Assembly (NCBI GenBank): GCA_013298505.1
Contig: JAAFHY010000009.1
Span: 1-64,000 of the forward strand
Length of the DNA stretch: 64,000 bases
Direction of reading: 5' to 3'
DNA from: Cytophagales bacterium
GTDB taxonomy: Bacteria > Bacteroidota > Bacteroidia > Cytophagales > Cyclobacteriaceae
A program made the translations under genes and the position numbers. The notes beneath the pieces were generated by a model that saw only the letters and a program-made list of their open reading frames with translations, was not told where the DNA came from and did not search any database. Shown piece after piece: positions 1 to 64,000 of the stretch. Position 1 is the stretch's first letter. Each line of letters begins with the position of its first letter.

Positions 1-735
1 CCAGTTTTTAGTGGCAGCGCATCTCCACTAAGTTTTGCTACTAAAAGTTTTCAAGGGGCAAATAACTTCCGTGTAAGCGATTTGCCAACGATAAATGTGG
101 TGCTAATCACCCACGATCACTACGATCATCTTGATTACAAAACGATTCTTGAACTGAGACCAAAGGCCAATTTATTCTGTACTTCATTAGGTGTAGGCGC
201 TCATTTAGAGCGATGGGGAGTTGATCCAAAAAAAATTGTTGAGTTTGATTGGTGGGAGAGCAAATTGATGTTTGAGACAATAAAACTAACGGCTGCACCC
301 GCGCGACATTTTTCAGGCCGAAGTTTTAAACAGCATAAAACACTTTGGTCATCTTTTGTTTTAAAAACAGTGAACCACTCATTGTATTTAGGGGGCGACT
401 CTGGCTACGATACCCACTTCAAAACCATTGGCGAAAAATTGGGGCCTTTTGATATTGCTATATTAGAGTGTGGACAATACAATGAAGGGTGGCCATTAAT
501 CCACATGATGCCCGAAGAAACCGTTCGAGCTACCTTAGACTTAAAAGCTGCTGTTTTGATGCCCGTACATTGGGGCAAATTTAAGCTCTCTTTGCACCCG
601 TGGAAGGAGCCCATTGAGCATGCGAGCCACGAAGCACTCGCAAAAAATGTAGCGATTGTTACGCCAAAAATAGGTGAGCCTGTTTTATTGAACGCTCACT
701 ATCCGCAAAGCCAGTGGTGGAAGGAAGTTGACTAG
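1..735 (+). CDS. MBL-fold metal-dependent hydrolase (UlaG/NAPE-PLD-like), 5' truncated by window edge
   Basis: HDHYDH motif in LITHDHYDHLDY; GGDSGYDTHF; frame is open to base 1 so the start lies outside the window. Confidence 0.85.
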   Translation, partial: PVFSGSASPLSFATKSFQGANNFRVSDLPTINVVLITHDHYDHLDYKTILELRPKANLFCTSLGVGAHLERWGVDPKKIVEFDWWESKLMFETIKLTAAPARHFSGRSFKQHKTLWSSFVLKTVNHSLYLGGDSGYDTHFKTIGEKLGPFDIAILECGQYNEGWPLIHMMPEETVRATLDLKAAVLMPVHWGKFKLSLHPWKEPIEHASHEALAKNVAIVTPKIGEPVLLNAHYPQSQWWKEVD

Positions 736-757
736 AAGCGATCTTAAAAAATACTAC

Positions 758-829
758 GTCTTTGCGAACGAAGTGAAGCAATCTCCTATCGGGAAGCAAA
801 AAAGGGATTCAGTCCTCCCTCGCAAAGAC
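758..829. repeat. REP-like imperfect inverted repeat (GTCTTTGCGA ... TCGCAAAGAC)
   Basis: 10-bp perfect terminal arms plus partially matching GAAGTGAAGCAATC / GGGATTCAGTCC inner parts, intergenic. Confidence 0.65.
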
Positions 830-884
830 AGTAATTTATTATTTTTGAGATGACTCATTGTAATTCAGTTCTTGACATTTGATT

Positions 885-912
885 GTAGCTACAACAATAG
901 TAGCTACCTTTG
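885..912 (+). promoter_or_regulatory. Putative promoter (TTG ... TACCTTTG) with two GTAGCTAC palindromes
   Basis: TACCTTTG at 905-912 fits Bacteroidota -7 TAnnTTTG; TTG 19 bp upstream; GTAGCTAC at 885-892 and 900-907. Confidence 0.6.
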
Positions 913-917
913 CAGCC

Positions 918-1367
918 ATGTCGCTAGAGCAAGATATCAAACAAGAGAAGTTCAGCAATGAATTTCATAAGATGGCGATCAACATCATGTTTACGAGTAG
1001 TTGGCTACATAGTGGCAACTCGGCTAGGCTAAAAATACATGGCATCACACCTGAGCAATATAACGTACTCCGGATTTTACGAGGGAGCCATCCTACCAAA
1101 ATGATGTTGGCAGAGATTACCGAGCGCATGATTGATAAAAGCAGTAACTGCACGCGCCTGGTTGAAAAGCTTAGATTAAAATCACTGGTGCAGCGAGAAA
1201 TTTGCGCAAACAATCGTAGACAAGTAGATATAAGCATCTCACCAAAGGGTTTAGCGGTTTTAAAAAAAATTGATGGCGAAGCCGACCGATGGATATCTTC
1301 CTTACAGAACATCAGCGCAACAGAAGCAAAACAGTTGAACAAGTTACTAGACAAGTTAAGAGGCTAG
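918..1367 (+). CDS. MarR family transcriptional regulator
   Basis: wHTH layout (TPEQYNVLRILRGSHP...LAEITERMIDKSSNCTRLVEKLRLKSLVQRE); ATG at 918 preferred over ORF start at 879 because of the promoter. Confidence 0.85.
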   Translation: MSLEQDIKQEKFSNEFHKMAINIMFTSSWLHSGNSARLKIHGITPEQYNVLRILRGSHPTKMMLAEITERMIDKSSNCTRLVEKLRLKSLVQREICANNRRQVDISISPKGLAVLKKIDGEADRWISSLQNISATEAKQLNKLLDKLRG

Positions 1368-1421
1368 GAGCGATGTCGGTAAAGTGTTTTTAAATTTTTA
1401 AAAACCGCGTAGTTTTACAGG

Positions 1422-3665
1422 ATGCAAGATTTCCTTTCGGCTGCAGCGCGATTCATTAACACCACAGCTAGCCATATTTTTTTAACGGGCAAAGCAGGCA
1501 CAGGGAAAACCACTTTCTTAAAAAATCTACCGGCACTCACTCACAAAAATCATATTGTGGTTGCACCAACGGGTATTGCTGCATTAAATGCAGGTGGAGT
1601 TACTATTCATTCACAATTTCTGTTGCCGCCCTTTACTTTTTTACCCGATCGTTTCTTGCCCGATGATTTTTCAGAAGGCAGTAGACTTATCAATCAAAAC
1701 ACGCTTGCAAGAAAACACCCGCTAAATAGCGTTCGCAAACAAGTGTTACGATCTATCGATTTATTGGTTATTGATGAGGTAAGTATGCTACGGTCAGATT
1801 TACTGGATGCGATTGATTATCGGATGAAAGCAGCCAAAGGAAATTTTAGGCAAAGTTTTGGTGGCGTGCAGGTACTCTTCATAGGAGACTTGTATCAGTT
1901 GCCCCCAGTAGTGAAGAATGAGGAATGGATGATTTTGCAAAAGTACTATAACAGCCCTTGGTTTTATGAAGCGAAAGCATTACAAGCAGAGCCCCTTGTA
2001 TATATTGAACTCGATAAAATATTTCGCCAACACGATCAGCAGTTTATTGACATACTTAACAACCTTAGAAATAATTCAGCAACACAACAAGATATCGACT
2101 TACTGAATCAGCATGTTAAATCACCCAATGAAATACAAAAGCTAACAGACGTAATAACACTCACTACACACAACTACAAAGCAGACGAGCTCAATCAAAA
2201 GGAATTGAAGAGCTTAACTTCCGCATCTCACTTTGTTGATGCCCACATAGAGGGCGATTTTCCGGAGTGGAATTACCCCGTGCAGGCAACCATCGAGTTA
2301 AAAGAAGGTGCTCAAATTATGTTCGTACGAAACGATAATGAAAGCAAAGTATATTTCAACGGAAAATTGGCCACCGTTAAAGAAATTAAAGACGACAAGG
2401 TGTGGGTAGAACTTTCAGATTCGCGAACACGCTATCAGCTAAAAAGAGAACGATGGGAAAACAAACGCTATACCATTAGCGAGGGAAGCAACTTAGAAGA
2501 TGAAGTGATTGGTTCTTTTGAGCAGTACCCAGTAAAGCTGGCGTGGGCTATTACGGTGCACAAAAGCCAAGGTTTAACATTCGATAAGGCGATCATCGAT
2601 GTAGGCCAAGCATTTGCAGATGGCCAGGTGTATGTGGCATTATCACGTTTGCGTTCGTTAGATGGTCTGATTTTGAGAACACGTATTAATTCTTCGACTA
2701 TTAGCACCGATCAACAAGTGGTAGCATTTGCAAGGGAAAATCATAAGCCGCTTCAACTTGCCGATGTGATGAAAAATCGGCAACAAGAATTTATTAGCCA
2801 ACTCTTAGATCAAACATTTGATTTTACTTCCATCACAAAGGAACTAGACTACCTTCAAAAAAACCATCGTGAAGAGCAGTTTTCAGAAGAAACCATGAAG
2901 CCCGTGCTTCAACAAATCACTGAGTCGTTAGAGACTGAAAAAATAAATACAGATCGGTTTAGAAGGCAGTTGCTTGATTTGCTAGTTGCCAGCGATACAA
3001 TCTTTTTGCATCAACGCCTACTAAAAGGCAGTGCCTACTACAGAACAATTGTTATTGATATTCTAAAAAAGCTACTGGCGCATATTGAATTAATGCGGGC
3101 TAAAAAGAAAACCAAAACATATTTAAGCCAATTGACGGAAATAGACCAAATTCTTAGCAAAAAGCTCGAAGAAATTGATAAGGCTGTTTACTTGGTTGAT
3201 GCGATACTAACCGGAGAGGAAAAAATTGATTTATCAGCCTTAACAAAATTACGTGCCATCGAACGAACAAAGATTTTGGTGGAAGTAAAGAAAGAGATTC
3301 CATCTGCTTCTTATACCGATCCTAAAAGAAGAAAAAAGAGCAGCGGCACCAAAAGGAAATCGGATGGCACAAATACCTATGACTTGACAATAGAGTTACT
3401 AAATAAAGGCCTTAGTGCAGAGCAAATATCCCACGAGCGAAAGCTAACGGTTGGCACAATCGAAACGCATTTAGCAAAGGCAGTTGCTGAAGATAAAGTG
3501 AGTATTTTTTCTTTTATGCAAGAAGGTGCCGTTATGGAAATTGTTAATGCCTATCGACAACTTCCAGCCGAAGCAACATCCAAAGATTTATACGAATGGC
3601 TTAAAAGCAAGTATGGATATGGCCAACTACGGGCGGCAATGGCTTATTCAAAGAAGGTGAGCTAG
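1422..3665 (+). CDS. Pif1/RecD-like AAA helicase with C-terminal HTH-type region
   Basis: Walker A GKAGTGKTTFLKN, VIDEVSML, GDLYQLPPV, AWAITVHKSQGLTFD; C-terminal LLNKGLSAEQISHERKLTVGTIETHL. Confidence 0.85.
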   Translation: MQDFLSAAARFINTTASHIFLTGKAGTGKTTFLKNLPALTHKNHIVVAPTGIAALNAGGVTIHSQFLLPPFTFLPDRFLPDDFSEGSRLINQNTLARKHPLNSVRKQVLRSIDLLVIDEVSMLRSDLLDAIDYRMKAAKGNFRQSFGGVQVLFIGDLYQLPPVVKNEEWMILQKYYNSPWFYEAKALQAEPLVYIELDKIFRQHDQQFIDILNNLRNNSATQQDIDLLNQHVKSPNEIQKLTDVITLTTHNYKADELNQKELKSLTSASHFVDAHIEGDFPEWNYPVQATIELKEGAQIMFVRNDNESKVYFNGKLATVKEIKDDKVWVELSDSRTRYQLKRERWENKRYTISEGSNLEDEVIGSFEQYPVKLAWAITVHKSQGLTFDKAIIDVGQAFADGQVYVALSRLRSLDGLILRTRINSSTISTDQQVVAFARENHKPLQLADVMKNRQQEFISQLLDQTFDFTSITKELDYLQKNHREEQFSEETMKPVLQQITESLETEKINTDRFRRQLLDLLVASDTIFLHQRLLKGSAYYRTIVIDILKKLLAHIELMRAKKKTKTYLSQLTEIDQILSKKLEEIDKAVYLVDAILTGEEKIDLSALTKLRAIERTKILVEVKKEIPSASYTDPKRRKKSSGTKRKSDGTNTYDLTIELLNKGLSAEQISHERKLTVGTIETHLAKAVAEDKVSIFSFMQEGAVMEIVNAYRQLPAEATSKDLYEWLKSKYGYGQLRAAMAYSKKVS

Positions 3666-3800
3666 CGACCGATTTGATTTTACCTAGCTGGCCTTTAAAT
3701 TTAAAATGCGTACCTTCGTAAAATCAATTCTTCAAATCCTGCCTGAAGGCATCTAACTCACTTCACTAGATGTCCCTCGTACTCGGTTTTTTCAATTGAA

Positions 3801-3846
3801 TGGAACCAAAAATACCAATTAGGTAGTTCCATGTTGTATTTTTTTG
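3801..3846 (+). terminator. Hairpin + T-tract in leader just upstream of rpoD (terminator/attenuator-like)
   Basis: TGGAAC-caaaaa-TACC-aatta-GGTA-GTTCCA followed by tgttgtattttttt. Confidence 0.4.
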
Positions 3847-3858
3847 ATTTACCGTATT

Positions 3859-4719
3859 ATGAGACAACTAAAGATCGTAAAGCAGATCACCAACCGCGAG
3901 AACCAATCGCTGGATAAATACCTGCAAGAAATTGGCAAAGTAGATTTGATAACTTCTGAAATGGAGGTAGAGCTGGCAAAGCGAATTCGCGAAGGCGATC
4001 AGATGGCACTAGAGAAATTGACAAAAGCCAATTTGCGTTTCGTGGTTTCGGTAGCCAAGCAATACCAGAACAATGGATTAACATTAGGCGATTTGATAAA
4101 CGAGGGCAATGTGGGTTTGATTAAGGCTGCCAGTCGTTTTGATGAAAAGCGCGGTTTTAAGTTTATTTCGTATGCAGTTTGGTGGATTCGCCAATCCATT
4201 CTTCAGGCATTGGCCGAGCAATCGAGGGTGGTACGGTTGCCGCTCAATAGAGTAGGTTCATTGCATAAAGTAGCCAAAACATTTTCGGAGCTAGAGCAGA
4301 AATTTCAGCGCGAGCCATCGCCCGAAGAGTTGGCAGAAATTATGCAGGTTACCACCGAAGAAGTAGAGAACACTTTGCGCTTGGGCGGCCGCCATATTTC
4401 TGTAGACGCCCCTTTTGTGCAGGGTGAAGAAAACAACTTGCTCGATGTACTGACTAACCAAACAGAAGAAACGCCCGATGGAGATTTAATGCGCGATTCG
4501 TTGCGCAGCGAGGTGGCCCGCGTATTGGCTACATTGCCTGCCCGAGAGTCGGAAGTAATTTCGTACTTTTTTGGCCTTAATGGAACACGCTCAATGACCT
4601 TAGAAGAAATCGGATTGAAATTTAGCTTAACCCGAGAGCGCGTGCGACAGATAAAAGAAAAAGCTACCAGGCGCTTACGCGATACGGCACGCAGCAAAGC
4701 ACTAAAAACATATCTTTGA
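3859..4719 (+). CDS. rpoD: RNA polymerase primary sigma factor (sigma-70, short Bacteroidota form)
   Basis: [57 protein letters not shown], region 4.2 [28 protein letters not shown]. Confidence 0.95.
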
Positions 4720-4738
4720 TAATTAATTAGCCAACCCT

Positions 4739-5107
4739 ATGAACTACACCTCATTCGATTCCATGGCCACCAAGCCATATATTCCGTTATGGATCAAGTA
4801 TCGCCCCGCCATTTTACAAATGATGGTAGCCTCAGCCGAGACTCCTCAGCAATACAAATTATTTGCTCACGAATTCAAATCATTAAACCCAAAAGGAAAA
4901 GGTGTATACTCTTTTACCTTAGAAGTGGCGAAGGGAAAAGCTACTAATAAGACCAAGACTTCAATACCAGCTACTGATTTACTTAACTTACTTCAATCGA
5001 GCCGCAAAGCCATGGAGCTAATGGCCGAAACTGAATTTAAGTTTGTGCTCGATAAGCAATTTATTCTGCATGTATCAAGAGTGGAAAAAACGATAGAACC
5101 AGTTTAA
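4739..5107 (+). CDS. Hypothetical protein
   Basis: 122-aa ORF just downstream of rpoD; start may be 4763 (MATKPYIPLWIKYRP). Confidence 0.6.
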   Translation: MNYTSFDSMATKPYIPLWIKYRPAILQMMVASAETPQQYKLFAHEFKSLNPKGKGVYSFTLEVAKGKATNKTKTSIPATDLLNLLQSSRKAMELMAETEFKFVLDKQFILHVSRVEKTIEPV

Positions 5108-5108
5108 C

Positions 5109-5294
5109 GTGAATATCGTACGAAGCTGGCGCGAGCAAAAAATATTATTGAAGCGATTGTTTCCCACTCTGTCTGATGAAGATTTCGTTCTAGAAAACGA
5201 AAGCAGAGATAATATGCTTAGGCAATTGCAAGTAAAATTGAATAAAACCAAAGAAGAACTCGATATCATCTTCGTTCAATTGCAATACCTTTAA
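5109..5294 (+). CDS. Small hypothetical protein
   Basis: 61-aa charged ORF immediately after the preceding gene; GTG start. Confidence 0.4.
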   Translation: MNIVRSWREQKILLKRLFPTLSDEDFVLENESRDNMLRQLQVKLNKTKEELDIIFVQLQYL

Positions 5295-5393
5295 AACAGT
5301 TTTCCCTCTTACGCAACTGGCTCACGGCTGCTGACAAATTTCAATTTTGTCTCTTTTTGTGCTGGTTAGATTTTGCCGATAACTCGTATTTCT

Positions 5394-5477
5394 CCTATGA
5401 AAAAGCGACATCATAAAAGGTAACGCGTGCTTGCGTCAACTCATTTCTCATAGGGGTTTTTGCATTTTTACCTATGA
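5394..5477 (+). promoter_or_regulatory. Structured 5' leader with alternative pairings upstream of SWIB gene
   Basis: CCTATGA (5394-5400), TCATAGG (5448-5454) followed by ggtttttgcattttt, and second CCTATGA (5471-5477). Confidence 0.4.
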
Positions 5478-5589
5478 AAATACCCTACTTACGCTACTAT
5501 TGGCTGGTAAAAGTGCAATTCGTTGCCTCTGCATTGGGATAACTCAATTTTTTCAACTTACTTCGCATCCATTAAAACCAATTTTAGCT

Positions 5590-5940
5590 ATGGCAAAAAA
5601 AGCAGCAAAGAAAAAAGCAGCTCCTAAAAAGGCTGCAAAGAAAGCAGTAAAAAAGGCCGTGAAAAAGGCCGCTAAAAAATCTGCACGCAAACCAAATGCA
5701 GCCTTCATGGCAGCATTAAATCCTAGCGCAGCTCTTGGGGCAGTGGTAGGAAGCAAACCTCTTCCTAGAACTCAAATCATTAAAAAGATTTGGGAGTACA
5801 TCAAGAAGAACAAGCTACAAGACAGCAAAAACAAGAGAATGATCAATGCCGATGAAAAGTTGAAAGTACTTTTCGATGGCAAAAAGCAAATCTCTATGTT
5901 TGAGTTGGCTGTGGTAGTAAACAAACACGTGAAGAAATAA
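5590..5940 (+). CDS. SWIB/MDM2-domain protein with Lys/Ala-rich histone H1-like N-terminus
   Basis: MAKKAAKKKAAPKKAAKKAVKKAVKKAAKKSARK tail; SWIB-like PLPRTQIIKKIWEYIKKNKLQDSKNKRMINADEKLKVLFDGKKQISMFELAVVVNKHVKK; ATG 5590 preferred over ORF start 5431. Confidence 0.9.
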   Translation: MAKKAAKKKAAPKKAAKKAVKKAVKKAAKKSARKPNAAFMAALNPSAALGAVVGSKPLPRTQIIKKIWEYIKKNKLQDSKNKRMINADEKLKVLFDGKKQISMFELAVVVNKHVKK

Positions 5941-6023
5941 TTCACCACCCAAAGCAGTAGAGCGCAAGTCAGTGGGTTTCCATTTGAGTTGCGCTCTTTG
6001 TTTTTAGTAGCCTATTTTCAGGA

Positions 6024-7082
6024 TTAAAGCTTTGCCCTTAGTAGTTTATCTTCAAACACGCACCCAATAAATAATTCGCCTTTGTAATGCACGGCAACGC
6101 TAGAACCCGAAATCTCTTGCCCATCGTTTAAGTATACTTCTGCTACTTCATATTCATCGCCTCCATTTTTTGGTCTGAGTTTAAAAACTTGCGAAGGAGA
6201 TTTTTTTGAAGAGTCAGTCGCATGACCAATAAATTTTAACATCTGTGGGTGCGAGCCAATCCATAAATTATCTTGCTCGTCAACAGAAATGTTATCCAAT
6301 CCAGATGATAGATTTAATTTGCTCGTTAAAGTAATCTTGCCAGTATCTTTATTTCTATCGAACGTAAGTAGTTCGCGACCAGTAGTGTGTGTTAGGTACA
6401 GTCGTGATCCATCGTTTGAAATGTTTACGCCATTGCCATAGCTTAAGCCTTCGTAGGCTTTGGTAAGCTGTGTTCCATCAAAATAAAGCAAGTACGATAA
6501 GGGTATGCGTAGGTAATCCTCAAATTTTCTCAATGCTCCCTTTTGTGTTCCGTGGTCGTTGGTTACATAAAACTCATCTGTGTCTATACCTACCACATCG
6601 TTGGGGCAGCACATGGTTGCATCGGCATACGATTTTTGATGATAGAGCGTGTCATTCTTAAATTCGAAAAGCTCAATGTAATTTCCATCATCGTTGTGAT
6701 TCACTACAAACAAATAGTTCAGTACATTCTTTGAAAAGTACGATATTCCATGCGGTCTAAAAACACCTTTGTAGGTGGTAGGTATTTTTATCGGAGCGCT
6801 GCCCGAATCAAGTTGCAATAAATAAATACTGCCTTCTACCGATTCTCCTCTTAACTGCTTCCACCGATCGGTAGATGAAATAAAGAGTAGGCCTTTTTTG
6901 TAATCAACGTCCAAATCTTCTGTACCATACAGAGATCGGTAAATGGTTGTGACTTCTCCTGCCAAATGAGGATCGAGTTTTTTAAAAAATCCTGAGGCAT
7001 ACAGCGTGTGTATAATATACAATACGATTGCTATGATAAAGAGCCACAGACTAATTTTAAGCTTAGATTTCATTGGGAGCAT
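6024..7082 (-). CDS. Paraoxonase/arylesterase-like (SMP-30-type beta-propeller) membrane-anchored protein
   Basis: FRPHGISYF, CPNDVVGIDTDEFYVTNDHG, SYGNGVNISNDGSRLYLTHTTGRELLTFDR; N-terminal TM. Confidence 0.75.
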   Translation of the reverse strand: MLPMKSKLKISLWLFIIAIVLYIIHTLYASGFFKKLDPHLAGEVTTIYRSLYGTEDLDVDYKKGLLFISSTDRWKQLRGESVEGSIYLLQLDSGSAPIKIPTTYKGVFRPHGISYFSKNVLNYLFVVNHNDDGNYIELFEFKNDTLYHQKSYADATMCCPNDVVGIDTDEFYVTNDHGTQKGALRKFEDYLRIPLSYLLYFDGTQLTKAYEGLSYGNGVNISNDGSRLYLTHTTGRELLTFDRNKDTGKITLTSKLNLSSGLDNISVDEQDNLWIGSHPQMLKFIGHATDSSKKSPSQVFKLRPKNGGDEYEVAEVYLNDGQEISGSSVAVHYKGELFIGCVFEDKLLRAKL

Positions 7083-7112
7083 TTAATGAATTTGAATGCT
7101 AGCTTAAAAATA

Positions 7113-7898
7113 CTAATCTAGCCCGTCAAACCAATTTTTAAACTCACCTACTTTTTCACGGCTCACAATAATCTCTTTGTCCCAAACGGGCAGCGTAGTA
7201 ACTTTTAGGCGACTATTTGAGTAGGTTACTACATCTTGTATAAAAGCGATGTGAAGAATATACGAACGATTTGCACGAAAGAAATTTTTAGGTTGAAGCA
7301 CTTCTTCGAGCGATTCTAACGTAAAATCGATAATGAATTTCCGTAGTTGCGTAGTGATCAGATACACGTCTCGTCCATCGGCAAAGAAAAAGAGCACTTG
7401 ATCGATGGTAATAGAACGAATGTGGTCACCCACTTTTACCATAAAGCGCTCTTTGTAACTCTTGCCCGAATTTACTTCTGCCAGCTGTTTAATTTTATTT
7501 TGCTTTGCTTCGGTAGTAGCCATTTGTTCGCGAAGGTTTTCAAACTTCTGCAAGCTGCTGCTAAGGTCAGTAAACGTAACGGGCTTCAGCAGGTAGTCAA
7601 TGCTGTTTACTTTAAAAGCTTCGAGGGCATATTCGTTGTAAGCGGTTACGAAGATAACGGGCTTCTGCACCACAACCTCTTTGAAGATGTTAAAGCTGAG
7701 GCCATCTTTCAATTGGATGTCCATAAAAATCAAATCAATGGTTGCTTGATTTTCTTGAATCCAACGAACTGAGCTTTCAACTGAATCGCATATTGCTTTC
7801 ACTTTAATATCGGCACTGTAACGTTGCAGATAGCGCTCCAGCTTTTCGGCTGCTGGGGTTTCGTCTTCAACGAGTAAAACAGTTAGTGATAAGCTCAT
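7113..7898 (-). CDS. LytTR-family response regulator
   Basis: Receiver LTVLLVEDETPAAEKLERYL...LIFMDIQLKDGLSF, C-terminal LytTR FFRANRSYILHIAFIQDV. Confidence 0.9.
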   Translation of the reverse strand: MSLSLTVLLVEDETPAAEKLERYLQRYSADIKVKAICDSVESSVRWIQENQATIDLIFMDIQLKDGLSFNIFKEVVVQKPVIFVTAYNEYALEAFKVNSIDYLLKPVTFTDLSSSLQKFENLREQMATTEAKQNKIKQLAEVNSGKSYKERFMVKVGDHIRSITIDQVLFFFADGRDVYLITTQLRKFIIDFTLESLEEVLQPKNFFRANRSYILHIAFIQDVVTYSNSRLKVTTLPVWDKEIIVSREKVGEFKNWFDGLD

Positions 7899-8941
7899 GC
7901 GGGTTCGGTAACAGATTGCTCAATCGAGATCATTGGGAATTTAATATAATTTTCGCGCCCAGCCTTTACTTGTACAAAAGGGCGATCGCAATATACAGAG
8001 TATGATCGCTGTAGTCTTTTAAAGGCTTCAAGACTTTCGGTATGTGTTTGCAACTTATCATTTAAGTCGTGATGCAGCACAAAATAATCGTCATCTTCTT
8101 GCGAGAGAGTAAGTGTAAGTGGCGCATCGGCCGAGATGAGCGTATTCCGAAGCACACTATCTACGGCTGTTATAAGGGCACCTGGCATTAGTTCGATGTC
8201 AGTATTTTTCTCAAGTTTATTTATCCAACGTATGGCATTTTTATGTTTTTGATTGGCCAGTCGTATCAAGTGTTGGATGGCTTGGGTTTCTTCAGCCAGT
8301 TTTACAAATTCTTTTTGCCGATGAATTAACTGATAACGGTAGAGTGCCGCCAAGCTATCAATCAATTCTTCGGCTGTATCTGTTTTTTTGTGAAGGCACA
8401 GAATTAGTTCTTCCAAACTGTCATACAATAAATCGGGATTGATTTCTTGCCGAAACGATAGAAATTCAGACTCCAGGCTTTCGCGCAGCTTATGTTCTTG
8501 CTCGATCCGCAATGTATTTTCTTTCTGCAAATAATAGTTGCCGATGTGGAGTGCGTTGTATAAAAATGCTGCCAGCATAAAGAGAATGCCAAAAATCAAC
8601 AACTCTCGCCAACTGATGGCAAAGCCAATTACCCATTGGTAGTACTGCGAAATAGCCAATAGAACGATTAACACACTGATGGCGGTTGTAGCAATTACCT
8701 GAATAGCAAGTTTATTGCCTTGATAAATCGGAAAACGACTTAGGAGCACAATCACCATTCGCATCGACTCGAACGAAATCAAACTTAATACCATGCTTAC
8801 GTATACCTCTTGGTTGCTTACCAAGGTTGCCAGTTGCCCAACATTGTTATTTACCAACAAGATGATGAGATAAACAAAAATCCCAAATAGAGGTGGTGCT
8901 AGGATGCGAAAGAATGGATTATGAATAAAAAGCTTTTTCAC
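7895..8941 (-). CDS. LytS-type sensor kinase homologue, probably catalytically degenerate
   Basis: TM N-terminus then FRQEINPDLLYDSLEEL in place of QINPHFLFNSLN; no recognisable N/G box; 4-bp overlaps with both neighbours. Confidence 0.75.
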   Translation of the reverse strand: MKKLFIHNPFFRILAPPLFGIFVYLIILLVNNNVGQLATLVSNQEVYVSMVLSLISFESMRMVIVLLSRFPIYQGNKLAIQVIATTAISVLIVLLAISQYYQWVIGFAISWRELLIFGILFMLAAFLYNALHIGNYYLQKENTLRIEQEHKLRESLESEFLSFRQEINPDLLYDSLEELILCLHKKTDTAEELIDSLAALYRYQLIHRQKEFVKLAEETQAIQHLIRLANQKHKNAIRWINKLEKNTDIELMPGALITAVDSVLRNTLISADAPLTLTLSQEDDDYFVLHHDLNDKLQTHTESLEAFKRLQRSYSVYCDRPFVQVKAGRENYIKFPMISIEQSVTEPA

Positions 8942-9990
8942 ACTCTTTCTGATTTTGATTGACCTCTTTTGATTACGGGCAACTGAACGTAAAAACGTTC
9001 TTCATCGCGGATTACTACTTTCTCTTTTGTAAAAAATCCATATCGCTTGTGGATATTTTCCAGCCCCACGCGAAAGCTGGTAGCCGGTTTAGCGTTAGCC
9101 GATTTTGTATTGTAAATAATAATGTTGGTGTTGTCTTGTGCTCCAATGTAAACAAGCAGTGGTGTTTCTTTACTAATGCTGTTATGCTTTACGGCATTCT
9201 CCACCAGCAATTGTAACGTCATTGGCGGTACCGAACTTTCTAAAATATTTTTGGGTATATTTATTTCAAGCTGCAGATGGTACTCGTAACGCACCTGCAA
9301 TAAAAAGTAATACGACTTTACAAATTCCAATTCTTCGCGCAAGCTTACCAGTTTTTGTTTTTGGTGCGATAGCACATAGCGAAAGGTATCGGCCATTCTT
9401 CGAATAAATTCTTCGGCAACACGTTTGTCTTTAAATAAAAGAGACGAAACGGTATTGAGGCAATTGAAAAGATAGTGTGGGCTGATTTGGTTTTTAAGAG
9501 ATTCAAATTGCAATTCGAGCTGCCACCGATCTGAACGTAGTTGTTCGGCTTGCGTTACCGCATAATGATAGTAGGAATAAAATAGTCCGTAAAAAACCTC
9601 GTAGATAAAAACGACAATCACAAATAAGATGTTGAGTTTAAGTATTTCTTCGGCCGTCAGGCTAAAAACATATTTGCCAGTCAGGCTGGTAAAAAATATT
9701 ACTAATAAAATGTTAAGCAGTAAGCCGCACACGAACCGTAAAAGAAAACTGTTTTTCCAATCAATCAACCGATCTAAGATCCGATCGACTTGAAAAAGGA
9801 TTACACCAATTGCATTGGTAAGCGCAATGAGTAATAGATATTTTTTCCATAAAAGTCGGATAGAAGCAAGCTGCCCAGTTTCGCTGTAGTAGATGAAGAT
9901 AAACAGCAGCGCACCAAGCCCGGTGCAGGCAACTACCAGCAATAAGTATTTTCTCATGAAAGATGAAACAAAGATTGGGCTTGGTCGCAT
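8938..9990 (-). CDS. LytS-type sensor histidine kinase
   Basis: LKNQISPHYLFNCLNTVSSLL, LQLLVENAVKHNSI. Confidence 0.9.
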   Translation of the reverse strand: MRPSPIFVSSFMRKYLLLVVACTGLGALLFIFIYYSETGQLASIRLLWKKYLLLIALTNAIGVILFQVDRILDRLIDWKNSFLLRFVCGLLLNILLVIFFTSLTGKYVFSLTAEEILKLNILFVIVVFIYEVFYGLFYSYYHYAVTQAEQLRSDRWQLELQFESLKNQISPHYLFNCLNTVSSLLFKDKRVAEEFIRRMADTFRYVLSHQKQKLVSLREELEFVKSYYFLLQVRYEYHLQLEINIPKNILESSVPPMTLQLLVENAVKHNSISKETPLLVYIGAQDNTNIIIYNTKSANAKPATSFRVGLENIHKRYGFFTKEKVVIRDEERFYVQLPVIKRGQSKSERV

Positions 9991-10071
9991 CGCTTCAAGA
10001 TATGTAAATTAGCATTCATAAGAAAAACGATGCGTTGATATTATTCAGCAGTAAAAAAGGAAGTTAGTGCA

Positions 10072-11493
10072 TTAATCAATCGCACGAATGATTCTTCCAT
10101 AATAGGTTTCTGATTCTACTCGTTTGGCCACCGAACGATAGGCTTCTTTTAAAGAGGCATCGTTCATGCCTTTAATTTTAGGCGCAGCATCTGTTAAAAC
10201 CTCGGATATGTAATGATCTGAGTCAATGCGACCAGTAGCCTGAAGAATAGAAAGCAAATTTTGCTTACTTAAAGTAGGACGCTCCAGAGCAGTTTGTAAA
10301 AATACCGACAGGTAATGATCGCTGCCATTGCTACTAATGGCTTCCATTAATTTTTGAAACGAATCGTCTGAAAGATTTTGGCGTTTTACAATTTGATTCG
10401 CCACTTGGGTTAAGTAATGATCTGATTCGATTGATGATACTGTCCCCATCAAGCTATTCAAGGTTTCGGGCGAGAGGTCATCTTGTAATAAATTGGTTAA
10501 CACTTCAGTTTTGTAGTGATCAGATTCAATTTCTCTTACCGACTCAACTACTTTTTGATACGAAGTGGTAGAGAGGCCTTTCTTATCCAATGCCTTATTT
10601 AGCACGATCGTGCGGTAATGATCAGAGTCAATAGATCGGGTGGCGGTAATCATTTCGGCAATAATTGCATCGGTTAAATTGTTTTGTTTCAATAACGATT
10701 TAAGCACTTCTGTTTTATAATGGTCTGAGTCCATGCGGCCAGTAGCCAACAAAATAATTTTAATATTTTCTAACGAAGCGGGTGCGCTAAAAAGTGCTTC
10801 TCGTATTACTTCGGTTTTGTAGTGGTCAGAATCCATTTTTTGAGTAGCAGCAAATAAAGCTTCGGTGGCCATTTTGTTTTGCAGAAACTTATCCATGCTG
10901 CCTTTCAAAAATTCAGTCATGTAATGATCAGAGTCGATGGCGCTTGCCACGCCACTGGCTATCATGCCGTAATCGCCAACGGGCACGTTTAGCTTCATTA
11001 GCAAATTGGCATAGTGCGCCTTTACATGATCGCTTTCTAAACTTCTTATTTCGTTCACCACCGCAGTGGCTCCGCCTTGTTTGTAAAACCTATTTACGCG
11101 GCTCTCAGCACCAATGGTGGTAGAGCGTACTAGTTCGGGCAACACTTCCGATAACCACTTGCGGCCTTCGGGCTCAAAAGCAACCAGCGAACGGCCTTCG
11201 TAATACTCGCGCTTTAATCCGCTTCCTTGTGGAGTGATAACGATGGAGCGCCTGCTACCAAAAACGGTTTTAGTTACTTCTAGGTAGCCATCGGCCGACA
11301 TGCTTTTGATATCGGCATCATTATCTGATAGCTCAATCGAGCCGCGTGTTTCTACCGTAAAATTGCTCATAGGTGAAGAATGCCTGAAAGTGGTTTTTCG
11401 GTTTTCTGTGCGGCTAGAAGAGTATACAGTAGTTTGACCTATCGAGTAAGTAGCGATAAGCACAAAAAGGAGAGAAGCGGCAAAGGTTTTCAT
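10072..11493 (-). CDS. Secreted tandem-repeat protein (about 10 SDHYxTEV units)
   Basis: Signal peptide; repeated IDSDHYxTEVL... at about 34-36 aa spacing. Confidence 0.75.
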   Translation of the reverse strand: MKTFAASLLFVLIATYSIGQTTVYSSSRTENRKTTFRHSSPMSNFTVETRGSIELSDNDADIKSMSADGYLEVTKTVFGSRRSIVITPQGSGLKREYYEGRSLVAFEPEGRKWLSEVLPELVRSTTIGAESRVNRFYKQGGATAVVNEIRSLESDHVKAHYANLLMKLNVPVGDYGMIASGVASAIDSDHYMTEFLKGSMDKFLQNKMATEALFAATQKMDSDHYKTEVIREALFSAPASLENIKIILLATGRMDSDHYKTEVLKSLLKQNNLTDAIIAEMITATRSIDSDHYRTIVLNKALDKKGLSTTSYQKVVESVREIESDHYKTEVLTNLLQDDLSPETLNSLMGTVSSIESDHYLTQVANQIVKRQNLSDDSFQKLMEAISSNGSDHYLSVFLQTALERPTLSKQNLLSILQATGRIDSDHYISEVLTDAAPKIKGMNDASLKEAYRSVAKRVESETYYGRIIRAID

Positions 11494-11692
11494 ACAATGC
11501 GTTAGTTTGGTTAGCCCAACGGCAAAGATGAAGCAAAGATGCCCTCTTACCTAGCCGAATGAGTTGAGTTGTAGCTACCGTGTAGTGAATTGACAAGATC
11601 GAACTGCGGCAAAGGGGAATCGGTTAAATTGTAGCTTAGATTTACTACTTTTGGTTGCCTCAAAACAGGTAACCCTTAATACTTAAAATGCT

Positions 11693-12307
11693 ATGAGCAA
11701 CCAATCAGAAACCTACCACGACTACGTAATCAAAAACGGACAGTTTATTGGAAAATTTGATGAGATGTATTCTAAATTCAATGACCCTTGGACTCAATCT
11801 ACCCAGCCCAACAAATATTCGCGCATGGCCGGAATTATTCACTTGAAGAACGCCAACATCAAATCGGTGGTAGAGTGTGGTTGTGGGCTGGGCTACTATG
11901 CCGATTGGATTTATAAAGAGACGGGCATCATTCCTAAAAGTATTGACCTATCAGCTGTAGCTATCGAAAAGGCAAAGCAGTTGTTTCCTAAATTGGATTT
12001 TGAAGTAGCGAACGTAAGCACCGATCTGCTGAAGTACAAAAGTTATGATTGCATTATGCTGTCAGAAATAATTTGGTACATTCTCCCTGACTTGAAAGGG
12101 ATTTTTAAGGTGCTAGAGGCGGAGTTCAAAGGCAAATATTTAATTGTGAACCAGGTTTTTTACAAGGGATCGCAAAAGTACGGTACCGAATATTTTACCA
12201 ATTTGAATGAGTTTATCAAATACGTTCCCTTTACATTAATCGGCCAATGCGAAGCCACTTCGGTAAACGAAATCACGGTAGAGACATCGACTATTTTTAA
12301 GATTTAA
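11693..12307 (+). CDS. Class I SAM-dependent methyltransferase
   Basis: SVVECGCGLGYYADWIYKETG motif I; KSIDLSAVAIEKAKQLFP; CIMLSEIIWYI. Confidence 0.8.
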   Translation: MSNQSETYHDYVIKNGQFIGKFDEMYSKFNDPWTQSTQPNKYSRMAGIIHLKNANIKSVVECGCGLGYYADWIYKETGIIPKSIDLSAVAIEKAKQLFPKLDFEVANVSTDLLKYKSYDCIMLSEIIWYILPDLKGIFKVLEAEFKGKYLIVNQVFYKGSQKYGTEYFTNLNEFIKYVPFTLIGQCEATSVNEITVETSTIFKI

Positions 12308-12312
12308 GAGGT

Positions 12313-12909
12313 TTATTTTCTTGCCTTAATGATCACGTTGAATTTAATTTCATCATGAACAAGTTGATCTTTGAATCCTTTGTAGGCCACACCCCATTGC
12401 TGTCTATCAATAGTTAGGTTTGCTTGCGCGATGAATAAATCATCGCGTTGTGTGCTCGGTTCTGCTACAAATTGGATTGGCCTACTAATTCCCTTAAGGG
12501 TGAGATTGGCGGTAACTGAGTAAGTATTCTTTTTAAGTGAACCTACTTTTATGATCTCTAAACGAGCAATAGGGAAGTGAACGACATCAAAAAATTCAGC
12601 GGATTTTAAGTGTTCTTCTATTTTTCGTTTGGGAGTGGGGTCTGAATCAGGGATATCCGTATTAGTGATAGATGTCATATCAATTTCAAAAGAGCCTCCT
12701 GCAAGTTGGTGATTTTTTAAAAGCACGATGCCCTTTTTTAATTTTACATTACCTTGATGGAAGCCTACCACCTTGGTTCCTGTCCATTGAATTTTTGAAT
12801 CGAACGGATCAATGGGTAATTCAATTGAGATCTGCGCACTCGCGTAGGTTGCGCCCAGCGCAAATAGAATGGTTGCTAATCGTATCATACAATTTACCTG
12901 GCGTAACAT
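12313..12909 (-). CDS. YceI family protein
   Basis: IQWTGTKVVGFHQGNVKLKKG...GGSFEIDMTSI...HLKSAEFFDVVHFP...TANLTLKGISRPIQF; start may be the internal Met MIRLATILF. Confidence 0.85.
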   Translation of the reverse strand: MLRQVNCMIRLATILFALGATYASAQISIELPIDPFDSKIQWTGTKVVGFHQGNVKLKKGIVLLKNHQLAGGSFEIDMTSITNTDIPDSDPTPKRKIEEHLKSAEFFDVVHFPIARLEIIKVGSLKKNTYSVTANLTLKGISRPIQFVAEPSTQRDDLFIAQANLTIDRQQWGVAYKGFKDQLVHDEIKFNVIIKARK

Positions 12910-13530
12910 CTAGTAATTAGGGACGTTTAGACCTAAAACAATATCTCGTCTACCGAGCCATTCGCCATTCGTATTTTTAGTCAGATGAATGATTCCACTG
13001 CCGCCTCTCTTTTCTTCTTTCAATCTAAGTTCACTGGTTAGTAATGGATCATCATCGAATTGCACGTTATCAATATAATATTCATTGCGACCTTTTTCTT
13101 TGATAACAGGATGAATGTGAGCGGGGATTTTTTCATTCGGGTATGCTTTCGGGCGGATGGTTCTGAATTGATATCGACCTCGCGCATCGGTCTTCATCCA
13201 ACCGCGTAAATGACCGTGACGTTTTGCTATTATTTGATTATGGGAAAGTGAATATAAGCCAGCATTGTCGGTATGATAAATATATAAGATCACATTGGCG
13301 GCAGGCGTGCGGCCATCTTTTTGGTAGATAGTGCCATCTATGATTAATGGCTCACCCGGTTCTGTATGTTCTCCAATAATAGTTTGCCATGAAAGCTTTG
13401 AGGGCATACCCTCAAAGATAAGTTCACAGCCTTCGCAACCGCCACCGACTAGTTTTTTTTGAGAGGATTGAGCGTGAGTAGCTTTGCAAGTAAAAAAGAT
13501 TAAACTAATTGAGAGTATCATTTTTTTCAT
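12910..13530 (-). CDS. Intradiol ring-cleavage dioxygenase-like (protocatechuate 3,4-dioxygenase beta-like) protein
   Basis: GEPLIIDGTIYQKDGRTPAANVILYIYHTDNAGLYS...GRYQFRTIRPKAYPNEKIPAHIHPVIKEKG; signal peptide. Confidence 0.85.
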   Translation of the reverse strand: MKKMILSISLIFFTCKATHAQSSQKKLVGGGCEGCELIFEGMPSKLSWQTIIGEHTEPGEPLIIDGTIYQKDGRTPAANVILYIYHTDNAGLYSLSHNQIIAKRHGHLRGWMKTDARGRYQFRTIRPKAYPNEKIPAHIHPVIKEKGRNEYYIDNVQFDDDPLLTSELRLKEEKRGGSGIIHLTKNTNGEWLGRRDIVLGLNVPNY

Positions 13531-13722
13531 AGGCTTGTTATTTTTTAATGTAAGATTACGGCTCTCTCTGCGCAGTAGTTTGCAGGGAGTAGGTAAAGTA
13601 GATGAACGAAGCTTTTTTTAGACCAACGTAAAAAGGTAAGTTCATCGATTTTTCGATTGTATTCGTATATTCAATCAGTAAAATTTTCAACTTGATGAAC
13701 GTAAGGCCATTACTCTGAATCC

Positions 13723-14529
13723 ATGAAGCGATCTGGTTACACACTCTATCATTTACTATTTTGGCTAGTGGTCACCCTACTGTTCCTTTTCGATCGCAGG
13801 TACCTAGCACAGAAACTAAACCTTCCGCATTTTATTGAATGCATTGCGGTACGCTTAGGCTTATTGATTGGGTTGGCTTACTTCAATCTCCGTATACTAA
13901 TACCCCGTTTTCTGCCTCAAAACAAATTCGCGTACACTACATTGCTAGTATTGGTCGTTATTGCCTATACTCTAATTCAAAATGCCTACGATGTTTATTT
14001 GTTCGGTTATGTAATTGGCGACTCGAATCATAAAAATTTTTGGTGGAAGTTGCCCTATAATTTTTTCTCTTCTCTATGGTATACCTTCATCATGGCTGCT
14101 GCCGGATTAGCTTTAGACTGGTTTGAACAACGAAATGAAGTAGCAAGGCTTGAACAACAAATTGACAAACTGAAATTACAAGAAGTACCCATGCCCACGC
14201 ATGAAGACGTGAGCGGAAAGGAGATCGTACTAAAAACAGGTACCAAGCGAGTGAAAGTAGAACTTAGTTCGATCACGCACATTCAGGGGCTAAAAGATTA
14301 TTCGGTCATTTTTAGCGGAGCAGATAAAATTATTGTGAAGGGCTCATTAAAAATTGTAGAAGAGTTGTTTCCGGCAGGATATTTTGTACGAGTACACAAA
14401 TCTTTTCTAGTATCGGCAGCCCGTCTTAAAACCCAGCATGCAAACAACATTATTATTAACTCATTTGAAATTCCCATTGGTCGAGCATACAAGCAACAAG
14501 TAGAAAATTTTTTTCGGATTGATAATTAA
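13723..14529 (+). CDS. Membrane-anchored LytTR DNA-binding protein
   Basis: Four hydrophobic segments, coiled linker LEQQIDKLKLQ, then LytTR IVLKTGTKRVKVELSSITHIQGLKDYSVIF...GYFVRVHKSFLVS. Confidence 0.85.
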   Translation: MKRSGYTLYHLLFWLVVTLLFLFDRRYLAQKLNLPHFIECIAVRLGLLIGLAYFNLRILIPRFLPQNKFAYTTLLVLVVIAYTLIQNAYDVYLFGYVIGDSNHKNFWWKLPYNFFSSLWYTFIMAAAGLALDWFEQRNEVARLEQQIDKLKLQEVPMPTHEDVSGKEIVLKTGTKRVKVELSSITHIQGLKDYSVIFSGADKIIVKGSLKIVEELFPAGYFVRVHKSFLVSAARLKTQHANNIIINSFEIPIGRAYKQQVENFFRIDN

Positions 14530-14598
14530 GTCCGTGAAAATATTTTGGGCGGCAGACGGGTTACCAGCCTAACGAAGCTCTGGCGTAGGTAGGCCCCT

Positions 14599-14976
14599 TC
14601 ATTTTTTGCTTATTTTTTTCTTCTTTAAATTCTCCTTTGCTCTGTACTTTAAAATTCTACTAATCAGTCTAAGAGGCAAAGGCTTATCTATGGGAAATCG
14701 CACGGTGCCTTTTGAGGTTTCGTAAACAGAAAGTTCTTTTTTGAATGCGCTGATGCCGCTACCTGTTGGATAAAATCCGATATGATTTTTGTAGGCACCG
14801 AAGTATACGAGCGCTCCGTGTAGTTTATAAGCGGGCATCATATAACTGATTCCTTCCTCTGCTTGAGGAACAGCCTGCTTGATGGCCTTCCGTAATTGCC
14901 GTAGTTTCGCTTGTAATTCCGCTGGTTGCCAAGCGATGTATTCGTTTACATCTATAGCTAAGTTACCTTTTACCAT
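14599..14976 (-). CDS. DUF1801 family protein (iron chaperone-like)
   Basis: LRQLRKAIKQAVPQAEEGISYMMPAYKLHGALVYFGAYKNHIGFYPTGSGI. Confidence 0.85.
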   Translation of the reverse strand: MVKGNLAIDVNEYIAWQPAELQAKLRQLRKAIKQAVPQAEEGISYMMPAYKLHGALVYFGAYKNHIGFYPTGSGISAFKKELSVYETSKGTVRFPIDKPLPLRLISRILKYRAKENLKKKKISKK

Positions 14977-15044
14977 AGCGCTTTTATTGTTTGTTCAAAT
15001 GTTGCAAATTTACTGAGCTGATCAAAACTCGAACGAAATAAAAA

Positions 15045-15401
15045 ATGCTTACCGCCATCCACCCTAAGTTACCTATGCGCAACAAAGCTGCAACGCGAAA
15101 ATACTACCTCGATCACCTAGGCTTTACAGATGTTGGCAATGAAGATTACGAAGGCTACTTGATGGTAGAAAAAGACTCGATCGAGATTCATTTTTTTGAG
15201 TTTAAAGCACTTGATCCCAAAGAGAACTACGGGCAGGTGTACATCCGCACCAACAACATTGATGCAGTATACGAATCGCTGCTCGATAAAAAAGTTCCAA
15301 TTCATCCCAATGCTCCATTGCAAACGAAGCCTTGGGGGCAAAAGGAATTTTCAATACTCGACCCTGACAATAACCTGCTTACATTTGGTCAAAGCGTTTA
15401 G
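15045..15401 (+). CDS. VOC/glyoxalase-bleomycin resistance family protein
   Basis: ATRKYYLDHLGFTDVGNEDYEGYLMVEKDSIEIHFFEF...GQKEFSILDPDNNLLTFGQ. Confidence 0.9.
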   Translation: MLTAIHPKLPMRNKAATRKYYLDHLGFTDVGNEDYEGYLMVEKDSIEIHFFEFKALDPKENYGQVYIRTNNIDAVYESLLDKKVPIHPNAPLQTKPWGQKEFSILDPDNNLLTFGQSV

Positions 15402-15408
15402 TGAGATT

Positions 15409-16569
15409 TTATTCCTCGTTCGCCTTGTTCTTCTCCCAAACTTTTAATGCATCTGGAAATGTTTTGACATCGCGTTGTGCCAAAAGGCCGCTATAATAAC
15501 TTGCCATCGCATTATTGCCTGCTCGGAAACATGCTTCACCCAATGTATCAATGTAATTGTTATCGCCCGCTTGGTATAAGTTGAGCAGTCGAGCCCACTC
15601 TACTGCGTTTTGGAATTGCTTAGCGCGCATGCAATCGTACACAGCTGCGTTAATTATGCTTGGCGCAATTTTCTTTTCTACAAGGTGGTTAAGAATACTG
15701 TCGCGCTGGCCAGCTAATTTTTGTAACGAGCAAGAGCTATATGTTTTAATGACTTCATGCATGGGCGTGCCACGTTGTTTAAATTCTGAATAGTAGGCAT
15801 TATTAAATGTAACAGGCTTGTAGGTTTTTGTTTCTTTGTCATACTCTGCTGAAAGTTTAATGAGCTGGTCAACTTGAAGTTTTCTACTCGTAATTGCTTT
15901 TTCGAGGTCGCTTACACGATCGTTATAAACAAACGAGGGTCGCTGTTTGAAATCGATTGTCGAAAGGGCACACATGCAAGAGGCGTGCATTGTTTTGCTG
16001 TTGGGCAGGTAGAAAAACAAATAATCTTTGGTGGGTTTGAATGTATACGATTTGTCGAGAAATAAAACGTCAATTGGGTTTTTGGTATTACTGAACAGTG
16101 TAGTGTCTTTAGTAATCATCACTATTTGCTTTGCAAAAGTATTTCCGTTTTCGACTTTCAGTAATCCGTTATCGAGGCTATATTTCCAATTTGATCGGGC
16201 GGTCACCAACTTGGCACCCTTATTAAAAAACGGTGTAATACCCGATAGGCTATGAAGGTGCCAGTGCGAGCTAAGCACGTATTTTATGGGCTTCTTGTAT
16301 TCGGCCTCTAGGTAGGCAAGATAGTTTTCGGCCTTAGGAATGTCTTCTTCTAAATTTGTGCTACGTCCACCACCCTCTTCAATCATCGGTAACTCAATCA
16401 CAACCAAAAATTTTGGGTACTCTATAATAGTAGACTGAGCCGCTTGCGTAGAATCAAATCGAACGAATGAAATTTCTTTAGAGAATGGAATTCGATTGAA
16501 ACGGTTTTTACTTTGAGCAACTAACTCAGTCGAAAAAGTAATAAAGAAAAAAAAGATAAGTGATTTCAT
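15409..16569 (-). CDS. MBL-fold-like secreted protein with degenerate metal motif
   Basis: KYVLSSHWHLHSLSGITPFFNKGAKLVTA resembles HxHxDH region; signal peptide MKSLIFFFFITFSTELVAQ. Confidence 0.65.
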   Translation of the reverse strand: MKSLIFFFFITFSTELVAQSKNRFNRIPFSKEISFVRFDSTQAAQSTIIEYPKFLVVIELPMIEEGGGRSTNLEEDIPKAENYLAYLEAEYKKPIKYVLSSHWHLHSLSGITPFFNKGAKLVTARSNWKYSLDNGLLKVENGNTFAKQIVMITKDTTLFSNTKNPIDVLFLDKSYTFKPTKDYLFFYLPNSKTMHASCMCALSTIDFKQRPSFVYNDRVSDLEKAITSRKLQVDQLIKLSAEYDKETKTYKPVTFNNAYYSEFKQRGTPMHEVIKTYSSCSLQKLAGQRDSILNHLVEKKIAPSIINAAVYDCMRAKQFQNAVEWARLLNLYQAGDNNYIDTLGEACFRAGNNAMASYYSGLLAQRDVKTFPDALKVWEKNKANEE

Positions 16570-16728
16570 GGCAATGGGTTTAGACACCAGCAAAGGTGCC
16601 TAAGCGCAAGAAATCTTGGTGTTAACAAAAGCCCAATGACTTGTTAACTAAGAGTTAATACAGCAGAAGTTTGATATCACTAGCATTTTTATTGATAGTA
16701 ACAACCACGAAGACTGCCAATGTTCAAA

Positions 16729-17085
16729 TCACTTTGTCTCCTTTGCCTTCACCCCAAACTCCCTCATTAAATCGGTTCCGTATTTGCGAATGATTTCAAT
16801 GATGGGAATGGCTTTCATGCCTCGTTTGGTAATGGTGTATTCTACCTTGGGCGGTACCACAGGATGGACAACTCGGGTAATAAAACCTTCTGCTTCCAAA
16901 CTGCGCAGCACACTTGAGAGCATTTTGTGTGTGATGTGTGGCAAATCTTTTTTTAGTTCACCGTATCGCAATGTCTTTTCGCGCAAGCGCCAAAGAATGG
17001 GCATCTTCCATGTACCGCCAATTCGGTCCATGGCAAACTCTACAGGGTTGTAGTAGATTTTTTTGTCGTAAATGAAATCAGGCAT
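16729..17085 (-). CDS. HxlR family transcriptional regulator
   Basis: DRIGGTWKMPILWRLREKTLRYGELKKDLPHITHKMLSSVLRSLEAEGFITR. Confidence 0.9.
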   Translation of the reverse strand: MPDFIYDKKIYYNPVEFAMDRIGGTWKMPILWRLREKTLRYGELKKDLPHITHKMLSSVLRSLEAEGFITRVVHPVVPPKVEYTITKRGMKAIPIIEIIRKYGTDLMREFGVKAKETK

Positions 17086-17192
17086 AAGTTCAAATTTATG
17101 ATTTACAATTTACGAGGTATGACTGTGGTGCTTTTTTAAATAGCCCTTCGCACATCGTAAATCGCACTTCTTTCTTTACTTTCCTAAAAGAG

Positions 17193-17203
17193 AGTGACTC
17201 ACT
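17193..17203. promoter_or_regulatory. Palindrome AGTGA-C-TCACT in divergent HxlR spacer (candidate operator)
   Basis: Perfect 11-bp odd palindrome between divergent genes. Confidence 0.35.
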
Positions 17204-17276
17204 TAAAGGTTAATATGTTGTTTGAGGGAACATATTGGTTGCAATTTTGGGTTAAGCAATCCAAACAAACAACCTT

Positions 17277-18788
17277 ATGAAGAAAATTATTTTAGTATCA
17301 CTCGTGCTGATTGTCTCAGCATCTACATGGGCTCAGCACAATGCGGGCAACAGCGGAAAAATTTTAATGATTGCATCCAACAAATCTACCAGCACTCAGA
17401 CAGGCTGGCCGATTGGTGTGTGGTATGCAGAACTCACGCACCCGTATTGGGTTTTCAGCGAAGCAGGTTACACCGTTGACATCGCCAGCTTGGAAGGTGG
17501 CGAACTTTTCTTTGACGGTTTTAGCGACCCAGAAGATGCCAGCAAGTACGCGGCTTTCGATTATATCTCACTTGGTTTTAAGAAAGACCCAGCGAAGATG
17601 GCACTCACAAAAAATACCTTGAAACTGTCAAGTGTTAACCCTAGCGACTACAAAGCCGTTTTTGTCTGTGGCGGTCAGGGGCCGATGTACACGCTTTACA
17701 AAAATCCGGAGATTGAAAAATTCTTCGTTGATTTTTATCAGACTGGAAAACCAACTGCCGCCATCTGTCATGGCACTTCTATACTGTTGAACACCAAATT
17801 ACCAAATGGAAAGTTTTTGGTGGAAGGAAAAAAGTGGACAGGCTTTGCTTCTTCTGAAGAGCAATATGCAGACAATTATGTAGGAATGAAAATCCAACCT
17901 TTCCGTATTGAAGACGAGGCGCGCAAATTGCCAAACAGCAAATTTGTGGTGGGCTCTCCTTTCTCTTCTTTTGCAGTGAGAGACGGAAACTTGATTACAG
18001 GCCAACAGCAGAACAGTGGTGCTGCCGCTGCCGAGTTGGTCGTAAAGACAATTGAAGAAAACAAGAAGCGCTACGAAACCTACGTATTAGTACACGGTGC
18101 CTGGGCCGATGAGAGTGCCTGGGGTTTTGTTCGCAATTCGTTGGCGCAAAACGCAAACGTGGTAGTAGTGAATTTACCTGCACACGGTATTGATTTAACA
18201 CCTGCGACTTCAACCACTCTAAATAGCTACGTAAAAGCAGTTACCGATGCTATCAATGCACAACCTGGAAAAGTAACATTGGTGGGTCATAGTATGGCCG
18301 GGATTGTTGTTTCGCAGGTTGCGGAAAATATCCCCACTAAAATCAACAAGATTATTTATGTATCGGCTTACCTGCCCCGCAGCGGTGAAGACTTGCTCAA
18401 GCTTGCCAACCAAGACAAAGAAAGCAAAGCGGGTACGGCTCTAGAATTTACAGCAGATTTTTCAGCAGCCGCCATCAAGAAAGATGTAATTGTGCCAGCA
18501 GTTTGTGCCGATTGCCCTGACTTTATGAAAGAGGTGTTGGTAAAGTACCACAAAGCCGAACCTGCTAAACCACTTGGAGAGAAAGTAGTGTTGACGGCTA
18601 CCAAATTTGGAAGCGTACCAAAGTATTATATCCACACAACCAACGATGCAGCAGTGGGTTATGAATTGCAAAAGATGATGGTGAAGAATAATGGCACAAT
18701 CAAACAGACTTTTACCATGAACACGTCACACTTGCCGTTTGTGGTGCAGCCTGCGGAATTTGTTAAGATTGTTACGAGTATTAAATGA
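17277..18788 (+). CDS. Secreted DJ-1/PfpI (GATase1-like) + alpha/beta hydrolase fusion
   Basis: N-terminal VFVCGGQGPMYTLYKN...KPTAAICHGTSIL; C-terminal YVLVHGAWADESAW...VTLVGHSMAGIVVSQVAE; signal peptide. Confidence 0.85.
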   Translation: MKKIILVSLVLIVSASTWAQHNAGNSGKILMIASNKSTSTQTGWPIGVWYAELTHPYWVFSEAGYTVDIASLEGGELFFDGFSDPEDASKYAAFDYISLGFKKDPAKMALTKNTLKLSSVNPSDYKAVFVCGGQGPMYTLYKNPEIEKFFVDFYQTGKPTAAICHGTSILLNTKLPNGKFLVEGKKWTGFASSEEQYADNYVGMKIQPFRIEDEARKLPNSKFVVGSPFSSFAVRDGNLITGQQQNSGAAAAELVVKTIEENKKRYETYVLVHGAWADESAWGFVRNSLAQNANVVVVNLPAHGIDLTPATSTTLNSYVKAVTDAINAQPGKVTLVGHSMAGIVVSQVAENIPTKINKIIYVSAYLPRSGEDLLKLANQDKESKAGTALEFTADFSAAAIKKDVIVPAVCADCPDFMKEVLVKYHKAEPAKPLGEKVVLTATKFGSVPKYYIHTTNDAAVGYELQKMMVKNNGTIKQTFTMNTSHLPFVVQPAEFVKIVTSIK

Positions 18789-19435
18789 GAATTTTTATAT
18801 GCATTGCCTTGCTCCTGTTTGGGGGCAAGGCTTTTTCACAAATACCTGTAGAAGTTTTTGGCGGTCATGAAAAGACTACGTTTGATGTTATATTCTTTAA
18901 GTATTTTAAGAACAGCCAAAACGAAAATTCGAAATTTCTTTTCTTCAACCGCAATCGCGTAAGCTTAGACTATCGTCAGACTTCAACAGCTTACTTGCCT
19001 GCCTTCGGTTTTACAGAGGCGGTGTCGTACAATCATCCAAAGCTAAAGGGCTTTGCTCCGGTACTGGTAGGTCAAATTTCGAATAGTGGTATTTTTCCCA
19101 AAGCGGGTATTCAATACTTCCATCGAAAGGATGAGTTTACTTTTTTCAGCTGGGTGGTATCTGAAACGCTGAGAGATCCTAACCTAGACTTTTTTATATT
19201 GACGCGCTTTGAGCCGAAGTTGACTGAAAAATTAGGGCTATTCACGCAGTTGGAATTAGTAAATGCTTTCCCGATCGCAGAAGAAAATAATTTTAATTTC
19301 ATTCAACGTGTTCGTGTAGGACTCAACGTCCACCAATCATGGCAAACAGGGTTGGCGGCCGACTTTTTTACAAATGGACGATCTACTTTTGCGACAACTC
19401 AAAACATGGGTGTATTTTTAAGGAAAGAGTTTTAA
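18785..19435 (+). CDS. Exported hypothetical protein (DUF5020-like, possible beta-barrel)
   Basis: Signal peptide; alternating amphipathic strands; ends in F; 4-bp overlap with upstream gene. Confidence 0.6.
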   Translation: MRIFICIALLLFGGKAFSQIPVEVFGGHEKTTFDVIFFKYFKNSQNENSKFLFFNRNRVSLDYRQTSTAYLPAFGFTEAVSYNHPKLKGFAPVLVGQISNSGIFPKAGIQYFHRKDEFTFFSWVVSETLRDPNLDFFILTRFEPKLTEKLGLFTQLELVNAFPIAEENNFNFIQRVRVGLNVHQSWQTGLAADFFTNGRSTFATTQNMGVFLRKEF

Positions 19436-19438
19436 TTT

Positions 19439-20056
19439 ATGGCATATTCCTTTTTTTCTAAATCGCGTGTAGAAACCTTTAGTGATGGTGTGTTCGCTAT
19501 TATCATCACCTTATTGGTCTTAGAAATCAAAGTGCCGCACATCGAAGACCATCATTCAGTTAATGAACTGGGTCGCGCGTTGGTAAGCATGTGCCCCAAG
19601 TTTTTTAGTTGGACGATAAGCTTTTTGATTGTCTGCATCATCTGGGTAAACCATCATCGTATTTTTGAGCGCATCTCAGAAATCGACAATCAACTCTTTT
19701 GGCTAAATGCCAATTTACTTTTTTGGTCTTCGTTTATCCCATTTCCCACGGCATTGATGGGCGACTATGCCGATAACCCTCTCGCCATTTGCGTCTTTGG
19801 TATTATTTTGTCGATGAGTGCCTTGGGATTTACCTTGATTCGAATGTATCTCCGAAAAAATCCATCTATCCTGCAAGTATCAAGTAGTGATATTGTTCTT
19901 AAAGGGGAAGTAAGACGGTCATTCGTGTTTGGCCCTGTACTTTATTGGATAGGAGCCGCTGCCGCTTGGATTAGCCCAATTGTTTCGTTCATCATTTATT
20001 TTTTGATTCCTGTTTATTTTATCATTCCACGCAAACACACAGCGCATGAAAATTAG
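19439..20056 (+). CDS. TMEM175-family (DUF1211) membrane protein
   Basis: RVETFSDGVFAIIITLLVLEIKVP; multiple TMs. Confidence 0.85.
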   Translation: MAYSFFSKSRVETFSDGVFAIIITLLVLEIKVPHIEDHHSVNELGRALVSMCPKFFSWTISFLIVCIIWVNHHRIFERISEIDNQLFWLNANLLFWSSFIPFPTALMGDYADNPLAICVFGIILSMSALGFTLIRMYLRKNPSILQVSSSDIVLKGEVRRSFVFGPVLYWIGAAAAWISPIVSFIIYFLIPVYFIIPRKHTAHEN

Positions 20057-20666
20057 CATCATCGGCTCAGGTAATGTTGGCACTGCGCTTGCCCAAGGTT
20101 TTCTTAAGGCAGGGCATCAAGTTGCATTTGGTGTACGCAATGTTTCTTCTGCAAAATCGGAGAAAGCAAGTGCGCTCATTGTGGGTGCTGTGTTTAAATC
20201 AATTGAAGAATCCTGCCTATTGGCAGAGGTAATAATTATCACCACACCTCCCGAAGCGGTGTTGGATTTAATTCCGCTATTGGGCGATATAAAAAATAAA
20301 ATCGTTGTTGATGCTACCAATTCTGTAAGAACAAAACCAGAACCCTACGCAACCACATTTCATGCAATCAAAGACTTAACGAAATCTGAAAAAGTAGTGA
20401 AGTGTTTCAATAGCACAGGATTCGAGAACATGACCGACCCAATTTATCCGAGCTTCGGTGGGATTGATATGTTCTGTGCTGGCAACGACAAAGCTTCAAA
20501 ATCAGTTGTGCAGCAATTGGCTAAAGACATTGGCTTTGCCGAGTGCTGGGATTTTGGTGGCGATGACAAAGTAGAACTTCTCGAAAAATTTGCGCTCAGT
20601 TGGATTAATCTTGCCATCCTGCAAGGTCACGGGCGTAACTTGGCTTTTAAAGTCATCAAGCGCTAG
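20046..20666 (+). CDS. NAD(P)-binding F420-dependent-reductase-like protein
   Basis: MKISIIGSGNVGTALAQGFLKAGHQVAFGVRN; IITTPPEAVLDLIP; VVDATN. Confidence 0.85.
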   Translation: MKISIIGSGNVGTALAQGFLKAGHQVAFGVRNVSSAKSEKASALIVGAVFKSIEESCLLAEVIIITTPPEAVLDLIPLLGDIKNKIVVDATNSVRTKPEPYATTFHAIKDLTKSEKVVKCFNSTGFENMTDPIYPSFGGIDMFCAGNDKASKSVVQQLAKDIGFAECWDFGGDDKVELLEKFALSWINLAILQGHGRNLAFKVIKR

Positions 20667-20682
20667 CGATCAATTTATATTT

Positions 20683-22653
20683 TTAGGCACTCAGTGGCAA
20701 GGAAAGTGTAACCGTAGTTCCGCGATTAAGTTCGCTTTTCACGGCAAGTGCACCATTATTTTTTTGTGCCATTTCATGGCATAATGATAACCCTAACCCT
20801 GTCCCTCTTTCTCCGTGCGTTCCGGTAGTTGATACACTATTTTTAAGCTGAAATAGTTCGGGCAACCGATCAGTAGAAATACCAATGCCCGAATCCACTA
20901 CGCTAATTTCTAATCTATTTTCTACTTGTTTTGAAGTGATAAGAACGCTGCCACCATCGGGCGTAAATTTGATAGCGTTGCTAATAAGATTGCGCAAAAT
21001 TAAACTAATGTGATTTTTGTCTCCAAAAAAATGATCTTCACTTTTTGTTTCATCAGCAATTTCAATGTGCTTCACTTTTGCCGCTTCGTAAAATAGATTT
21101 GTTTGTGTTTGCACCAATGGTTTAGCGTTTACTAAAGCAGGCGAAAATTTAAGTCCACTCATTTGCGATGACGACCACTGCAACAGATTTTCAAGTGTTT
21201 CGTGAACACTCGTTACATTTTGATTTAGCTTGGGTGCCAATGTTTGAAACTCTTCTGCTGTTACCGCGCCCTTAGTTACCAACGAGAGTAAACTGCGTAA
21301 CGAAGAAATGGGTCCGCGCAAATCGTGCGATACAATCGAAAAGAGTTTATCCTTCGTTTCGTTTAACTTCATCAGCGATTTATTTTGTTCGTTTACCAAT
21401 TCGGTTTGTTGTGTTAGCTCTTCACGGCTCGATGCGAGTTCCTCATTTTGTGTTTGAATCTCTTCGTTCTTTTCTTGCAGCTGCTTGTTCGCCTTTTTTT
21501 TCTGATTACTAGTACGAACGGCCAACGCAATTATGGTTAGTAACATAGCAATGGTGGCAGCCGAAATAAAAAAAATGAGATTGCGCTCTGAATGGGCTTT
21601 TTGCTTTTCGTATTGAAGTTCAATGATTTTTGCCTCGCGCCTCTCCTCATCGAAGGTGGCCTTTAGGGCCAGCGATTTTTGTGTGATCTCCCAGTTTAAG
21701 AGAGAATCGCGCAACGCAACAAATTTTAGATGATACGTAAGCGCTAGCTTAAAATCTTGCTTGGCCTTGTAACTATTCGACAGCCCCTCGAAAGCATCTT
21801 TTTCTATTTCGCGCAAATTTATTTGAGCACTCTTTTGAAGCACTTCTTTAAAAAGTTGAATACTCTGATCTACTTTTTGTTGCGCCAAGTAAATAGTCGC
21901 TACAGTAAGATTATTTACCGTTTGCACGGCCTCATCGTTTACCATTGCGCCCTCTTGATTTGAAAGAAATAAATAATAGAGTGCAGAATCGAAATTTTGT
22001 TTTCGGTAATTAATAAGCCCCAGCGAATTGAGGTTGTAGCTAACCAACTGATGGTCGTTTAACATTTTACCAATCTGAGTACCCTCTCTTGCCAACATTA
22101 TTGCCGTATCAAGATTTTTATTTGTTACCGAATAGACCCACGTAAGGCTACCGTACAAAGCCGCCAATTTTCTTTTGTCGTTTTCTTTTTTAAGAATCGC
22201 AAGCGCCTTTAGTTGATACGTTAGCGCCTCATCGTATTGCCGAAACCCAAACGTGTGCACGTTGCCCATTAACCGATAGGCATCTGCCATCAGCGTAGAA
22301 TCTGGAATCTGAGAAGCCACCTTGATTGCTTGCGTGCCATATTCAAGCGACTTCGCGTAGTTGCTTTGCCTAAACTCGTAGTCTCCTAAATTAAGTAGTG
22401 CGCTAGATTCTCCCTTTGCAAATTTGTTTTGCTTAGAAAGCATGAGCGCTTCCGAAGCAACTTCTTTAGCTTTTGACGGGTCAAACGCCAAGTATTTATA
22501 GGCAATCGTATTCAGCGCGCCAATCCGGCTGGTATCATTCAACGTGGGTAACAGACGCGTGAGGCTATCTATAGAAGATTGTTGCGCTTGGAGGGCATTG
22601 CAGAGCAAAATAAAAAAAACAAATAACTCAACGCCAATTTTCTTCTGAAGCAT
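20683..22653 (-). CDS. TPR-containing sensor histidine kinase
   Basis: Signal peptide, TPR repeats, TM, LFSIVSHDLRGPISSL, NLISNAIKFTPDGG, GIGISTDRLPELF, GTGLGLSLCHE. Confidence 0.95.
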   Translation of the reverse strand: MLQKKIGVELFVFFILLCNALQAQQSSIDSLTRLLPTLNDTSRIGALNTIAYKYLAFDPSKAKEVASEALMLSKQNKFAKGESSALLNLGDYEFRQSNYAKSLEYGTQAIKVASQIPDSTLMADAYRLMGNVHTFGFRQYDEALTYQLKALAILKKENDKRKLAALYGSLTWVYSVTNKNLDTAIMLAREGTQIGKMLNDHQLVSYNLNSLGLINYRKQNFDSALYYLFLSNQEGAMVNDEAVQTVNNLTVATIYLAQQKVDQSIQLFKEVLQKSAQINLREIEKDAFEGLSNSYKAKQDFKLALTYHLKFVALRDSLLNWEITQKSLALKATFDEERREAKIIELQYEKQKAHSERNLIFFISAATIAMLLTIIALAVRTSNQKKKANKQLQEKNEEIQTQNEELASSREELTQQTELVNEQNKSLMKLNETKDKLFSIVSHDLRGPISSLRSLLSLVTKGAVTAEEFQTLAPKLNQNVTSVHETLENLLQWSSSQMSGLKFSPALVNAKPLVQTQTNLFYEAAKVKHIEIADETKSEDHFFGDKNHISLILRNLISNAIKFTPDGGSVLITSKQVENRLEISVVDSGIGISTDRLPELFQLKNSVSTTGTHGERGTGLGLSLCHEMAQKNNGALAVKSELNRGTTVTLSLPLSA

Positions 22654-22787
22654 ACCTTTTTAGCTCATGATTTTAGTTAGCAAAGAACTTTAAAGTTAGC
22701 TAAAATGGTTTTTTCCGCAAGCGTGCAATTGTCGGCTGGTAGCTATTCTCAAATTATTTTTTGGAATGAAGTTGGGTCATTTTTTGG

Positions 22788-22846
22788 CAGCCCCCTCGTC
22801 CACAGCTCACGCGCGATACCAGTGCAAGTGAGCGAGGGCCGGGCTG
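22788..22846. repeat. GC-rich imperfect inverted repeat (possible mobile-element remnant)
   Basis: CAGCCCCCTCGTCCACAGCTCAC ... GTGAGCGAGGGCCGGGCTG; GC content well above flanks. Confidence 0.4.
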
Positions 22847-23121
22847 TCACTACTCGCCACCAACCGCACACCTGACTCACATGCAACCGCGAGAATCCAT
22901 TTCGGGCTCAAACAGGCCGCTCCATCCCTGGCTGGAAAAAGTAGAAGCAGTGAAGCAATCTGAAAAAAGTAAGTACTTTGTAAAGCCATTATTCAAATCA
23001 TAATAGAAAACAATTACTTCGAGCTAGTTAAGATTTTAAGTTTAGGCGTACAGGTGCATACCTATCATTTCATTCGATTCAATAGATTAGTAACTGATAA
23101 AAAGTTAAATGTGAATAAGCT

Positions 23122-23709
23122 ATGAAACCCACCAACCCCAAAGTCGATTGGTTTTTTAACAAAACCACACCCTGGCAAGAGGAGTACAAAGCGCTGCGCG
23201 CACTTGTGCTCAGTTGCGGGCTGGCGGAAGAATTGAAATGGGGCCACCCGTGCTACACGCATGAAGGCAACAACGTGGTGCTGATTCATGGCTTCAAAGA
23301 ATATTGCGCACTTCTTTTTCACAAAGGCGCTTTGCTGAAAGACCCCAAGAAGATACTCGTACAACAAACCGAAAATGTGCAGTCCGCGCGGCAGATTCGG
23401 TTTACCCACCTCGATGAAATCACCGACAGAGAAACGGCATTGAAAGGTTACATCAAAGAAGCCATTAAAATAGAAGCAGCCGGTACAAAAGTAGAGTTCA
23501 AAAAAGTTTCAGAATTTAAGATACCGATAGAGTTTAAGCGAGTGTTGGACGCCACTCCATCGTTGAAAAAAGCATTTAAGTCCCTCACGCCCGGGCGGCA
23601 GCGTGGCTACTTGCTGCATTTCTCATCGGCCAAGCAAGCCAAAACCCGCGAGGCAAGAATTGAAAAGTATATACCATACATCATGAAAGGCAAAGGACTG
23701 GATGATTAA
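23122..23709 (+). CDS. YdeI/OmpD-associated (DUF1801 + C-terminal) family protein
   Basis: WQEEYKALRALVLSCGLAEELKWGHPCYTHEGNNVVLIHGFKEYCALLFHKGALLKDP; SLTPGRQRGYLLHFSSAKQAKTREARIEKYIP. Confidence 0.9.
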   Translation: MKPTNPKVDWFFNKTTPWQEEYKALRALVLSCGLAEELKWGHPCYTHEGNNVVLIHGFKEYCALLFHKGALLKDPKKILVQQTENVQSARQIRFTHLDEITDRETALKGYIKEAIKIEAAGTKVEFKKVSEFKIPIEFKRVLDATPSLKKAFKSLTPGRQRGYLLHFSSAKQAKTREARIEKYIPYIMKGKGLDD

Positions 23710-23913
23710 GGTATCGTGATAATCTGTGTCAAGTGTCGTCTCCTGCCTCGGGGAAGATATGATTTGCAGACAGTGCGTCATCTTTTGTGAGAAACCACGC
23801 GAGACATAAATCGATGAATTTTGTGGACACGAGTGATTAGTGATGGGGGAGGGAGCTCTTTTTCGCTGTGTCTATTTAGAACCCAAGCTAATTTCGTTTG
23901 CTATCTTACGCTC

Positions 23914-25065
23914 ATGAATTCTTTTCTAGTTTGCTTTATCTCCGGAGCCAGTTTCTTACTCAGCTTCCTACTTTTCTTTCATCCTTTCCAACAGAATATA
24001 AAAGCCAACCGGTGGCTTGGCTTCTTCGTTTTTATAGTTGGTTGTGCTTTCATTGGCAGCTATCTGATTTTAACGGACACCGCTAGCGCAAACAACTTTC
24101 TGTTTAAGGTTCTGAACAGTTTGCAATTTCTGTTGGCGCCCAGTTCTTACATCAGCATTCTTTATTTTGTAAAGCCGACCAAAGTATTTAGGAAGATAGA
24201 TGGGCTTCACTTCTTGCCTTTTCTGATTTACGTTGCAGCTGAAACTATCTGGAATCCCGGGAAAGAAAGTATTTCAACCCTCACTCTTTTTGCAATCAAC
24301 AACAATGCATCCATTTTGGTACGGAATATCCTGCCCTTGATTGCGTTGGTCTATTTAATAAAATGCTACTTCATACTACAAAAGCATAAAGCAAATCTGA
24401 AGCGAATATCCTCTTCCATTAGCCAAATTAGTTTGGATTGGTTGTTACAGTTTCTATTTATTTTATCAATAACAGTAGTGATCTGGATAAATGATGCCCT
24501 CTTTGAATTGCCCTACTTAACAGAGGCAACCAATTTTGTGTACGCTATTGCTATCTTTTTCTTGGCCTATTTTTCCATCAAGCAAAAGGCAATCTTCGTT
24601 TTTAAAGAAAAAGACATCAACCAAATTTCTGACGTACTTGAACAAGAAGACCACAACACCGATGTAACCATCTCTCCAGTTGCAGACGCAAAGCCAAAAC
24701 TCAAAAGACTCAGTGCAGAACAAATAGCAGATTTATCGACCCGACTATCTTCTCTGATGGAAACCGAAAAGCTTTTTCTTAAAAACGATTTGAACTTGCC
24801 CGCGGTAGCCGAAAGATTAGGTATCAGCATCCACGAGGCCTCCTTTTTGATTAACGAAACCGGGAAGGATAACTTTTACACCTTCATCAATAAGTACCGG
24901 GTAGAAGAAGCGAAAAGACTATTGGCTTCTGACAAAATGGACGAATTGAATATTGTGGGTATCGCCTTCGCATCCGGGTTCAACTCGAAGACAACCTTTA
25001 ACACTACATTTAAGAAAATGGTCGGTGTGTCGCCCTCGCAATACAGCAAAGAGCATCGGAAATAG
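23914..25065 (+). CDS. Membrane-anchored AraC family transcriptional regulator
   Basis: N-terminal multi-TM region; C-terminal NLPAVAERLGISIHEASFLINE...YRVEEAKRLLAS...NIVGIAFASGFNSKTTFNTTFKKMVGVSPSQYSKEHRK. Confidence 0.9.
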   Translation: MNSFLVCFISGASFLLSFLLFFHPFQQNIKANRWLGFFVFIVGCAFIGSYLILTDTASANNFLFKVLNSLQFLLAPSSYISILYFVKPTKVFRKIDGLHFLPFLIYVAAETIWNPGKESISTLTLFAINNNASILVRNILPLIALVYLIKCYFILQKHKANLKRISSSISQISLDWLLQFLFILSITVVIWINDALFELPYLTEATNFVYAIAIFFLAYFSIKQKAIFVFKEKDINQISDVLEQEDHNTDVTISPVADAKPKLKRLSAEQIADLSTRLSSLMETEKLFLKNDLNLPAVAERLGISIHEASFLINETGKDNFYTFINKYRVEEAKRLLASDKMDELNIVGIAFASGFNSKTTFNTTFKKMVGVSPSQYSKEHRK

Positions 25066-25140
25066 TCGAAAATACGTTCGGATGGATAGAACCGAACAGA
25101 AACAGGTCGACCGACTTTTAGTTTTAGGCGTTACTAGTTC

Positions 25141-25174
25141 AGGCGTCTGGCACTTTAAAAGTGTCTTGACGCCT
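25141..25174. terminator. Intergenic hairpin AGGCGTC...CACTTTAAAAGTG...GACGCCT
   Basis: Two nested palindromic stems between AraC gene and next CDS; no strong T-tract. Confidence 0.35.
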
Positions 25175-25210
25175 ATAGTTCAAGTCCAACTAGCCATTAT
25201 TTTCTCAACC

Positions 25211-26635
25211 ATGCTAAATCTAAAAAACCTCTTCAAGTACGCCTTCGCGTGGTGTATTCTCACAAACACATTCGTTGCGGATGCGTGCACGATTTTTATG
25301 GCCAACGATGGCAAAAATGTGTGGATAGGAAACAATGAAGATGAACTTCAATCTACACAATACCGAATGTGGTTCTATCCTGGGCAAAAGAATAGTTACG
25401 GTTACGCTATTTGGACAGATTTAAACTTCGGAAAATTACTAAAAGGGCTCTCTTATCTGAATCCACAAGGCGGGCTAAACGAGTTTGGTCTTTTTATGGA
25501 TTACACAGCAACTGACGGAATCTCCATTGTAACCGATGACCAAAAGAAAGACAGAAAAAAGCAGGTAGTAACTGATATCTTAAAAAAATGTAAAACGGTT
25601 GACGAAGCATTGGCCTACCTCAGCAAGTATAACTTGATAAAACTTAAGTACGCACAATTATTCATTGGCGATACAACGGGCAATTATGCTGTTGTTACCG
25701 GAGGGTATGTTGTCCGCAAAACGGACAATAGTTTTGCGTTAACAAACTACTGCGTTAACGATGGCCGCAAAGAAGCTTGTCACAGAAGAGACGTAGCTAC
25801 TCACTACTTGAACTCATCAACAACTTTTCAGCTAGATGATATTACTAGCATTCTGAAGAAATCGTCCGTCAAGTTTCCTAACAATGCCGTTACGAATTAC
25901 TCAATGGCTGTTAACCTAAAGACAAGTACCATTTATTTGTATTACAAACATGATTTCATCACCGTCTCCGTTCTGTCACTATCCGAAGAACTAAAAAAAG
26001 GAAAGCATCACAAAGAAATTCAAAGTTATTTCCCTGAAAGCATTACCCCCATCCTTGAAACCGCACACAAAAACAATGGCATCAATTCAGCTCTAGAACA
26101 GTACAAGACATTGCGAAAAACCTCGTTTGAAAAATACAACTTCAAAAATGACGATGTCTTAAACCTTGCCATTCGCTGGATTGAAAAGGGCCAAACGAAC
26201 GATGCTATAAAGCTGCTTGAATGCCTGAAAGAATTTGAACCGACCAATACAACTGTTTATTCCTGGTTGGGTGTAGCCAACCGGAAGAATAACAATCTGG
26301 AACAGAGCACCAAGTATTTTTCAAGAGTATTAGAGCAAAACCCAAATGACTACTTAGCCACACTTTTTGGAAAACAAGACAGTCAGAAAATTACATTCAA
26401 GTTAAATGACTTTGAGAATGCGGAGTGCGTGTTATTAATTGGAGACTTTACAGAATGGCTGAAACATCCTATTAAAATGAAAAAAGAAAATGGCTATTGG
26501 ACGTGCGAGGTTACGCTGCCAAAAGGAGAAAATACGTACAAGTTCGTTGTGAATGACCAATACTTGGCAGACAGCAAAAACTTTATGCACATCGGAGCTG
26601 GTCCGGGAATTTTTTCAAAGCTTTATGTTTGGTGA
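25211..26635 (+). CDS. Secreted Ntn-type linear amide hydrolase + TPR + CBM48/AMPK-like domain protein
   Basis: FVADACTIFMANDGKNVWIGNNED (Cys after signal peptide), GGLNEFGLFMDY; TPR WLGVANRKNNNLEQSTKYFSRVLEQNPND; CVLLIGDFTEWLKHPIKMKKENGYWTCEVTLPKGENTYKFVVN. Met at 25211 preferred over ORF start 24953. Confidence 0.8.
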   Translation: MLNLKNLFKYAFAWCILTNTFVADACTIFMANDGKNVWIGNNEDELQSTQYRMWFYPGQKNSYGYAIWTDLNFGKLLKGLSYLNPQGGLNEFGLFMDYTATDGISIVTDDQKKDRKKQVVTDILKKCKTVDEALAYLSKYNLIKLKYAQLFIGDTTGNYAVVTGGYVVRKTDNSFALTNYCVNDGRKEACHRRDVATHYLNSSTTFQLDDITSILKKSSVKFPNNAVTNYSMAVNLKTSTIYLYYKHDFITVSVLSLSEELKKGKHHKEIQSYFPESITPILETAHKNNGINSALEQYKTLRKTSFEKYNFKNDDVLNLAIRWIEKGQTNDAIKLLECLKEFEPTNTTVYSWLGVANRKNNNLEQSTKYFSRVLEQNPNDYLATLFGKQDSQKITFKLNDFENAECVLLIGDFTEWLKHPIKMKKENGYWTCEVTLPKGENTYKFVVNDQYLADSKNFMHIGAGPGIFSKLYVW

Positions 26636-26669
26636 GCAGGGGCGAGTATAGTTTAAGATTTCAATCAAT

Positions 26670-27167
26670 ATGAAATACTATAACCTTCCGATACTTTTAG
26701 TAGTCATTACTGCCCTTTTAAGTTCGTGCAGCATCTCAAAAACAAACACCTACCCTATAACCAAAAACTATAGACCTGATAACAAGCAATTGTTTGAAAA
26801 AATAGTACGATTAGATAGTTTGTTTTTTGCGGCCTACAACACTTGCTCTATCAATCTTGATATATATGGGTCTTTCTTTTCAGAAAACATCGAATTCTAT
26901 CACGACCAAGGTGGGTTGATGACGTCAAAGCAAGATATCATCAATGCCACGCAAAGAAATGTTTGCGGAAAGGTGACAAGAGAACTAGTCAAGGGTAGTA
27001 TTGAAGTCTATCCGATAAAAGACTTTGGAGCTATTGAAATAGGACTACACAAATTTCATAACAACCAAGAACCTGCCAGCACACCATCACGAGTAGGACG
27101 ATTCATGATTGTTTGGGAGAACAGCAACGATGATTGGAAAATAAGGCGAGTGGTTAGTTTGCATTAA
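26670..27167 (+). CDS. NTF2-like/DUF4440 lipoprotein
   Basis: Lipobox LLSSCS; FFAAYNTCSINLDIYGSFFSENIEFYHDQGGLMTSKQDI...GRFMIVWENSNDDWKIRRVVSLH. Confidence 0.8.
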   Translation: MKYYNLPILLVVITALLSSCSISKTNTYPITKNYRPDNKQLFEKIVRLDSLFFAAYNTCSINLDIYGSFFSENIEFYHDQGGLMTSKQDIINATQRNVCGKVTRELVKGSIEVYPIKDFGAIEIGLHKFHNNQEPASTPSRVGRFMIVWENSNDDWKIRRVVSLH

Positions 27168-27198
27168 AGTTTACTTTGAGACTTGTTATCGTTTGCAA

Positions 27199-28848
27199 TC
27201 ACTTCATCGCCTTCTCCACAGGGCTCTTATCTCCCGTCATCTCCCAATGACCAAGCGAAGTTGGAATGCAGCCAATCGCATTGAGTTTGTCGAAAAACTC
27301 TTTTACGTGGAAAGGTTGTTGCTGCAATTCTTTACGTCTGGCAAATTCTGCTATGGCGCCTTCCAGCAAATATTTTCCAGTGATGTAACTAGAGCCATAG
27401 CCCGGCTGGCGCATATAGAGGTGTTGTTCGAAAATCAACAATTCTTTTTCCGTTTTCATCCAACTGCGGGGTGTGTAGTCCGCATGGATTCTTCCCGCTT
27501 CTTCCATCGTTAGGTCGTTGGCGTGAGCATACAGCGAGCCAAGTCCACGCGCAGCACGTTGCGCAATCATGATGTAGACAATTTCTTTCACACGCGGATC
27601 ATCGTTATACAAACCGGCTTGCATAAACATTTCTTCTACCGCTGTGGCGGTACCTTCATTGCGCGAATCGAAAATGTTATACAGTAGCGGCTCTCTGCGA
27701 ATGATGCTGGCGTGAGGTTCGGTATCCATACGTGCCAATTCAAACCAATGGTAGAAGTGCGAGTACAGCGGGCGAGGGTCATGGTGAAGGCCGATGATGA
27801 AAAAGTTTCGTTTCTCAACAGGCACAAATTTGCCAAGGTGCGCGCGCAAGGCAGGCTCGAAATAATCTTTCACGGTCACGATCTCATCTTTCTCCAAAAA
27901 AGTCAACAAGCTCTTGGCCGCACGTTCGGTTAGTGCCGTAAAAGCCTCAGGTGTATCAGCCGGTTTCAGCTCAGGCAATTTTCGGTTGTTGTGTTCTTCG
28001 AGCTTCAAGCCGGTCCACGCACGAGCAAGTTCGCGTTTCAACAACAGCACTTCTTCTTCCCACGTAAGTGGTACTAAGTGCACGTTTTGCAAATACCATG
28101 TGTAGTTTTCTTTTCCAATTCCAGAAGGACCTGTTTTAGAAGCAGACTGCTGTTCGAGCCAAGTGGCTAGGTCATTCGTAGAGATAATCGCATCTTTCAC
28201 CACGCTTACCACATCCGATTGCTCGCTCACGCCAGGCATCGAAAGGATGCTCTCCAAGTCTTTACTTTGTGTTTTGATATCGCGAATACCTGCAATCCAT
28301 AAGTCTTTGGCATTGCCCGTCAGGTTTGTTTTTGCTTGTTCATTGAGAGGCATAATCACACGAAGTTGATTCACCAGTTTGCCTTTGCTCTCACTTGTCA
28401 ATGGAAATGAATATTTCCACACATCCACAATAGCAGAGTGCGTAGGGCCTTCGTGGGCAGGCACATCGCTGCGCTCCATAAAAAGTGTTTTGTAAAAAGC
28501 GGGGTCGCGCTCCCACGGCCGCATCACGCGATGATCGAAATCTAAACCATTCATCTCGGCCTTCACGATGTACCAATCTACCTGTTGATTAATTGCCCAG
28601 CCCGTAGTGTCAAAATTATTTAACCGTTGTTGCCACTTGCTCAGTTCCTCTTGCTGCTTTTTCATAGCCGCCACGGAATAGTCAGGCGTGCCATCTTTTA
28701 AAGGAGGGCGTTGAAACTCGCGCCATTCTTTAAACAACGTTTCAAGCTCAGCATAGGTCTTGGACTTTGGTGCGTTGATGGTTTCAACTGGTTTAGAGCA
28801 ACTGATGACAAAAAGCATCAGTAAAAGAGTAACGGTAAGTTTTTTCAT
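27199..28848 (-). CDS. DUF885-like lipoprotein
   Basis: Lipobox [37 protein letters not shown]; overall DUF885-like helical layout without a clear HExxH. Confidence 0.6.
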
Positions 28849-28966
28849 GGTGAGGTTAATTGGTAACTTTCGTGGATGACAACAAATTTAAAGTAATAAT
28901 TAACAGTCAAAACAGGTTATTTTACCAAGGGTTCACAACAAATTGGGTGTGGTTGACTCCTAATTC

Positions 28967-29026
28967 TGCCACTAAGACACCAAGGCACTAAATAAACGAT
29001 AACAATTTTTTGTGCCTTCGTGGCAA
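28967..29026. repeat. Intergenic inverted repeat TGCCACTAAGACACCAAGGCAC ... TGTGCCTTCGTGGCA
   Basis: Same word family as the repeat at 30921-30978. Confidence 0.65.
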
Positions 29027-29072
29027 ATCGGCATTTTGTCGCAAAGCCTTTTACCAACGCACAAACTAAAAA

Positions 29073-29555
29073 ATGGAAATCAAAGAACTGATGAACCAAT
29101 TTGCAAAGCCCGGAAAGGTAGTTGCCATTTCTATTCGGCCAGATCGAATAATTCCTGTAAGGACAGTGAGCTCCGTTTTGGCTATCGAAAACAAAGGTTT
29201 GGAAGGCGACCGAAGCAAAGGCGGTAATCGACAAGTAACATTCATCCAAAAAGAACACATCGCTGCGGTAGCTTCATTTCTGGGCAAGACTGAATTAGAC
29301 TTTACGCTTACGCGAAGAAATATTTTGGTAGAAGGTATTAACCTCCTTTCGCTGAAAGGCAAGCAATTTCAAATTGGTGAGGCTGTGTTTGAGTATACTG
29401 GTGAGTGCCAGCCCTGTTCACGGATGGAAGAGGCGTTGGGTTTGGGTGGATATAATGCCATGCGAGGGCATGGAGGAATTACGGCACGAGTACTTTCGGG
29501 TGGTATGGTAAATCAAGGAGATTCTGTTTTCACAATACCTCACTTAATCAATTAG
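29073..29555 (+). CDS. MOSC domain-containing protein
   Basis: NKGLEGDRSKGGNRQVTFIQKEHI...LTRRNILVEGINLLSLKGKQFQIGEAVFEYTGECQPCSRMEEAL...HGGITARVLSGG. Confidence 0.9.
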   Translation: MEIKELMNQFAKPGKVVAISIRPDRIIPVRTVSSVLAIENKGLEGDRSKGGNRQVTFIQKEHIAAVASFLGKTELDFTLTRRNILVEGINLLSLKGKQFQIGEAVFEYTGECQPCSRMEEALGLGGYNAMRGHGGITARVLSGGMVNQGDSVFTIPHLIN

Positions 29556-29581
29556 GCTTTACGGCAGTCAGGCTTGCAATC

Positions 29582-29968
29582 TTACTTTCCTAGTTGGTAG
29601 GCCAACTTCATAAACTTTTTCACTTCTTGGTTCACATCTTCCTTTGCATACATGCGAAAGTGGTGGTTGAATTGCTTTGCATCACCAGGCACTTGTGCGA
29701 TTTTTTGAAAGCATAAATTATCAGGGTATGCTTGTTCAAATGGAAATACCACATGAATAAAATCTTTGCCAAGCTGCGTAACATAGGCAACTCGCTTGCG
29801 TGAGGTGGCAATACCAATCATAGTTTTGGCTGGGCGTAAAGCAATTGCTCCAATTTTTTTGTACTCGTCTACAAAGTGATTAAACAATGCCAGCGTGTGA
29901 GAAGATTTTCCTTTCAGTAAGTCATTTAAGGGAAAGGTAATTGATGAGTCTTTTTTCGCCATTGGCAA
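29582..29968 (-). CDS. DUF5655-like protein
   Basis: LALFNHFVDEYKKIGAIALRPAKTMIGIATSRKRVAYVTQLGKDFIHVVFPF. Confidence 0.75.
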   Translation of the reverse strand: MPMAKKDSSITFPLNDLLKGKSSHTLALFNHFVDEYKKIGAIALRPAKTMIGIATSRKRVAYVTQLGKDFIHVVFPFEQAYPDNLCFQKIAQVPGDAKQFNHHFRMYAKEDVNQEVKKFMKLAYQLGK

Positions 29969-30022
29969 ACTTATTGGTAAAAGTTCGAAGCAAAGATGGT
30001 CGAATTTTCAATAGTTGGAAAA

Positions 30023-30892
30023 TTAAAACTTAATGAATCTTTCTTTCGCCACAAACGCATCTCCACCCGCAAATAATTTTTTGATTTTGTCTTCTTCAAG
30101 TTGTAAGTTCACAAGTATGCGGCTGGGCGAGGGCTTAACCATGTATTCGCCTTGCTTGATGGTAAGTTCTGTTTCTTTTGTGAAATGCTTATCAAATAGA
30201 TAACAAGCGATTGGCCCTGCGGCCATACCGGTGGCAGATTCTTCATCAATTCCATAGAGGGGTGCGAACATGCGCGTGGTTGCAACAATGTTAGGTTCAT
30301 TAGATGAAGCAAAGACGTAATATCCAATAAGATTATGCTTTTCAGAATAGGTTTTAATTTTCTCTAAGTTCGGCCGTAGATTTTTTAGAGCGTCCTCGCG
30401 GGCAACAGGTACTATCAAAAAAGAATTGCCCGTATTGACGATAGAAGGAGAGTAGCCCTTTAACAAATCCTCTTTAGCTAAATTCAACGACTCTAAAACT
30501 TCTCGCAACTGATTTTCAATAGTTGTGTAGACAGGTGCTTTTTGTTCCATATAAGCAAATCCGTTTTTAAAATAAATGTCACGGTTGCCATCAATGGTTT
30601 CTTTGGAAGAACGGTCTCCTTTAATAAGCTCCAGTTGTTTTAAATAAGTAAACGTGGCAAGGGTTGCGTGGCCGCAATGCGCAATCTGCCGAGTGGGTGT
30701 AAAAAAATCTAATTTAAAATCAGCCTGAGTTGATTTTGAAACGAACGCCACTTCTGATAATCCTGCTTTGGCAGCGATGGATTGTTTCTCTTTATTGGAA
30801 AGCTCGTCAGCATTTAAAACCACGCCTGCCGGATTGCCACCTGTGCCGCTGATACTAAAAGCGTATACAATTTTTAAGATTACTTCTTTCAT
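30023..30892 (-). CDS. PhzF family isomerase-like protein
   Basis: GGNPAGVVLNADELSNKEKQSIAAKAGLSEVAFV...FFTPTRQIAHCGHATLATF; internal Met (MKEVILKIV) chosen because upstream codons overlap an intergenic repeat. Confidence 0.9.
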   Translation of the reverse strand: MKEVILKIVYAFSISGTGGNPAGVVLNADELSNKEKQSIAAKAGLSEVAFVSKSTQADFKLDFFTPTRQIAHCGHATLATFTYLKQLELIKGDRSSKETIDGNRDIYFKNGFAYMEQKAPVYTTIENQLREVLESLNLAKEDLLKGYSPSIVNTGNSFLIVPVAREDALKNLRPNLEKIKTYSEKHNLIGYYVFASSNEPNIVATTRMFAPLYGIDEESATGMAAGPIACYLFDKHFTKETELTIKQGEYMVKPSPSRILVNLQLEEDKIKKLFAGGDAFVAKERFIKF

Positions 30893-30920
30893 TTGATTAA
30901 GTTTTGAATTTATATATTTA

Positions 30921-30978
30921 TTGCCACGAAGACACAAAGGCACTAAGTTGATTTTGTGTCTTCGTGCCTTTGTGGCAA
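30921..30978. repeat. Intergenic inverted repeat TTGCCACGAAGACACAAAGGCAC ... GTGTCTTCGTGCCTTTGTGGCAA
   Basis: Near-palindrome; related to 28967-29026. Confidence 0.75.
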
Positions 30979-31053
30979 AATTCACAGTGTAAAAGTAGTA
31001 TCCTGAATTAGATTCTAAATTGCTGCTCTTGATTCTTAGGTACTAATAAATAA

Positions 31054-31419
31054 ATGAGTATGGCTAAAAAATCAAATTCGTCTAATCAAGCTAATGAACT
31101 GCTGCTGGAGGAGCGTTGTGTTTTAAATAAAGTATTAAAGTTGACTGGCAAGAGATGGCTTGCCGAGATACTATTGTTGATCGAGGCCGATGTCAATCGA
31201 TTCTCTCAACTAAAGGCTAATCTCAAAGGTATTTCAGATAATGTGCTATCCGCCAATTTAAATGAATTGCTTAAAGCGGAACTACTCACCAAAACGATTT
31301 ACCAACAAGTGCCATTGAAAGTGGAATATCATTTATCCAGCAGTGGAAGGGAATTAATAATTTTATTGCATGGACTATGTAATTGGGGGAAAGAAAACGT
31401 TGAAGTAGATGTTAACTAA
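31054..31419 (+). CDS. HxlR family transcriptional regulator
   Basis: LNKVLKLTGKRWLAEILLLIEADVNRFSQLKANLKGISDNVLSANLNELLKAELLTKTIY. Confidence 0.85.
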   Translation: MSMAKKSNSSNQANELLLEERCVLNKVLKLTGKRWLAEILLLIEADVNRFSQLKANLKGISDNVLSANLNELLKAELLTKTIYQQVPLKVEYHLSSSGRELIILLHGLCNWGKENVEVDVN

Positions 31420-31627
31420 ACAACAAGCCATAAAAGAGTTAAAGCAAATCCGTGGCGTGGGCATTTCCATCGCAAACGATTTGTGGAATATTGGAATTAC
31501 CTCCATCAAAGATTTGAAAGCGAAAGACCCTGAGCTGCTTTATCATCAATCAAATAAATTTGCTAGCTGCAAAGGAAAAACAAAAAAACGTAGAAGCGGA
31601 AGAGGTGGGCCATGTGTTATTTTTTGA
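31409..31627 (+). pseudogene. Helix-hairpin-helix (Cdd1-like) protein, probably truncated or frameshifted
   Basis: IKELKQIRGVGISIANDLWNIGITSIKDLKAKDPELLYHQSNKFA then low-complexity tail; another frame continues open as LAAKEKQKNVEAEEVGHVLFFELPNQR*. Confidence 0.5.
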
Positions 31628-31675
31628 ATTACCCAATCAAAGATAATTATCTTTAGGTAATCAATTCTTTGGCCT

Positions 31676-32020
31676 ATGAACCCCATCGACCATTATTATT
31701 TACAGCAAGATGAGCTTACTAAAGCCTGTCTCCAATTTTTGCGCGCGTATATTCCTAAACTAAGTCCCCATATTACCGAGGCTTGGAAGTACGGAATGCC
31801 TTTCTTTTGTTACAATGGAAAAATGTTTTGCTATCTGTGGGTACACAAAAAATATAAGCAGCCCTATATTGGCATAGTGCAGGGCAATAAGATCAACCAC
31901 CCAGATTTATTGCAAGAGAAAAGAGCACGAATGAAAATACTTTTGGTTGACCACACCAAAGATATACCTGTAAAAAAGATAAACACGATTTTAAAACAAG
32001 TAATTGCTTTGTACAAATAA
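31676..32020 (+). CDS. DUF1801 family protein
   Basis: LRAYIPKLSPHITEAWKYGMPFFCYNGKMFCYLWVHKKYKQPYIGIVQG. Confidence 0.85.
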   Translation: MNPIDHYYLQQDELTKACLQFLRAYIPKLSPHITEAWKYGMPFFCYNGKMFCYLWVHKKYKQPYIGIVQGNKINHPDLLQEKRARMKILLVDHTKDIPVKKINTILKQVIALYK

Positions 32021-32022
32021 TT

Positions 32023-32496
32023 TTATTTTTTCTTCTCTAAATCTTGAATAAGAAGCTGAACGTATTTCAGTATTTCATTCCGAGCCACATTGCAATCTTT
32101 GCTGATGGCAGGTACACCGTCCCACTTAGCTGCTGGCTTGTTCGATTCGAAAGGAGGACTGCAATCAAACGTGACAACTTGCGTGGCTGCGCTCACATCC
32201 GCGCGGGCAACGAGCAGCGGTTTCCAAACGGTTGTATTAAATCCATCTTTGATTAGGCCAGCAGCGGTTGCTGTGGTTAGTGTTGAGTCAGGTGAAGTCC
32301 CTCGAAAAGCAGCTTGATAGTTTAGGTTTTTTTCTTTCGCCAATTTATTGAAATAGGCCGCAGCAATCACGCTTCTGGCCGCTCCGTGTTCGCACACAAA
32401 AAGTATTATCGGTTTTGTGTCGCTAGTTTGTCCAAGAGCAGGTGTGCAGCGGAGTACAACCGCAAAAATTATGAGTAAAGAAATTTTTGTTGAGAG
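32023..32496 (-). CDS. LMW phosphatase/arsenate reductase-like protein with signal-peptide-like extension and no clear start codon
   Basis: P-loop CEHGAARS (CX5RS); supplied ORF starts at GTG 32397, but the frame reads STKISLLIIFAVVLRCTPALGQTSDTKPIILFVCEHGAARS upstream. Confidence 0.6.
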   Translation of the reverse strand, partial: LSTKISLLIIFAVVLRCTPALGQTSDTKPIILFVCEHGAARSVIAAAYFNKLAKEKNLNYQAAFRGTSPDSTLTTATAAGLIKDGFNTTVWKPLLVARADVSAATQVVTFDCSPPFESNKPAAKWDGVPAISKDCNVARNEILKYVQLLIQDLEKKK

Positions 32497-32546
32497 TCAT
32501 ATTTATCCATGAAGGTAAGTACATCAACGGGGTCTATCCTCGGAAA

Positions 32547-33230
32547 CTATATCTTACTCTCCCCATTCAAATCCGTGGTCAACACATCGCTCATGTAATC
32601 AAAGAATGGGCGGATGGCTTGATATGTTTTGTTTATGGTTGAAAGAAAATCTGGCGATAACACTTCCTTATCGGTAAATGAATGTTCAAACCAAAATTGT
32701 TTGTAGCGTAGTAGTTCGATAGCGGGATGGTCTTTTGCAAATCCGCGTGGAGCTGTTTTTACTTGATCGCCTTGCATATTGCCAAACACACGCTGAATGG
32801 ATTTTGATTTCAGCAACTTTCGCCAGTCAGCATAGTTCACATCAATATCTTGCCGAATACGCAGCAAGTCTTCGGCATTGGGGTACGTGAACCCGCAGCC
32901 TACACGAGATTCGCCTGGCTTAAACCAAAAATAATAACCACCTCTCAACTCTGGCTTGATTCTCCGAAAACTGCCAGCAAAACGCGGATTATAGGGAGTC
33001 TTGTCTTCCCAAAATCGAACATCGTTGTAAATACGATATAAACTCTCTTTGCCCGTTTGTGTTTCTAGGCGGTCGTGCAAGTTCATTTTGTGAAGCAACG
33101 CATCTAAAAAACGAATTACATTTTCTTGTGCTTGCACATAAGCAGCCTTATGTGCGTTGAACCACTCTCGATTATTGTTGCGTGTTAGCGATTTTAAAAA
33201 ATCAAAAGTAGTTTTGTCAATGGTGTTCAT
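32547..33230 (-). CDS. DUF2461 family protein
   Basis: TFDFLKSLTRNNNREWFNAHKAAYVQAQENVIRFLDALL...YRIYNDVRFWEDKTPYNPRFAGSFRR. Confidence 0.9.
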   Translation of the reverse strand: MNTIDKTTFDFLKSLTRNNNREWFNAHKAAYVQAQENVIRFLDALLHKMNLHDRLETQTGKESLYRIYNDVRFWEDKTPYNPRFAGSFRRIKPELRGGYYFWFKPGESRVGCGFTYPNAEDLLRIRQDIDVNYADWRKLLKSKSIQRVFGNMQGDQVKTAPRGFAKDHPAIELLRYKQFWFEHSFTDKEVLSPDFLSTINKTYQAIRPFFDYMSDVLTTDLNGESKI

Positions 33231-33344
33231 GGCTACAAAGTTTGTCTAAAAAACCATAAATCCAACTAAGTAAGGTCTAGTTAACCCTTTAAATCAGCCA
33301 AAATTGATAGTAATTGGGGTTTTAATCACTTATTGAATTTTTAA

Positions 33345-33356
33345 TTGTATATACAA
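33345..33356. promoter_or_regulatory. Perfect palindrome TTGTATATACAA upstream of pirin gene (candidate operator)
   Basis: 12-bp perfect palindrome followed by a half-similar TTGTATAAAC, 57 bp before the start codon. Confidence 0.45.
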
Positions 33357-33412
33357 CTGTTGTATAAACTTTCTTTGTAACTTTACTGTTCTAATTACTG
33401 ATCAATAGAAGT

Positions 33413-34270
33413 ATGAATCGGGCACAGTTCTTAAAAGCAGGGTTGTCAAGCGTAGCAGCAGTAGTCACTACCGCTGCTGCCGGACAAGTGCTTTCGAAAG
33501 AAGAAGCTTTTGAAAAACCTATTGGGTTTAATTATTTATCAACAGAAAACACGATAACTATGAACACTGTATTGCACAAGGCGGCCACACGTGGCCATGC
33601 CAACCACGGTTGGTTAGATACCAATCACACATTTAGCTTCGCCCACTACTATGAACCCACCCGCACGCACTTTGGAAAATTGCGTGTGTTGAATGATGAC
33701 TTTGTAGACGGTGGTATGGGCTTTGGCACCCACCCTCATGACAACATGGAGATTATTTCTATTCCTCTCGCTGGTGATTTGGAACACAAAGACAGCATGG
33801 GCAATTTAGCCGTCATTAAGCAAAATGACGTACAGATCATGAGTGCCGGCACGGGGATTTATCATAGTGAGTACAATAAGAACAAAGATTCAAAAGTGAA
33901 TTTCTTACAGATTTGGGTTTTCCCCAAGCAACGAGATATCACCCCGCGCTACGATCAAATCACTTTCAAACCCGAAGACCGCGTAAATAAATTGCAGCAA
34001 ATCGTAAGTCCGTCCAAAACAGACGAAGGCGTTTGGATTAATCAAGATGCGTGGTTTCACTTAGGCAATTTGAAAAAAGATTTCTCGACAGAATATATCA
34101 TCAAGCAAAAAGGCAATGGTGTATATGCTTTTGTACTAGAAGGGGAAGTAACTGTCAATGGCCAGAAATTAGATAAGCGTGATGGCTACGGAGTGTGGGA
34201 CGTGGAAAAGTTTAACATACTTGCCGATACAGATACGGAGGTGCTGTTAATGGAAGTACCAATGCAATGA
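33413..34270 (+). CDS. Pirin family protein with signal-like N-terminus
   Basis: GMGFGTHPHDNMEIISIPLAGDLEHKDSMGN; MSAGTGIYHSEYN. Confidence 0.9.
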   Translation: MNRAQFLKAGLSSVAAVVTTAAAGQVLSKEEAFEKPIGFNYLSTENTITMNTVLHKAATRGHANHGWLDTNHTFSFAHYYEPTRTHFGKLRVLNDDFVDGGMGFGTHPHDNMEIISIPLAGDLEHKDSMGNLAVIKQNDVQIMSAGTGIYHSEYNKNKDSKVNFLQIWVFPKQRDITPRYDQITFKPEDRVNKLQQIVSPSKTDEGVWINQDAWFHLGNLKKDFSTEYIIKQKGNGVYAFVLEGEVTVNGQKLDKRDGYGVWDVEKFNILADTDTEVLLMEVPMQ

Positions 34271-34335
34271 TAGGTCAATAGTCGATGGTCCATAGTAACT
34301 ATCGACTATGAACTATCGACTTTAACTTACGAAAT

Positions 34336-34632
34336 ATGGTAAACATCCTCGTCATAGGCCGTCACGTACAAATCATGGAGACTATTTTGCGCTTGATTAA
34401 TAGTCAGCCAAGGTGGACGGCTGAAGGCGCTTTGACAGATGAAGACGCGTTAGTCAAGTTCAATGGTGTTGACTTCAATCTGGTGCTAATCGGTGGCGGG
34501 GTCGAAGAATCTTCGGAAGCGAGACTAAAAACGGAATTTGAAAAGAGAAACCCACAAATAAAAATGATAAGACACTATGGAGGTGGAAGCGGGTTGTTGT
34601 TTAACGAAATTGAAGAAGCAATTGCAAAATAG
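34336..34632 (+). CDS. Receiver-like small protein lacking the phospho-acceptor Asp
   Basis: NILVIGRHVQIMETILRLI...GVDFNLVLIGGGVEE; Gly where Asp is expected. Confidence 0.6.
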   Translation: MVNILVIGRHVQIMETILRLINSQPRWTAEGALTDEDALVKFNGVDFNLVLIGGGVEESSEARLKTEFEKRNPQIKMIRHYGGGSGLLFNEIEEAIAK

Positions 34633-34719
34633 TTGGTCGATGTCCGTTAGTAGTTGTTCGTAAAATAGGTAACGAAACTATCAAACAACGATCAACGAAC
34701 AACCAACAACGAATTTATT

Positions 34720-35589
34720 ATGAAAAACAGAACAGTAGCCCGATTACTTTACGCGCACCAAGTCGATATGGGTGGCATGCCCATTCGTCAGCCGTTGCCA
34801 ACACAACAGGTAGCACAGATAGACCCTTTCTTACTGTTGCATCATGCAAACATAAAAGCGCCAACACATATCGACCCAGACCACGCTGGTGTTGGGCCAC
34901 ATCCACATCGCGGATTTTCACCTGTTACTTTTATTTTTCAAGGCGGTGTTCATCATCGCGATAGTCGAGGGAATGATAGTGTGATCTATGCGGGCGGTGC
35001 ACAGTGGATGAACGCGGGCATGGGAATTATTCACAGCGAGCGCCCACCTCGCGATATTCATGAAATTGGCGGGCGGCAGGAAATTATTCAGTTGTGGATC
35101 AATACCCCAGCAAAAAGTAAAATGGATCAGCCAATGTATTTTCCTTTAAATGCTGAGGAGGCTCCGAAAATTAAAACTGTTGATTTGCGAGTAACCGGAA
35201 AAGTGTTTGCTGGGGAATTACTGGATGTGAAAGGACCTATTCCTTCACAAGCTGTTGTCAATGCTGCTACTTTTGAAATCAAACAAGGTGGAAAAGTGTC
35301 CATTCCTATTCCAGTTAATCACACTGCTTTCATTTATTTACTGGATGGCAAATTGACAATAGACGGCTTTGGGTTGGTAGAAGGCTTACACATTGTTCAC
35401 TTTAAAAATGACGGAGAAGGGATTACCTTCGAAGGATTGGAAGACACTCGAGTGCTCTTTTTAACAGGTGAGCCACTAAATGAAACCGTGGTATCACATG
35501 GCCCATTTGTGATGAATAACCAAACCCAAATCATGGAGGCCATGCGTGATTATCAGATGGGGAAAATGGGAATACTCATTGAAGACTAA
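34720..35589 (+). CDS. Pirin family protein
   Basis: DPFLLLHHANI...GVGPHPHRGFSPVTFIFQGGVHHRDSRGN; WMNAGMGIIHSERPP. Confidence 0.95.
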   Translation: MKNRTVARLLYAHQVDMGGMPIRQPLPTQQVAQIDPFLLLHHANIKAPTHIDPDHAGVGPHPHRGFSPVTFIFQGGVHHRDSRGNDSVIYAGGAQWMNAGMGIIHSERPPRDIHEIGGRQEIIQLWINTPAKSKMDQPMYFPLNAEEAPKIKTVDLRVTGKVFAGELLDVKGPIPSQAVVNAATFEIKQGGKVSIPIPVNHTAFIYLLDGKLTIDGFGLVEGLHIVHFKNDGEGITFEGLEDTRVLFLTGEPLNETVVSHGPFVMNNQTQIMEAMRDYQMGKMGILIED

Positions 35590-35645
35590 TTCTATCGTTT
35601 ATTAAATCATGATCATCGCTTAAACCAAACCCAAAAAACAAAAAT

Positions 35646-36044
35646 ATGGAAACACAAAAACCAACCATCGTACAAGCTCTGAAAGGAGGTGCCATTGCCG
35701 GATTAATAGGAGCCGGACTAAATAATATCTGGAGTTTAATTGCCGCTGCCTTGGGCGCTACCATTCCGCCCGGTTTTGCCATCGCAGTGACGTTATCTTC
35801 TTTCGTTCCAGTGCTTATTGGAGCACTTATTTTTTTCTTATTGGTTCGCTACGCCCCTAAGGGATTGACGATTTGGTATGCTCTTTCTATTGCATTCACT
35901 TTGCTGAGCTTTTTTCCGGTGTTTAATACACCCCAATTGCCCGATGGCACGTTGCTAGACTCCACCTTCCCATTGTTAGCGGGGCCGATGCACGCCATCT
36001 CTGGATTTTTGGCAGCTTGGGGAATTCCCAAGTGGACTCGTTGA
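35646..36044 (+). CDS. Small membrane protein (DUF6069-like)
   Basis: Four hydrophobic segments, 132 aa. Confidence 0.65.
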   Translation: METQKPTIVQALKGGAIAGLIGAGLNNIWSLIAAALGATIPPGFAIAVTLSSFVPVLIGALIFFLLVRYAPKGLTIWYALSIAFTLLSFFPVFNTPQLPDGTLLDSTFPLLAGPMHAISGFLAAWGIPKWTR

Positions 36045-36111
36045 ACTGTTCTTCCAAAATCTTGTTATCATTGGCTGAACCTTATATAACTTTATGGAAA
36101 CCGAACTAATC

Positions 36112-36690
36112 ATGCAGAAATCATCTATTATTGAGCAACCACTGGTAGACGTTATCTCACATCGAAAGAGCAGTCGGGCGTATGCAGAGACTTCGATAGA
36201 ACCAGAAAAAATTCAAGCACTCTTTGAAGCCGCTCGTTGGGCACCCTCCAGTAATAATGAGCAGCCCTGGGCCTACATTTATGCTACCAAAGATCAACCA
36301 GAACTTTGGGGTAAATTATTTGATACGCTCATGGACGGAAATAAGATCTGGGCGGAGCGTGCCCCTCTCTTAATATTGTCCATGATCCGCAAGAATTTTA
36401 TCAGCAACGGAAAACCAAACCCTTCTGCAAAATATGATCTTGGCTCAGCTAACGGATTTCTTTCCTTGCAAGCTACACACCTTGGTTTAAACGTTCACCA
36501 AATGGGAGGCTTCGATCGCGAAAAAGCAAAATTGAATTTGAACATACCGGATACCCATGAAGCAGCGGTGATATTAGCCATCGGCTATTTGGGTGATGCC
36601 TCGTTGCTGCCTGATTTCTTACAGGAGCGTGAAGTAGCTCCGCGGTCACGTTACACACAAGAGTCGTTTGTCATGAACAACACTTTCTGA
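36112..36690 (+). CDS. Nitroreductase family protein
   Basis: SHRKSSRAYAETSIEPEKIQALFEAARWAPSSNNEQPWAYIYAT; start 36094 also possible. Confidence 0.95.
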   Translation: MQKSSIIEQPLVDVISHRKSSRAYAETSIEPEKIQALFEAARWAPSSNNEQPWAYIYATKDQPELWGKLFDTLMDGNKIWAERAPLLILSMIRKNFISNGKPNPSAKYDLGSANGFLSLQATHLGLNVHQMGGFDREKAKLNLNIPDTHEAAVILAIGYLGDASLLPDFLQEREVAPRSRYTQESFVMNNTF

Positions 36691-36691
36691 T

Positions 36692-37078
36692 ATGGTTTCT
36701 GCCATTATCGGAATGGATCATTTTCGCACCGAGATAACGGTGGGTGGAAAAATGGTGATTGCCGATGAACCGGTGGAATTAGATGGCACCAATCAAGGGC
36801 TTGCACCCGGAGAGTTTTTGCTAATCTCACTTGCCTCGTGCACCGCCATTACGCTGCGCATGTATGCCGATCAAAAAAAATGGCCCGTAGAAAAAATTAA
36901 GGTGGAAGTGGATTTTGAAAAAGTTGATGATAAAACTATTTTTAAACGAGAGCTTCAATTGATAGGTGACTTAACGGAGGAGCAGCGGACACGTTTACTA
37001 CAAATTGCCAACGCATGCCCGGTACATAAAACGTTGACGAATCCGATTGAAGTACAAACAAAATTGGTTGTTGGTTGA
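36692..37078 (+). CDS. OsmC family protein
   Basis: DEPVELDGTNQGLAPGEFLLISLASCTAITLRMYADQKKWPVEKIKVEV...ANACPVHKTL. Confidence 0.95.
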   Translation: MVSAIIGMDHFRTEITVGGKMVIADEPVELDGTNQGLAPGEFLLISLASCTAITLRMYADQKKWPVEKIKVEVDFEKVDDKTIFKRELQLIGDLTEEQRTRLLQIANACPVHKTLTNPIEVQTKLVVG

Positions 37079-37155
37079 TCGTTATTCGATGTTTGTAAAT
37101 ACCATGAAACAAACCAAACGACACACGACCAACCATTAACCAACAACGAACAACG

Positions 37156-37584
37156 ATGAAAGAAATCACCAAAAAATACACCAACGGAGAGGTCACCATC
37201 GTGTGGAAGCCAGCGATGTGCATTCATTCAGCCATTTGTTTTAACGGACTAGGCGATGTATTTCATCCGCAAGAATTGCCATGGATTACACCCGAAAAAT
37301 CGACTACTGATAAAATCATCAATCAAATAAAAAAATGCCCTTCAGGTGCGCTGAGTTATTACCTCAATCGGGATGCAGGCAACGAAGAAGTAAAAGTGGG
37401 GCCCGAGACGATTGTAGAAACGACACCCAACGGCCCATTGATGGTGTATGGAAATGTAACCATCAAAGATTCAAAAGGCAATCTCACCAAAAAGAATAAT
37501 GCCACGGCTTTCTGCCGATGTGGTGCTTCCTCCAACAAGCCGTTTTGCGATGGCAGTCATAAGAAGATTGGGTTTGAGGGGTGA
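37156..37584 (+). CDS. Divergent 4Fe-4S mono-cluster (Fer4_19-like) + CDGSH iron-sulfur fusion
   Basis: WKPAMCIHSAICFNGLGDVF...IKKCPSGALSY; C-terminal FCRCGASSNKPFCDGSHKKIGF. Confidence 0.9.
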   Translation: MKEITKKYTNGEVTIVWKPAMCIHSAICFNGLGDVFHPQELPWITPEKSTTDKIINQIKKCPSGALSYYLNRDAGNEEVKVGPETIVETTPNGPLMVYGNVTIKDSKGNLTKKNNATAFCRCGASSNKPFCDGSHKKIGFEG

Positions 37585-37623
37585 AAACTTTCACTCATGA
37601 TTACTACCTTGCGCAACGTTTAA

Positions 37624-37698
37624 GGGCTGTTAGCTCAGCTGGTTTAGAGCACTACCTCGACAAGGTAGGGGTCACTGGTTCGAATCCAGTACAGCCCA
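37624..37698 (+). tRNA. tRNA-Val (anticodon GAC)
   Basis: Full cloverleaf: GGGCTGT/ACAGCCC acceptor, GCTC/GAGC D stem, CTACC/GGTAG anticodon stem with loop TCGACAA, ACTGG-TTCGAAT-CCAGT; CCA not encoded. Confidence 0.93.
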
Positions 37699-37773
37699 CA
37701 AAAAATTCTTACCTTTCTTTCACGTATTATTCATATTTATATCAGATACTAATTTTGCTAGCAAAGTAAATCT

Positions 37774-38391
37774 ATGAACGTAAAAATAATTTTTATTGCT
37801 TTGCTGATTTATTTGATTTCAAGTTGCACACATAAAAGAAAATCAGAACCACCTACACCAGCTGATTCTACTAAAATAGAAACTAGTTCGGCAAATGACT
37901 CATTTGAAATTGAAGAGCAATCTATACCCGATGAAAGGAAAGGTAGCATTAAGACAATAGCGGTAAGCACATTGGGCAAGGCTCAAATTAAAATCAATTA
38001 TTATTCCCCTGCGGTTCGTGGTAGAATTATCTGGGGTGGTTTAGTTCCGCTTGATAAGGTTTGGGTAACGGGTGCCCACTCCGCGACAAGTATTGAGTTT
38101 GATCAGGATATGATAATTGCGAATGAAGTAGTTGCTGCTGGTAAATATGCTTTTTTCACCATCCCAGGAAAAGACACTTGGACAATCATTCTCAATCAAG
38201 ATTGGAGACAACACTTAACAGATCGTTACGATGAAAAAAAAGATGTGCTGCGGGTAAGTGTTAAACCAGAAGTGGAAGATAAAAACCAAGAACGCCTTCG
38301 CTATGTAATCGAGAAAGATTCAGATACCCAAGGAGAGATTGTGATGTACTGGGAGAAGATTGAAATTTCGCTACCATTCACTATCAAATAG
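37774..38391 (+). CDS. DUF2911 domain lipoprotein
   Basis: Lipobox LISSCT; INYYSPAVRGRIIWGGLVPLDKVWVTGAHSATSIEFDQDM...AGKYAFFTIPGKDTWTIILNQDW. Confidence 0.9.
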   Translation: MNVKIIFIALLIYLISSCTHKRKSEPPTPADSTKIETSSANDSFEIEEQSIPDERKGSIKTIAVSTLGKAQIKINYYSPAVRGRIIWGGLVPLDKVWVTGAHSATSIEFDQDMIIANEVVAAGKYAFFTIPGKDTWTIILNQDWRQHLTDRYDEKKDVLRVSVKPEVEDKNQERLRYVIEKDSDTQGEIVMYWEKIEISLPFTIK

Positions 38392-39889
38392 ATTCACTCA
38401 TAGCAAGGTAAACGCCATTAGTCCAGCCAAATCCATCTTGATTGGGATATTCACCACCGCTTGCTTCGCCATTTTTATTCCATACATCATACTTCTCGGT
38501 CATCTTACCAGTTTGTTCGTACACTTTTCGATTGGTAGTTATCCAATTTACTTTTAATCGATTGGCCAATTCATCAAACCCGTAATTGAGCAGTCCCTTG
38601 TAGGCAATCCATTGTAAAGGTGCCCAACCGTTGGGCGCATCCCATTGCTGCCCGCTCACAAAAAGCGTGGTAGTCATGCCACCTGATTTTAGGAATTTTT
38701 CTTTCAGGATTCTCTCAACCTCAATCGCTTGATTAGGCGTTGCCAGTTCGAAGAATAGGGGAAACACAGCGGCCAACGTTAACTGAGTTTTTTGCTTTTG
38801 TTCAACAAAATCAAAATCGAAAAAGAAATGTTCGCCTTCACTCCAACAATATTTCATAATAGCTGCTTTACGCTGATTAGCAAGCTTTAAGTAGTCAGAA
38901 GATTTTGCGGCATTGCCCGATAGAAGATGTGCTTCTGCAAGTATTTTTTCTAACTGGTAGAGCAGGCAGTTGAGGTCTACCGGAATTATATCGGTGGTAT
39001 GAATAGTTGCGAATGAATTTTCATCTCTAAACCATCGGCTGCTAAAATCCCATCCCGATTCGGCAGCGGCTCGTAAATGCCTGAATAAAATTTCTGGCGA
39101 CTGATTGGATTGATGAGATAACTCTATGTCTTCTTTGTAAGCTTCTGGCCGCGGTGTAGCAAATTCATCCCAATACCTATTAAGCACGGAACAATCAGGC
39201 ATACGAACCACGCGACTATGTGAAGGATTGGAGGATGTCAATTCTTCAATACCCTTCATCCAAAAAGAATATTCCTTTTCGAGCGAAGGCAGGTGGATGA
39301 TCAATGGATCGGATTCATCTTCGCTTAAATTATTTTTTTGTTTTTCTTCACTCAACAGTTTCACCATTAAAGAAAAAAATGGAGGTTGCGAGCGACCTAA
39401 AAAATAAGTACGGTTGCCGTTAGGTATGTAGCCAACTTTTGTGATTAAGTACGAAAAGTTATCAACCATATTTTGAATCAGGTCAATTCGGCCAGACGCT
39501 CTCAGCCCAAGCATTGTAAAGTAGCTGTCCCAGTAATAGATTTCGCGGAAGCGCCCACCTGGTACAACGTATGGATATGGCAGTGCAATCAAAGATCCAC
39601 CTTCACTATCCGGGGTTCTGGTTAGTGCTTTCCATAATTCCCTAATATGGTCTTCGGGAGATTTAGTAAGGTCGCTCTTATAAACTATGGAAGTAGCTTT
39701 TGGGAGCAAAAAATTTGCTTCAATAAACACTTTTAAATCGAATTGAGGATTGCCTCTTTCTTGTAGGTACACTTTGTTTATTTCCTCCAAGGATCTCCTT
39801 GCGATGCAATCCGGAAAAGTTTTTCCATCGCCTAAACTATTTTGAAGTTGAACTTGCTCAAAGAGAATACCGAGTTGATGGATTTCCAT
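38384..39889 (-). CDS. Alpha,alpha-trehalase (GH37)
   Basis: PGGRFREIYYWDSYFTMLGL, QWDAPNGWAPLQW, GGEYPNQDGFGWTNGV. Confidence 0.95.
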   Translation of the reverse strand: MEIHQLGILFEQVQLQNSLGDGKTFPDCIARRSLEEINKVYLQERGNPQFDLKVFIEANFLLPKATSIVYKSDLTKSPEDHIRELWKALTRTPDSEGGSLIALPYPYVVPGGRFREIYYWDSYFTMLGLRASGRIDLIQNMVDNFSYLITKVGYIPNGNRTYFLGRSQPPFFSLMVKLLSEEKQKNNLSEDESDPLIIHLPSLEKEYSFWMKGIEELTSSNPSHSRVVRMPDCSVLNRYWDEFATPRPEAYKEDIELSHQSNQSPEILFRHLRAAAESGWDFSSRWFRDENSFATIHTTDIIPVDLNCLLYQLEKILAEAHLLSGNAAKSSDYLKLANQRKAAIMKYCWSEGEHFFFDFDFVEQKQKTQLTLAAVFPLFFELATPNQAIEVERILKEKFLKSGGMTTTLFVSGQQWDAPNGWAPLQWIAYKGLLNYGFDELANRLKVNWITTNRKVYEQTGKMTEKYDVWNKNGEASGGEYPNQDGFGWTNGVYLAMSESI

Positions 39890-39908
39890 TTAGTTAGAGG
39901 TCACAATT

Positions 39909-41171
39909 TTAATGCCCACTCGTCATGTTAATCGTTACGTTTGCTTCAGACTTTTTTTGAATCTTATTAAAAATAAAAAGGCAAACAGCTAATATGCCCA
40001 TCGGCACCAACGAAAAATAGAAAGCGGTTTGCCCACCGTAAGCTTCAAAAATATGACCGGTGACAATGGATCCAGTAGTTCCACCCAGTGCGGAAAAAAT
40101 CACAATCAATCCCGACATGGCACCATGTTGCCTGGCGGGAAGCGAACTCAAAATGACAGAATTGATGGCAGGGTAAATCGGTGCGATAAACAAGCCAATC
40201 AATGGAAAAACGAATGCTCCCAACGGAGCGGTGGCCCAACTGGTAACCTGTACATCGTTTGAACCACTCGCCAGAGGAATAGCCACTAGCACTAATACCG
40301 CAGCAGCGAACAAACAACCTATTAAAACTAAGAACCAATGAATTTTTCTTAAAACAATTCCAGCCGTAAACCGACCGATGGCAGTAGAGGCAGCCAAGAT
40401 ACTTGCCATTTGAATACTTAATGTGGTTGAAAGATTCAGCACTTTGCTATTGAAGGTGGGCAGCCAACTCATAATGCTCTGCTCAATCAACACATAAATA
40501 AAAGCACTGGCAATGAATATCAGTACCAATGGCACGATGGCGAGCTTTACCATGTCTGCAAAATCTTGCAAAAAAGGTTTGCGCTCTCCATTTTTCACAG
40601 ACGATTCATCCAATGGTGCGCTGAGCAACAGTAGAAACGCAACTGCTGAAATGCCTGCCAGTAAATAATAGACAAGCAACCAATTCTTTGAAGTAGGGTC
40701 ATTGTCTTTTACGAATGCGCTGAAAATAAAATAACCTGTCAATATCCCTACCATGAAAAACGACTCAATGAAATTCATAAAACTCGCGTGCTCTTTTTTG
40801 TCAGTTGTGATGATGCCGATGGTGGCATACACAGAAACTTTAATAAGTGCGAAGCAAGTACCTGTAGCAGCAAATAGCAATTTGGTCATGGCAAAGCTGC
40901 CGAGCGAGGGCATGAGCAGACAAACAAAGGCGATAAAGCCCAACGCAATCAGCATGGCACGCTTGTAACCAATGCGAGTGATGTAACTGGCCACCAAAAA
41001 TGAAACGATGGCAATACTTAAATCTTTGAAAGCCTCTAAAATACTTGCTGACGATTCCGAAACACCATAGTTGCCTTGCACTTGTAAAATAACGGTACCT
41101 ACGCTATTGAGGAGTATAGCAAACACAAAATAATTGAGGAACAGCGAGAACTTGATTCGCCAGTTTGACAT
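39909..41171 (-). CDS. MFS transporter (probable sugar permease)
   Basis: 12-TM-like hydrophobic profile; adjacent to trehalase. Confidence 0.85.
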   Translation of the reverse strand: MSNWRIKFSLFLNYFVFAILLNSVGTVILQVQGNYGVSESSASILEAFKDLSIAIVSFLVASYITRIGYKRAMLIALGFIAFVCLLMPSLGSFAMTKLLFAATGTCFALIKVSVYATIGIITTDKKEHASFMNFIESFFMVGILTGYFIFSAFVKDNDPTSKNWLLVYYLLAGISAVAFLLLLSAPLDESSVKNGERKPFLQDFADMVKLAIVPLVLIFIASAFIYVLIEQSIMSWLPTFNSKVLNLSTTLSIQMASILAASTAIGRFTAGIVLRKIHWFLVLIGCLFAAAVLVLVAIPLASGSNDVQVTSWATAPLGAFVFPLIGLFIAPIYPAINSVILSSLPARQHGAMSGLIVIFSALGGTTGSIVTGHIFEAYGGQTAFYFSLVPMGILAVCLFIFNKIQKKSEANVTINMTSGH

Positions 41172-41301
41172 ACGGGTAGATTTAAGGTAGACAAAACTAA
41201 ACAGTTTTAATAAATTTGGTAATAGTCATTTGCCCACTCTTAATCTTATGACGAAAGGCGAGACTCAAAGAATAGATTATATTTGTTGTGGCTTTCAAGA
41301 T

Positions 41302-41958
41302 ATGAGCATTAAAGTAATTATCCGGCTTTGCACAGTGCTGTTACTTAGTTGCTTAATGGCCGTTTCAGGCTGCTTAATTGAGAAGTTTACCCCAGACGAT
41401 AACAATCCAAGTCTTCCAAAATATACTGAGGATGGAAACCAAGTTGGAGGCGCTTTAGTTAACAAAGTTGCTTGGAAAACAGATTTCGCGGTTAATTATG
41501 ACGGACCGACTAGACGCTCTTTTTATTTTACTAACAGCTCAAAAGGCGATTCATTAACAATTCGCTTAGATGGTATTTACAATGAAGGAGCGAAAAAGGG
41601 TGAATCACTAAGCTTTGAAATTTATCTTAAAGGCATGCAGTTGGAATCAATTGATGACATTATTCAGTGGAAAGGAGAAACTTTTTTGTTAAACGCAAAT
41701 GGGAATCAAGCTGCCTGCATTGACTTTTTTCGCAGCCTGAATAGTCAATATGAAAGATACTACGGAGGGAAAGGACAATTCACAGTCCGAAATGTGAAAA
41801 AGTTAACTAATATTACTTACACACGCTCAAACGGAGAGAAGTATAACCCATTAATTGTTTCTGGCGTATTTGATTTTGAGTTTAATTCTTTCGACATTAA
41901 AATTGAGTCTGGAAGATTTGATTTTCAGATGACTGATTCTGACATTGATTTCCGATAG
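41302..41958 (+). CDS. Hypothetical lipoprotein (DUF6252-like)
   Basis: Lipobox LMAVSGC; GGALVNKVAWKTDF; internal Met chosen as start. Confidence 0.6.
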   Translation: MSIKVIIRLCTVLLLSCLMAVSGCLIEKFTPDDNNPSLPKYTEDGNQVGGALVNKVAWKTDFAVNYDGPTRRSFYFTNSSKGDSLTIRLDGIYNEGAKKGESLSFEIYLKGMQLESIDDIIQWKGETFLLNANGNQAACIDFFRSLNSQYERYYGGKGQFTVRNVKKLTNITYTRSNGEKYNPLIVSGVFDFEFNSFDIKIESGRFDFQMTDSDIDFR

Positions 41959-42645
41959 CTACTCGACCGAAAAATGATACCCGACTCCTTTAATCGTATT
42001 GATTTGTAGCTTCGGGTCTTCTTTGAGGTAATCGCGAAGTTTGGAAATGTACACATCTAAATTGCGTGAATTAAAAAACGAGTCATCGCCCCACACATGC
42101 AATAATACATCTTTTCGGTTGACCGTTGCATTTTTATGTTCGCTTAAAATTTGTAATAAACTCGCCTCGCGGTGAGAAAGTTTCCGAATGTTATCGTTTT
42201 GTTTTAGCTCGTAACGCGGAATGTTGAATTCGTACTTTCCCAATTTCACGATTTCAGTTTTTACCGAACTCGTTTGCTTGGTGAGTTTCAACAAATTATT
42301 TACTCGCACAATCAACTCTTCCATACTGAATGGTTTTTTCAAATAATCGTTACCCCCTACTTCAAAGCCTTTTAGCAAATCGTTGGTTTGTGTTTTGGCC
42401 GTAACGAAAATGATAGGCATGGTGGCATTTACTTTGCGGATGTCTTGCGCAATGGAGTACCCATCTTTGTGCGGTAACATGATGTCCAGCACGCAGATGT
42501 CGGGCTGGGTAGATTGAAATTGTTGAAAAGCATCTTTCCCATCGTTCACCATCGCTACTTCGTAGTCGCGGCTTTCCAAACTTTCTTTTACGATACGACC
42601 AAGAAAGGGTTCGTCTTCTACGTATAGGATTTTAGTTTTTGCCAT
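41959..42645 (-). CDS. OmpR-family response regulator
   Basis: KILYVEDEPFLGRIVKESLE...DICVLDIMLPHKDGY; wHTH RNLDVYISKLRDYLKEDPKLQINTIKGVGYHF. Confidence 0.95.
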   Translation of the reverse strand: MAKTKILYVEDEPFLGRIVKESLESRDYEVAMVNDGKDAFQQFQSTQPDICVLDIMLPHKDGYSIAQDIRKVNATMPIIFVTAKTQTNDLLKGFEVGGNDYLKKPFSMEELIVRVNNLLKLTKQTSSVKTEIVKLGKYEFNIPRYELKQNDNIRKLSHREASLLQILSEHKNATVNRKDVLLHVWGDDSFFNSRNLDVYISKLRDYLKEDPKLQINTIKGVGYHFSVE

Positions 42646-42706
42646 TTATGTTTCGAGTCTGGAAGTCCGCAAAGTCAGAAAGCTTTCAGTCTTCCTGACT
42701 TCCCGA

Positions 42707-44119
42707 CTATTTTTGAAATGTAATTATAAATGTGCTCCCCTTTCCAATTTCACTATCCACTTCAATAGTAGAATTATGTGCTTTCACCACGGCATCTACA
42801 TAACTCAAACCAAGGCCGTAACCCTTCACAGTGTGCACATCGCCCGTGGGCACACGAAAGAATTTTTCAAAAATCTTTTTCTTGAATTCGGGAGCGATGC
42901 CCACGCCTTGGTCTTGAATCGAAAGGATAACAGAATCAGTTGTTTCTTTCAAATGAATCCTGATGCGTGGATTTTCTGGACTGTACTTCAAGGCATTGTC
43001 TAGCAGATTGTACACTACGTTGGTCAAATGAATCACGCCTCCTTTCAGTGTAAAGTCGCTGCCTTCTTTTTGAATTTCAACAGATGCCTTCGACTTTTCA
43101 AAAATCAATTTCAATGATTGAGTAGTTTGCTCCACAATCTTTTCTAAGTCAACAGCTTCGGGTTCAAAATCTACACCTCTATTTTCAAATACGGAGGTTT
43201 TCAAAATCTTGTCGGTCAAAAGAGACAATCTGCTCAACTCATTTTGTGCGATGGTGAGATATTCTTGAGTCAGTTGTGGGTTTTCTAGGCCCTTAAAATT
43301 TTTTAATGCCTCGAGGGCTACACCCACCGTGGTCACAGGGGTTTTCAGCTCGTGCGTCATGTTGCTGATGAAATCATTTTTCAATTCAGCCAATCGTTGT
43401 TGCGCACGAATATTTCGAAACATCATCCAAAAAGAAATCGCGGTAAGGGCTGTAAGAAATAATGAAAAGAGAATTTGAGGCAACATTCGTTTTAAAATAT
43501 ATCCACTCATGCTGGTGAAGTCTGCTTTGAAGCCACCTGCCGGGGTAAAGACCGTTTGTTCATCTCTCATTCTTGGCAATCTTGGTGGAAATTGGATTTG
43601 TCTTTTCATTGGATGAAGCGAAAAGAGTATCGGATAATCTGCCTTTTCCAAAGCCACGGCAAATTTTTTGTTCAACTCTTTTTCATTGAGTTGCTCGCCT
43701 GTGATGTTAATGGAAAATGCCCGCCTTCCCTTACTGTTTTGAATTTTTTCTGTTAACGGTTTGATAAAATCAGCCAATGAATCTTTTCCAGATTGTGCAA
43801 ATACAACTACTTGCATGTTGGTATCTGATACAGCAATTTTATTATTGAAGTGCCCGGGCGAAGTAAAAATTTTCAACGAATCTTTTATCTCAATCCTAGC
43901 AATATCTTGTGCCGAGGGTAGCGCTTTGATATTTTTCTTGAATAATGAATCGCTCATTGAAAACACGACTTCTCTAAATAGAGAGTGCAAGTCTTTGCTT
44001 AAGCGTTGCTGCTCATCATAGTACACACTCCGAAGCCAAAACACTTGCAAGGTCACTAGCAAAATAAGGCTGCTAGCAATTAGAGTAATGGTCAGCGTGT
44101 TTCTTTGGCTTTTCATCAC
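42707..44119 (-). CDS. Sensor histidine kinase
   Basis: FISNMTHELKTPVTTVGVALEAL, NLLDNALKYSPENP, GVGIAPEFKKKIFEKFFRVP, GYGLGLSYV. Confidence 0.95.
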   Translation of the reverse strand: MMKSQRNTLTITLIASSLILLVTLQVFWLRSVYYDEQQRLSKDLHSLFREVVFSMSDSLFKKNIKALPSAQDIARIEIKDSLKIFTSPGHFNNKIAVSDTNMQVVVFAQSGKDSLADFIKPLTEKIQNSKGRRAFSINITGEQLNEKELNKKFAVALEKADYPILFSLHPMKRQIQFPPRLPRMRDEQTVFTPAGGFKADFTSMSGYILKRMLPQILFSLFLTALTAISFWMMFRNIRAQQRLAELKNDFISNMTHELKTPVTTVGVALEALKNFKGLENPQLTQEYLTIAQNELSRLSLLTDKILKTSVFENRGVDFEPEAVDLEKIVEQTTQSLKLIFEKSKASVEIQKEGSDFTLKGGVIHLTNVVYNLLDNALKYSPENPRIRIHLKETTDSVILSIQDQGVGIAPEFKKKIFEKFFRVPTGDVHTVKGYGLGLSYVDAVVKAHNSTIEVDSEIGKGSTFIITFQK

Positions 44120-44237
44120 TACAAAAGTAAGAGGTTTGGCTGCTTGTAAAGAATGCTTTAACCTTAATTAACATTCCTTTGACAACTATTAACCTGCCCC
44201 TGCTATCTAAGGCCGTAGATTTACAGCGTAAACCAAA

Positions 44238-44996
44238 ATGAAAATTTCACCTTATATGAAAAAGTTAATACTGATTGCTGGGATACTCGTGTCCCTTACT
44301 GCGTTTGAAGTAGTTTTTGGGCAAACCGCTTCGGGGGTTATTGAATTCGAGACTAAAGTAAACCTTCATCGCACCTTGCCGCCTGGGCGCGAGAGCATGA
44401 AGAGCATGATTCCAGAATTCCGCACCAGCAAAAATCAATTGTTCTTCAATGCGAACGAATCGCTCTACAAGCCTATTATTGAAGATGAAGACGATGAACC
44501 ACAAGGAGGAGGCGTAGTAATGAAATTTAAAATGCCCGACAACGAAATGTACTTGAATCAAGCCGAGGGCAAGAGCATATCCAAAGAAGAATTTTTTGGA
44601 AAGACTTATTTGATACAAGATTCTATTAAAGTGCCCGCTTGGAAATTTGGAACAGAAACCAAAACGATTGCTGGCTACGAGTGTCAGATGGCATACTATA
44701 CGGATGAATCGGGTCCACGAGGCAAGCAAGAAATTACGGCATGGTACACTAGTAAACTCCGTCCGTTCTTGGGCCCTGAAAGATTTCGCTCGCTGCCAGG
44801 AGCGGTGTTGGCGATTGACATTAACAATGGGGAACGTGTAATGGTGGCCAGAAAAATTGATCTGCGTGAATTGAAAAAGAAAGAATTGGTTGCGCCTTCC
44901 ACAGGCGAGAAAGTTACTCGGGCAGAGTTTATCAAGCAACGAGATAAGCAAATGAAGGAAATGGGTGCGAGTGGTGGGATGATTATTCGGAATTAG
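44238..44996 (+). CDS. GLPGLI family protein
   Basis: Signal peptide; FGTETKTIAGYECQMAYY...ITAWYTSKLRPFLGPERFRSLPGAVLAIDINNG. Confidence 0.85.
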   Translation: MKISPYMKKLILIAGILVSLTAFEVVFGQTASGVIEFETKVNLHRTLPPGRESMKSMIPEFRTSKNQLFFNANESLYKPIIEDEDDEPQGGGVVMKFKMPDNEMYLNQAEGKSISKEEFFGKTYLIQDSIKVPAWKFGTETKTIAGYECQMAYYTDESGPRGKQEITAWYTSKLRPFLGPERFRSLPGAVLAIDINNGERVMVARKIDLRELKKKELVAPSTGEKVTRAEFIKQRDKQMKEMGASGGMIIRN

Positions 44997-45003
44997 CAAT
45001 GAG

Positions 45004-45117
45004 GCCACAAGCCGCAGGCTGAAATCTCACCTGAATAAAAAGAAGTTCTTTTTTAAAAATCAAACTTTCAAATTGATTACACACAGCATGCAGCCTGTAG
45101 CCTGCGGCTTGAAGCCA
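45004..45117. repeat. Intergenic inverted repeat GGCCACAAGCCGCAGGCTGAA ... CAGCCTGTAGCCTGCGGCTTGAAGCC
   Basis: Long arms with AAGCCGCAGGCT core. Confidence 0.6.
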
Positions 45118-45135
45118 TCCAAAACACAAAACTCA

Positions 45136-47949
45136 ATGAACAAATTACTGGTCATTATTGCTCTGATTCTTCTAACTCAAATAGCAGTTGCTCAGAAATT
45201 TTCTATTACGGGCACTGTAACCGACACAATAAAGAGCCCGCTCCCTTCTTCCACTGTAATGCTGCTCAACCCCAAAGATTCTACGCTCATCAACTTTGGC
45301 GTAACCGATACCAAAGGGTTGTTCGAAATCAAAGGAGTGAGCCAAGGTGATTATTTATTGAAAATCACTTTCGTGGGATATGCTTCATTCGATAGAAAAA
45401 TTTCGGCTACGGGCAACTCGCAAGTCGTCAATCTAGGATTGATAAAAATGGAACCGCAAAACATGCAATTGGGTGAAGTAGTTATTAAAGGCGAAAAGGC
45501 GCCCGTAACGGTGAAGCGAGATACGATTGAATTCAACGCGGGTTCGTTCAAAACAAAAGCCAATGCCAACGTAGAAGACCTGCTGAAAAAAATGCCAGGC
45601 ATGGAAGTAGATACCGATGGCACGGTGAAGGCGCAAGGCCAAGAGGTACAACGTGTGATGGTAGATGGTCGCGAGTTTTTTGGTCGTGACCCAAAACTGG
45701 CCACGCGCAATTTACCTGCTGATGCGGTAGAAAAAGTTCAAGTGTTCGATAAAAAATCTGATCAAGCGGTATTTACGGGTATTGACGATGGTGTAAAGGA
45801 AAAGACCATTAACCTTGAGTTGAAAGAAGACAAGAGGAATGGTGCCTTTGGCAATGTAATGGCAGGCTACGGTACCAACGATAGATTTCAAGGCAAAGCC
45901 AGCATCAATCGATTTGGAAAAGGGCAACAACTTTCATTTTTAGGAATGGGCAACAACATCAACGAGCAAGGTTTTTCGTTTGGCGATTTTATGAACTTTA
46001 CCGGTGGCTCGCAGCAAATGATGGGTGGTGGTGGTGGTGGCCGTGTCAATATTCAAATTGATGGTAGCGGTAGCAACGGAGTGCCACTTAATTTTGGTGG
46101 ACGGCAAAACGGTATCATGACTAACTACGCGGGCGGTGTAAATTTTAATCGGGATTTAAGCAAAAATACACAACTCACGTCTAGCTATTTTTACAATCGC
46201 ATTGACCAAGACATTAATCAGCTCACTAATCGTATCAATTATTTGCCTAAGGATAGCACCTACTTCTTCAATCAAGATGGCAGGCAAATAAATACCAACG
46301 ATAATCATCGTGCCAACTTAACAATCGACCATAAAATTGATTCAGCAAACTCGATTAAGTTTAGCAATAATCTCACTTACTCAAATTCTAATCAGCGATC
46401 GCAAACGCTGAGCAAAACCACCCTTACTGATAATTCGCTACAGAACCAAAGTGATCGTGTAAATTCCAATGCTCAAACAACAGCTAACCTAAACTCAAGC
46501 TTATTATATCGGCATCGTTTTGCGAAAAAAGGACGTTCACTCTCAGCCAACTTATCGGCCATACTTAGTAAAACAAATGGCAGTGGCAACTTGCAATCAG
46601 TCAACGACTTTTTTGGAAACAACCCAAAAAGCGAAAATATTTTGCAACGCAATATGCAAACGAATAGCAACCAAACATACGGTGCTACTCTCACCTACAC
46701 CGAGCCGCTCGGAGGCAGAAAGTACCTAGAGGCTTCTTATGCTTTTCGCACCAATCGCAATGAGGTAAATCGTACGGTGTTTGACGAAAACGGTGGCAAC
46801 TCAACGATTAATGCAAATCTTAGCAACAAGTACCACGCTGATTATTTATACAGCAGGCCGGGTATTAACTTTCGCCTCAATCGTCAAAAATTTAATTTCA
46901 CTACAGGTGTGAGTTTCCAAAACACAAAGTTGAATGGGGCGGTAACTCAAAGTAACCAAACAACATTGATCAATCGCACGTTCGAAAATGTTTTACCAGT
47001 TGCCCGCTTCAATTACGACTTCAGTAACTTTAAGCACTTACGCTTCGATTACGAAACCTCTGTGCAAGAGCCAACCATTCAGCAATTGCAGCCTGTAGTT
47101 GATAATACCGACCCGCTCAATCTCACTGTTGGTAATCCATCGCTCCGTCCAGCTTATGCGCACAACATTACTGCTAATTTTACTACGTTTAATCCGAGTA
47201 AGTTTATCAATCTGTTTGCTTTGTTAACCGCCACCTATACTACAGATGCCATCGCCAGTTCGCAAACAGTAAATCAAAGTTTGATTCGCACCACCAAACC
47301 CGTGAACGTAAATGACAATTTGATGATGGTAGGTAATGTTAGCCTTGGCTTTCCTTTAAAGAAACTCAATAGCCGTTTTAGTGTAGGGCCTACAGGCACT
47401 TACATTAGCATGATTAATATGTTAAATGAGAAACCCAATCGCACATGGAATGAAACACTAGGCGGCACGGTGCGCTACAACTATACGTTTAAAGAAATTT
47501 TGATTGTCGATTTGAGTGCCAACCTAAGCCGCCAACAAACTACCTACGAAAACGCGCTACAGAGGCAAGCATTCTTAAACCAAACGTATACATCTGAGGT
47601 GAACCTTACTTTTTTAAAGGATTATCAATTCAATAATAATTTCAGCTATTATAAATACAACAGCGAGACAACTTCATTTAGTCAAACCATTCCTGTTTGG
47701 AATATTTCGTTCTCTCGTTTTCTGCTGAAGAACAATGTGGGTGAATTGAAAATAGGTGTAAATAATTTGCTCGACCAAAGTTTAAGTGTCAACCAAACCG
47801 CTACGGCCAACTACTTGCAACAAACCACCTCCAACAATTTGGGTCGTTATTTTATGGTGAGCTTTACGTATGCGTTGAATAAGCAACTCAACCCTATGGG
47901 TGGAGGGCGAAGAGGCGGACGAGGCATGCAGATGATTATTAATAACTAG
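45136..47949 (+). CDS. Outer-membrane beta-barrel protein with carboxypeptidase regulatory-like N-terminal domain
   Basis: FSITGTVTDTIKSPLPSSTVMLL...; VEDLLKKMPGMEVDTDGTVKAQGQEVQRVMVDGREFFGRDP plug; large beta-rich C-terminus. Confidence 0.9.
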   Translation: MNKLLVIIALILLTQIAVAQKFSITGTVTDTIKSPLPSSTVMLLNPKDSTLINFGVTDTKGLFEIKGVSQGDYLLKITFVGYASFDRKISATGNSQVVNLGLIKMEPQNMQLGEVVIKGEKAPVTVKRDTIEFNAGSFKTKANANVEDLLKKMPGMEVDTDGTVKAQGQEVQRVMVDGREFFGRDPKLATRNLPADAVEKVQVFDKKSDQAVFTGIDDGVKEKTINLELKEDKRNGAFGNVMAGYGTNDRFQGKASINRFGKGQQLSFLGMGNNINEQGFSFGDFMNFTGGSQQMMGGGGGGRVNIQIDGSGSNGVPLNFGGRQNGIMTNYAGGVNFNRDLSKNTQLTSSYFYNRIDQDINQLTNRINYLPKDSTYFFNQDGRQINTNDNHRANLTIDHKIDSANSIKFSNNLTYSNSNQRSQTLSKTTLTDNSLQNQSDRVNSNAQTTANLNSSLLYRHRFAKKGRSLSANLSAILSKTNGSGNLQSVNDFFGNNPKSENILQRNMQTNSNQTYGATLTYTEPLGGRKYLEASYAFRTNRNEVNRTVFDENGGNSTINANLSNKYHADYLYSRPGINFRLNRQKFNFTTGVSFQNTKLNGAVTQSNQTTLINRTFENVLPVARFNYDFSNFKHLRFDYETSVQEPTIQQLQPVVDNTDPLNLTVGNPSLRPAYAHNITANFTTFNPSKFINLFALLTATYTTDAIASSQTVNQSLIRTTKPVNVNDNLMMVGNVSLGFPLKKLNSRFSVGPTGTYISMINMLNEKPNRTWNETLGGTVRYNYTFKEILIVDLSANLSRQQTTYENALQRQAFLNQTYTSEVNLTFLKDYQFNNNFSYYKYNSETTSFSQTIPVWNISFSRFLLKNNVGELKIGVNNLLDQSLSVNQTATANYLQQTTSNNLGRYFMVSFTYALNKQLNPMGGGRRGGRGMQMIINN

Positions 47950-48027
47950 AAAGTCAAAAGCTAAAAGTTGAAAGTTGAAAGAGGCCGAAACTTTTAACTT
48001 TTAACCTTTAGACTTTCAACTTTGACC
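47949..48027. repeat. Low-complexity intergenic inverted repeat (AAAGTCAAAAGCTAAAAGTTGAAAG...)
   Basis: Arms built from AAAGT(C/T)-type words, reverse-complementary. Confidence 0.65.
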
Positions 48028-48031
48028 TCGT

Positions 48032-48039
48032 TATCTTTG
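48032..48039 (+). promoter_or_regulatory. -7 element TATCTTTG, leaderless context (ATG at 48043)
   Basis: TAnnTTTG 3 bp before ATG. Confidence 0.55.
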
Positions 48040-48042
48040 GCC

Positions 48043-48984
48043 ATGCGATTTTTATTCATTTCGATGGTCTTTTTTTCGTTTGCTTCCTTTTCTCAAATCT
48101 ACCTACCCAAGTTTGATGTGCAAGGTCACCGTGGGGCGCGCGGATTAAAGCCCGAGAATACCGTTCCTGCATTTTTAACCGCTCTCGATTATGGAGTTAC
48201 CACGCTAGAACTCGATGTTGTCATTACCAAAGACAAACAAGTAGTGGTATCGCACGAGCCGTGGATGAATTTCGCTATCTGCACCACGCCCGATGGTCAG
48301 CCCATCAAAGAAAAAGACGAAAAGAAATTTAACATCTACCAGCTCACCTACCAACAAGTAAAGCAATTTGATTGTGGTTCAATAGGTAATCCTCGGTTTC
48401 CGGAGCAAGAAAAAATAAAAACCATCAAACCACTTTTGAGCGATGTAATTGTTGCAGCAGAGAACCACATTAAAAGTTTCACCAAGTATGAAGTCGATTA
48501 CAACATTGAAATAAAATCCGAGAAAGAGCTGGATGGAACATTTCAACCTTCTCCAGAAGAATTTTCAGACTTGATTTATACCCTCATCGACCAATACTTG
48601 CCCCTCAGCCGAGTCGTGATTCAGTCATTTGATTTTCGGGTGTTGAAATATTGGCACACCAAATATCCCGAAGTAAGACTGGCAGCCTTGGTTGAAAATG
48701 AAAAAGGTGTCGAAGAAAATTTAAAAGACTTGGGATTTACGCCATCTATTTATAGTCCTTATTTTAAGTTATTGACAAAAGAAATCGTCAAAGACCTTCG
48801 CACGAAAGTAGTAAGCTCCAATGAAAAAAAACTTCAAAAAATGCGCGTCATCCCATGGACGGTGAACGAAGAAAAAGATATGCTCGCCATCAAGGGCATG
48901 GGTGTAGATGGCTTCATTACCGATTATCCAAATCGAGCAGCAAAGTATAAGTTAACGTTGAGTATAGTAGTCGATAAAAAGTAA
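48043..48984 (+). CDS. Glycerophosphodiester phosphodiesterase family protein
   Basis: DVQGHRGARGLKPENTVPAFLTALDYGVTTLELDVVITKDKQVVVSHEPWMN; VDGFITDYPNRA; start revised from 48022. Confidence 0.95.
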   Translation: MRFLFISMVFFSFASFSQIYLPKFDVQGHRGARGLKPENTVPAFLTALDYGVTTLELDVVITKDKQVVVSHEPWMNFAICTTPDGQPIKEKDEKKFNIYQLTYQQVKQFDCGSIGNPRFPEQEKIKTIKPLLSDVIVAAENHIKSFTKYEVDYNIEIKSEKELDGTFQPSPEEFSDLIYTLIDQYLPLSRVVIQSFDFRVLKYWHTKYPEVRLAALVENEKGVEENLKDLGFTPSIYSPYFKLLTKEIVKDLRTKVVSSNEKKLQKMRVIPWTVNEEKDMLAIKGMGVDGFITDYPNRAAKYKLTLSIVVDKK

Positions 48985-49104
48985 ACGAATCTAAGCAGAG
49001 TAGAATTCTACACCTACACGATTGATGTGTTGTAACAAATCTGAGTTCAAATCCTTTTCTCATTCCCAAATTCCGTATCCTTGCAACAATATTAAATCCC
49101 CATC

Positions 49105-50130
49105 ATGCCATTTACCAATAACCAACAACCAACAACCAAATACAATGTTTACGCCATAGGCAATGCCATTGTTGACATTGTTACCGAAGTAGAGTACGAC
49201 TTCTTTCAAAAAAACGAAGTAGAGAAGGGCGTCATGACCTTGGTGGATGAGAAGCGCCAACAGCACCTGATGAAAGCCATCGACATGAACAAAAGTAAAC
49301 TCACAGGCGGAGGTTCAGCAGGTAATACCATCACTGCACTCAGCCAATTTGGTGGCAAAGGATTTTATTCATGCCTCGTTGCCAAAGACGAACTCGGCAA
49401 ATTTTTTATCGATGATTTAAAGAGCAATGGCATCGCCACCAATTTACAATATGAAAAACTGCCAACCGACCACACAGGTCGTTGCTTGGTCATGACCAGT
49501 CCCGATGCCGAGCGCACCATGAATACTTTTTTAGGTGTCAACTCTTTTTTCTCGCCCGACTACCTAGATGAGAGCGGCATCAAAGACTCGAAGTACTTAT
49601 ATATGGAAGGCTACCTAGTCGCCAGCCCAAAGGGATTGGAAGCCATGAAGGAAGCAAAAAAATTGGCCGAGCATCACAAAGTTTCGGTGGCACTCACATT
49701 CTCAGACCCCAGTATGGTCAAATATTTTTCAAAGCAAATGGAAGAAGTGGTAGGCGCCAGTGTTGATTTACTTTTTTGCAACGAAGAAGAAGCCATGATT
49801 TACACCAACACCAATTCAGTAACCGAGGCACGCGAAAAATTGAAAGGCCTGGCCAAGCGATTCGTGATGACCCTTGGCAAAAACGGAGCAATGGTGTATG
49901 ATGGCGATACCTTTATCAGCATCGAGCCCTATCAAGTACATGCCATCGATAGCAACGGAGCAGGTGATATGTTCGCGGGCGCATTTATGTACGCCATCAC
50001 TAACGGCCACAGCTATGCCGAAGCAGGCAAACTTGCTTCATTGGCTTCTTCAAAAGTGGTAGAGCAATTTGGCCCAAGGTTAACGAAATTGGAAATTCAA
50101 AAAATTAAAGCGCACCTAATTGCATATTAA
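49105..50130 (+). CDS. PfkB family sugar/adenosine kinase
   Basis: YAIGNAIVDIVTEVEYDF...LTGGGSAGNTITALSQFGGK...IDSNGAGDMFAGAFMYAITNGHS. Confidence 0.9.
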   Translation: MPFTNNQQPTTKYNVYAIGNAIVDIVTEVEYDFFQKNEVEKGVMTLVDEKRQQHLMKAIDMNKSKLTGGGSAGNTITALSQFGGKGFYSCLVAKDELGKFFIDDLKSNGIATNLQYEKLPTDHTGRCLVMTSPDAERTMNTFLGVNSFFSPDYLDESGIKDSKYLYMEGYLVASPKGLEAMKEAKKLAEHHKVSVALTFSDPSMVKYFSKQMEEVVGASVDLLFCNEEEAMIYTNTNSVTEAREKLKGLAKRFVMTLGKNGAMVYDGDTFISIEPYQVHAIDSNGAGDMFAGAFMYAITNGHSYAEAGKLASLASSKVVEQFGPRLTKLEIQKIKAHLIAY

Positions 50131-50177
50131 GGTCAAAACTGACCAACGTAGTTGGAAGAAATTAGTCATTTCAGCAT

Positions 50178-50215
50178 AAAAAAAGATTGCCATAACTATT
50201 AAGACAATCTTTTTT
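50178..50215. terminator. Bidirectional rho-independent terminator between convergent genes
   Basis: aaaaaaagattgc-cataactattaa-gacaatctttttt. Confidence 0.8.
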
Positions 50216-50230
50216 AGAATGGAAAAAAAT

Positions 50231-51112
50231 TTAGGCTGATTTTAATGCTTCTGCCCCAGCTACAATCTCCAGAATTTCTTTAGTAATAGCTGCTTGGCGT
50301 GTGCGGTTATACGTGAGCTTAAGTTCTTTTAATAAATCACCAGCGTTCTCAGTTGCTTTATCCATGGCCGTCATACGTGCACCATTTTCAGATGCGTTGG
50401 AATCTAATACAGCCTTGTACAATTGCACTTTGAGAGACTTCGGTATTAAGCCAACTAAAATGTCTTCCTGATTGGGTTGATAGATGTAATCGGTTTGCAC
50501 AGTCGCAATTTCTTTGTTCTCGACAGGCAAAATAGGAAGGAATTGCTCTACGCGAAGTAGTTGGGTGGCTACGTTCTTAAATTCGTTGTAAACAATTTCA
50601 ATCTTATCGAACTCATTATTGCGAAAAGACGCTAATGCAAATTCTGCGGCAGCAGAAACGGTATCGAACGAAAGGTTTTGAAACAGGGTGTAGAAATCAC
50701 TTTTAACAGGAAAATTCTTTTTCTCAAAAAATTCAAATGCTTTTTTTCCAATAGGTAAATAGGCTACGTTGCCTTGCTTTGCCTGCTTCGCATACTTTTC
50801 TTCAACTAGTCTAGCAACCGCCTTTAGCACCGAGCTGTTGAACGATCCGCACAAACCTCTATCAGAAGTAATGGCGATAATCAGCACCTTTTTCTCTTCC
50901 CTTACTTGGCTATACCAAGCTTGGCCATCGTTTTCGGCACTAGAAAGATTTTTAAGAAGCGAATTCATCTTTTCGGCAAATGGACGCATCTGCATAATTT
51001 TTTCCTGCGATCTGCGCAACTTCGCTGCCGCCACCATTTTCATGGCTTTGGTAATCTGTTGGGTAGAAATCACCGATGTAATCCGACTTTTTACTTCTTT
51101 TAAACTAGGCAT
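50231..51112 (-). CDS. atpG: F1 ATP synthase gamma subunit
   Basis: LKEVKSRITSVISTQQITKAMKMVAAAKLRRSQ; SDRGLCGSFN; LTYNRTRQAAITKEILEIVAGAEAL. Confidence 0.97.
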   Translation of the reverse strand: MPSLKEVKSRITSVISTQQITKAMKMVAAAKLRRSQEKIMQMRPFAEKMNSLLKNLSSAENDGQAWYSQVREEKKVLIIAITSDRGLCGSFNSSVLKAVARLVEEKYAKQAKQGNVAYLPIGKKAFEFFEKKNFPVKSDFYTLFQNLSFDTVSAAAEFALASFRNNEFDKIEIVYNEFKNVATQLLRVEQFLPILPVENKEIATVQTDYIYQPNQEDILVGLIPKSLKVQLYKAVLDSNASENGARMTAMDKATENAGDLLKELKLTYNRTRQAAITKEILEIVAGAEALKSA

Positions 51113-51117
51113 TTTCT

Positions 51118-51240
51118 TTGATTCGTTGATTTGTTAATTCGTTGATTTGCTGATTCGTTGATTTGCTGATTCGTTGATTCGATAATTGCCAATGCAATCC
51201 AAAATCCCCAACGAATCAACTCATCACCGAATTAGCGAAT
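51118..51240. repeat. Tandem/inverted low-complexity repeat in atpA-atpG spacer
   Basis: TTCGTTGATTTG(C/T)TGATTCGTTGATTTGCTGATTCGTTGATTCG then ccaacgaatcaactcatcaccgaattagcgaattaa. Confidence 0.75.
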
Positions 51241-52814
51241 TAATATTTACCAGCAAGTTCCAACGCTACCTTCTTTACCGTATCTGCATCAGCATCTTCA
51301 AACTTACCAGCACGGAAATTTTCTAACACCGATTTGTATTGAGCTTTCAACAAGCCAATAAATTCAATTTCAAATTCTTTGATCTTATTCACAGGTACTT
51401 TATCTGTATAGCCTTTTGTAGAAGCTAATATAATCGCTACTTGCTCTTCAACTCGCACGGGTTGATATTGTGGCTGCTTCAACACTTCTACGTTTCTGCG
51501 TCCACGCTCAATCACCAATTTCGTAGCGGCATCCAGGTCAGAGCCAAATTTCGCGAAAGCTTCCAATTCGCGGAATTGTGCCTGATCCAACTTTAATGTA
51601 CCCGCTACTTTCTTCATCGGTTTAATCTGTGCCGAACCACCTACACGCGATACCGAAATACCAACGTTAATGGCAGGGCGTATACCCGAGTTGAATAAGT
51701 TTGTCTCCAAGAAAATCTGTCCATCCGTAATCGAGATTACGTTGGTTGGAATGTAAGCAGACACATCATTCGCTTGTGTCTCAATGATCGGAAGAGCGGT
51801 TAATGAACCTCCACCTTTCACTAAATGCTTTATAGATGCAGGAAGGTCATTCATTCTCGCTGCGATCTCATCGTTGTTGATCACCTTCGCAGCTCTTTCA
51901 AGCAAGCGTGAGTGCAAATAGAATACGTCACCAGGATATGCCTCGCGGCCCGGAGGTCTTCTCAACAACAATGACACTTCGCGGTAAGCCACAGCTTGCT
52001 TTGAAAGGTCATCGTAAATTACCAATGCCGGACGACCGGTGTCGCGGAAGAACTCACCAATCGATGCACCGGTGAAGGGCGCAAAGAATTGCATCGGAGC
52101 AGGATCAGCTGCAGATGCAGAAACAATAACTGTATAAGGCATCGCACCTGCTTTTTCAAGCGTAGCTGCTACACCGGCAACGGTAGAAGCCTTTTGGCCG
52201 ATGGCCACATAAATACAATATACCGGCTTGCCTTGCTCGTAAAATTCTTTTTGGTTGATGATCGTATCGATCGCCACAGCGGTTTTACCAGTTTGACGGT
52301 CGCCAATGATCAACTCGCGTTGTCCGCGACCGATCGGAATCATTGCATCAATCGCTTTTATACCGGTTTGAAGCGGCTCGTTTACCGGCTGACGGAAGAT
52401 TACGCCCGGAGCTTTGCGCTCCAATGGCATATCATACAAGTCTCCGGTAATAGGTCCTTTACCATCAATCGGTGATGCCAGTGTATCTACCACGCGGCCC
52501 AACAAACCATCGCCTACATTTACAGAGGCAATTTTTCCGGTGCGTTTTACGGTATCACCTTCTTTAATTTCTTTAGACTCACCCAAAAGTACTGCACCCA
52601 CGTTGTCTTCTTCGAGGTTAAGTACCATGGCGCGCAGGCCATTTTCAAATTGAATCAACTCACCCGCCTGTGCCTGTGTAAGGCCATAGATACGGGCAAC
52701 GCCATCACCAACGGTTAAAACGGTACCCACCTCTTCTAACTCTGCATCGGTGCGTGATTGCGACAACTGCTCTCGCAATATTGATGAAATTTCTTCGGGT
52801 CTGATTTCTGCCAT
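51240..52814 (-). CDS. atpA: F1 ATP synthase alpha subunit
   Basis: [76 protein letters not shown]. Confidence 0.98.
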
Positions 52815-52898
52815 GATTATTTAGTCTTTAGTTCTTTGTTAGTCAGTCTTTATTTTGTCTTGCCTTCCCTATCGTGTGGAGAGGGCTAGGGTGAGGTA

Positions 52899-53459
52899 TT
52901 AAAATTCTTTTATGTAGGGGTTCTCGCTAAACTTTGTTTTCAAGGCTTTTAACTTACTCTTGATGGAGGCATCGATTTGCTTATCGCCCACGTGCAATAC
53001 AAAACCACCAATCAAATCGGGATTGATTTTTTGTTGCAATTCAATTTCGGCTTTTCCGCTAATCTTTTTAACCAATGCTTCTAGTTCGGCTTTCATCTTG
53101 CCATCTAAAGCAAACGTAGTTGCCACCGAAGCTTTCTGAATACCCTTGTTTACGTTGTACGCGTTGTGAAACTCAACTGCAATGGCTGGCAACAAGGGCT
53201 CGCGATTTTTTCTTGTAAGCATCGAAATGATAGCCATTGTCAACTTGTTTACTTTGCCTTTGAAGATGGCTTCTAAGATTGCCAACTTTTTATCGTGGCG
53301 GATAACAGGGCTCTTCAACATGCGCGTAAAATCTTGGTTGGAGGCGCACACGCTGGCAAACAACTGCATATCGGCATGAACCAACTCAAGTGCGCCTTGC
53401 TCTTCGGCAAGACCCAACAACGATTTTACGTACCGTGATGCTACTCGTGAATCGGCCAT
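52899..53459 (-). CDS. atpH: F1 ATP synthase delta subunit
   Basis: VASRYVKSLLGLAEEQG...; C-terminal NPDLIGGFVLHVGDKQIDASIKSKLKALK. Confidence 0.95.
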   Translation of the reverse strand: MADSRVASRYVKSLLGLAEEQGALELVHADMQLFASVCASNQDFTRMLKSPVIRHDKKLAILEAIFKGKVNKLTMAIISMLTRKNREPLLPAIAVEFHNAYNVNKGIQKASVATTFALDGKMKAELEALVKKISGKAEIELQQKINPDLIGGFVLHVGDKQIDASIKSKLKALKTKFSENPYIKEF

Positions 53460-53462
53460 GAT

Positions 53463-53957
53463 TTAGTTCAACTTAAGGTCTTTAATGTACGTATCGATCA
53501 AGTCTTTTTGCTGCTTATCATCCGACAAATTTTTCTTGATCAACTTTTCTGAAATCTCCAATGAAAATAACGCCACTTGTGCTTTTACATCGCGTAAAGC
53601 AGCTTGCTTTTCAGTATGGATGATGGCTTTGGCATCTTCGATAATGCGATCTGCATTTTTCTTTGCATTAGTTTGAGCCTCATCGTGTAGGCGGTTAGCT
53701 GCCTCACGTGCATCGCGCAAAATACGATCGCGCTCTTCGCGAGACGCCTTCAATAATTTTTCATTGTCAGACTTCAATGATGCCATTTCTATTTTTGCTT
53801 TCTCGGCAGCATCCAAAGCGTTTTGAATAGACTCTTCACGCTCTTTTAGCGATGCCAAAATAGGCTTCCAGGCAAATGCTTTCAATAAAAAGAATAAGCC
53901 TACGAAGATGATGAATTGCCAAACGATGAGGCCAGTGCCGGGTGATAATAAATCCAT
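53463..53957 (-). CDS. atpF: F0 ATP synthase subunit b
   Basis: GTGLIVWQFIIFVGLFFLLKAFAWKPILASLKEREESIQNALDAAEKAK. Confidence 0.95.
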   Translation of the reverse strand: MDLLSPGTGLIVWQFIIFVGLFFLLKAFAWKPILASLKEREESIQNALDAAEKAKIEMASLKSDNEKLLKASREERDRILRDAREAANRLHDEAQTNAKKNADRIIEDAKAIIHTEKQAALRDVKAQVALFSLEISEKLIKKNLSDDKQQKDLIDTYIKDLKLN

Positions 53958-54060
53958 ATACTATCTATTTAAAAGAATCCAATCTCAATTTTTTGTTTCT
54001 CTTTTTTGTAAACAGAAGAACTCGCTAGGCCCATTGCCAAAGCAAGTTCTTCTGAATTTC

Positions 54061-54312
<252 letters not shown>

Positions 54313-54353
54313 TTATAAATTTAAGTGAAACAAAAAATTCAACTCAACCCATC

Positions 54354-55382
54354 TTAATGATGGTCATCGGCAGTGGCCATGCCAATGTATAATGCGGTAA
54401 ACAACGTAAATACATACGCCTGAATACCTGCCACCAACAACTCAATCAGATTAATAAACATGACCGCTATCGAAACGCCAACGCCCACCACGTAGCTCTG
54501 AAAAATAAACGTGAGGCAAATCAAGCTCAACAACACAATATGGCCCGCGGTAATGGCCACGAACAAACGGATGGTTAACGAAAACGGTTTTGTAAAAATA
54601 CCAATGATCTCAACTGGCAAAATGATGGGGCGCAAGGCCAATGGCACACCCGGTGTCCAGAAGATATGCGACCAATAGTTTTTGTTGCCACTAAAATTGG
54701 TAATAAGAAATGTAAGAACAGCTAACACCAGCGTTACCGCGATGTTTCCGGTAAGGTTACCTGAGCCGGGGAGTAGACCTAACAAATTTCCGAAGAGAAT
54801 AAAGAAAAATAGCGTGAGCAAGTAGGGCAAAAACTTTTCGTAGTGATGGCCAATGTTGGGCTTCACTATTTCATCGCGCACAAAAATGATGATGGGTTCG
54901 ATAAACGATTGAATGCCTTTGGGCGCTTTGCCTGTTCTGTTTTTGGCCGATCTGGCGACAGCCGTAAGGATCAAGAACAAAAGCGTAGCATTAATCAACA
55001 GCATGGCCACGTTTTTGGTGATTGAAAGGTCAAAAACTGATTTTCCGCTTTCAGTTAAATAAATATGGTTGTGCTCTAATTTATAACCGTTGTATTCTAC
55101 GGGATTGTGGTTTTCATCAAAAAAGTTAGAAGACAAGAAAACATCCATTCCCTTTTCGGCTGAGTAAACGATGATGGGCAAAGGCAAAACAAGGTGATCT
55201 GAAAAATGCCATTGGTGGTCGTCTACCACGTGGTGAAGGATCACTTCATTGGGATCAAACTTTTTGGGCTCACCGCCTTCGGTTTCAGAACCCGAGGCAA
55301 ACGAAGGGCTTAAAAAGCTGGCAATAGCAACAAAAAAGAGAGTTAAAAAGGCAGTTTTTTGTATCAAAAAGGGCTTTTTCAT
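54354..55382 (-). CDS. atpB: F0 ATP synthase subunit a
   Basis: GNLLGLLPGSGNLTGNIAVTLVLA...KPFSLTIRLFVAITAGHIVLLSL...ELLVAGIQAYVFTLFTALYIGMA. Confidence 0.97.
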   Translation of the reverse strand: MKKPFLIQKTAFLTLFFVAIASFLSPSFASGSETEGGEPKKFDPNEVILHHVVDDHQWHFSDHLVLPLPIIVYSAEKGMDVFLSSNFFDENHNPVEYNGYKLEHNHIYLTESGKSVFDLSITKNVAMLLINATLLFLILTAVARSAKNRTGKAPKGIQSFIEPIIIFVRDEIVKPNIGHHYEKFLPYLLTLFFFILFGNLLGLLPGSGNLTGNIAVTLVLAVLTFLITNFSGNKNYWSHIFWTPGVPLALRPIILPVEIIGIFTKPFSLTIRLFVAITAGHIVLLSLICLTFIFQSYVVGVGVSIAVMFINLIELLVAGIQAYVFTLFTALYIGMATADDHH

Positions 55383-55628
55383 CGCAGTCGGAACAAAGGC
55401 TTTTAATTGGACTGCAAAACTATCAATTAAACTTTCTGAAAAAAACCGTTAAGGAGAAAAAACAATGGGTTTTTGGAAATCTTAGCCCTATGAGTAATCC
55501 CGAAAAGCTAACGAGTCAGCATCGGTTTGTCCTGCTGTGGAACAATGCATCTTCGTCTTCTCGTGTAACATTGGTTGCAAAAGATGCCACCTTTCGGTCG
55601 ATATGACAAAAAAACACGATCGCTTTGG

Positions 55629-56858
55629 TTAAAAAACTTTATCCAGCCTTCTCAATTTATTTGCCTTCCAACTCGTAATCCCCACCACACCAAGCGTCAT
55701 CAGCCCACCAAAAATTACCGATGGAACTACACCCATCAGCTTTGCGGCCACACCCGACTCGAAGGAGCCAATCTCATTAGAAGAGCCAATGAAAATACTA
55801 TTCACTGCCGAAACCCTTCCCTTCATGTTTTCGGGAGTTAAGGTGTGAATAAGCGTGCTGCGAACAATTACGCTCACGCAATCGAACATGCCGCTTACAA
55901 TTAATAATGCCATTGACAACCAGAAGATTTTTGAAACGCCAAAGCCGATCATGCACAAGCCAAACCCTGCCACGCACCACAGCAAAATTTTTCCAATGTT
56001 TTTCTTGATCGGGTTGCGGGTGATATAGACCGCTGTAATTACGGCACCAATGCCTTGGGCCGATCGTAAAAAGCCCAAGCCAACGGCACCTACGTTCAAA
56101 ATATCATCAGCAAAAATGGGAAGCAGTGCCACCGCCCCACCAAACAATACGGCAAAGAGATCTAGAGAAATAGCCCCTAGAATAACTTGGTTGGTAAAAA
56201 CAAATTTTATCCCAGCCTTAATTTTATCAAAAATGCCTTGTTCATCGCTGATCGGTGGAAGTTTTTTATTTGGTATCAGTACAATACAAGTCAGCCCCGC
56301 TACAACCAGTGCAACGTCTACCGAGTAAGCTGCTGTGATACCAAAGAAGCCATATACCAAGCCGCCAATAATGGGGCCGCCCACGGCTGCGCCTTCCCAA
56401 AGGGTGCTATTCCAAACAATGGCATTTTGATACAGCGCACGATCCACTAACTGCGGCATAAAAGAGAAGCTAGCTGGCGATAGAAATCCGCGTGCTATGC
56501 CACTCACAAAAATCACTAGGTAAATTGGCAAGGCTCCGTTTTGTAAAATAAAACTTCCCAGATCGGTAGTAAAATAAAGTAGCGATACAGAACAAGCCAA
56601 CAGTATGCTTACACAGACTAAAATGATTTTTTTTCTTTCAACCGTATCGGCCAAATGCCCTGCGTACAATGAAACGGTTATGGCAGGAATTGCTTCTGCC
56701 AATCCGATTAACCCTAGCGAGAGCGCATCTTTTGTTATTTCATAAATCTGCCAACCTACGATTACGGCTTGTACCGTTATTGCGATGGTAATCATCAATC
56801 TGCCAAAAACAAAAAATCTAAAATCTCTTACCCGAAGGGCTGCGTAGGGATCGTTCAT
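55629..56858 (-). CDS. MFS transporter (EntS-like MFS_3)
   Basis: AALRVRDFRFFVFGRLMITIAITVQAVIVGWQIYEITKDALSLGLIGLAEAIPAI...GHLADTVERKKI. Confidence 0.9.
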   Translation of the reverse strand: MNDPYAALRVRDFRFFVFGRLMITIAITVQAVIVGWQIYEITKDALSLGLIGLAEAIPAITVSLYAGHLADTVERKKIILVCVSILLACSVSLLYFTTDLGSFILQNGALPIYLVIFVSGIARGFLSPASFSFMPQLVDRALYQNAIVWNSTLWEGAAVGGPIIGGLVYGFFGITAAYSVDVALVVAGLTCIVLIPNKKLPPISDEQGIFDKIKAGIKFVFTNQVILGAISLDLFAVLFGGAVALLPIFADDILNVGAVGLGFLRSAQGIGAVITAVYITRNPIKKNIGKILLWCVAGFGLCMIGFGVSKIFWLSMALLIVSGMFDCVSVIVRSTLIHTLTPENMKGRVSAVNSIFIGSSNEIGSFESGVAAKLMGVVPSVIFGGLMTLGVVGITSWKANKLRRLDKVF

Positions 56859-56911
56859 AAATTTTGGGTCAACCTTGGAGTTTTTATGTAGGCTCGCAAA
56901 GATTTGTTTTT

Positions 56912-57496
56912 TTAAGATCCGCTCAATAGAGAATCAATTGCTTCGATGGATTTTTTCCTTCGTGCTTCTCTATCGCCAGTTACTTCAACAACCAGTGTAT
57001 TGGTTTGAGCCAGTTCTTTTTTATAGATGTCCCAAAAGTATTCTCGTTTATCGGGGTGCTCTCGCTGTGGATCATTTTCCCACGGAATGTCAATGTTGGT
57101 AAGTAAAAACAAATCGTAGATTCTGCTCTGCATCTTCTCGATGATTTCTTCATCGCAGTTGCCAAACTTATGCTCGCTCCAAACTTTAATCACCAGTAAG
57201 TTTGTATCGCAAATCAATATTCTGTTTGCCCCTGTTTGCCATTCATCTTCCATTCGCAGTTGACCGTGTGCTATTTTGGTGAGGTCGGCTTGCGTATACG
57301 GCTTACCTAATTTATTCAGGTACGCCCGCGCGTACTCTTCTACCCAATTGGTTTTGTAGTGGCTTGCCAAAAATTTAGAAAGATCTGTTTTGCCCGTGCA
57401 CTCAGGGCCGATCACACAAATTCTTTTAACCACTTTGGCTGCTTGTTGCGAAAACGACATATTCTTTTTCTTTCCAAAATAGGTAATTAAGCGCAT
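56912..57496 (-). CDS. NadR ribosylnicotinamide-kinase-like ATPase
   Basis: KRICVIGPECTGKTDLSKFLASHYKTNWVEEYARAYL...ILICDTNLLVIKVWSE...YDLFLLTNIDIPWENDPQREHPDKREYFWDIYKKEL. Confidence 0.9.
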   Translation of the reverse strand: MRLITYFGKKKNMSFSQQAAKVVKRICVIGPECTGKTDLSKFLASHYKTNWVEEYARAYLNKLGKPYTQADLTKIAHGQLRMEDEWQTGANRILICDTNLLVIKVWSEHKFGNCDEEIIEKMQSRIYDLFLLTNIDIPWENDPQREHPDKREYFWDIYKKELAQTNTLVVEVTGDREARRKKSIEAIDSLLSGS

Positions 57497-57515
57497 CTCT
57501 AAAAATTGGCAAAAC

Positions 57516-57543
57516 GGTTTCCAACCTTGGCAAGGTTGAAACC
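57516..57543. repeat. Intergenic palindrome GGTTTCCAACCTTGGCAAGGTTGAAACC
   Basis: Near-perfect 28-bp palindrome. Confidence 0.75.
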
Positions 57544-57611
57544 CTCAACCAGAAAGATTATAGCTTTATAGATGCCCAAAATTTATTTATCTTTCGAGTT
57601 GAATACTACTT

Positions 57612-59069
57612 GTGAAGCGGAGAAAAGCATTAGCGCATCTTGGTTTTGGCTTATCGGCTGGCATGATTATGCCAAGCATGCTGGCATCATGCCAAAAAGA
57701 TGATGCTGGCCCCGAAGTACCATATGATGGTAACGTTATTATAATTGGAGCGGGTGCTGCCGGACTTTATGCTGCAGATATTTTACGTATAAAGGGAATT
57801 AACGTAACCGTTTTAGAGGCAGCCTCACAACCAGGGGGCAGGGTGCGATCGCTTCGCAATCAAACCGATGTACAGTATCAAACGTTCAGCAACGCTTCGC
57901 AAGCCGATTTCCCTATCGAATTGGGAGCTGAAGTTATTTACGGCTCTGATTCTTCGTGGGGCAAAATAATTAGCGACTTGGGGATTACCACCAAAGAAAT
58001 CGATCCCGCTGCCACAAGATATATTTTAGATAATGTAGCTAAGAAGGACGCTGAATGGACTATCCTTGCCGACACAGACTTTAATGCAGTAAAAGCATTT
58101 GTTGCTGGCCTACCCGATAACACATCAGGAGCCTCTATCAAAAATGCGGCAGGTGTTTCAACTCGTGCGCAAGCATTGCTCAACTCGCAAGCAGGAAATT
58201 TCTATGGCTCTACAGCCGATCAAATCGGCACCAATGGCATTGCCGAGTCGCTCAAAAAAATAACGCATAACAACAAGCAACTGACTACGTTTTCAAATCC
58301 GTGGCAAGATGTACTCATCTCCCGATTCAACGGTATTCTTCCTTTCGTAAAGTTTAATACTGTTGTGAAGCGAATTGATTGGGGAACAAATCTCATAACC
58401 ATTACCGATGCGGGAGGCAAAACCTACACAGCCACTAAAGTTTTGATAACGGTGCCGCTGAGCATTTTAAAAAATGGTGCTATTACTTTTAATCCTGCTT
58501 TGCCCAGCACAACCACAAGCGCGGTGGCGAAATTTGGGATGGATGCTGCAGTGCGCATGGTGCTAGATTTTAAAAGCAATTTTTGGGGATTAGACAGCAG
58601 CTTTATTTGGGGAGGCTCTACCTCGCCACAATACTTTAATTCAGGTGTAAACAGAAGCAAGTATTTTCGTACGATGTCGCTCACGATTTATGGCGATAAG
58701 GCACAGCAACTTTCGGCCTTATCCGACTATGATAAAACGCTTACCGTTTTGGCAGAGTTAGACGCGGTGTACAATGGCGATGGCACTAAATACATCAGAC
58801 GCGATTTAGATAATAGCGATAATACCACCAATATAGTACAGTTCGTAAAAGATTGGACCATAGACGAATTCACCAAAGGAGGTTTTGCCTATCCGCTGGT
58901 GGGCACTACACTTGAAGATAGAAAAGGTCTTGCCGCCCCGCTTTCAAACAAAATCTATTTTGCCGGAGAAGCTACCGATTTTAGTGGCGATGCGGGTACC
59001 GTTAGCGGTGCATTAAACTCTTCGGTGCGCGTGGTGGAAGAAATTGTTAAGTCTATTCTACAGCCGTAG
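57612..59069 (+). CDS. Flavin amine oxidase (FAD-dependent), exported/lipoprotein-like
   Basis: VIIIGAGAAGLYAADILRIKGINVTVLEAASQPGGRVRSL; KIYFAGEATDFSGDAGTVSGAL; GTG start with signal MLASCQ. Confidence 0.93.
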   Translation: MKRRKALAHLGFGLSAGMIMPSMLASCQKDDAGPEVPYDGNVIIIGAGAAGLYAADILRIKGINVTVLEAASQPGGRVRSLRNQTDVQYQTFSNASQADFPIELGAEVIYGSDSSWGKIISDLGITTKEIDPAATRYILDNVAKKDAEWTILADTDFNAVKAFVAGLPDNTSGASIKNAAGVSTRAQALLNSQAGNFYGSTADQIGTNGIAESLKKITHNNKQLTTFSNPWQDVLISRFNGILPFVKFNTVVKRIDWGTNLITITDAGGKTYTATKVLITVPLSILKNGAITFNPALPSTTTSAVAKFGMDAAVRMVLDFKSNFWGLDSSFIWGGSTSPQYFNSGVNRSKYFRTMSLTIYGDKAQQLSALSDYDKTLTVLAELDAVYNGDGTKYIRRDLDNSDNTTNIVQFVKDWTIDEFTKGGFAYPLVGTTLEDRKGLAAPLSNKIYFAGEATDFSGDAGTVSGALNSSVRVVEEIVKSILQP

Positions 59070-59070
59070 G

Positions 59071-60531
59071 CTACGGTTTGGCGTAATTCAAGTTCCTCAC
59101 GCCAGCAGCCCAGTAAATGGTTGCTTTCATCTTTTCGTATTCGGCTTTAAGCTTTAGCAATTTCGATTGAGCTTGAATTAGTTTTTCTTGCTGAACATTA
59201 ATCTTGAACAAATCACTTTCGCCATTCTCCAGATTTATCAATTCTGCTCGTAGCAAACGGGTATAGTTTTCGGCCACATCAGTTTGCTGTGTAAGAATCT
59301 GATTGGTATTTACGATTTGATTAAAAACCACATTGATTTGATTAACGATTTCGCGCTCTGCTTGCGATTGCTCCCACTGAGTACTTTGAATTTTGATTTT
59401 TGTGAGCGCCAACTTCGAGCGTTCTTTTCGCAAAAGAATAGGCATTGAAAAATCCAATCCAAATTTATAGTCCTTCGCTACCGAAATAGAATTGAACGAT
59501 CCATTGGGCATGAGTGGTTGATTGATAAAATTGTAATTCAAATCCAATCGTGGTTTTAAATATTCAATGGCCAGTTTTCGATCGATTTCGAGTTGGTCGA
59601 TTTTTGTTCGCAACTTCACCAACTCTGGGTGATTTTGCTTAGCCATTAAAACAAGATCGTTGAGTGTTTGGGTAGCGAGCAACTGAGCATCGAAGGGTAA
59701 CAGGACAGGTGCTACATCAGCCGAAAGTTGTACAGGGTAGCCGGCATTGTCCCACAGGTAATTTGAAATGACAATGCCCGTGTTCAGAAATTCTAAATAC
59801 GACTCTTGTCGTTCTACCAACCGTTGCTGTAGGGTAATCTTTGCTTGAATGGTATCAATAGCCGATGCTTCGCCTAAGGTGGCATCTAATTTTACACGCC
59901 TAAATATTTCGGTTGCTATAACGGTGCTTCTGCTTAACAAGCGGTAATTGTAAAAAGCAAAATACCATTGCCAATAATCTTTAGCTGCCGCAAGCAAAAT
60001 TTTATTCACCAATTTAATTTGCTCTGCTTCGGCCATTTTGGTAAACAACTTTGCTTGTTTTAGTGCAGCTCGTCTGTCATCGGTAAATAATCCGCGCCCA
60101 ACTGGCAACGAAATACCTGTTGTTAATTGGCTGTTATCAGATGCTCCACCCACAATATCTTCGGGGTCGAGAAATAAACCTGTGTTTCGTTCAAACCCAA
60201 TTTTTGGATCGAGTGGAAACCATGTTGGAATACTTAACGAGGTTTTAAATTTGTTATAATACTCTTTGTCTTTAAACTCTTTGATGTTCAAATCGGCTTG
60301 CACTTTCGGGTCGAACGCACCACGTGCCATGCGTATTTCTTGACGAGCGATTTCATTGAGCAAATAAGCTTGCTTTACTACCGGATGATACTCCAGCATG
60401 GCTGCATACATCCCGTCAATCGAAAATGGTTTGATCGAATCGGGCAATACGAAAATCGAATCAAGCGATACTTGCGCGCGCCCTGCAAATGAAATGATCA
60501 ACAGCAAACCAAACAGAATTTTCTTAGCCAT
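59071..60531 (-). CDS. TolC-family outer membrane efflux protein
   Basis: Signal peptide; QEIRMARGAFDPKVQADLNIK...; paired long helical regions; C-terminal AQSKLLKLKAEYEKMKATIYWAAG. Confidence 0.9.
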   Translation of the reverse strand: MAKKILFGLLLIISFAGRAQVSLDSIFVLPDSIKPFSIDGMYAAMLEYHPVVKQAYLLNEIARQEIRMARGAFDPKVQADLNIKEFKDKEYYNKFKTSLSIPTWFPLDPKIGFERNTGLFLDPEDIVGGASDNSQLTTGISLPVGRGLFTDDRRAALKQAKLFTKMAEAEQIKLVNKILLAAAKDYWQWYFAFYNYRLLSRSTVIATEIFRRVKLDATLGEASAIDTIQAKITLQQRLVERQESYLEFLNTGIVISNYLWDNAGYPVQLSADVAPVLLPFDAQLLATQTLNDLVLMAKQNHPELVKLRTKIDQLEIDRKLAIEYLKPRLDLNYNFINQPLMPNGSFNSISVAKDYKFGLDFSMPILLRKERSKLALTKIKIQSTQWEQSQAEREIVNQINVVFNQIVNTNQILTQQTDVAENYTRLLRAELINLENGESDLFKINVQQEKLIQAQSKLLKLKAEYEKMKATIYWAAGVRNLNYAKP

Positions 60532-60534
60532 CAG

Positions 60535-61824
60535 TTATTCTGTTTCTTTCACTTCTTTACTTTTCGTTTTTGGGTCTTCGTCTGCTGGCTCTTGATATAA
60601 GCTCGGAGGGAACCCGTTCAACTGTCGCCATAGTTCGTACCAAACGCTTACATCATCTAGCATTACCCAACCTTTAATGCCAGAGCCCATGCGCACTTGC
60701 TTGGGCCAGGCTGTATCTTTCGCATCGGGTATTACGAGTATTCTAAATTCTCCGGGCTTGGTATTTACATAATCGATTACTTCTACCGTTCCACCAAATG
60801 TACCCACCGAAATACTTGGCCAACCGCTAAATTGAAGAGCTGGGAACCCATCAAACTCAATACGCACTCTACGGCCTTTGCTTATCAACGGAACATCCAT
60901 AGCTCTAACGTGCATCTCAACGGCTACATCGAGCGACTGCGGCATAATCGTGCAAACAGCGTCTCCTTCTTTGATGGTTTCGCCAATACCTGCTTGTGTA
61001 GCTTTTACTACATAGCCCGCTTGTGGAGCAAGGATAAAATATTGCTGGCTGCGAATTTCCATGTTCGAAAGTTCGTTGCGCTGTTTGAACAAATCTGCTT
61101 GCGTATCGGCAATATCGGCTAGCGTATTGTTCCATTCTGATTCTGCCTTATTGATTTTATCTAAATACTCTGCCTGCACCCGCTCGATTTCAATTTTGGC
61201 GTTTACAAAATCTGCTTCGCTACCTTGGTATTTATATTCAATGTCTTGAAACTTAGTAAGTGTAATATTGCCAGCTTCAAATAATTTCTTGCTTCGCTCA
61301 TATTGATTTTTAAAGTTATTGAACCGCACTGTTTCTGCCTCTAGTTTCGCTTTCGATTGGTTCACTTTCGTTCGCATTCCATCTTCAAGCGCACTGATTT
61401 GACGTTGCAGCGACTTCGCTTTCATGTCTTTTGATTTTATGCTCTGCTCTTTAGCTGATATGACTTGCTGCAACCGCTCCAAAAACTTTGGGTCGAAGTA
61501 TTTTTCTTTTACCTCGCTAATGATTGCGATGGTATCTGACTTTGCCACAAACTGACCTTCTTTTATTTTCCACACCTGTATGCGGCCCGCAATAGTTGTT
61601 TCGATAGTCTGTGGCCGGTTGCTTGGCGATAGAGCTGTTACTTTTCCTTTGCCACGAATGTTCTGTTGCCATGGCAAAAACAAAATCAAAAAGAAAAGAA
61701 ATAGCATCCCCAACAGGAACTTAGCCAAAATCTTACCAGCCAGAGGGGTCTCTAGCGATCGCAAGGAATACAATTTTTCTTGCGGCATTTTTTCTTTAAC
61801 CGAATGAGATGAAATATTGAGCAT
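60535..61824 (-). CDS. HlyD-family periplasmic adaptor
   Basis: IRGKGKVTALSPSNRPQTIETTIAGRIQVWKIKEGQFVAKSDTIAIISE; PQAGYVVKATQAGIGETIKEGDAVCTIMP. Confidence 0.93.
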   Translation of the reverse strand: MLNISSHSVKEKMPQEKLYSLRSLETPLAGKILAKFLLGMLFLFFLILFLPWQQNIRGKGKVTALSPSNRPQTIETTIAGRIQVWKIKEGQFVAKSDTIAIISEVKEKYFDPKFLERLQQVISAKEQSIKSKDMKAKSLQRQISALEDGMRTKVNQSKAKLEAETVRFNNFKNQYERSKKLFEAGNITLTKFQDIEYKYQGSEADFVNAKIEIERVQAEYLDKINKAESEWNNTLADIADTQADLFKQRNELSNMEIRSQQYFILAPQAGYVVKATQAGIGETIKEGDAVCTIMPQSLDVAVEMHVRAMDVPLISKGRRVRIEFDGFPALQFSGWPSISVGTFGGTVEVIDYVNTKPGEFRILVIPDAKDTAWPKQVRMGSGIKGWVMLDDVSVWYELWRQLNGFPPSLYQEPADEDPKTKSKEVKETE

Positions 61825-61829
61825 GCGGC

Positions 61830-63989
61830 TTAATGTATTATTCCTTTTAATTGTTCATTCTTTACTAATTCTTCCATTGAGCCACTGGCAATCACTTGGC
61901 CCTTATCTAAAACCACTACTCGATCGCACGAGCTCATTACCAATGGATCGTTCGATACAAAAATGATGGTTCGTTCCGATTTAGTGTTATTTAATTTCGA
62001 CAACATTTCTATTTTTTCATTCTTTGTTAAGACTTGGAAGAAATCATTTAGAATCAATAAACGAGGATTTTCGGCCAAACATCTTGCTAATATAAGTTTA
62101 CAGCAAAATGAGTTTGATAGCCCAATGCCTCCGCTAAGCACATGTGTATTTAACCCCGCTGGCATCGCGTTTACGTGATCTAAAATGCCAACTTGTTGCA
62201 ACGCATTAATGGCATCGTCTACCGTTTCAGATGGCTTACCCACAGTAATATTTTCGAGAATGGTGCCATCAAACAAATCTTCTCTCGATATATTTTTTGC
62301 CACGTAATCGCGCAGGTGCGTTAAATCTAAATCGCGGAGTGAAAAATGATTGATAGTAGCTATGCCTTCATAATTGGAATATAACCCTGCTATAATTTTT
62401 ACTAAAGTAGATTTCCCCGAATCGGCAGAGCCCGTTAAGCATACTTTTTCACCTTCGGCTACATCAAGATTTACTCCATTCAGTACGTAGTTATTGGTTT
62501 GATCGTATTTGTATTTCAGGTTTTTAAGCCGTACCGAAAAACCCGTATTATTTAATTTCGGAAAGTCAAACCCTCCTGTGCGTTCGATTGGTAAGTCGGT
62601 AACGTGCGCTACTTTATCTACAGCTGTCAATAAATCGTACACCACATCCATGTACATGATTATTTTTTCAACCGCATTTAGAATCAAAATAATAACGATT
62701 TCGGAAGCGACTAATTGCCCCAGCGTAATTTGTCTATCTACCACTAAGAGGGTACCCATAATGAGCAACCCACCAATGATTAATGCTTTGAATAAAACGA
62801 TGCAAGCATACTGAGTAACCAATACATTGAAATGTATTTTTCTATTCTTTAAATAGCTGTTTACGTTATAGTCGGTTTTGCGAATGGGCAACTCGGTGTT
62901 ACCTGCCAGTTTAAACGAATGGATCGAGCGTGCTAGCTCTTCGAGCCACTGAGCCACTTTGTATTTGTATTTTGACTCTTGAATGGATGAGTTTAACCCG
63001 CGAGGCCCCGTATAGTAAAAAATTAGCACCAACGAGGTAAGCAATACCAAACCAAAGAATACAAAGAAGGGGTGATAGAGTGATATTAATAGCAATCCAA
63101 ACAAAATTTGAATAACCGATGAGGATAGATCGATCAAAAGTTTTGGCAATCCTTTTTGTATGGTCATTACATCAAAAAAGCGATTGATCAATTCGGGCGC
63201 ATAGTGTTTGTGTAGAGCCTCTAACCGAATGCGTGGAATTCTAAATGCAAACTCGAAGGCGGCTTTGGTAAAAATCCTTCGTTGCAAAAATTCGACTAAG
63301 CTAATTTGCACCATTTGAAGCGTACCGCTTAGCAGCACCCCTACAATTACCAGCGCAATCATTAAATAAACCGAACTGAAAACTACACCTCCCGAAATTA
63401 ATTCTACTGTTGTTTGTATCCCTAGCGGCACGATCAGGCTAATTAAACCAACTACAACCGCATAGAATAGAATATATAAGATTTCCTTTTTTTCAGTTTT
63501 CAAAAGTTGAAAAAGCCTACGTGCCGGACTAGGCTTTTCGCCTTCATCAGTAGGTATACTTACCGGGCTTTCGTACGAAAAGATGGCGAAGAAACTAATG
63601 TCACCAATCTCATTCTTCAGCAACATGCTCGCATTAAAATCAACCGTGGTTGTTCCGTCTTTCTTTAATTGGGTTACTTTTATTTTTCCTTTGTCAGGAA
63701 TAAGCAAAGCGGGGTACAGTTCTGAGGCTTCGGTTAAGAATATTAATACGGGCGTTGACTGCTCTGTAAAAAAATCAAGAAACGATTTTTCGTCTAGTTG
63801 ATTTTCCATCAGCAAAACCCTGATTTTATTTCCTGCCTCTGTTAGATCGCGCTTAAACTCCGATAGTTCATCTTCGGCATACAGCCGTTGGTTTGCCTCT
63901 ACATGGCGAAGGTCTTCTAAATTAAAATCATGTTTTAACGTGAACGAAATTTCGCGTAAGCACCGATGGATTTGATCGTTGGTAAGCAT
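61830..63989 (-). CDS. ABC exporter (TMD-NBD) with degenerate nucleotide-binding domain and non-peptidase N-terminal extension
   Basis: TM domain; Walker A GSADSGKST intact; LSGGIGLSNSF signature-like; Walker B-like LLILNDFF; H-loop position FVSNDP. Confidence 0.88.
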   Translation of the reverse strand: MLTNDQIHRCLREISFTLKHDFNLEDLRHVEANQRLYAEDELSEFKRDLTEAGNKIRVLLMENQLDEKSFLDFFTEQSTPVLIFLTEASELYPALLIPDKGKIKVTQLKKDGTTTVDFNASMLLKNEIGDISFFAIFSYESPVSIPTDEGEKPSPARRLFQLLKTEKKEILYILFYAVVVGLISLIVPLGIQTTVELISGGVVFSSVYLMIALVIVGVLLSGTLQMVQISLVEFLQRRIFTKAAFEFAFRIPRIRLEALHKHYAPELINRFFDVMTIQKGLPKLLIDLSSSVIQILFGLLLISLYHPFFVFFGLVLLTSLVLIFYYTGPRGLNSSIQESKYKYKVAQWLEELARSIHSFKLAGNTELPIRKTDYNVNSYLKNRKIHFNVLVTQYACIVLFKALIIGGLLIMGTLLVVDRQITLGQLVASEIVIILILNAVEKIIMYMDVVYDLLTAVDKVAHVTDLPIERTGGFDFPKLNNTGFSVRLKNLKYKYDQTNNYVLNGVNLDVAEGEKVCLTGSADSGKSTLVKIIAGLYSNYEGIATINHFSLRDLDLTHLRDYVAKNISREDLFDGTILENITVGKPSETVDDAINALQQVGILDHVNAMPAGLNTHVLSGGIGLSNSFCCKLILARCLAENPRLLILNDFFQVLTKNEKIEMLSKLNNTKSERTIIFVSNDPLVMSSCDRVVVLDKGQVIASGSMEELVKNEQLKGIIH

Positions 63990-64000
63990 ACTAAACCTTA

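What the first reader, a model, noticed from the sequence alone, without database searches (positions are those of the whole stretch)
61830..63989. TolC-HlyD-ABC exporter whose ABC ATPase is degenerate at nearly every catalytic motif except Walker A
Seen: Walker A GSADSGKST is intact (about 62401-62440). Walker B reads LLILND (about 62041-62070), so the Asp is replaced by Asn and the catalytic Glu by Asp. The H-loop reads FVSND (about 61941-61970), with no His. The expected Q-loop region reads NISREDLFDGTILENI, with no Gln. The signature is LSGGIG followed by a Cys-Cys insertion. The N-terminal extension of about 150 aa shows no C39 Cys/His peptidase motif. Established: canonical type I secretion ABC proteins need Walker B, the catalytic Glu and the H-loop for hydrolysis. 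Inference: a non-canonical exporter that binds but barely hydrolyses ATP, or pairs with another ABC half, kept in an intact operon with HlyD and TolC partners. This is my best candidate for an under-described system.
Basis: partly seen in the sequence, partly recalled or inferred. Interest (0 to 1): 0.72.

Follow-up and report, generated by a model that had tools for sequence, protein, structure and literature searches.

The report
Exporter operon with dismantled ATPase
A three-part bacterial export machine, found in about half of the sampled genomes of its class (Bacteroidia), has an ATP motor with almost every catalytic residue missing, and one branch has deleted the motor altogether while keeping the rest, so it probably moves its cargo with some other source of energy.

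Summary
LSGGIG is the stretch before the signature; the LSGGQ position reads LSNSF, with no insertion.

The degeneracy is neither a sequencing error nor private to this genome. Among 150 distinct NBD-bearing relatives, mostly Bacteroidota, 100 keep none of six canonical catalytic residues, 42 keep one and 8 keep two or three; nine control exporters keep five or six. Only Walker A survives (Lys 147/154). The gene sits beside HlyD and TolC in 107 of 116 testable loci, often with an upstream TetR, and 194 of 395 sampled genomes of the class carry the family.

Ten loci were read in full; one family of genomes holds about 52 such copies. HlyD follows at once, and 73 of 79 conserved TMD positions stay conserved. 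Half of the six lost lie in or next to coupling helix 2, which docks the NBD. No relocated family NBD was found.

Best reading: a tripartite ABC-type exporter that does not hydrolyse ATP itself, probably driven by an ion gradient (inferred). Closest precedents: engineered NBD-less LmrA-MD and MsbA-MD.

The parts
61830..63989 (-). ABC-exporter-type permease with degenerate NBD (719 aa): C39-like domain + 6-TM domain + pseudo-NBD
   Evidence: ORF; Pfam ABC_membrane and ABC_tran; AlphaFold pLDDT 92.6; Foldseek to PCAT1 and HlyB
63555..63989 (-). N-terminal C39-like domain (residues 1-145), no peptidase motif
   Evidence: full-length structural alignment to HlyB 8dck (721 columns); no C39 peptidase hit in Pfam; about 550-590 aa members start without this domain
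62580..63527 (-). transmembrane domain (residues 155-470), the most conserved part
62907..62924 (-). coupling helix 2 (residues 356-361); Phe359 invariant where an NBD is present and lost where it is absent
62700..62702 (-). Glu430 in TM6, family-specific conserved acidic residue, candidate ion-coupling site
   Evidence: 163/164 main members, 15/15 deep members, 0/9 canonical exporters
61833..62540 (-). pseudo-NBD (residues 484-719)
   Evidence: purifying selection in close pairs
62406..62432 (-). Walker A GSADSGKST (only canonical motif kept)
62271..62300 (-). Q-loop position AKNISREDLF, Gln replaced by Ser
62106..62120 (-). ABC signature position LSNSF (canonical LSGGQ)
62043..62060 (-). Walker B position LLILND (Asp->Asn, catalytic Glu->Asp)
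61944..61961 (-). H-loop position FVSNDP (His->Asn)
60535..61824 (-). HlyD-family periplasmic adaptor
   Evidence: adjacent in 108 of 116 loci with enough flank
59071..60531 (-). TolC-family outer-membrane channel
   Evidence: adjacent in 107 of 116 loci
63991..64000 (-). 3' end of an upstream TetR-family regulator gene (contig 63991-64665), 1 base before the ABC start codon; most of it lies beyond the window
   Evidence: TetR of this family near in 55 of 117 testable loci

Best explanation
The operon encodes a tripartite envelope exporter (HlyB-like permease, HlyD adaptor, TolC channel, often under a TetR regulator) whose permease does not use its own ATP hydrolysis. Shown from sequence: the NBD has lost essentially all catalytic residues across the family; Walker A alone is kept in most Bacteroidota; the domain is gone in one clade that keeps the rest of the operon and a conserved TMD. 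Inferred: in the window protein the folded pseudo-NBD, docked through the coupling helices, at most binds nucleotide and acts as a structural or gating element. Transport runs through the TMD dimer into HlyD-TolC and is probably powered by an ion gradient via conserved charged TMD residues (Glu430 is the leading candidate), as shown experimentally for engineered NBD-less LmrA and MsbA. TetR control suggests a small hydrophobic cargo (weak inference). Separate confidences: own ATP hydrolysis absent about 0.9; tripartite transport without its own ATPase about 0.7; ion-gradient drive about 0.4.
For: 150 distinct NBD-bearing members: 100 keep 0 of 6 catalytic residues, 42 keep 1, 7 keep 2, 1 keeps 3; nine control exporters keep 5-6. 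Walker A Gly/Gly/Lys kept in 152/152/147 of 154, but the Mg-binding Ser/Thr in only about 121. The TMD profile scores members >=290 bits and ordinary exporters <=28. Operon kept: HlyD and TolC adjacent in 107 of 116 loci; where not adjacent, a single 46-55% identical HlyD lies elsewhere in four same-order genomes. Ten NBD-less members of 332-352 aa, each followed at once by HlyD and TolC, form one clade with support 100, nested in NBD-bearing degenerate members; about 52 copies of this type in one family of genomes separate sharply by score, 527 bits and more against 400 and less. In the ten, 73 of 79 conserved TMD columns persist, and 3 of the 6 lost lie in or next to coupling helix 2. No relocated family NBD: best NBD hit <=176 bits, inside ordinary ~600 aa exporters, against 200-341 for the family NBD. 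Walker A also lost in Aureibacter and two sphingomonads. Deep relatives keep Walker B Asp, catalytic Glu and mostly the His, so the loss was stepwise. Precedent: LmrA-MD (PMC2704374, PMC6155054; TM6 Glu314 needed for proton coupling) and MsbA-MD (PMC4979069), without NBD, catalyse ion-coupled transport.
Against: No biochemical evidence of transport, of substrate or of ion coupling. A stand-alone ATPase acting in trans cannot be excluded from sequence. Near-invariant Walker A and purifying selection on the NBD (dN/dS about 0.03-0.06 in the two unsaturated pairs) show that the NBD still matters in most members, so full ATP-independence may hold only for the NBD-less clade. Correspondence of Glu430 with LmrA Glu314 was not tested, and its place in the membrane was inferred from helix limits only. 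The dimer was not modelled.
Confidence: 0.5

Rival explanations
1. The permease borrows an ATPase in trans: a generic ABC ATPase encoded elsewhere docks on the TMD, with the degenerate NBD reduced to a spacer and lost in one clade.
For: ABC ATPases are abundant in all these genomes; some ABC exporters use separate ATPase subunits (established knowledge).
Against: No specific ATPase gene accompanies the operon. Coupling helix 2, the docking element, stops being conserved exactly in the NBD-less clade. No family NBD relocated.
Confidence: 0.2
2. It is not a transporter in its own right but a scaffold or gate: the TMD anchors HlyD-TolC and the complex serves another pump or acts as a passive, regulated conduit.
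For: Loss of the motor with retention of all contact partners; in some genomes HlyD is encoded away from the permease.
Against: Conserved polar and charged residues along TM2, TM4, TM5 and TM6 are more than a scaffold would seem to need, though this is not decisive.
Confidence: 0.17
3. It is the degenerate half of a heterodimeric ABC exporter, pairing with a canonical half.
For: Heterodimeric exporters with one degenerate site are well known (TM287/288, TmrAB). L108 and L138 have a canonical NBD-bearing gene 142 and 66 bp upstream.
Against: Only about 2 of the loci surveyed have such a close neighbour (the three ~950 aa hits were UvrA). The signature is degenerate too, so both composite sites would be damaged. 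It cannot explain the NBD-less clade.
Confidence: 0.07
4. A remodelled active site still hydrolyses ATP slowly, using the family's own conserved residues (NIS.EDLF, NDFF, SNDP).
For: Walker A and these alternative residues are conserved in the window's own clade, though not across the whole family.
Against: The alternative residues fade beyond the Cytophagales-type members; the Mg-binding Ser/Thr is lost in about a fifth of members; the NBD is dispensable in one clade.
Confidence: 0.05
5. Sequencing error or decaying pseudogene.
For: The window genome is in 206 contigs; one genus member (L020/L042) has an in-frame stop.
Against: Same kind of substitutions in about 150 relatives including isolates; purifying selection.
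Confidence: 0.01

Closest known systems
Type 1 secretion ABC exporter HlyB with HlyD and TolC
   Same: Gene set, domain order (C39-like domain, 6-TM domain, NBD), full-length fold match to HlyB 8dck, TM-score 0.74
   Different: Catalytic residues lost; no RTX or other cargo gene identified beside it; NBD absent in one clade; far below NCBIfam cut-offs for LssB, HlyB and PrtD
LmrA-MD and MsbA-MD (engineered exporters lacking the NBD)
   Same: TMD of an ABC exporter with no NBD; carboxylates in the TMD; LmrA needs a TM6 Glu for proton coupling (PMC6155054, PMC2704374, PMC4979069)
   Different: Those are laboratory truncations of active ATPases; here the loss is natural and in a tripartite system. 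Residue equivalence not tested
Heterodimeric ABC exporters with a degenerate site (TM287/288, TmrAB)
   Same: Same exporter fold; non-canonical catalytic residues
   Different: There one subunit keeps a working site; here the whole family is degenerate at nearly all motifs with no partner gene
NHLM bacteriocin exporters (TIGR03796, TIGR03797)
   Same: Among the best NCBIfam similarities, 199.6 and 171.4 bits
   Different: Far below cut-offs of 853.3 and 709.4; no peptidase and no bacteriocin genes seen
CFTR and SUR
   Same: ABC proteins that do not pump by ATP hydrolysis
   Different: Still use ATP binding at NBDs; unrelated system (from general knowledge)

Membership tests
Type 1 secretion system (HlyB/HlyD/TolC type) | ABC exporter, HlyD adaptor and TolC channel encoded or acting together | tested here: met
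   (107 of 116 loci)
Type 1 secretion system (HlyB/HlyD/TolC type) | Catalytically competent NBD (Walker A, Walker B, Glu, LSGGQ, Q-loop, H-loop) | tested here: not met
Type 1 secretion system (HlyB/HlyD/TolC type) | Score above the curated subfamily cut-off (LssB, HlyB, PrtD) | tested here: not met
   190.3, 158.6, 130.1 bits against 693.1, 725.55, 510.15
Type 1 secretion system (HlyB/HlyD/TolC type) | Secreted protein cargo with C-terminal signal | not tested
   no conserved cargo gene appeared among clustered neighbours, but no targeted search was made
ABC exporter fold (type IV) | 6-TM domain of PF00664 and exporter fold | tested here: met
   NBD-less members also hit PF00664
Peptidase-containing ABC transporter (PCAT) | Active C39 peptidase (Cys, His) | tested here: not met
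   no C39 peptidase hit in Pfam; fold is C39-like
Heterodimeric ABC exporter with degenerate site | Partner half-exporter with intact catalytic site, usually in the same operon | tested here: not met
   close neighbour only in L108 and L138; a partner encoded far away was not tested
Secondary-active (ion-driven) transporter | Ion-gradient-driven transport | not testable with these tools
   only conserved TMD carboxylates found

The most novel reading that the evidence does not exclude
A natural, class-wide family of HlyB-like tripartite exporters has turned from ATP-driven into ion-gradient-driven transport, passing through a Walker-A-only stage to complete loss of the ATPase domain.
Probability: 0.35. 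Interest if true: 0.9.

Novelty: new variant of a known kind. Interest (0 to 1): 0.74.

Why it matters
ABC transporters are defined by their ATPase. A widespread family that keeps the permease, adaptor and channel while dismantling and finally deleting the ATPase gives natural material for the disputed question whether ABC exporter membrane domains can work as secondary transporters, so far studied with engineered truncations of LmrA and MsbA. It also warns that such genes are annotated as 'ABC transporter ATP-binding protein' although the residues for hydrolysis are absent.

Tried and rejected
Sequencing error or pseudogene: rejected, same kind of substitutions in about 150 relatives.

Canonical partner beside the gene: three ~950 aa NBD hits upstream of deep members were UvrA.

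NBD split off as a separate gene in the NBD-less clade: not found.

G566/L246 as an eleventh NBD-less member: cut off by a contig end, excluded.

dN/dS per domain: dS saturated in most pairs; only L014-L015 and L021-L022 usable.

Cargo from neighbours: no conserved gene except the TetR regulator and genus-level synteny (one search stopped with a script error after printing the neighbourhoods, and its gene choice for L196 is wrong, one search is right there).

Folding the NBD-less proteins: their loci are of a kind the structure tool does not accept, so not submitted.

Nine literature searches found no description of this family; the library holds open-licence papers only, so absence is weak evidence.

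Full report
What is there. The minus strand carries TetR (contig 63991-64665, just outside the window), an ABC-type permease (61830-63989), HlyD (60535-61824) and TolC (59071-60531), nearly without gaps. Pfam finds ABC_membrane and ABC_tran in the permease. NCBIfam similarity is broad but far below every curated cut-off in the table: NHLM ABC1 199.6 of 853.3, LssB 190.3 of 693.1.

Motifs. Alignment with ABCB1 and with canonical exporters from the same and related genomes gives: Walker A GSADSGKST intact; Q-loop Gln replaced by Ser; signature LSGGQ replaced by LSNSF; Walker B Asp replaced by Asn; catalytic Glu by Asp; H-loop His by Asn.

Family. A search of 59 relatives found full-length orthologues at 41-83% identity through the order. 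A profile search reached named genomes of Cyclobacteriaceae, Pontibacter, Hymenobacter, Salegentibacter, Saprospiraceae, Flavobacteriales and a Gemmatimonadetes MAG, and other classes of the phylum. With the NBD-less profile, 194 of 395 genomes of the class carry the family at E <= 1e-40. The TMD profile separates the family cleanly: members >=290 bits, ordinary exporters <=28 (the profile was built from the members, so their scores are high by construction, but the gap is wide).

Degree of degeneracy. In 150 distinct NBD-bearing members, 100 keep none of six canonical residues (Q-loop Gln, second signature Gly, signature Gln, Walker B Asp, catalytic Glu, His), 42 one, 7 two, 1 three; controls 5-6. 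Walker A Lys is kept in 147 of 154, the Mg-binding Ser/Thr in about 121. Fifteen deep members of the phylum keep Walker B Asp (15), Glu (14) and His (12), with degenerate Q-loop and signature; L213 and L214 read LSTGQ and keep 5 of 6. Aureibacter L260 and sphingomonads L261 and L262 have an NBD remnant without Walker A. This is a series from near-canonical to empty.

The NBD-less clade. Ten members of 332-352 aa end just after TM6 and are followed at once by HlyD, usually with a short overlap, and TolC. The five scanned hit PF00664 and no NBD. Trees of the TMD place the ten in one clade (support 100), inside NBD-bearing degenerate members, so one loss is enough. In the family of G223, about 52 copies score 527 bits and more with frames mostly of 337-409 aa (one 487), against 400 and less for NBD-bearing copies; these were not each read in full. 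Of 79 TMD columns conserved in NBD-bearing members, 73 stay conserved; the six lost include Arg354, Phe359 and Lys360, in or beside coupling helix 2 (residues 356-361 of the model). So the TMD is still under selection, and what was released is largely the NBD docking element. No relocated family NBD was found in these genomes.

Structure. AlphaFold of the window protein with 75 sequences: pLDDT 92.6, pTM 0.87. Best Foldseek matches are PCAT1, HlyB in the HlyB/D complex and TM287/288. The NBD fold is intact although its chemistry is not. NBD and TMD are under purifying selection in the two usable close pairs.

Operon. HlyD and TolC are adjacent in 107 of 116 loci with enough flank, HlyD alone in 1, neither in 8; a family TetR is near in 55 of 117. 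In four same-order genomes where neither is adjacent, one HlyD 46-55% identical to the window's lies elsewhere.

Mechanism. Shown: loss of catalytic residues across the family; loss of the NBD in a clade with the operon kept; continued selection on TMD and, elsewhere, on the NBD. Inferred: the permease does not hydrolyse ATP; nucleotide binding may gate or stabilise; transport probably uses an ion gradient. Conserved charged residues in the TMD that canonical exporters mostly lack include Glu233, Lys279, Lys342, His386, Glu430 and Lys442. LmrA and MsbA without NBD catalyse ion-coupled transport, LmrA with Glu314 of TM6 needed for proton coupling. Whether Glu430 matches Glu314 was not tested.

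Novelty. No description was found in nine searches of open papers. The parts are known kinds; the natural dismantling of the motor in a conserved tripartite exporter is, as far as could be checked, undescribed. It may work like a type 1 secretion system in architecture, but is not filed as a member, because a defining feature, the competent ATPase, was tested and not met.

Noticed in passing
L260 (Aureibacter tunicatorum plasmid pAT1), L261 and L262 (sphingomonad plasmids): Members with an NBD remnant in which even Walker A is gone; the sphingomonad operon in L261 follows a DUF2309 gene.
   Followed up: partly
G738, G856, G881: Genomes that carry both an NBD-less and an NBD-bearing copy of the family.
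   Followed up: no
L108 and L138: A canonical NBD-bearing gene (610 aa; 498 aa) 142 and 66 bp upstream of the degenerate permease: possible local partner in these two loci.
   Followed up: no
L042 (G015), L020: The permease gene is split by an in-frame TGA in one member of the same genus.
   Followed up: no
L156 (Gemmatimonadetes MAG): Walker A Lys replaced by Glu (GSGEST) while Q-loop Gln, Walker B Asp and H-loop His are kept, the reverse of the window pattern.
   Followed up: no
family alignment: Members of about 550-590 aa (Flavobacteriales, Saprospiria, Pontibacter) lack the N-terminal C39-like domain that the window protein has.
   Followed up: no
window 51240-55382: ATP synthase F1Fo genes on the minus strand in the same region, downstream of the exporter operon.
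   Followed up: no
L259 and three further Riemerella anatipestifer records: Records labelled plasmid of about 100 kb hold fabG, rsmI and murB beside the operon and may be chromosomal pieces.
   Followed up: no
window 55629-59069: An MFS transporter, an ATPase/kinase-like gene and a GTG-start oxidase-like gene (plus strand) keep the same order beside the operon in many genomes of the genus (clusters c4, c5, c7).
   Followed up: partly
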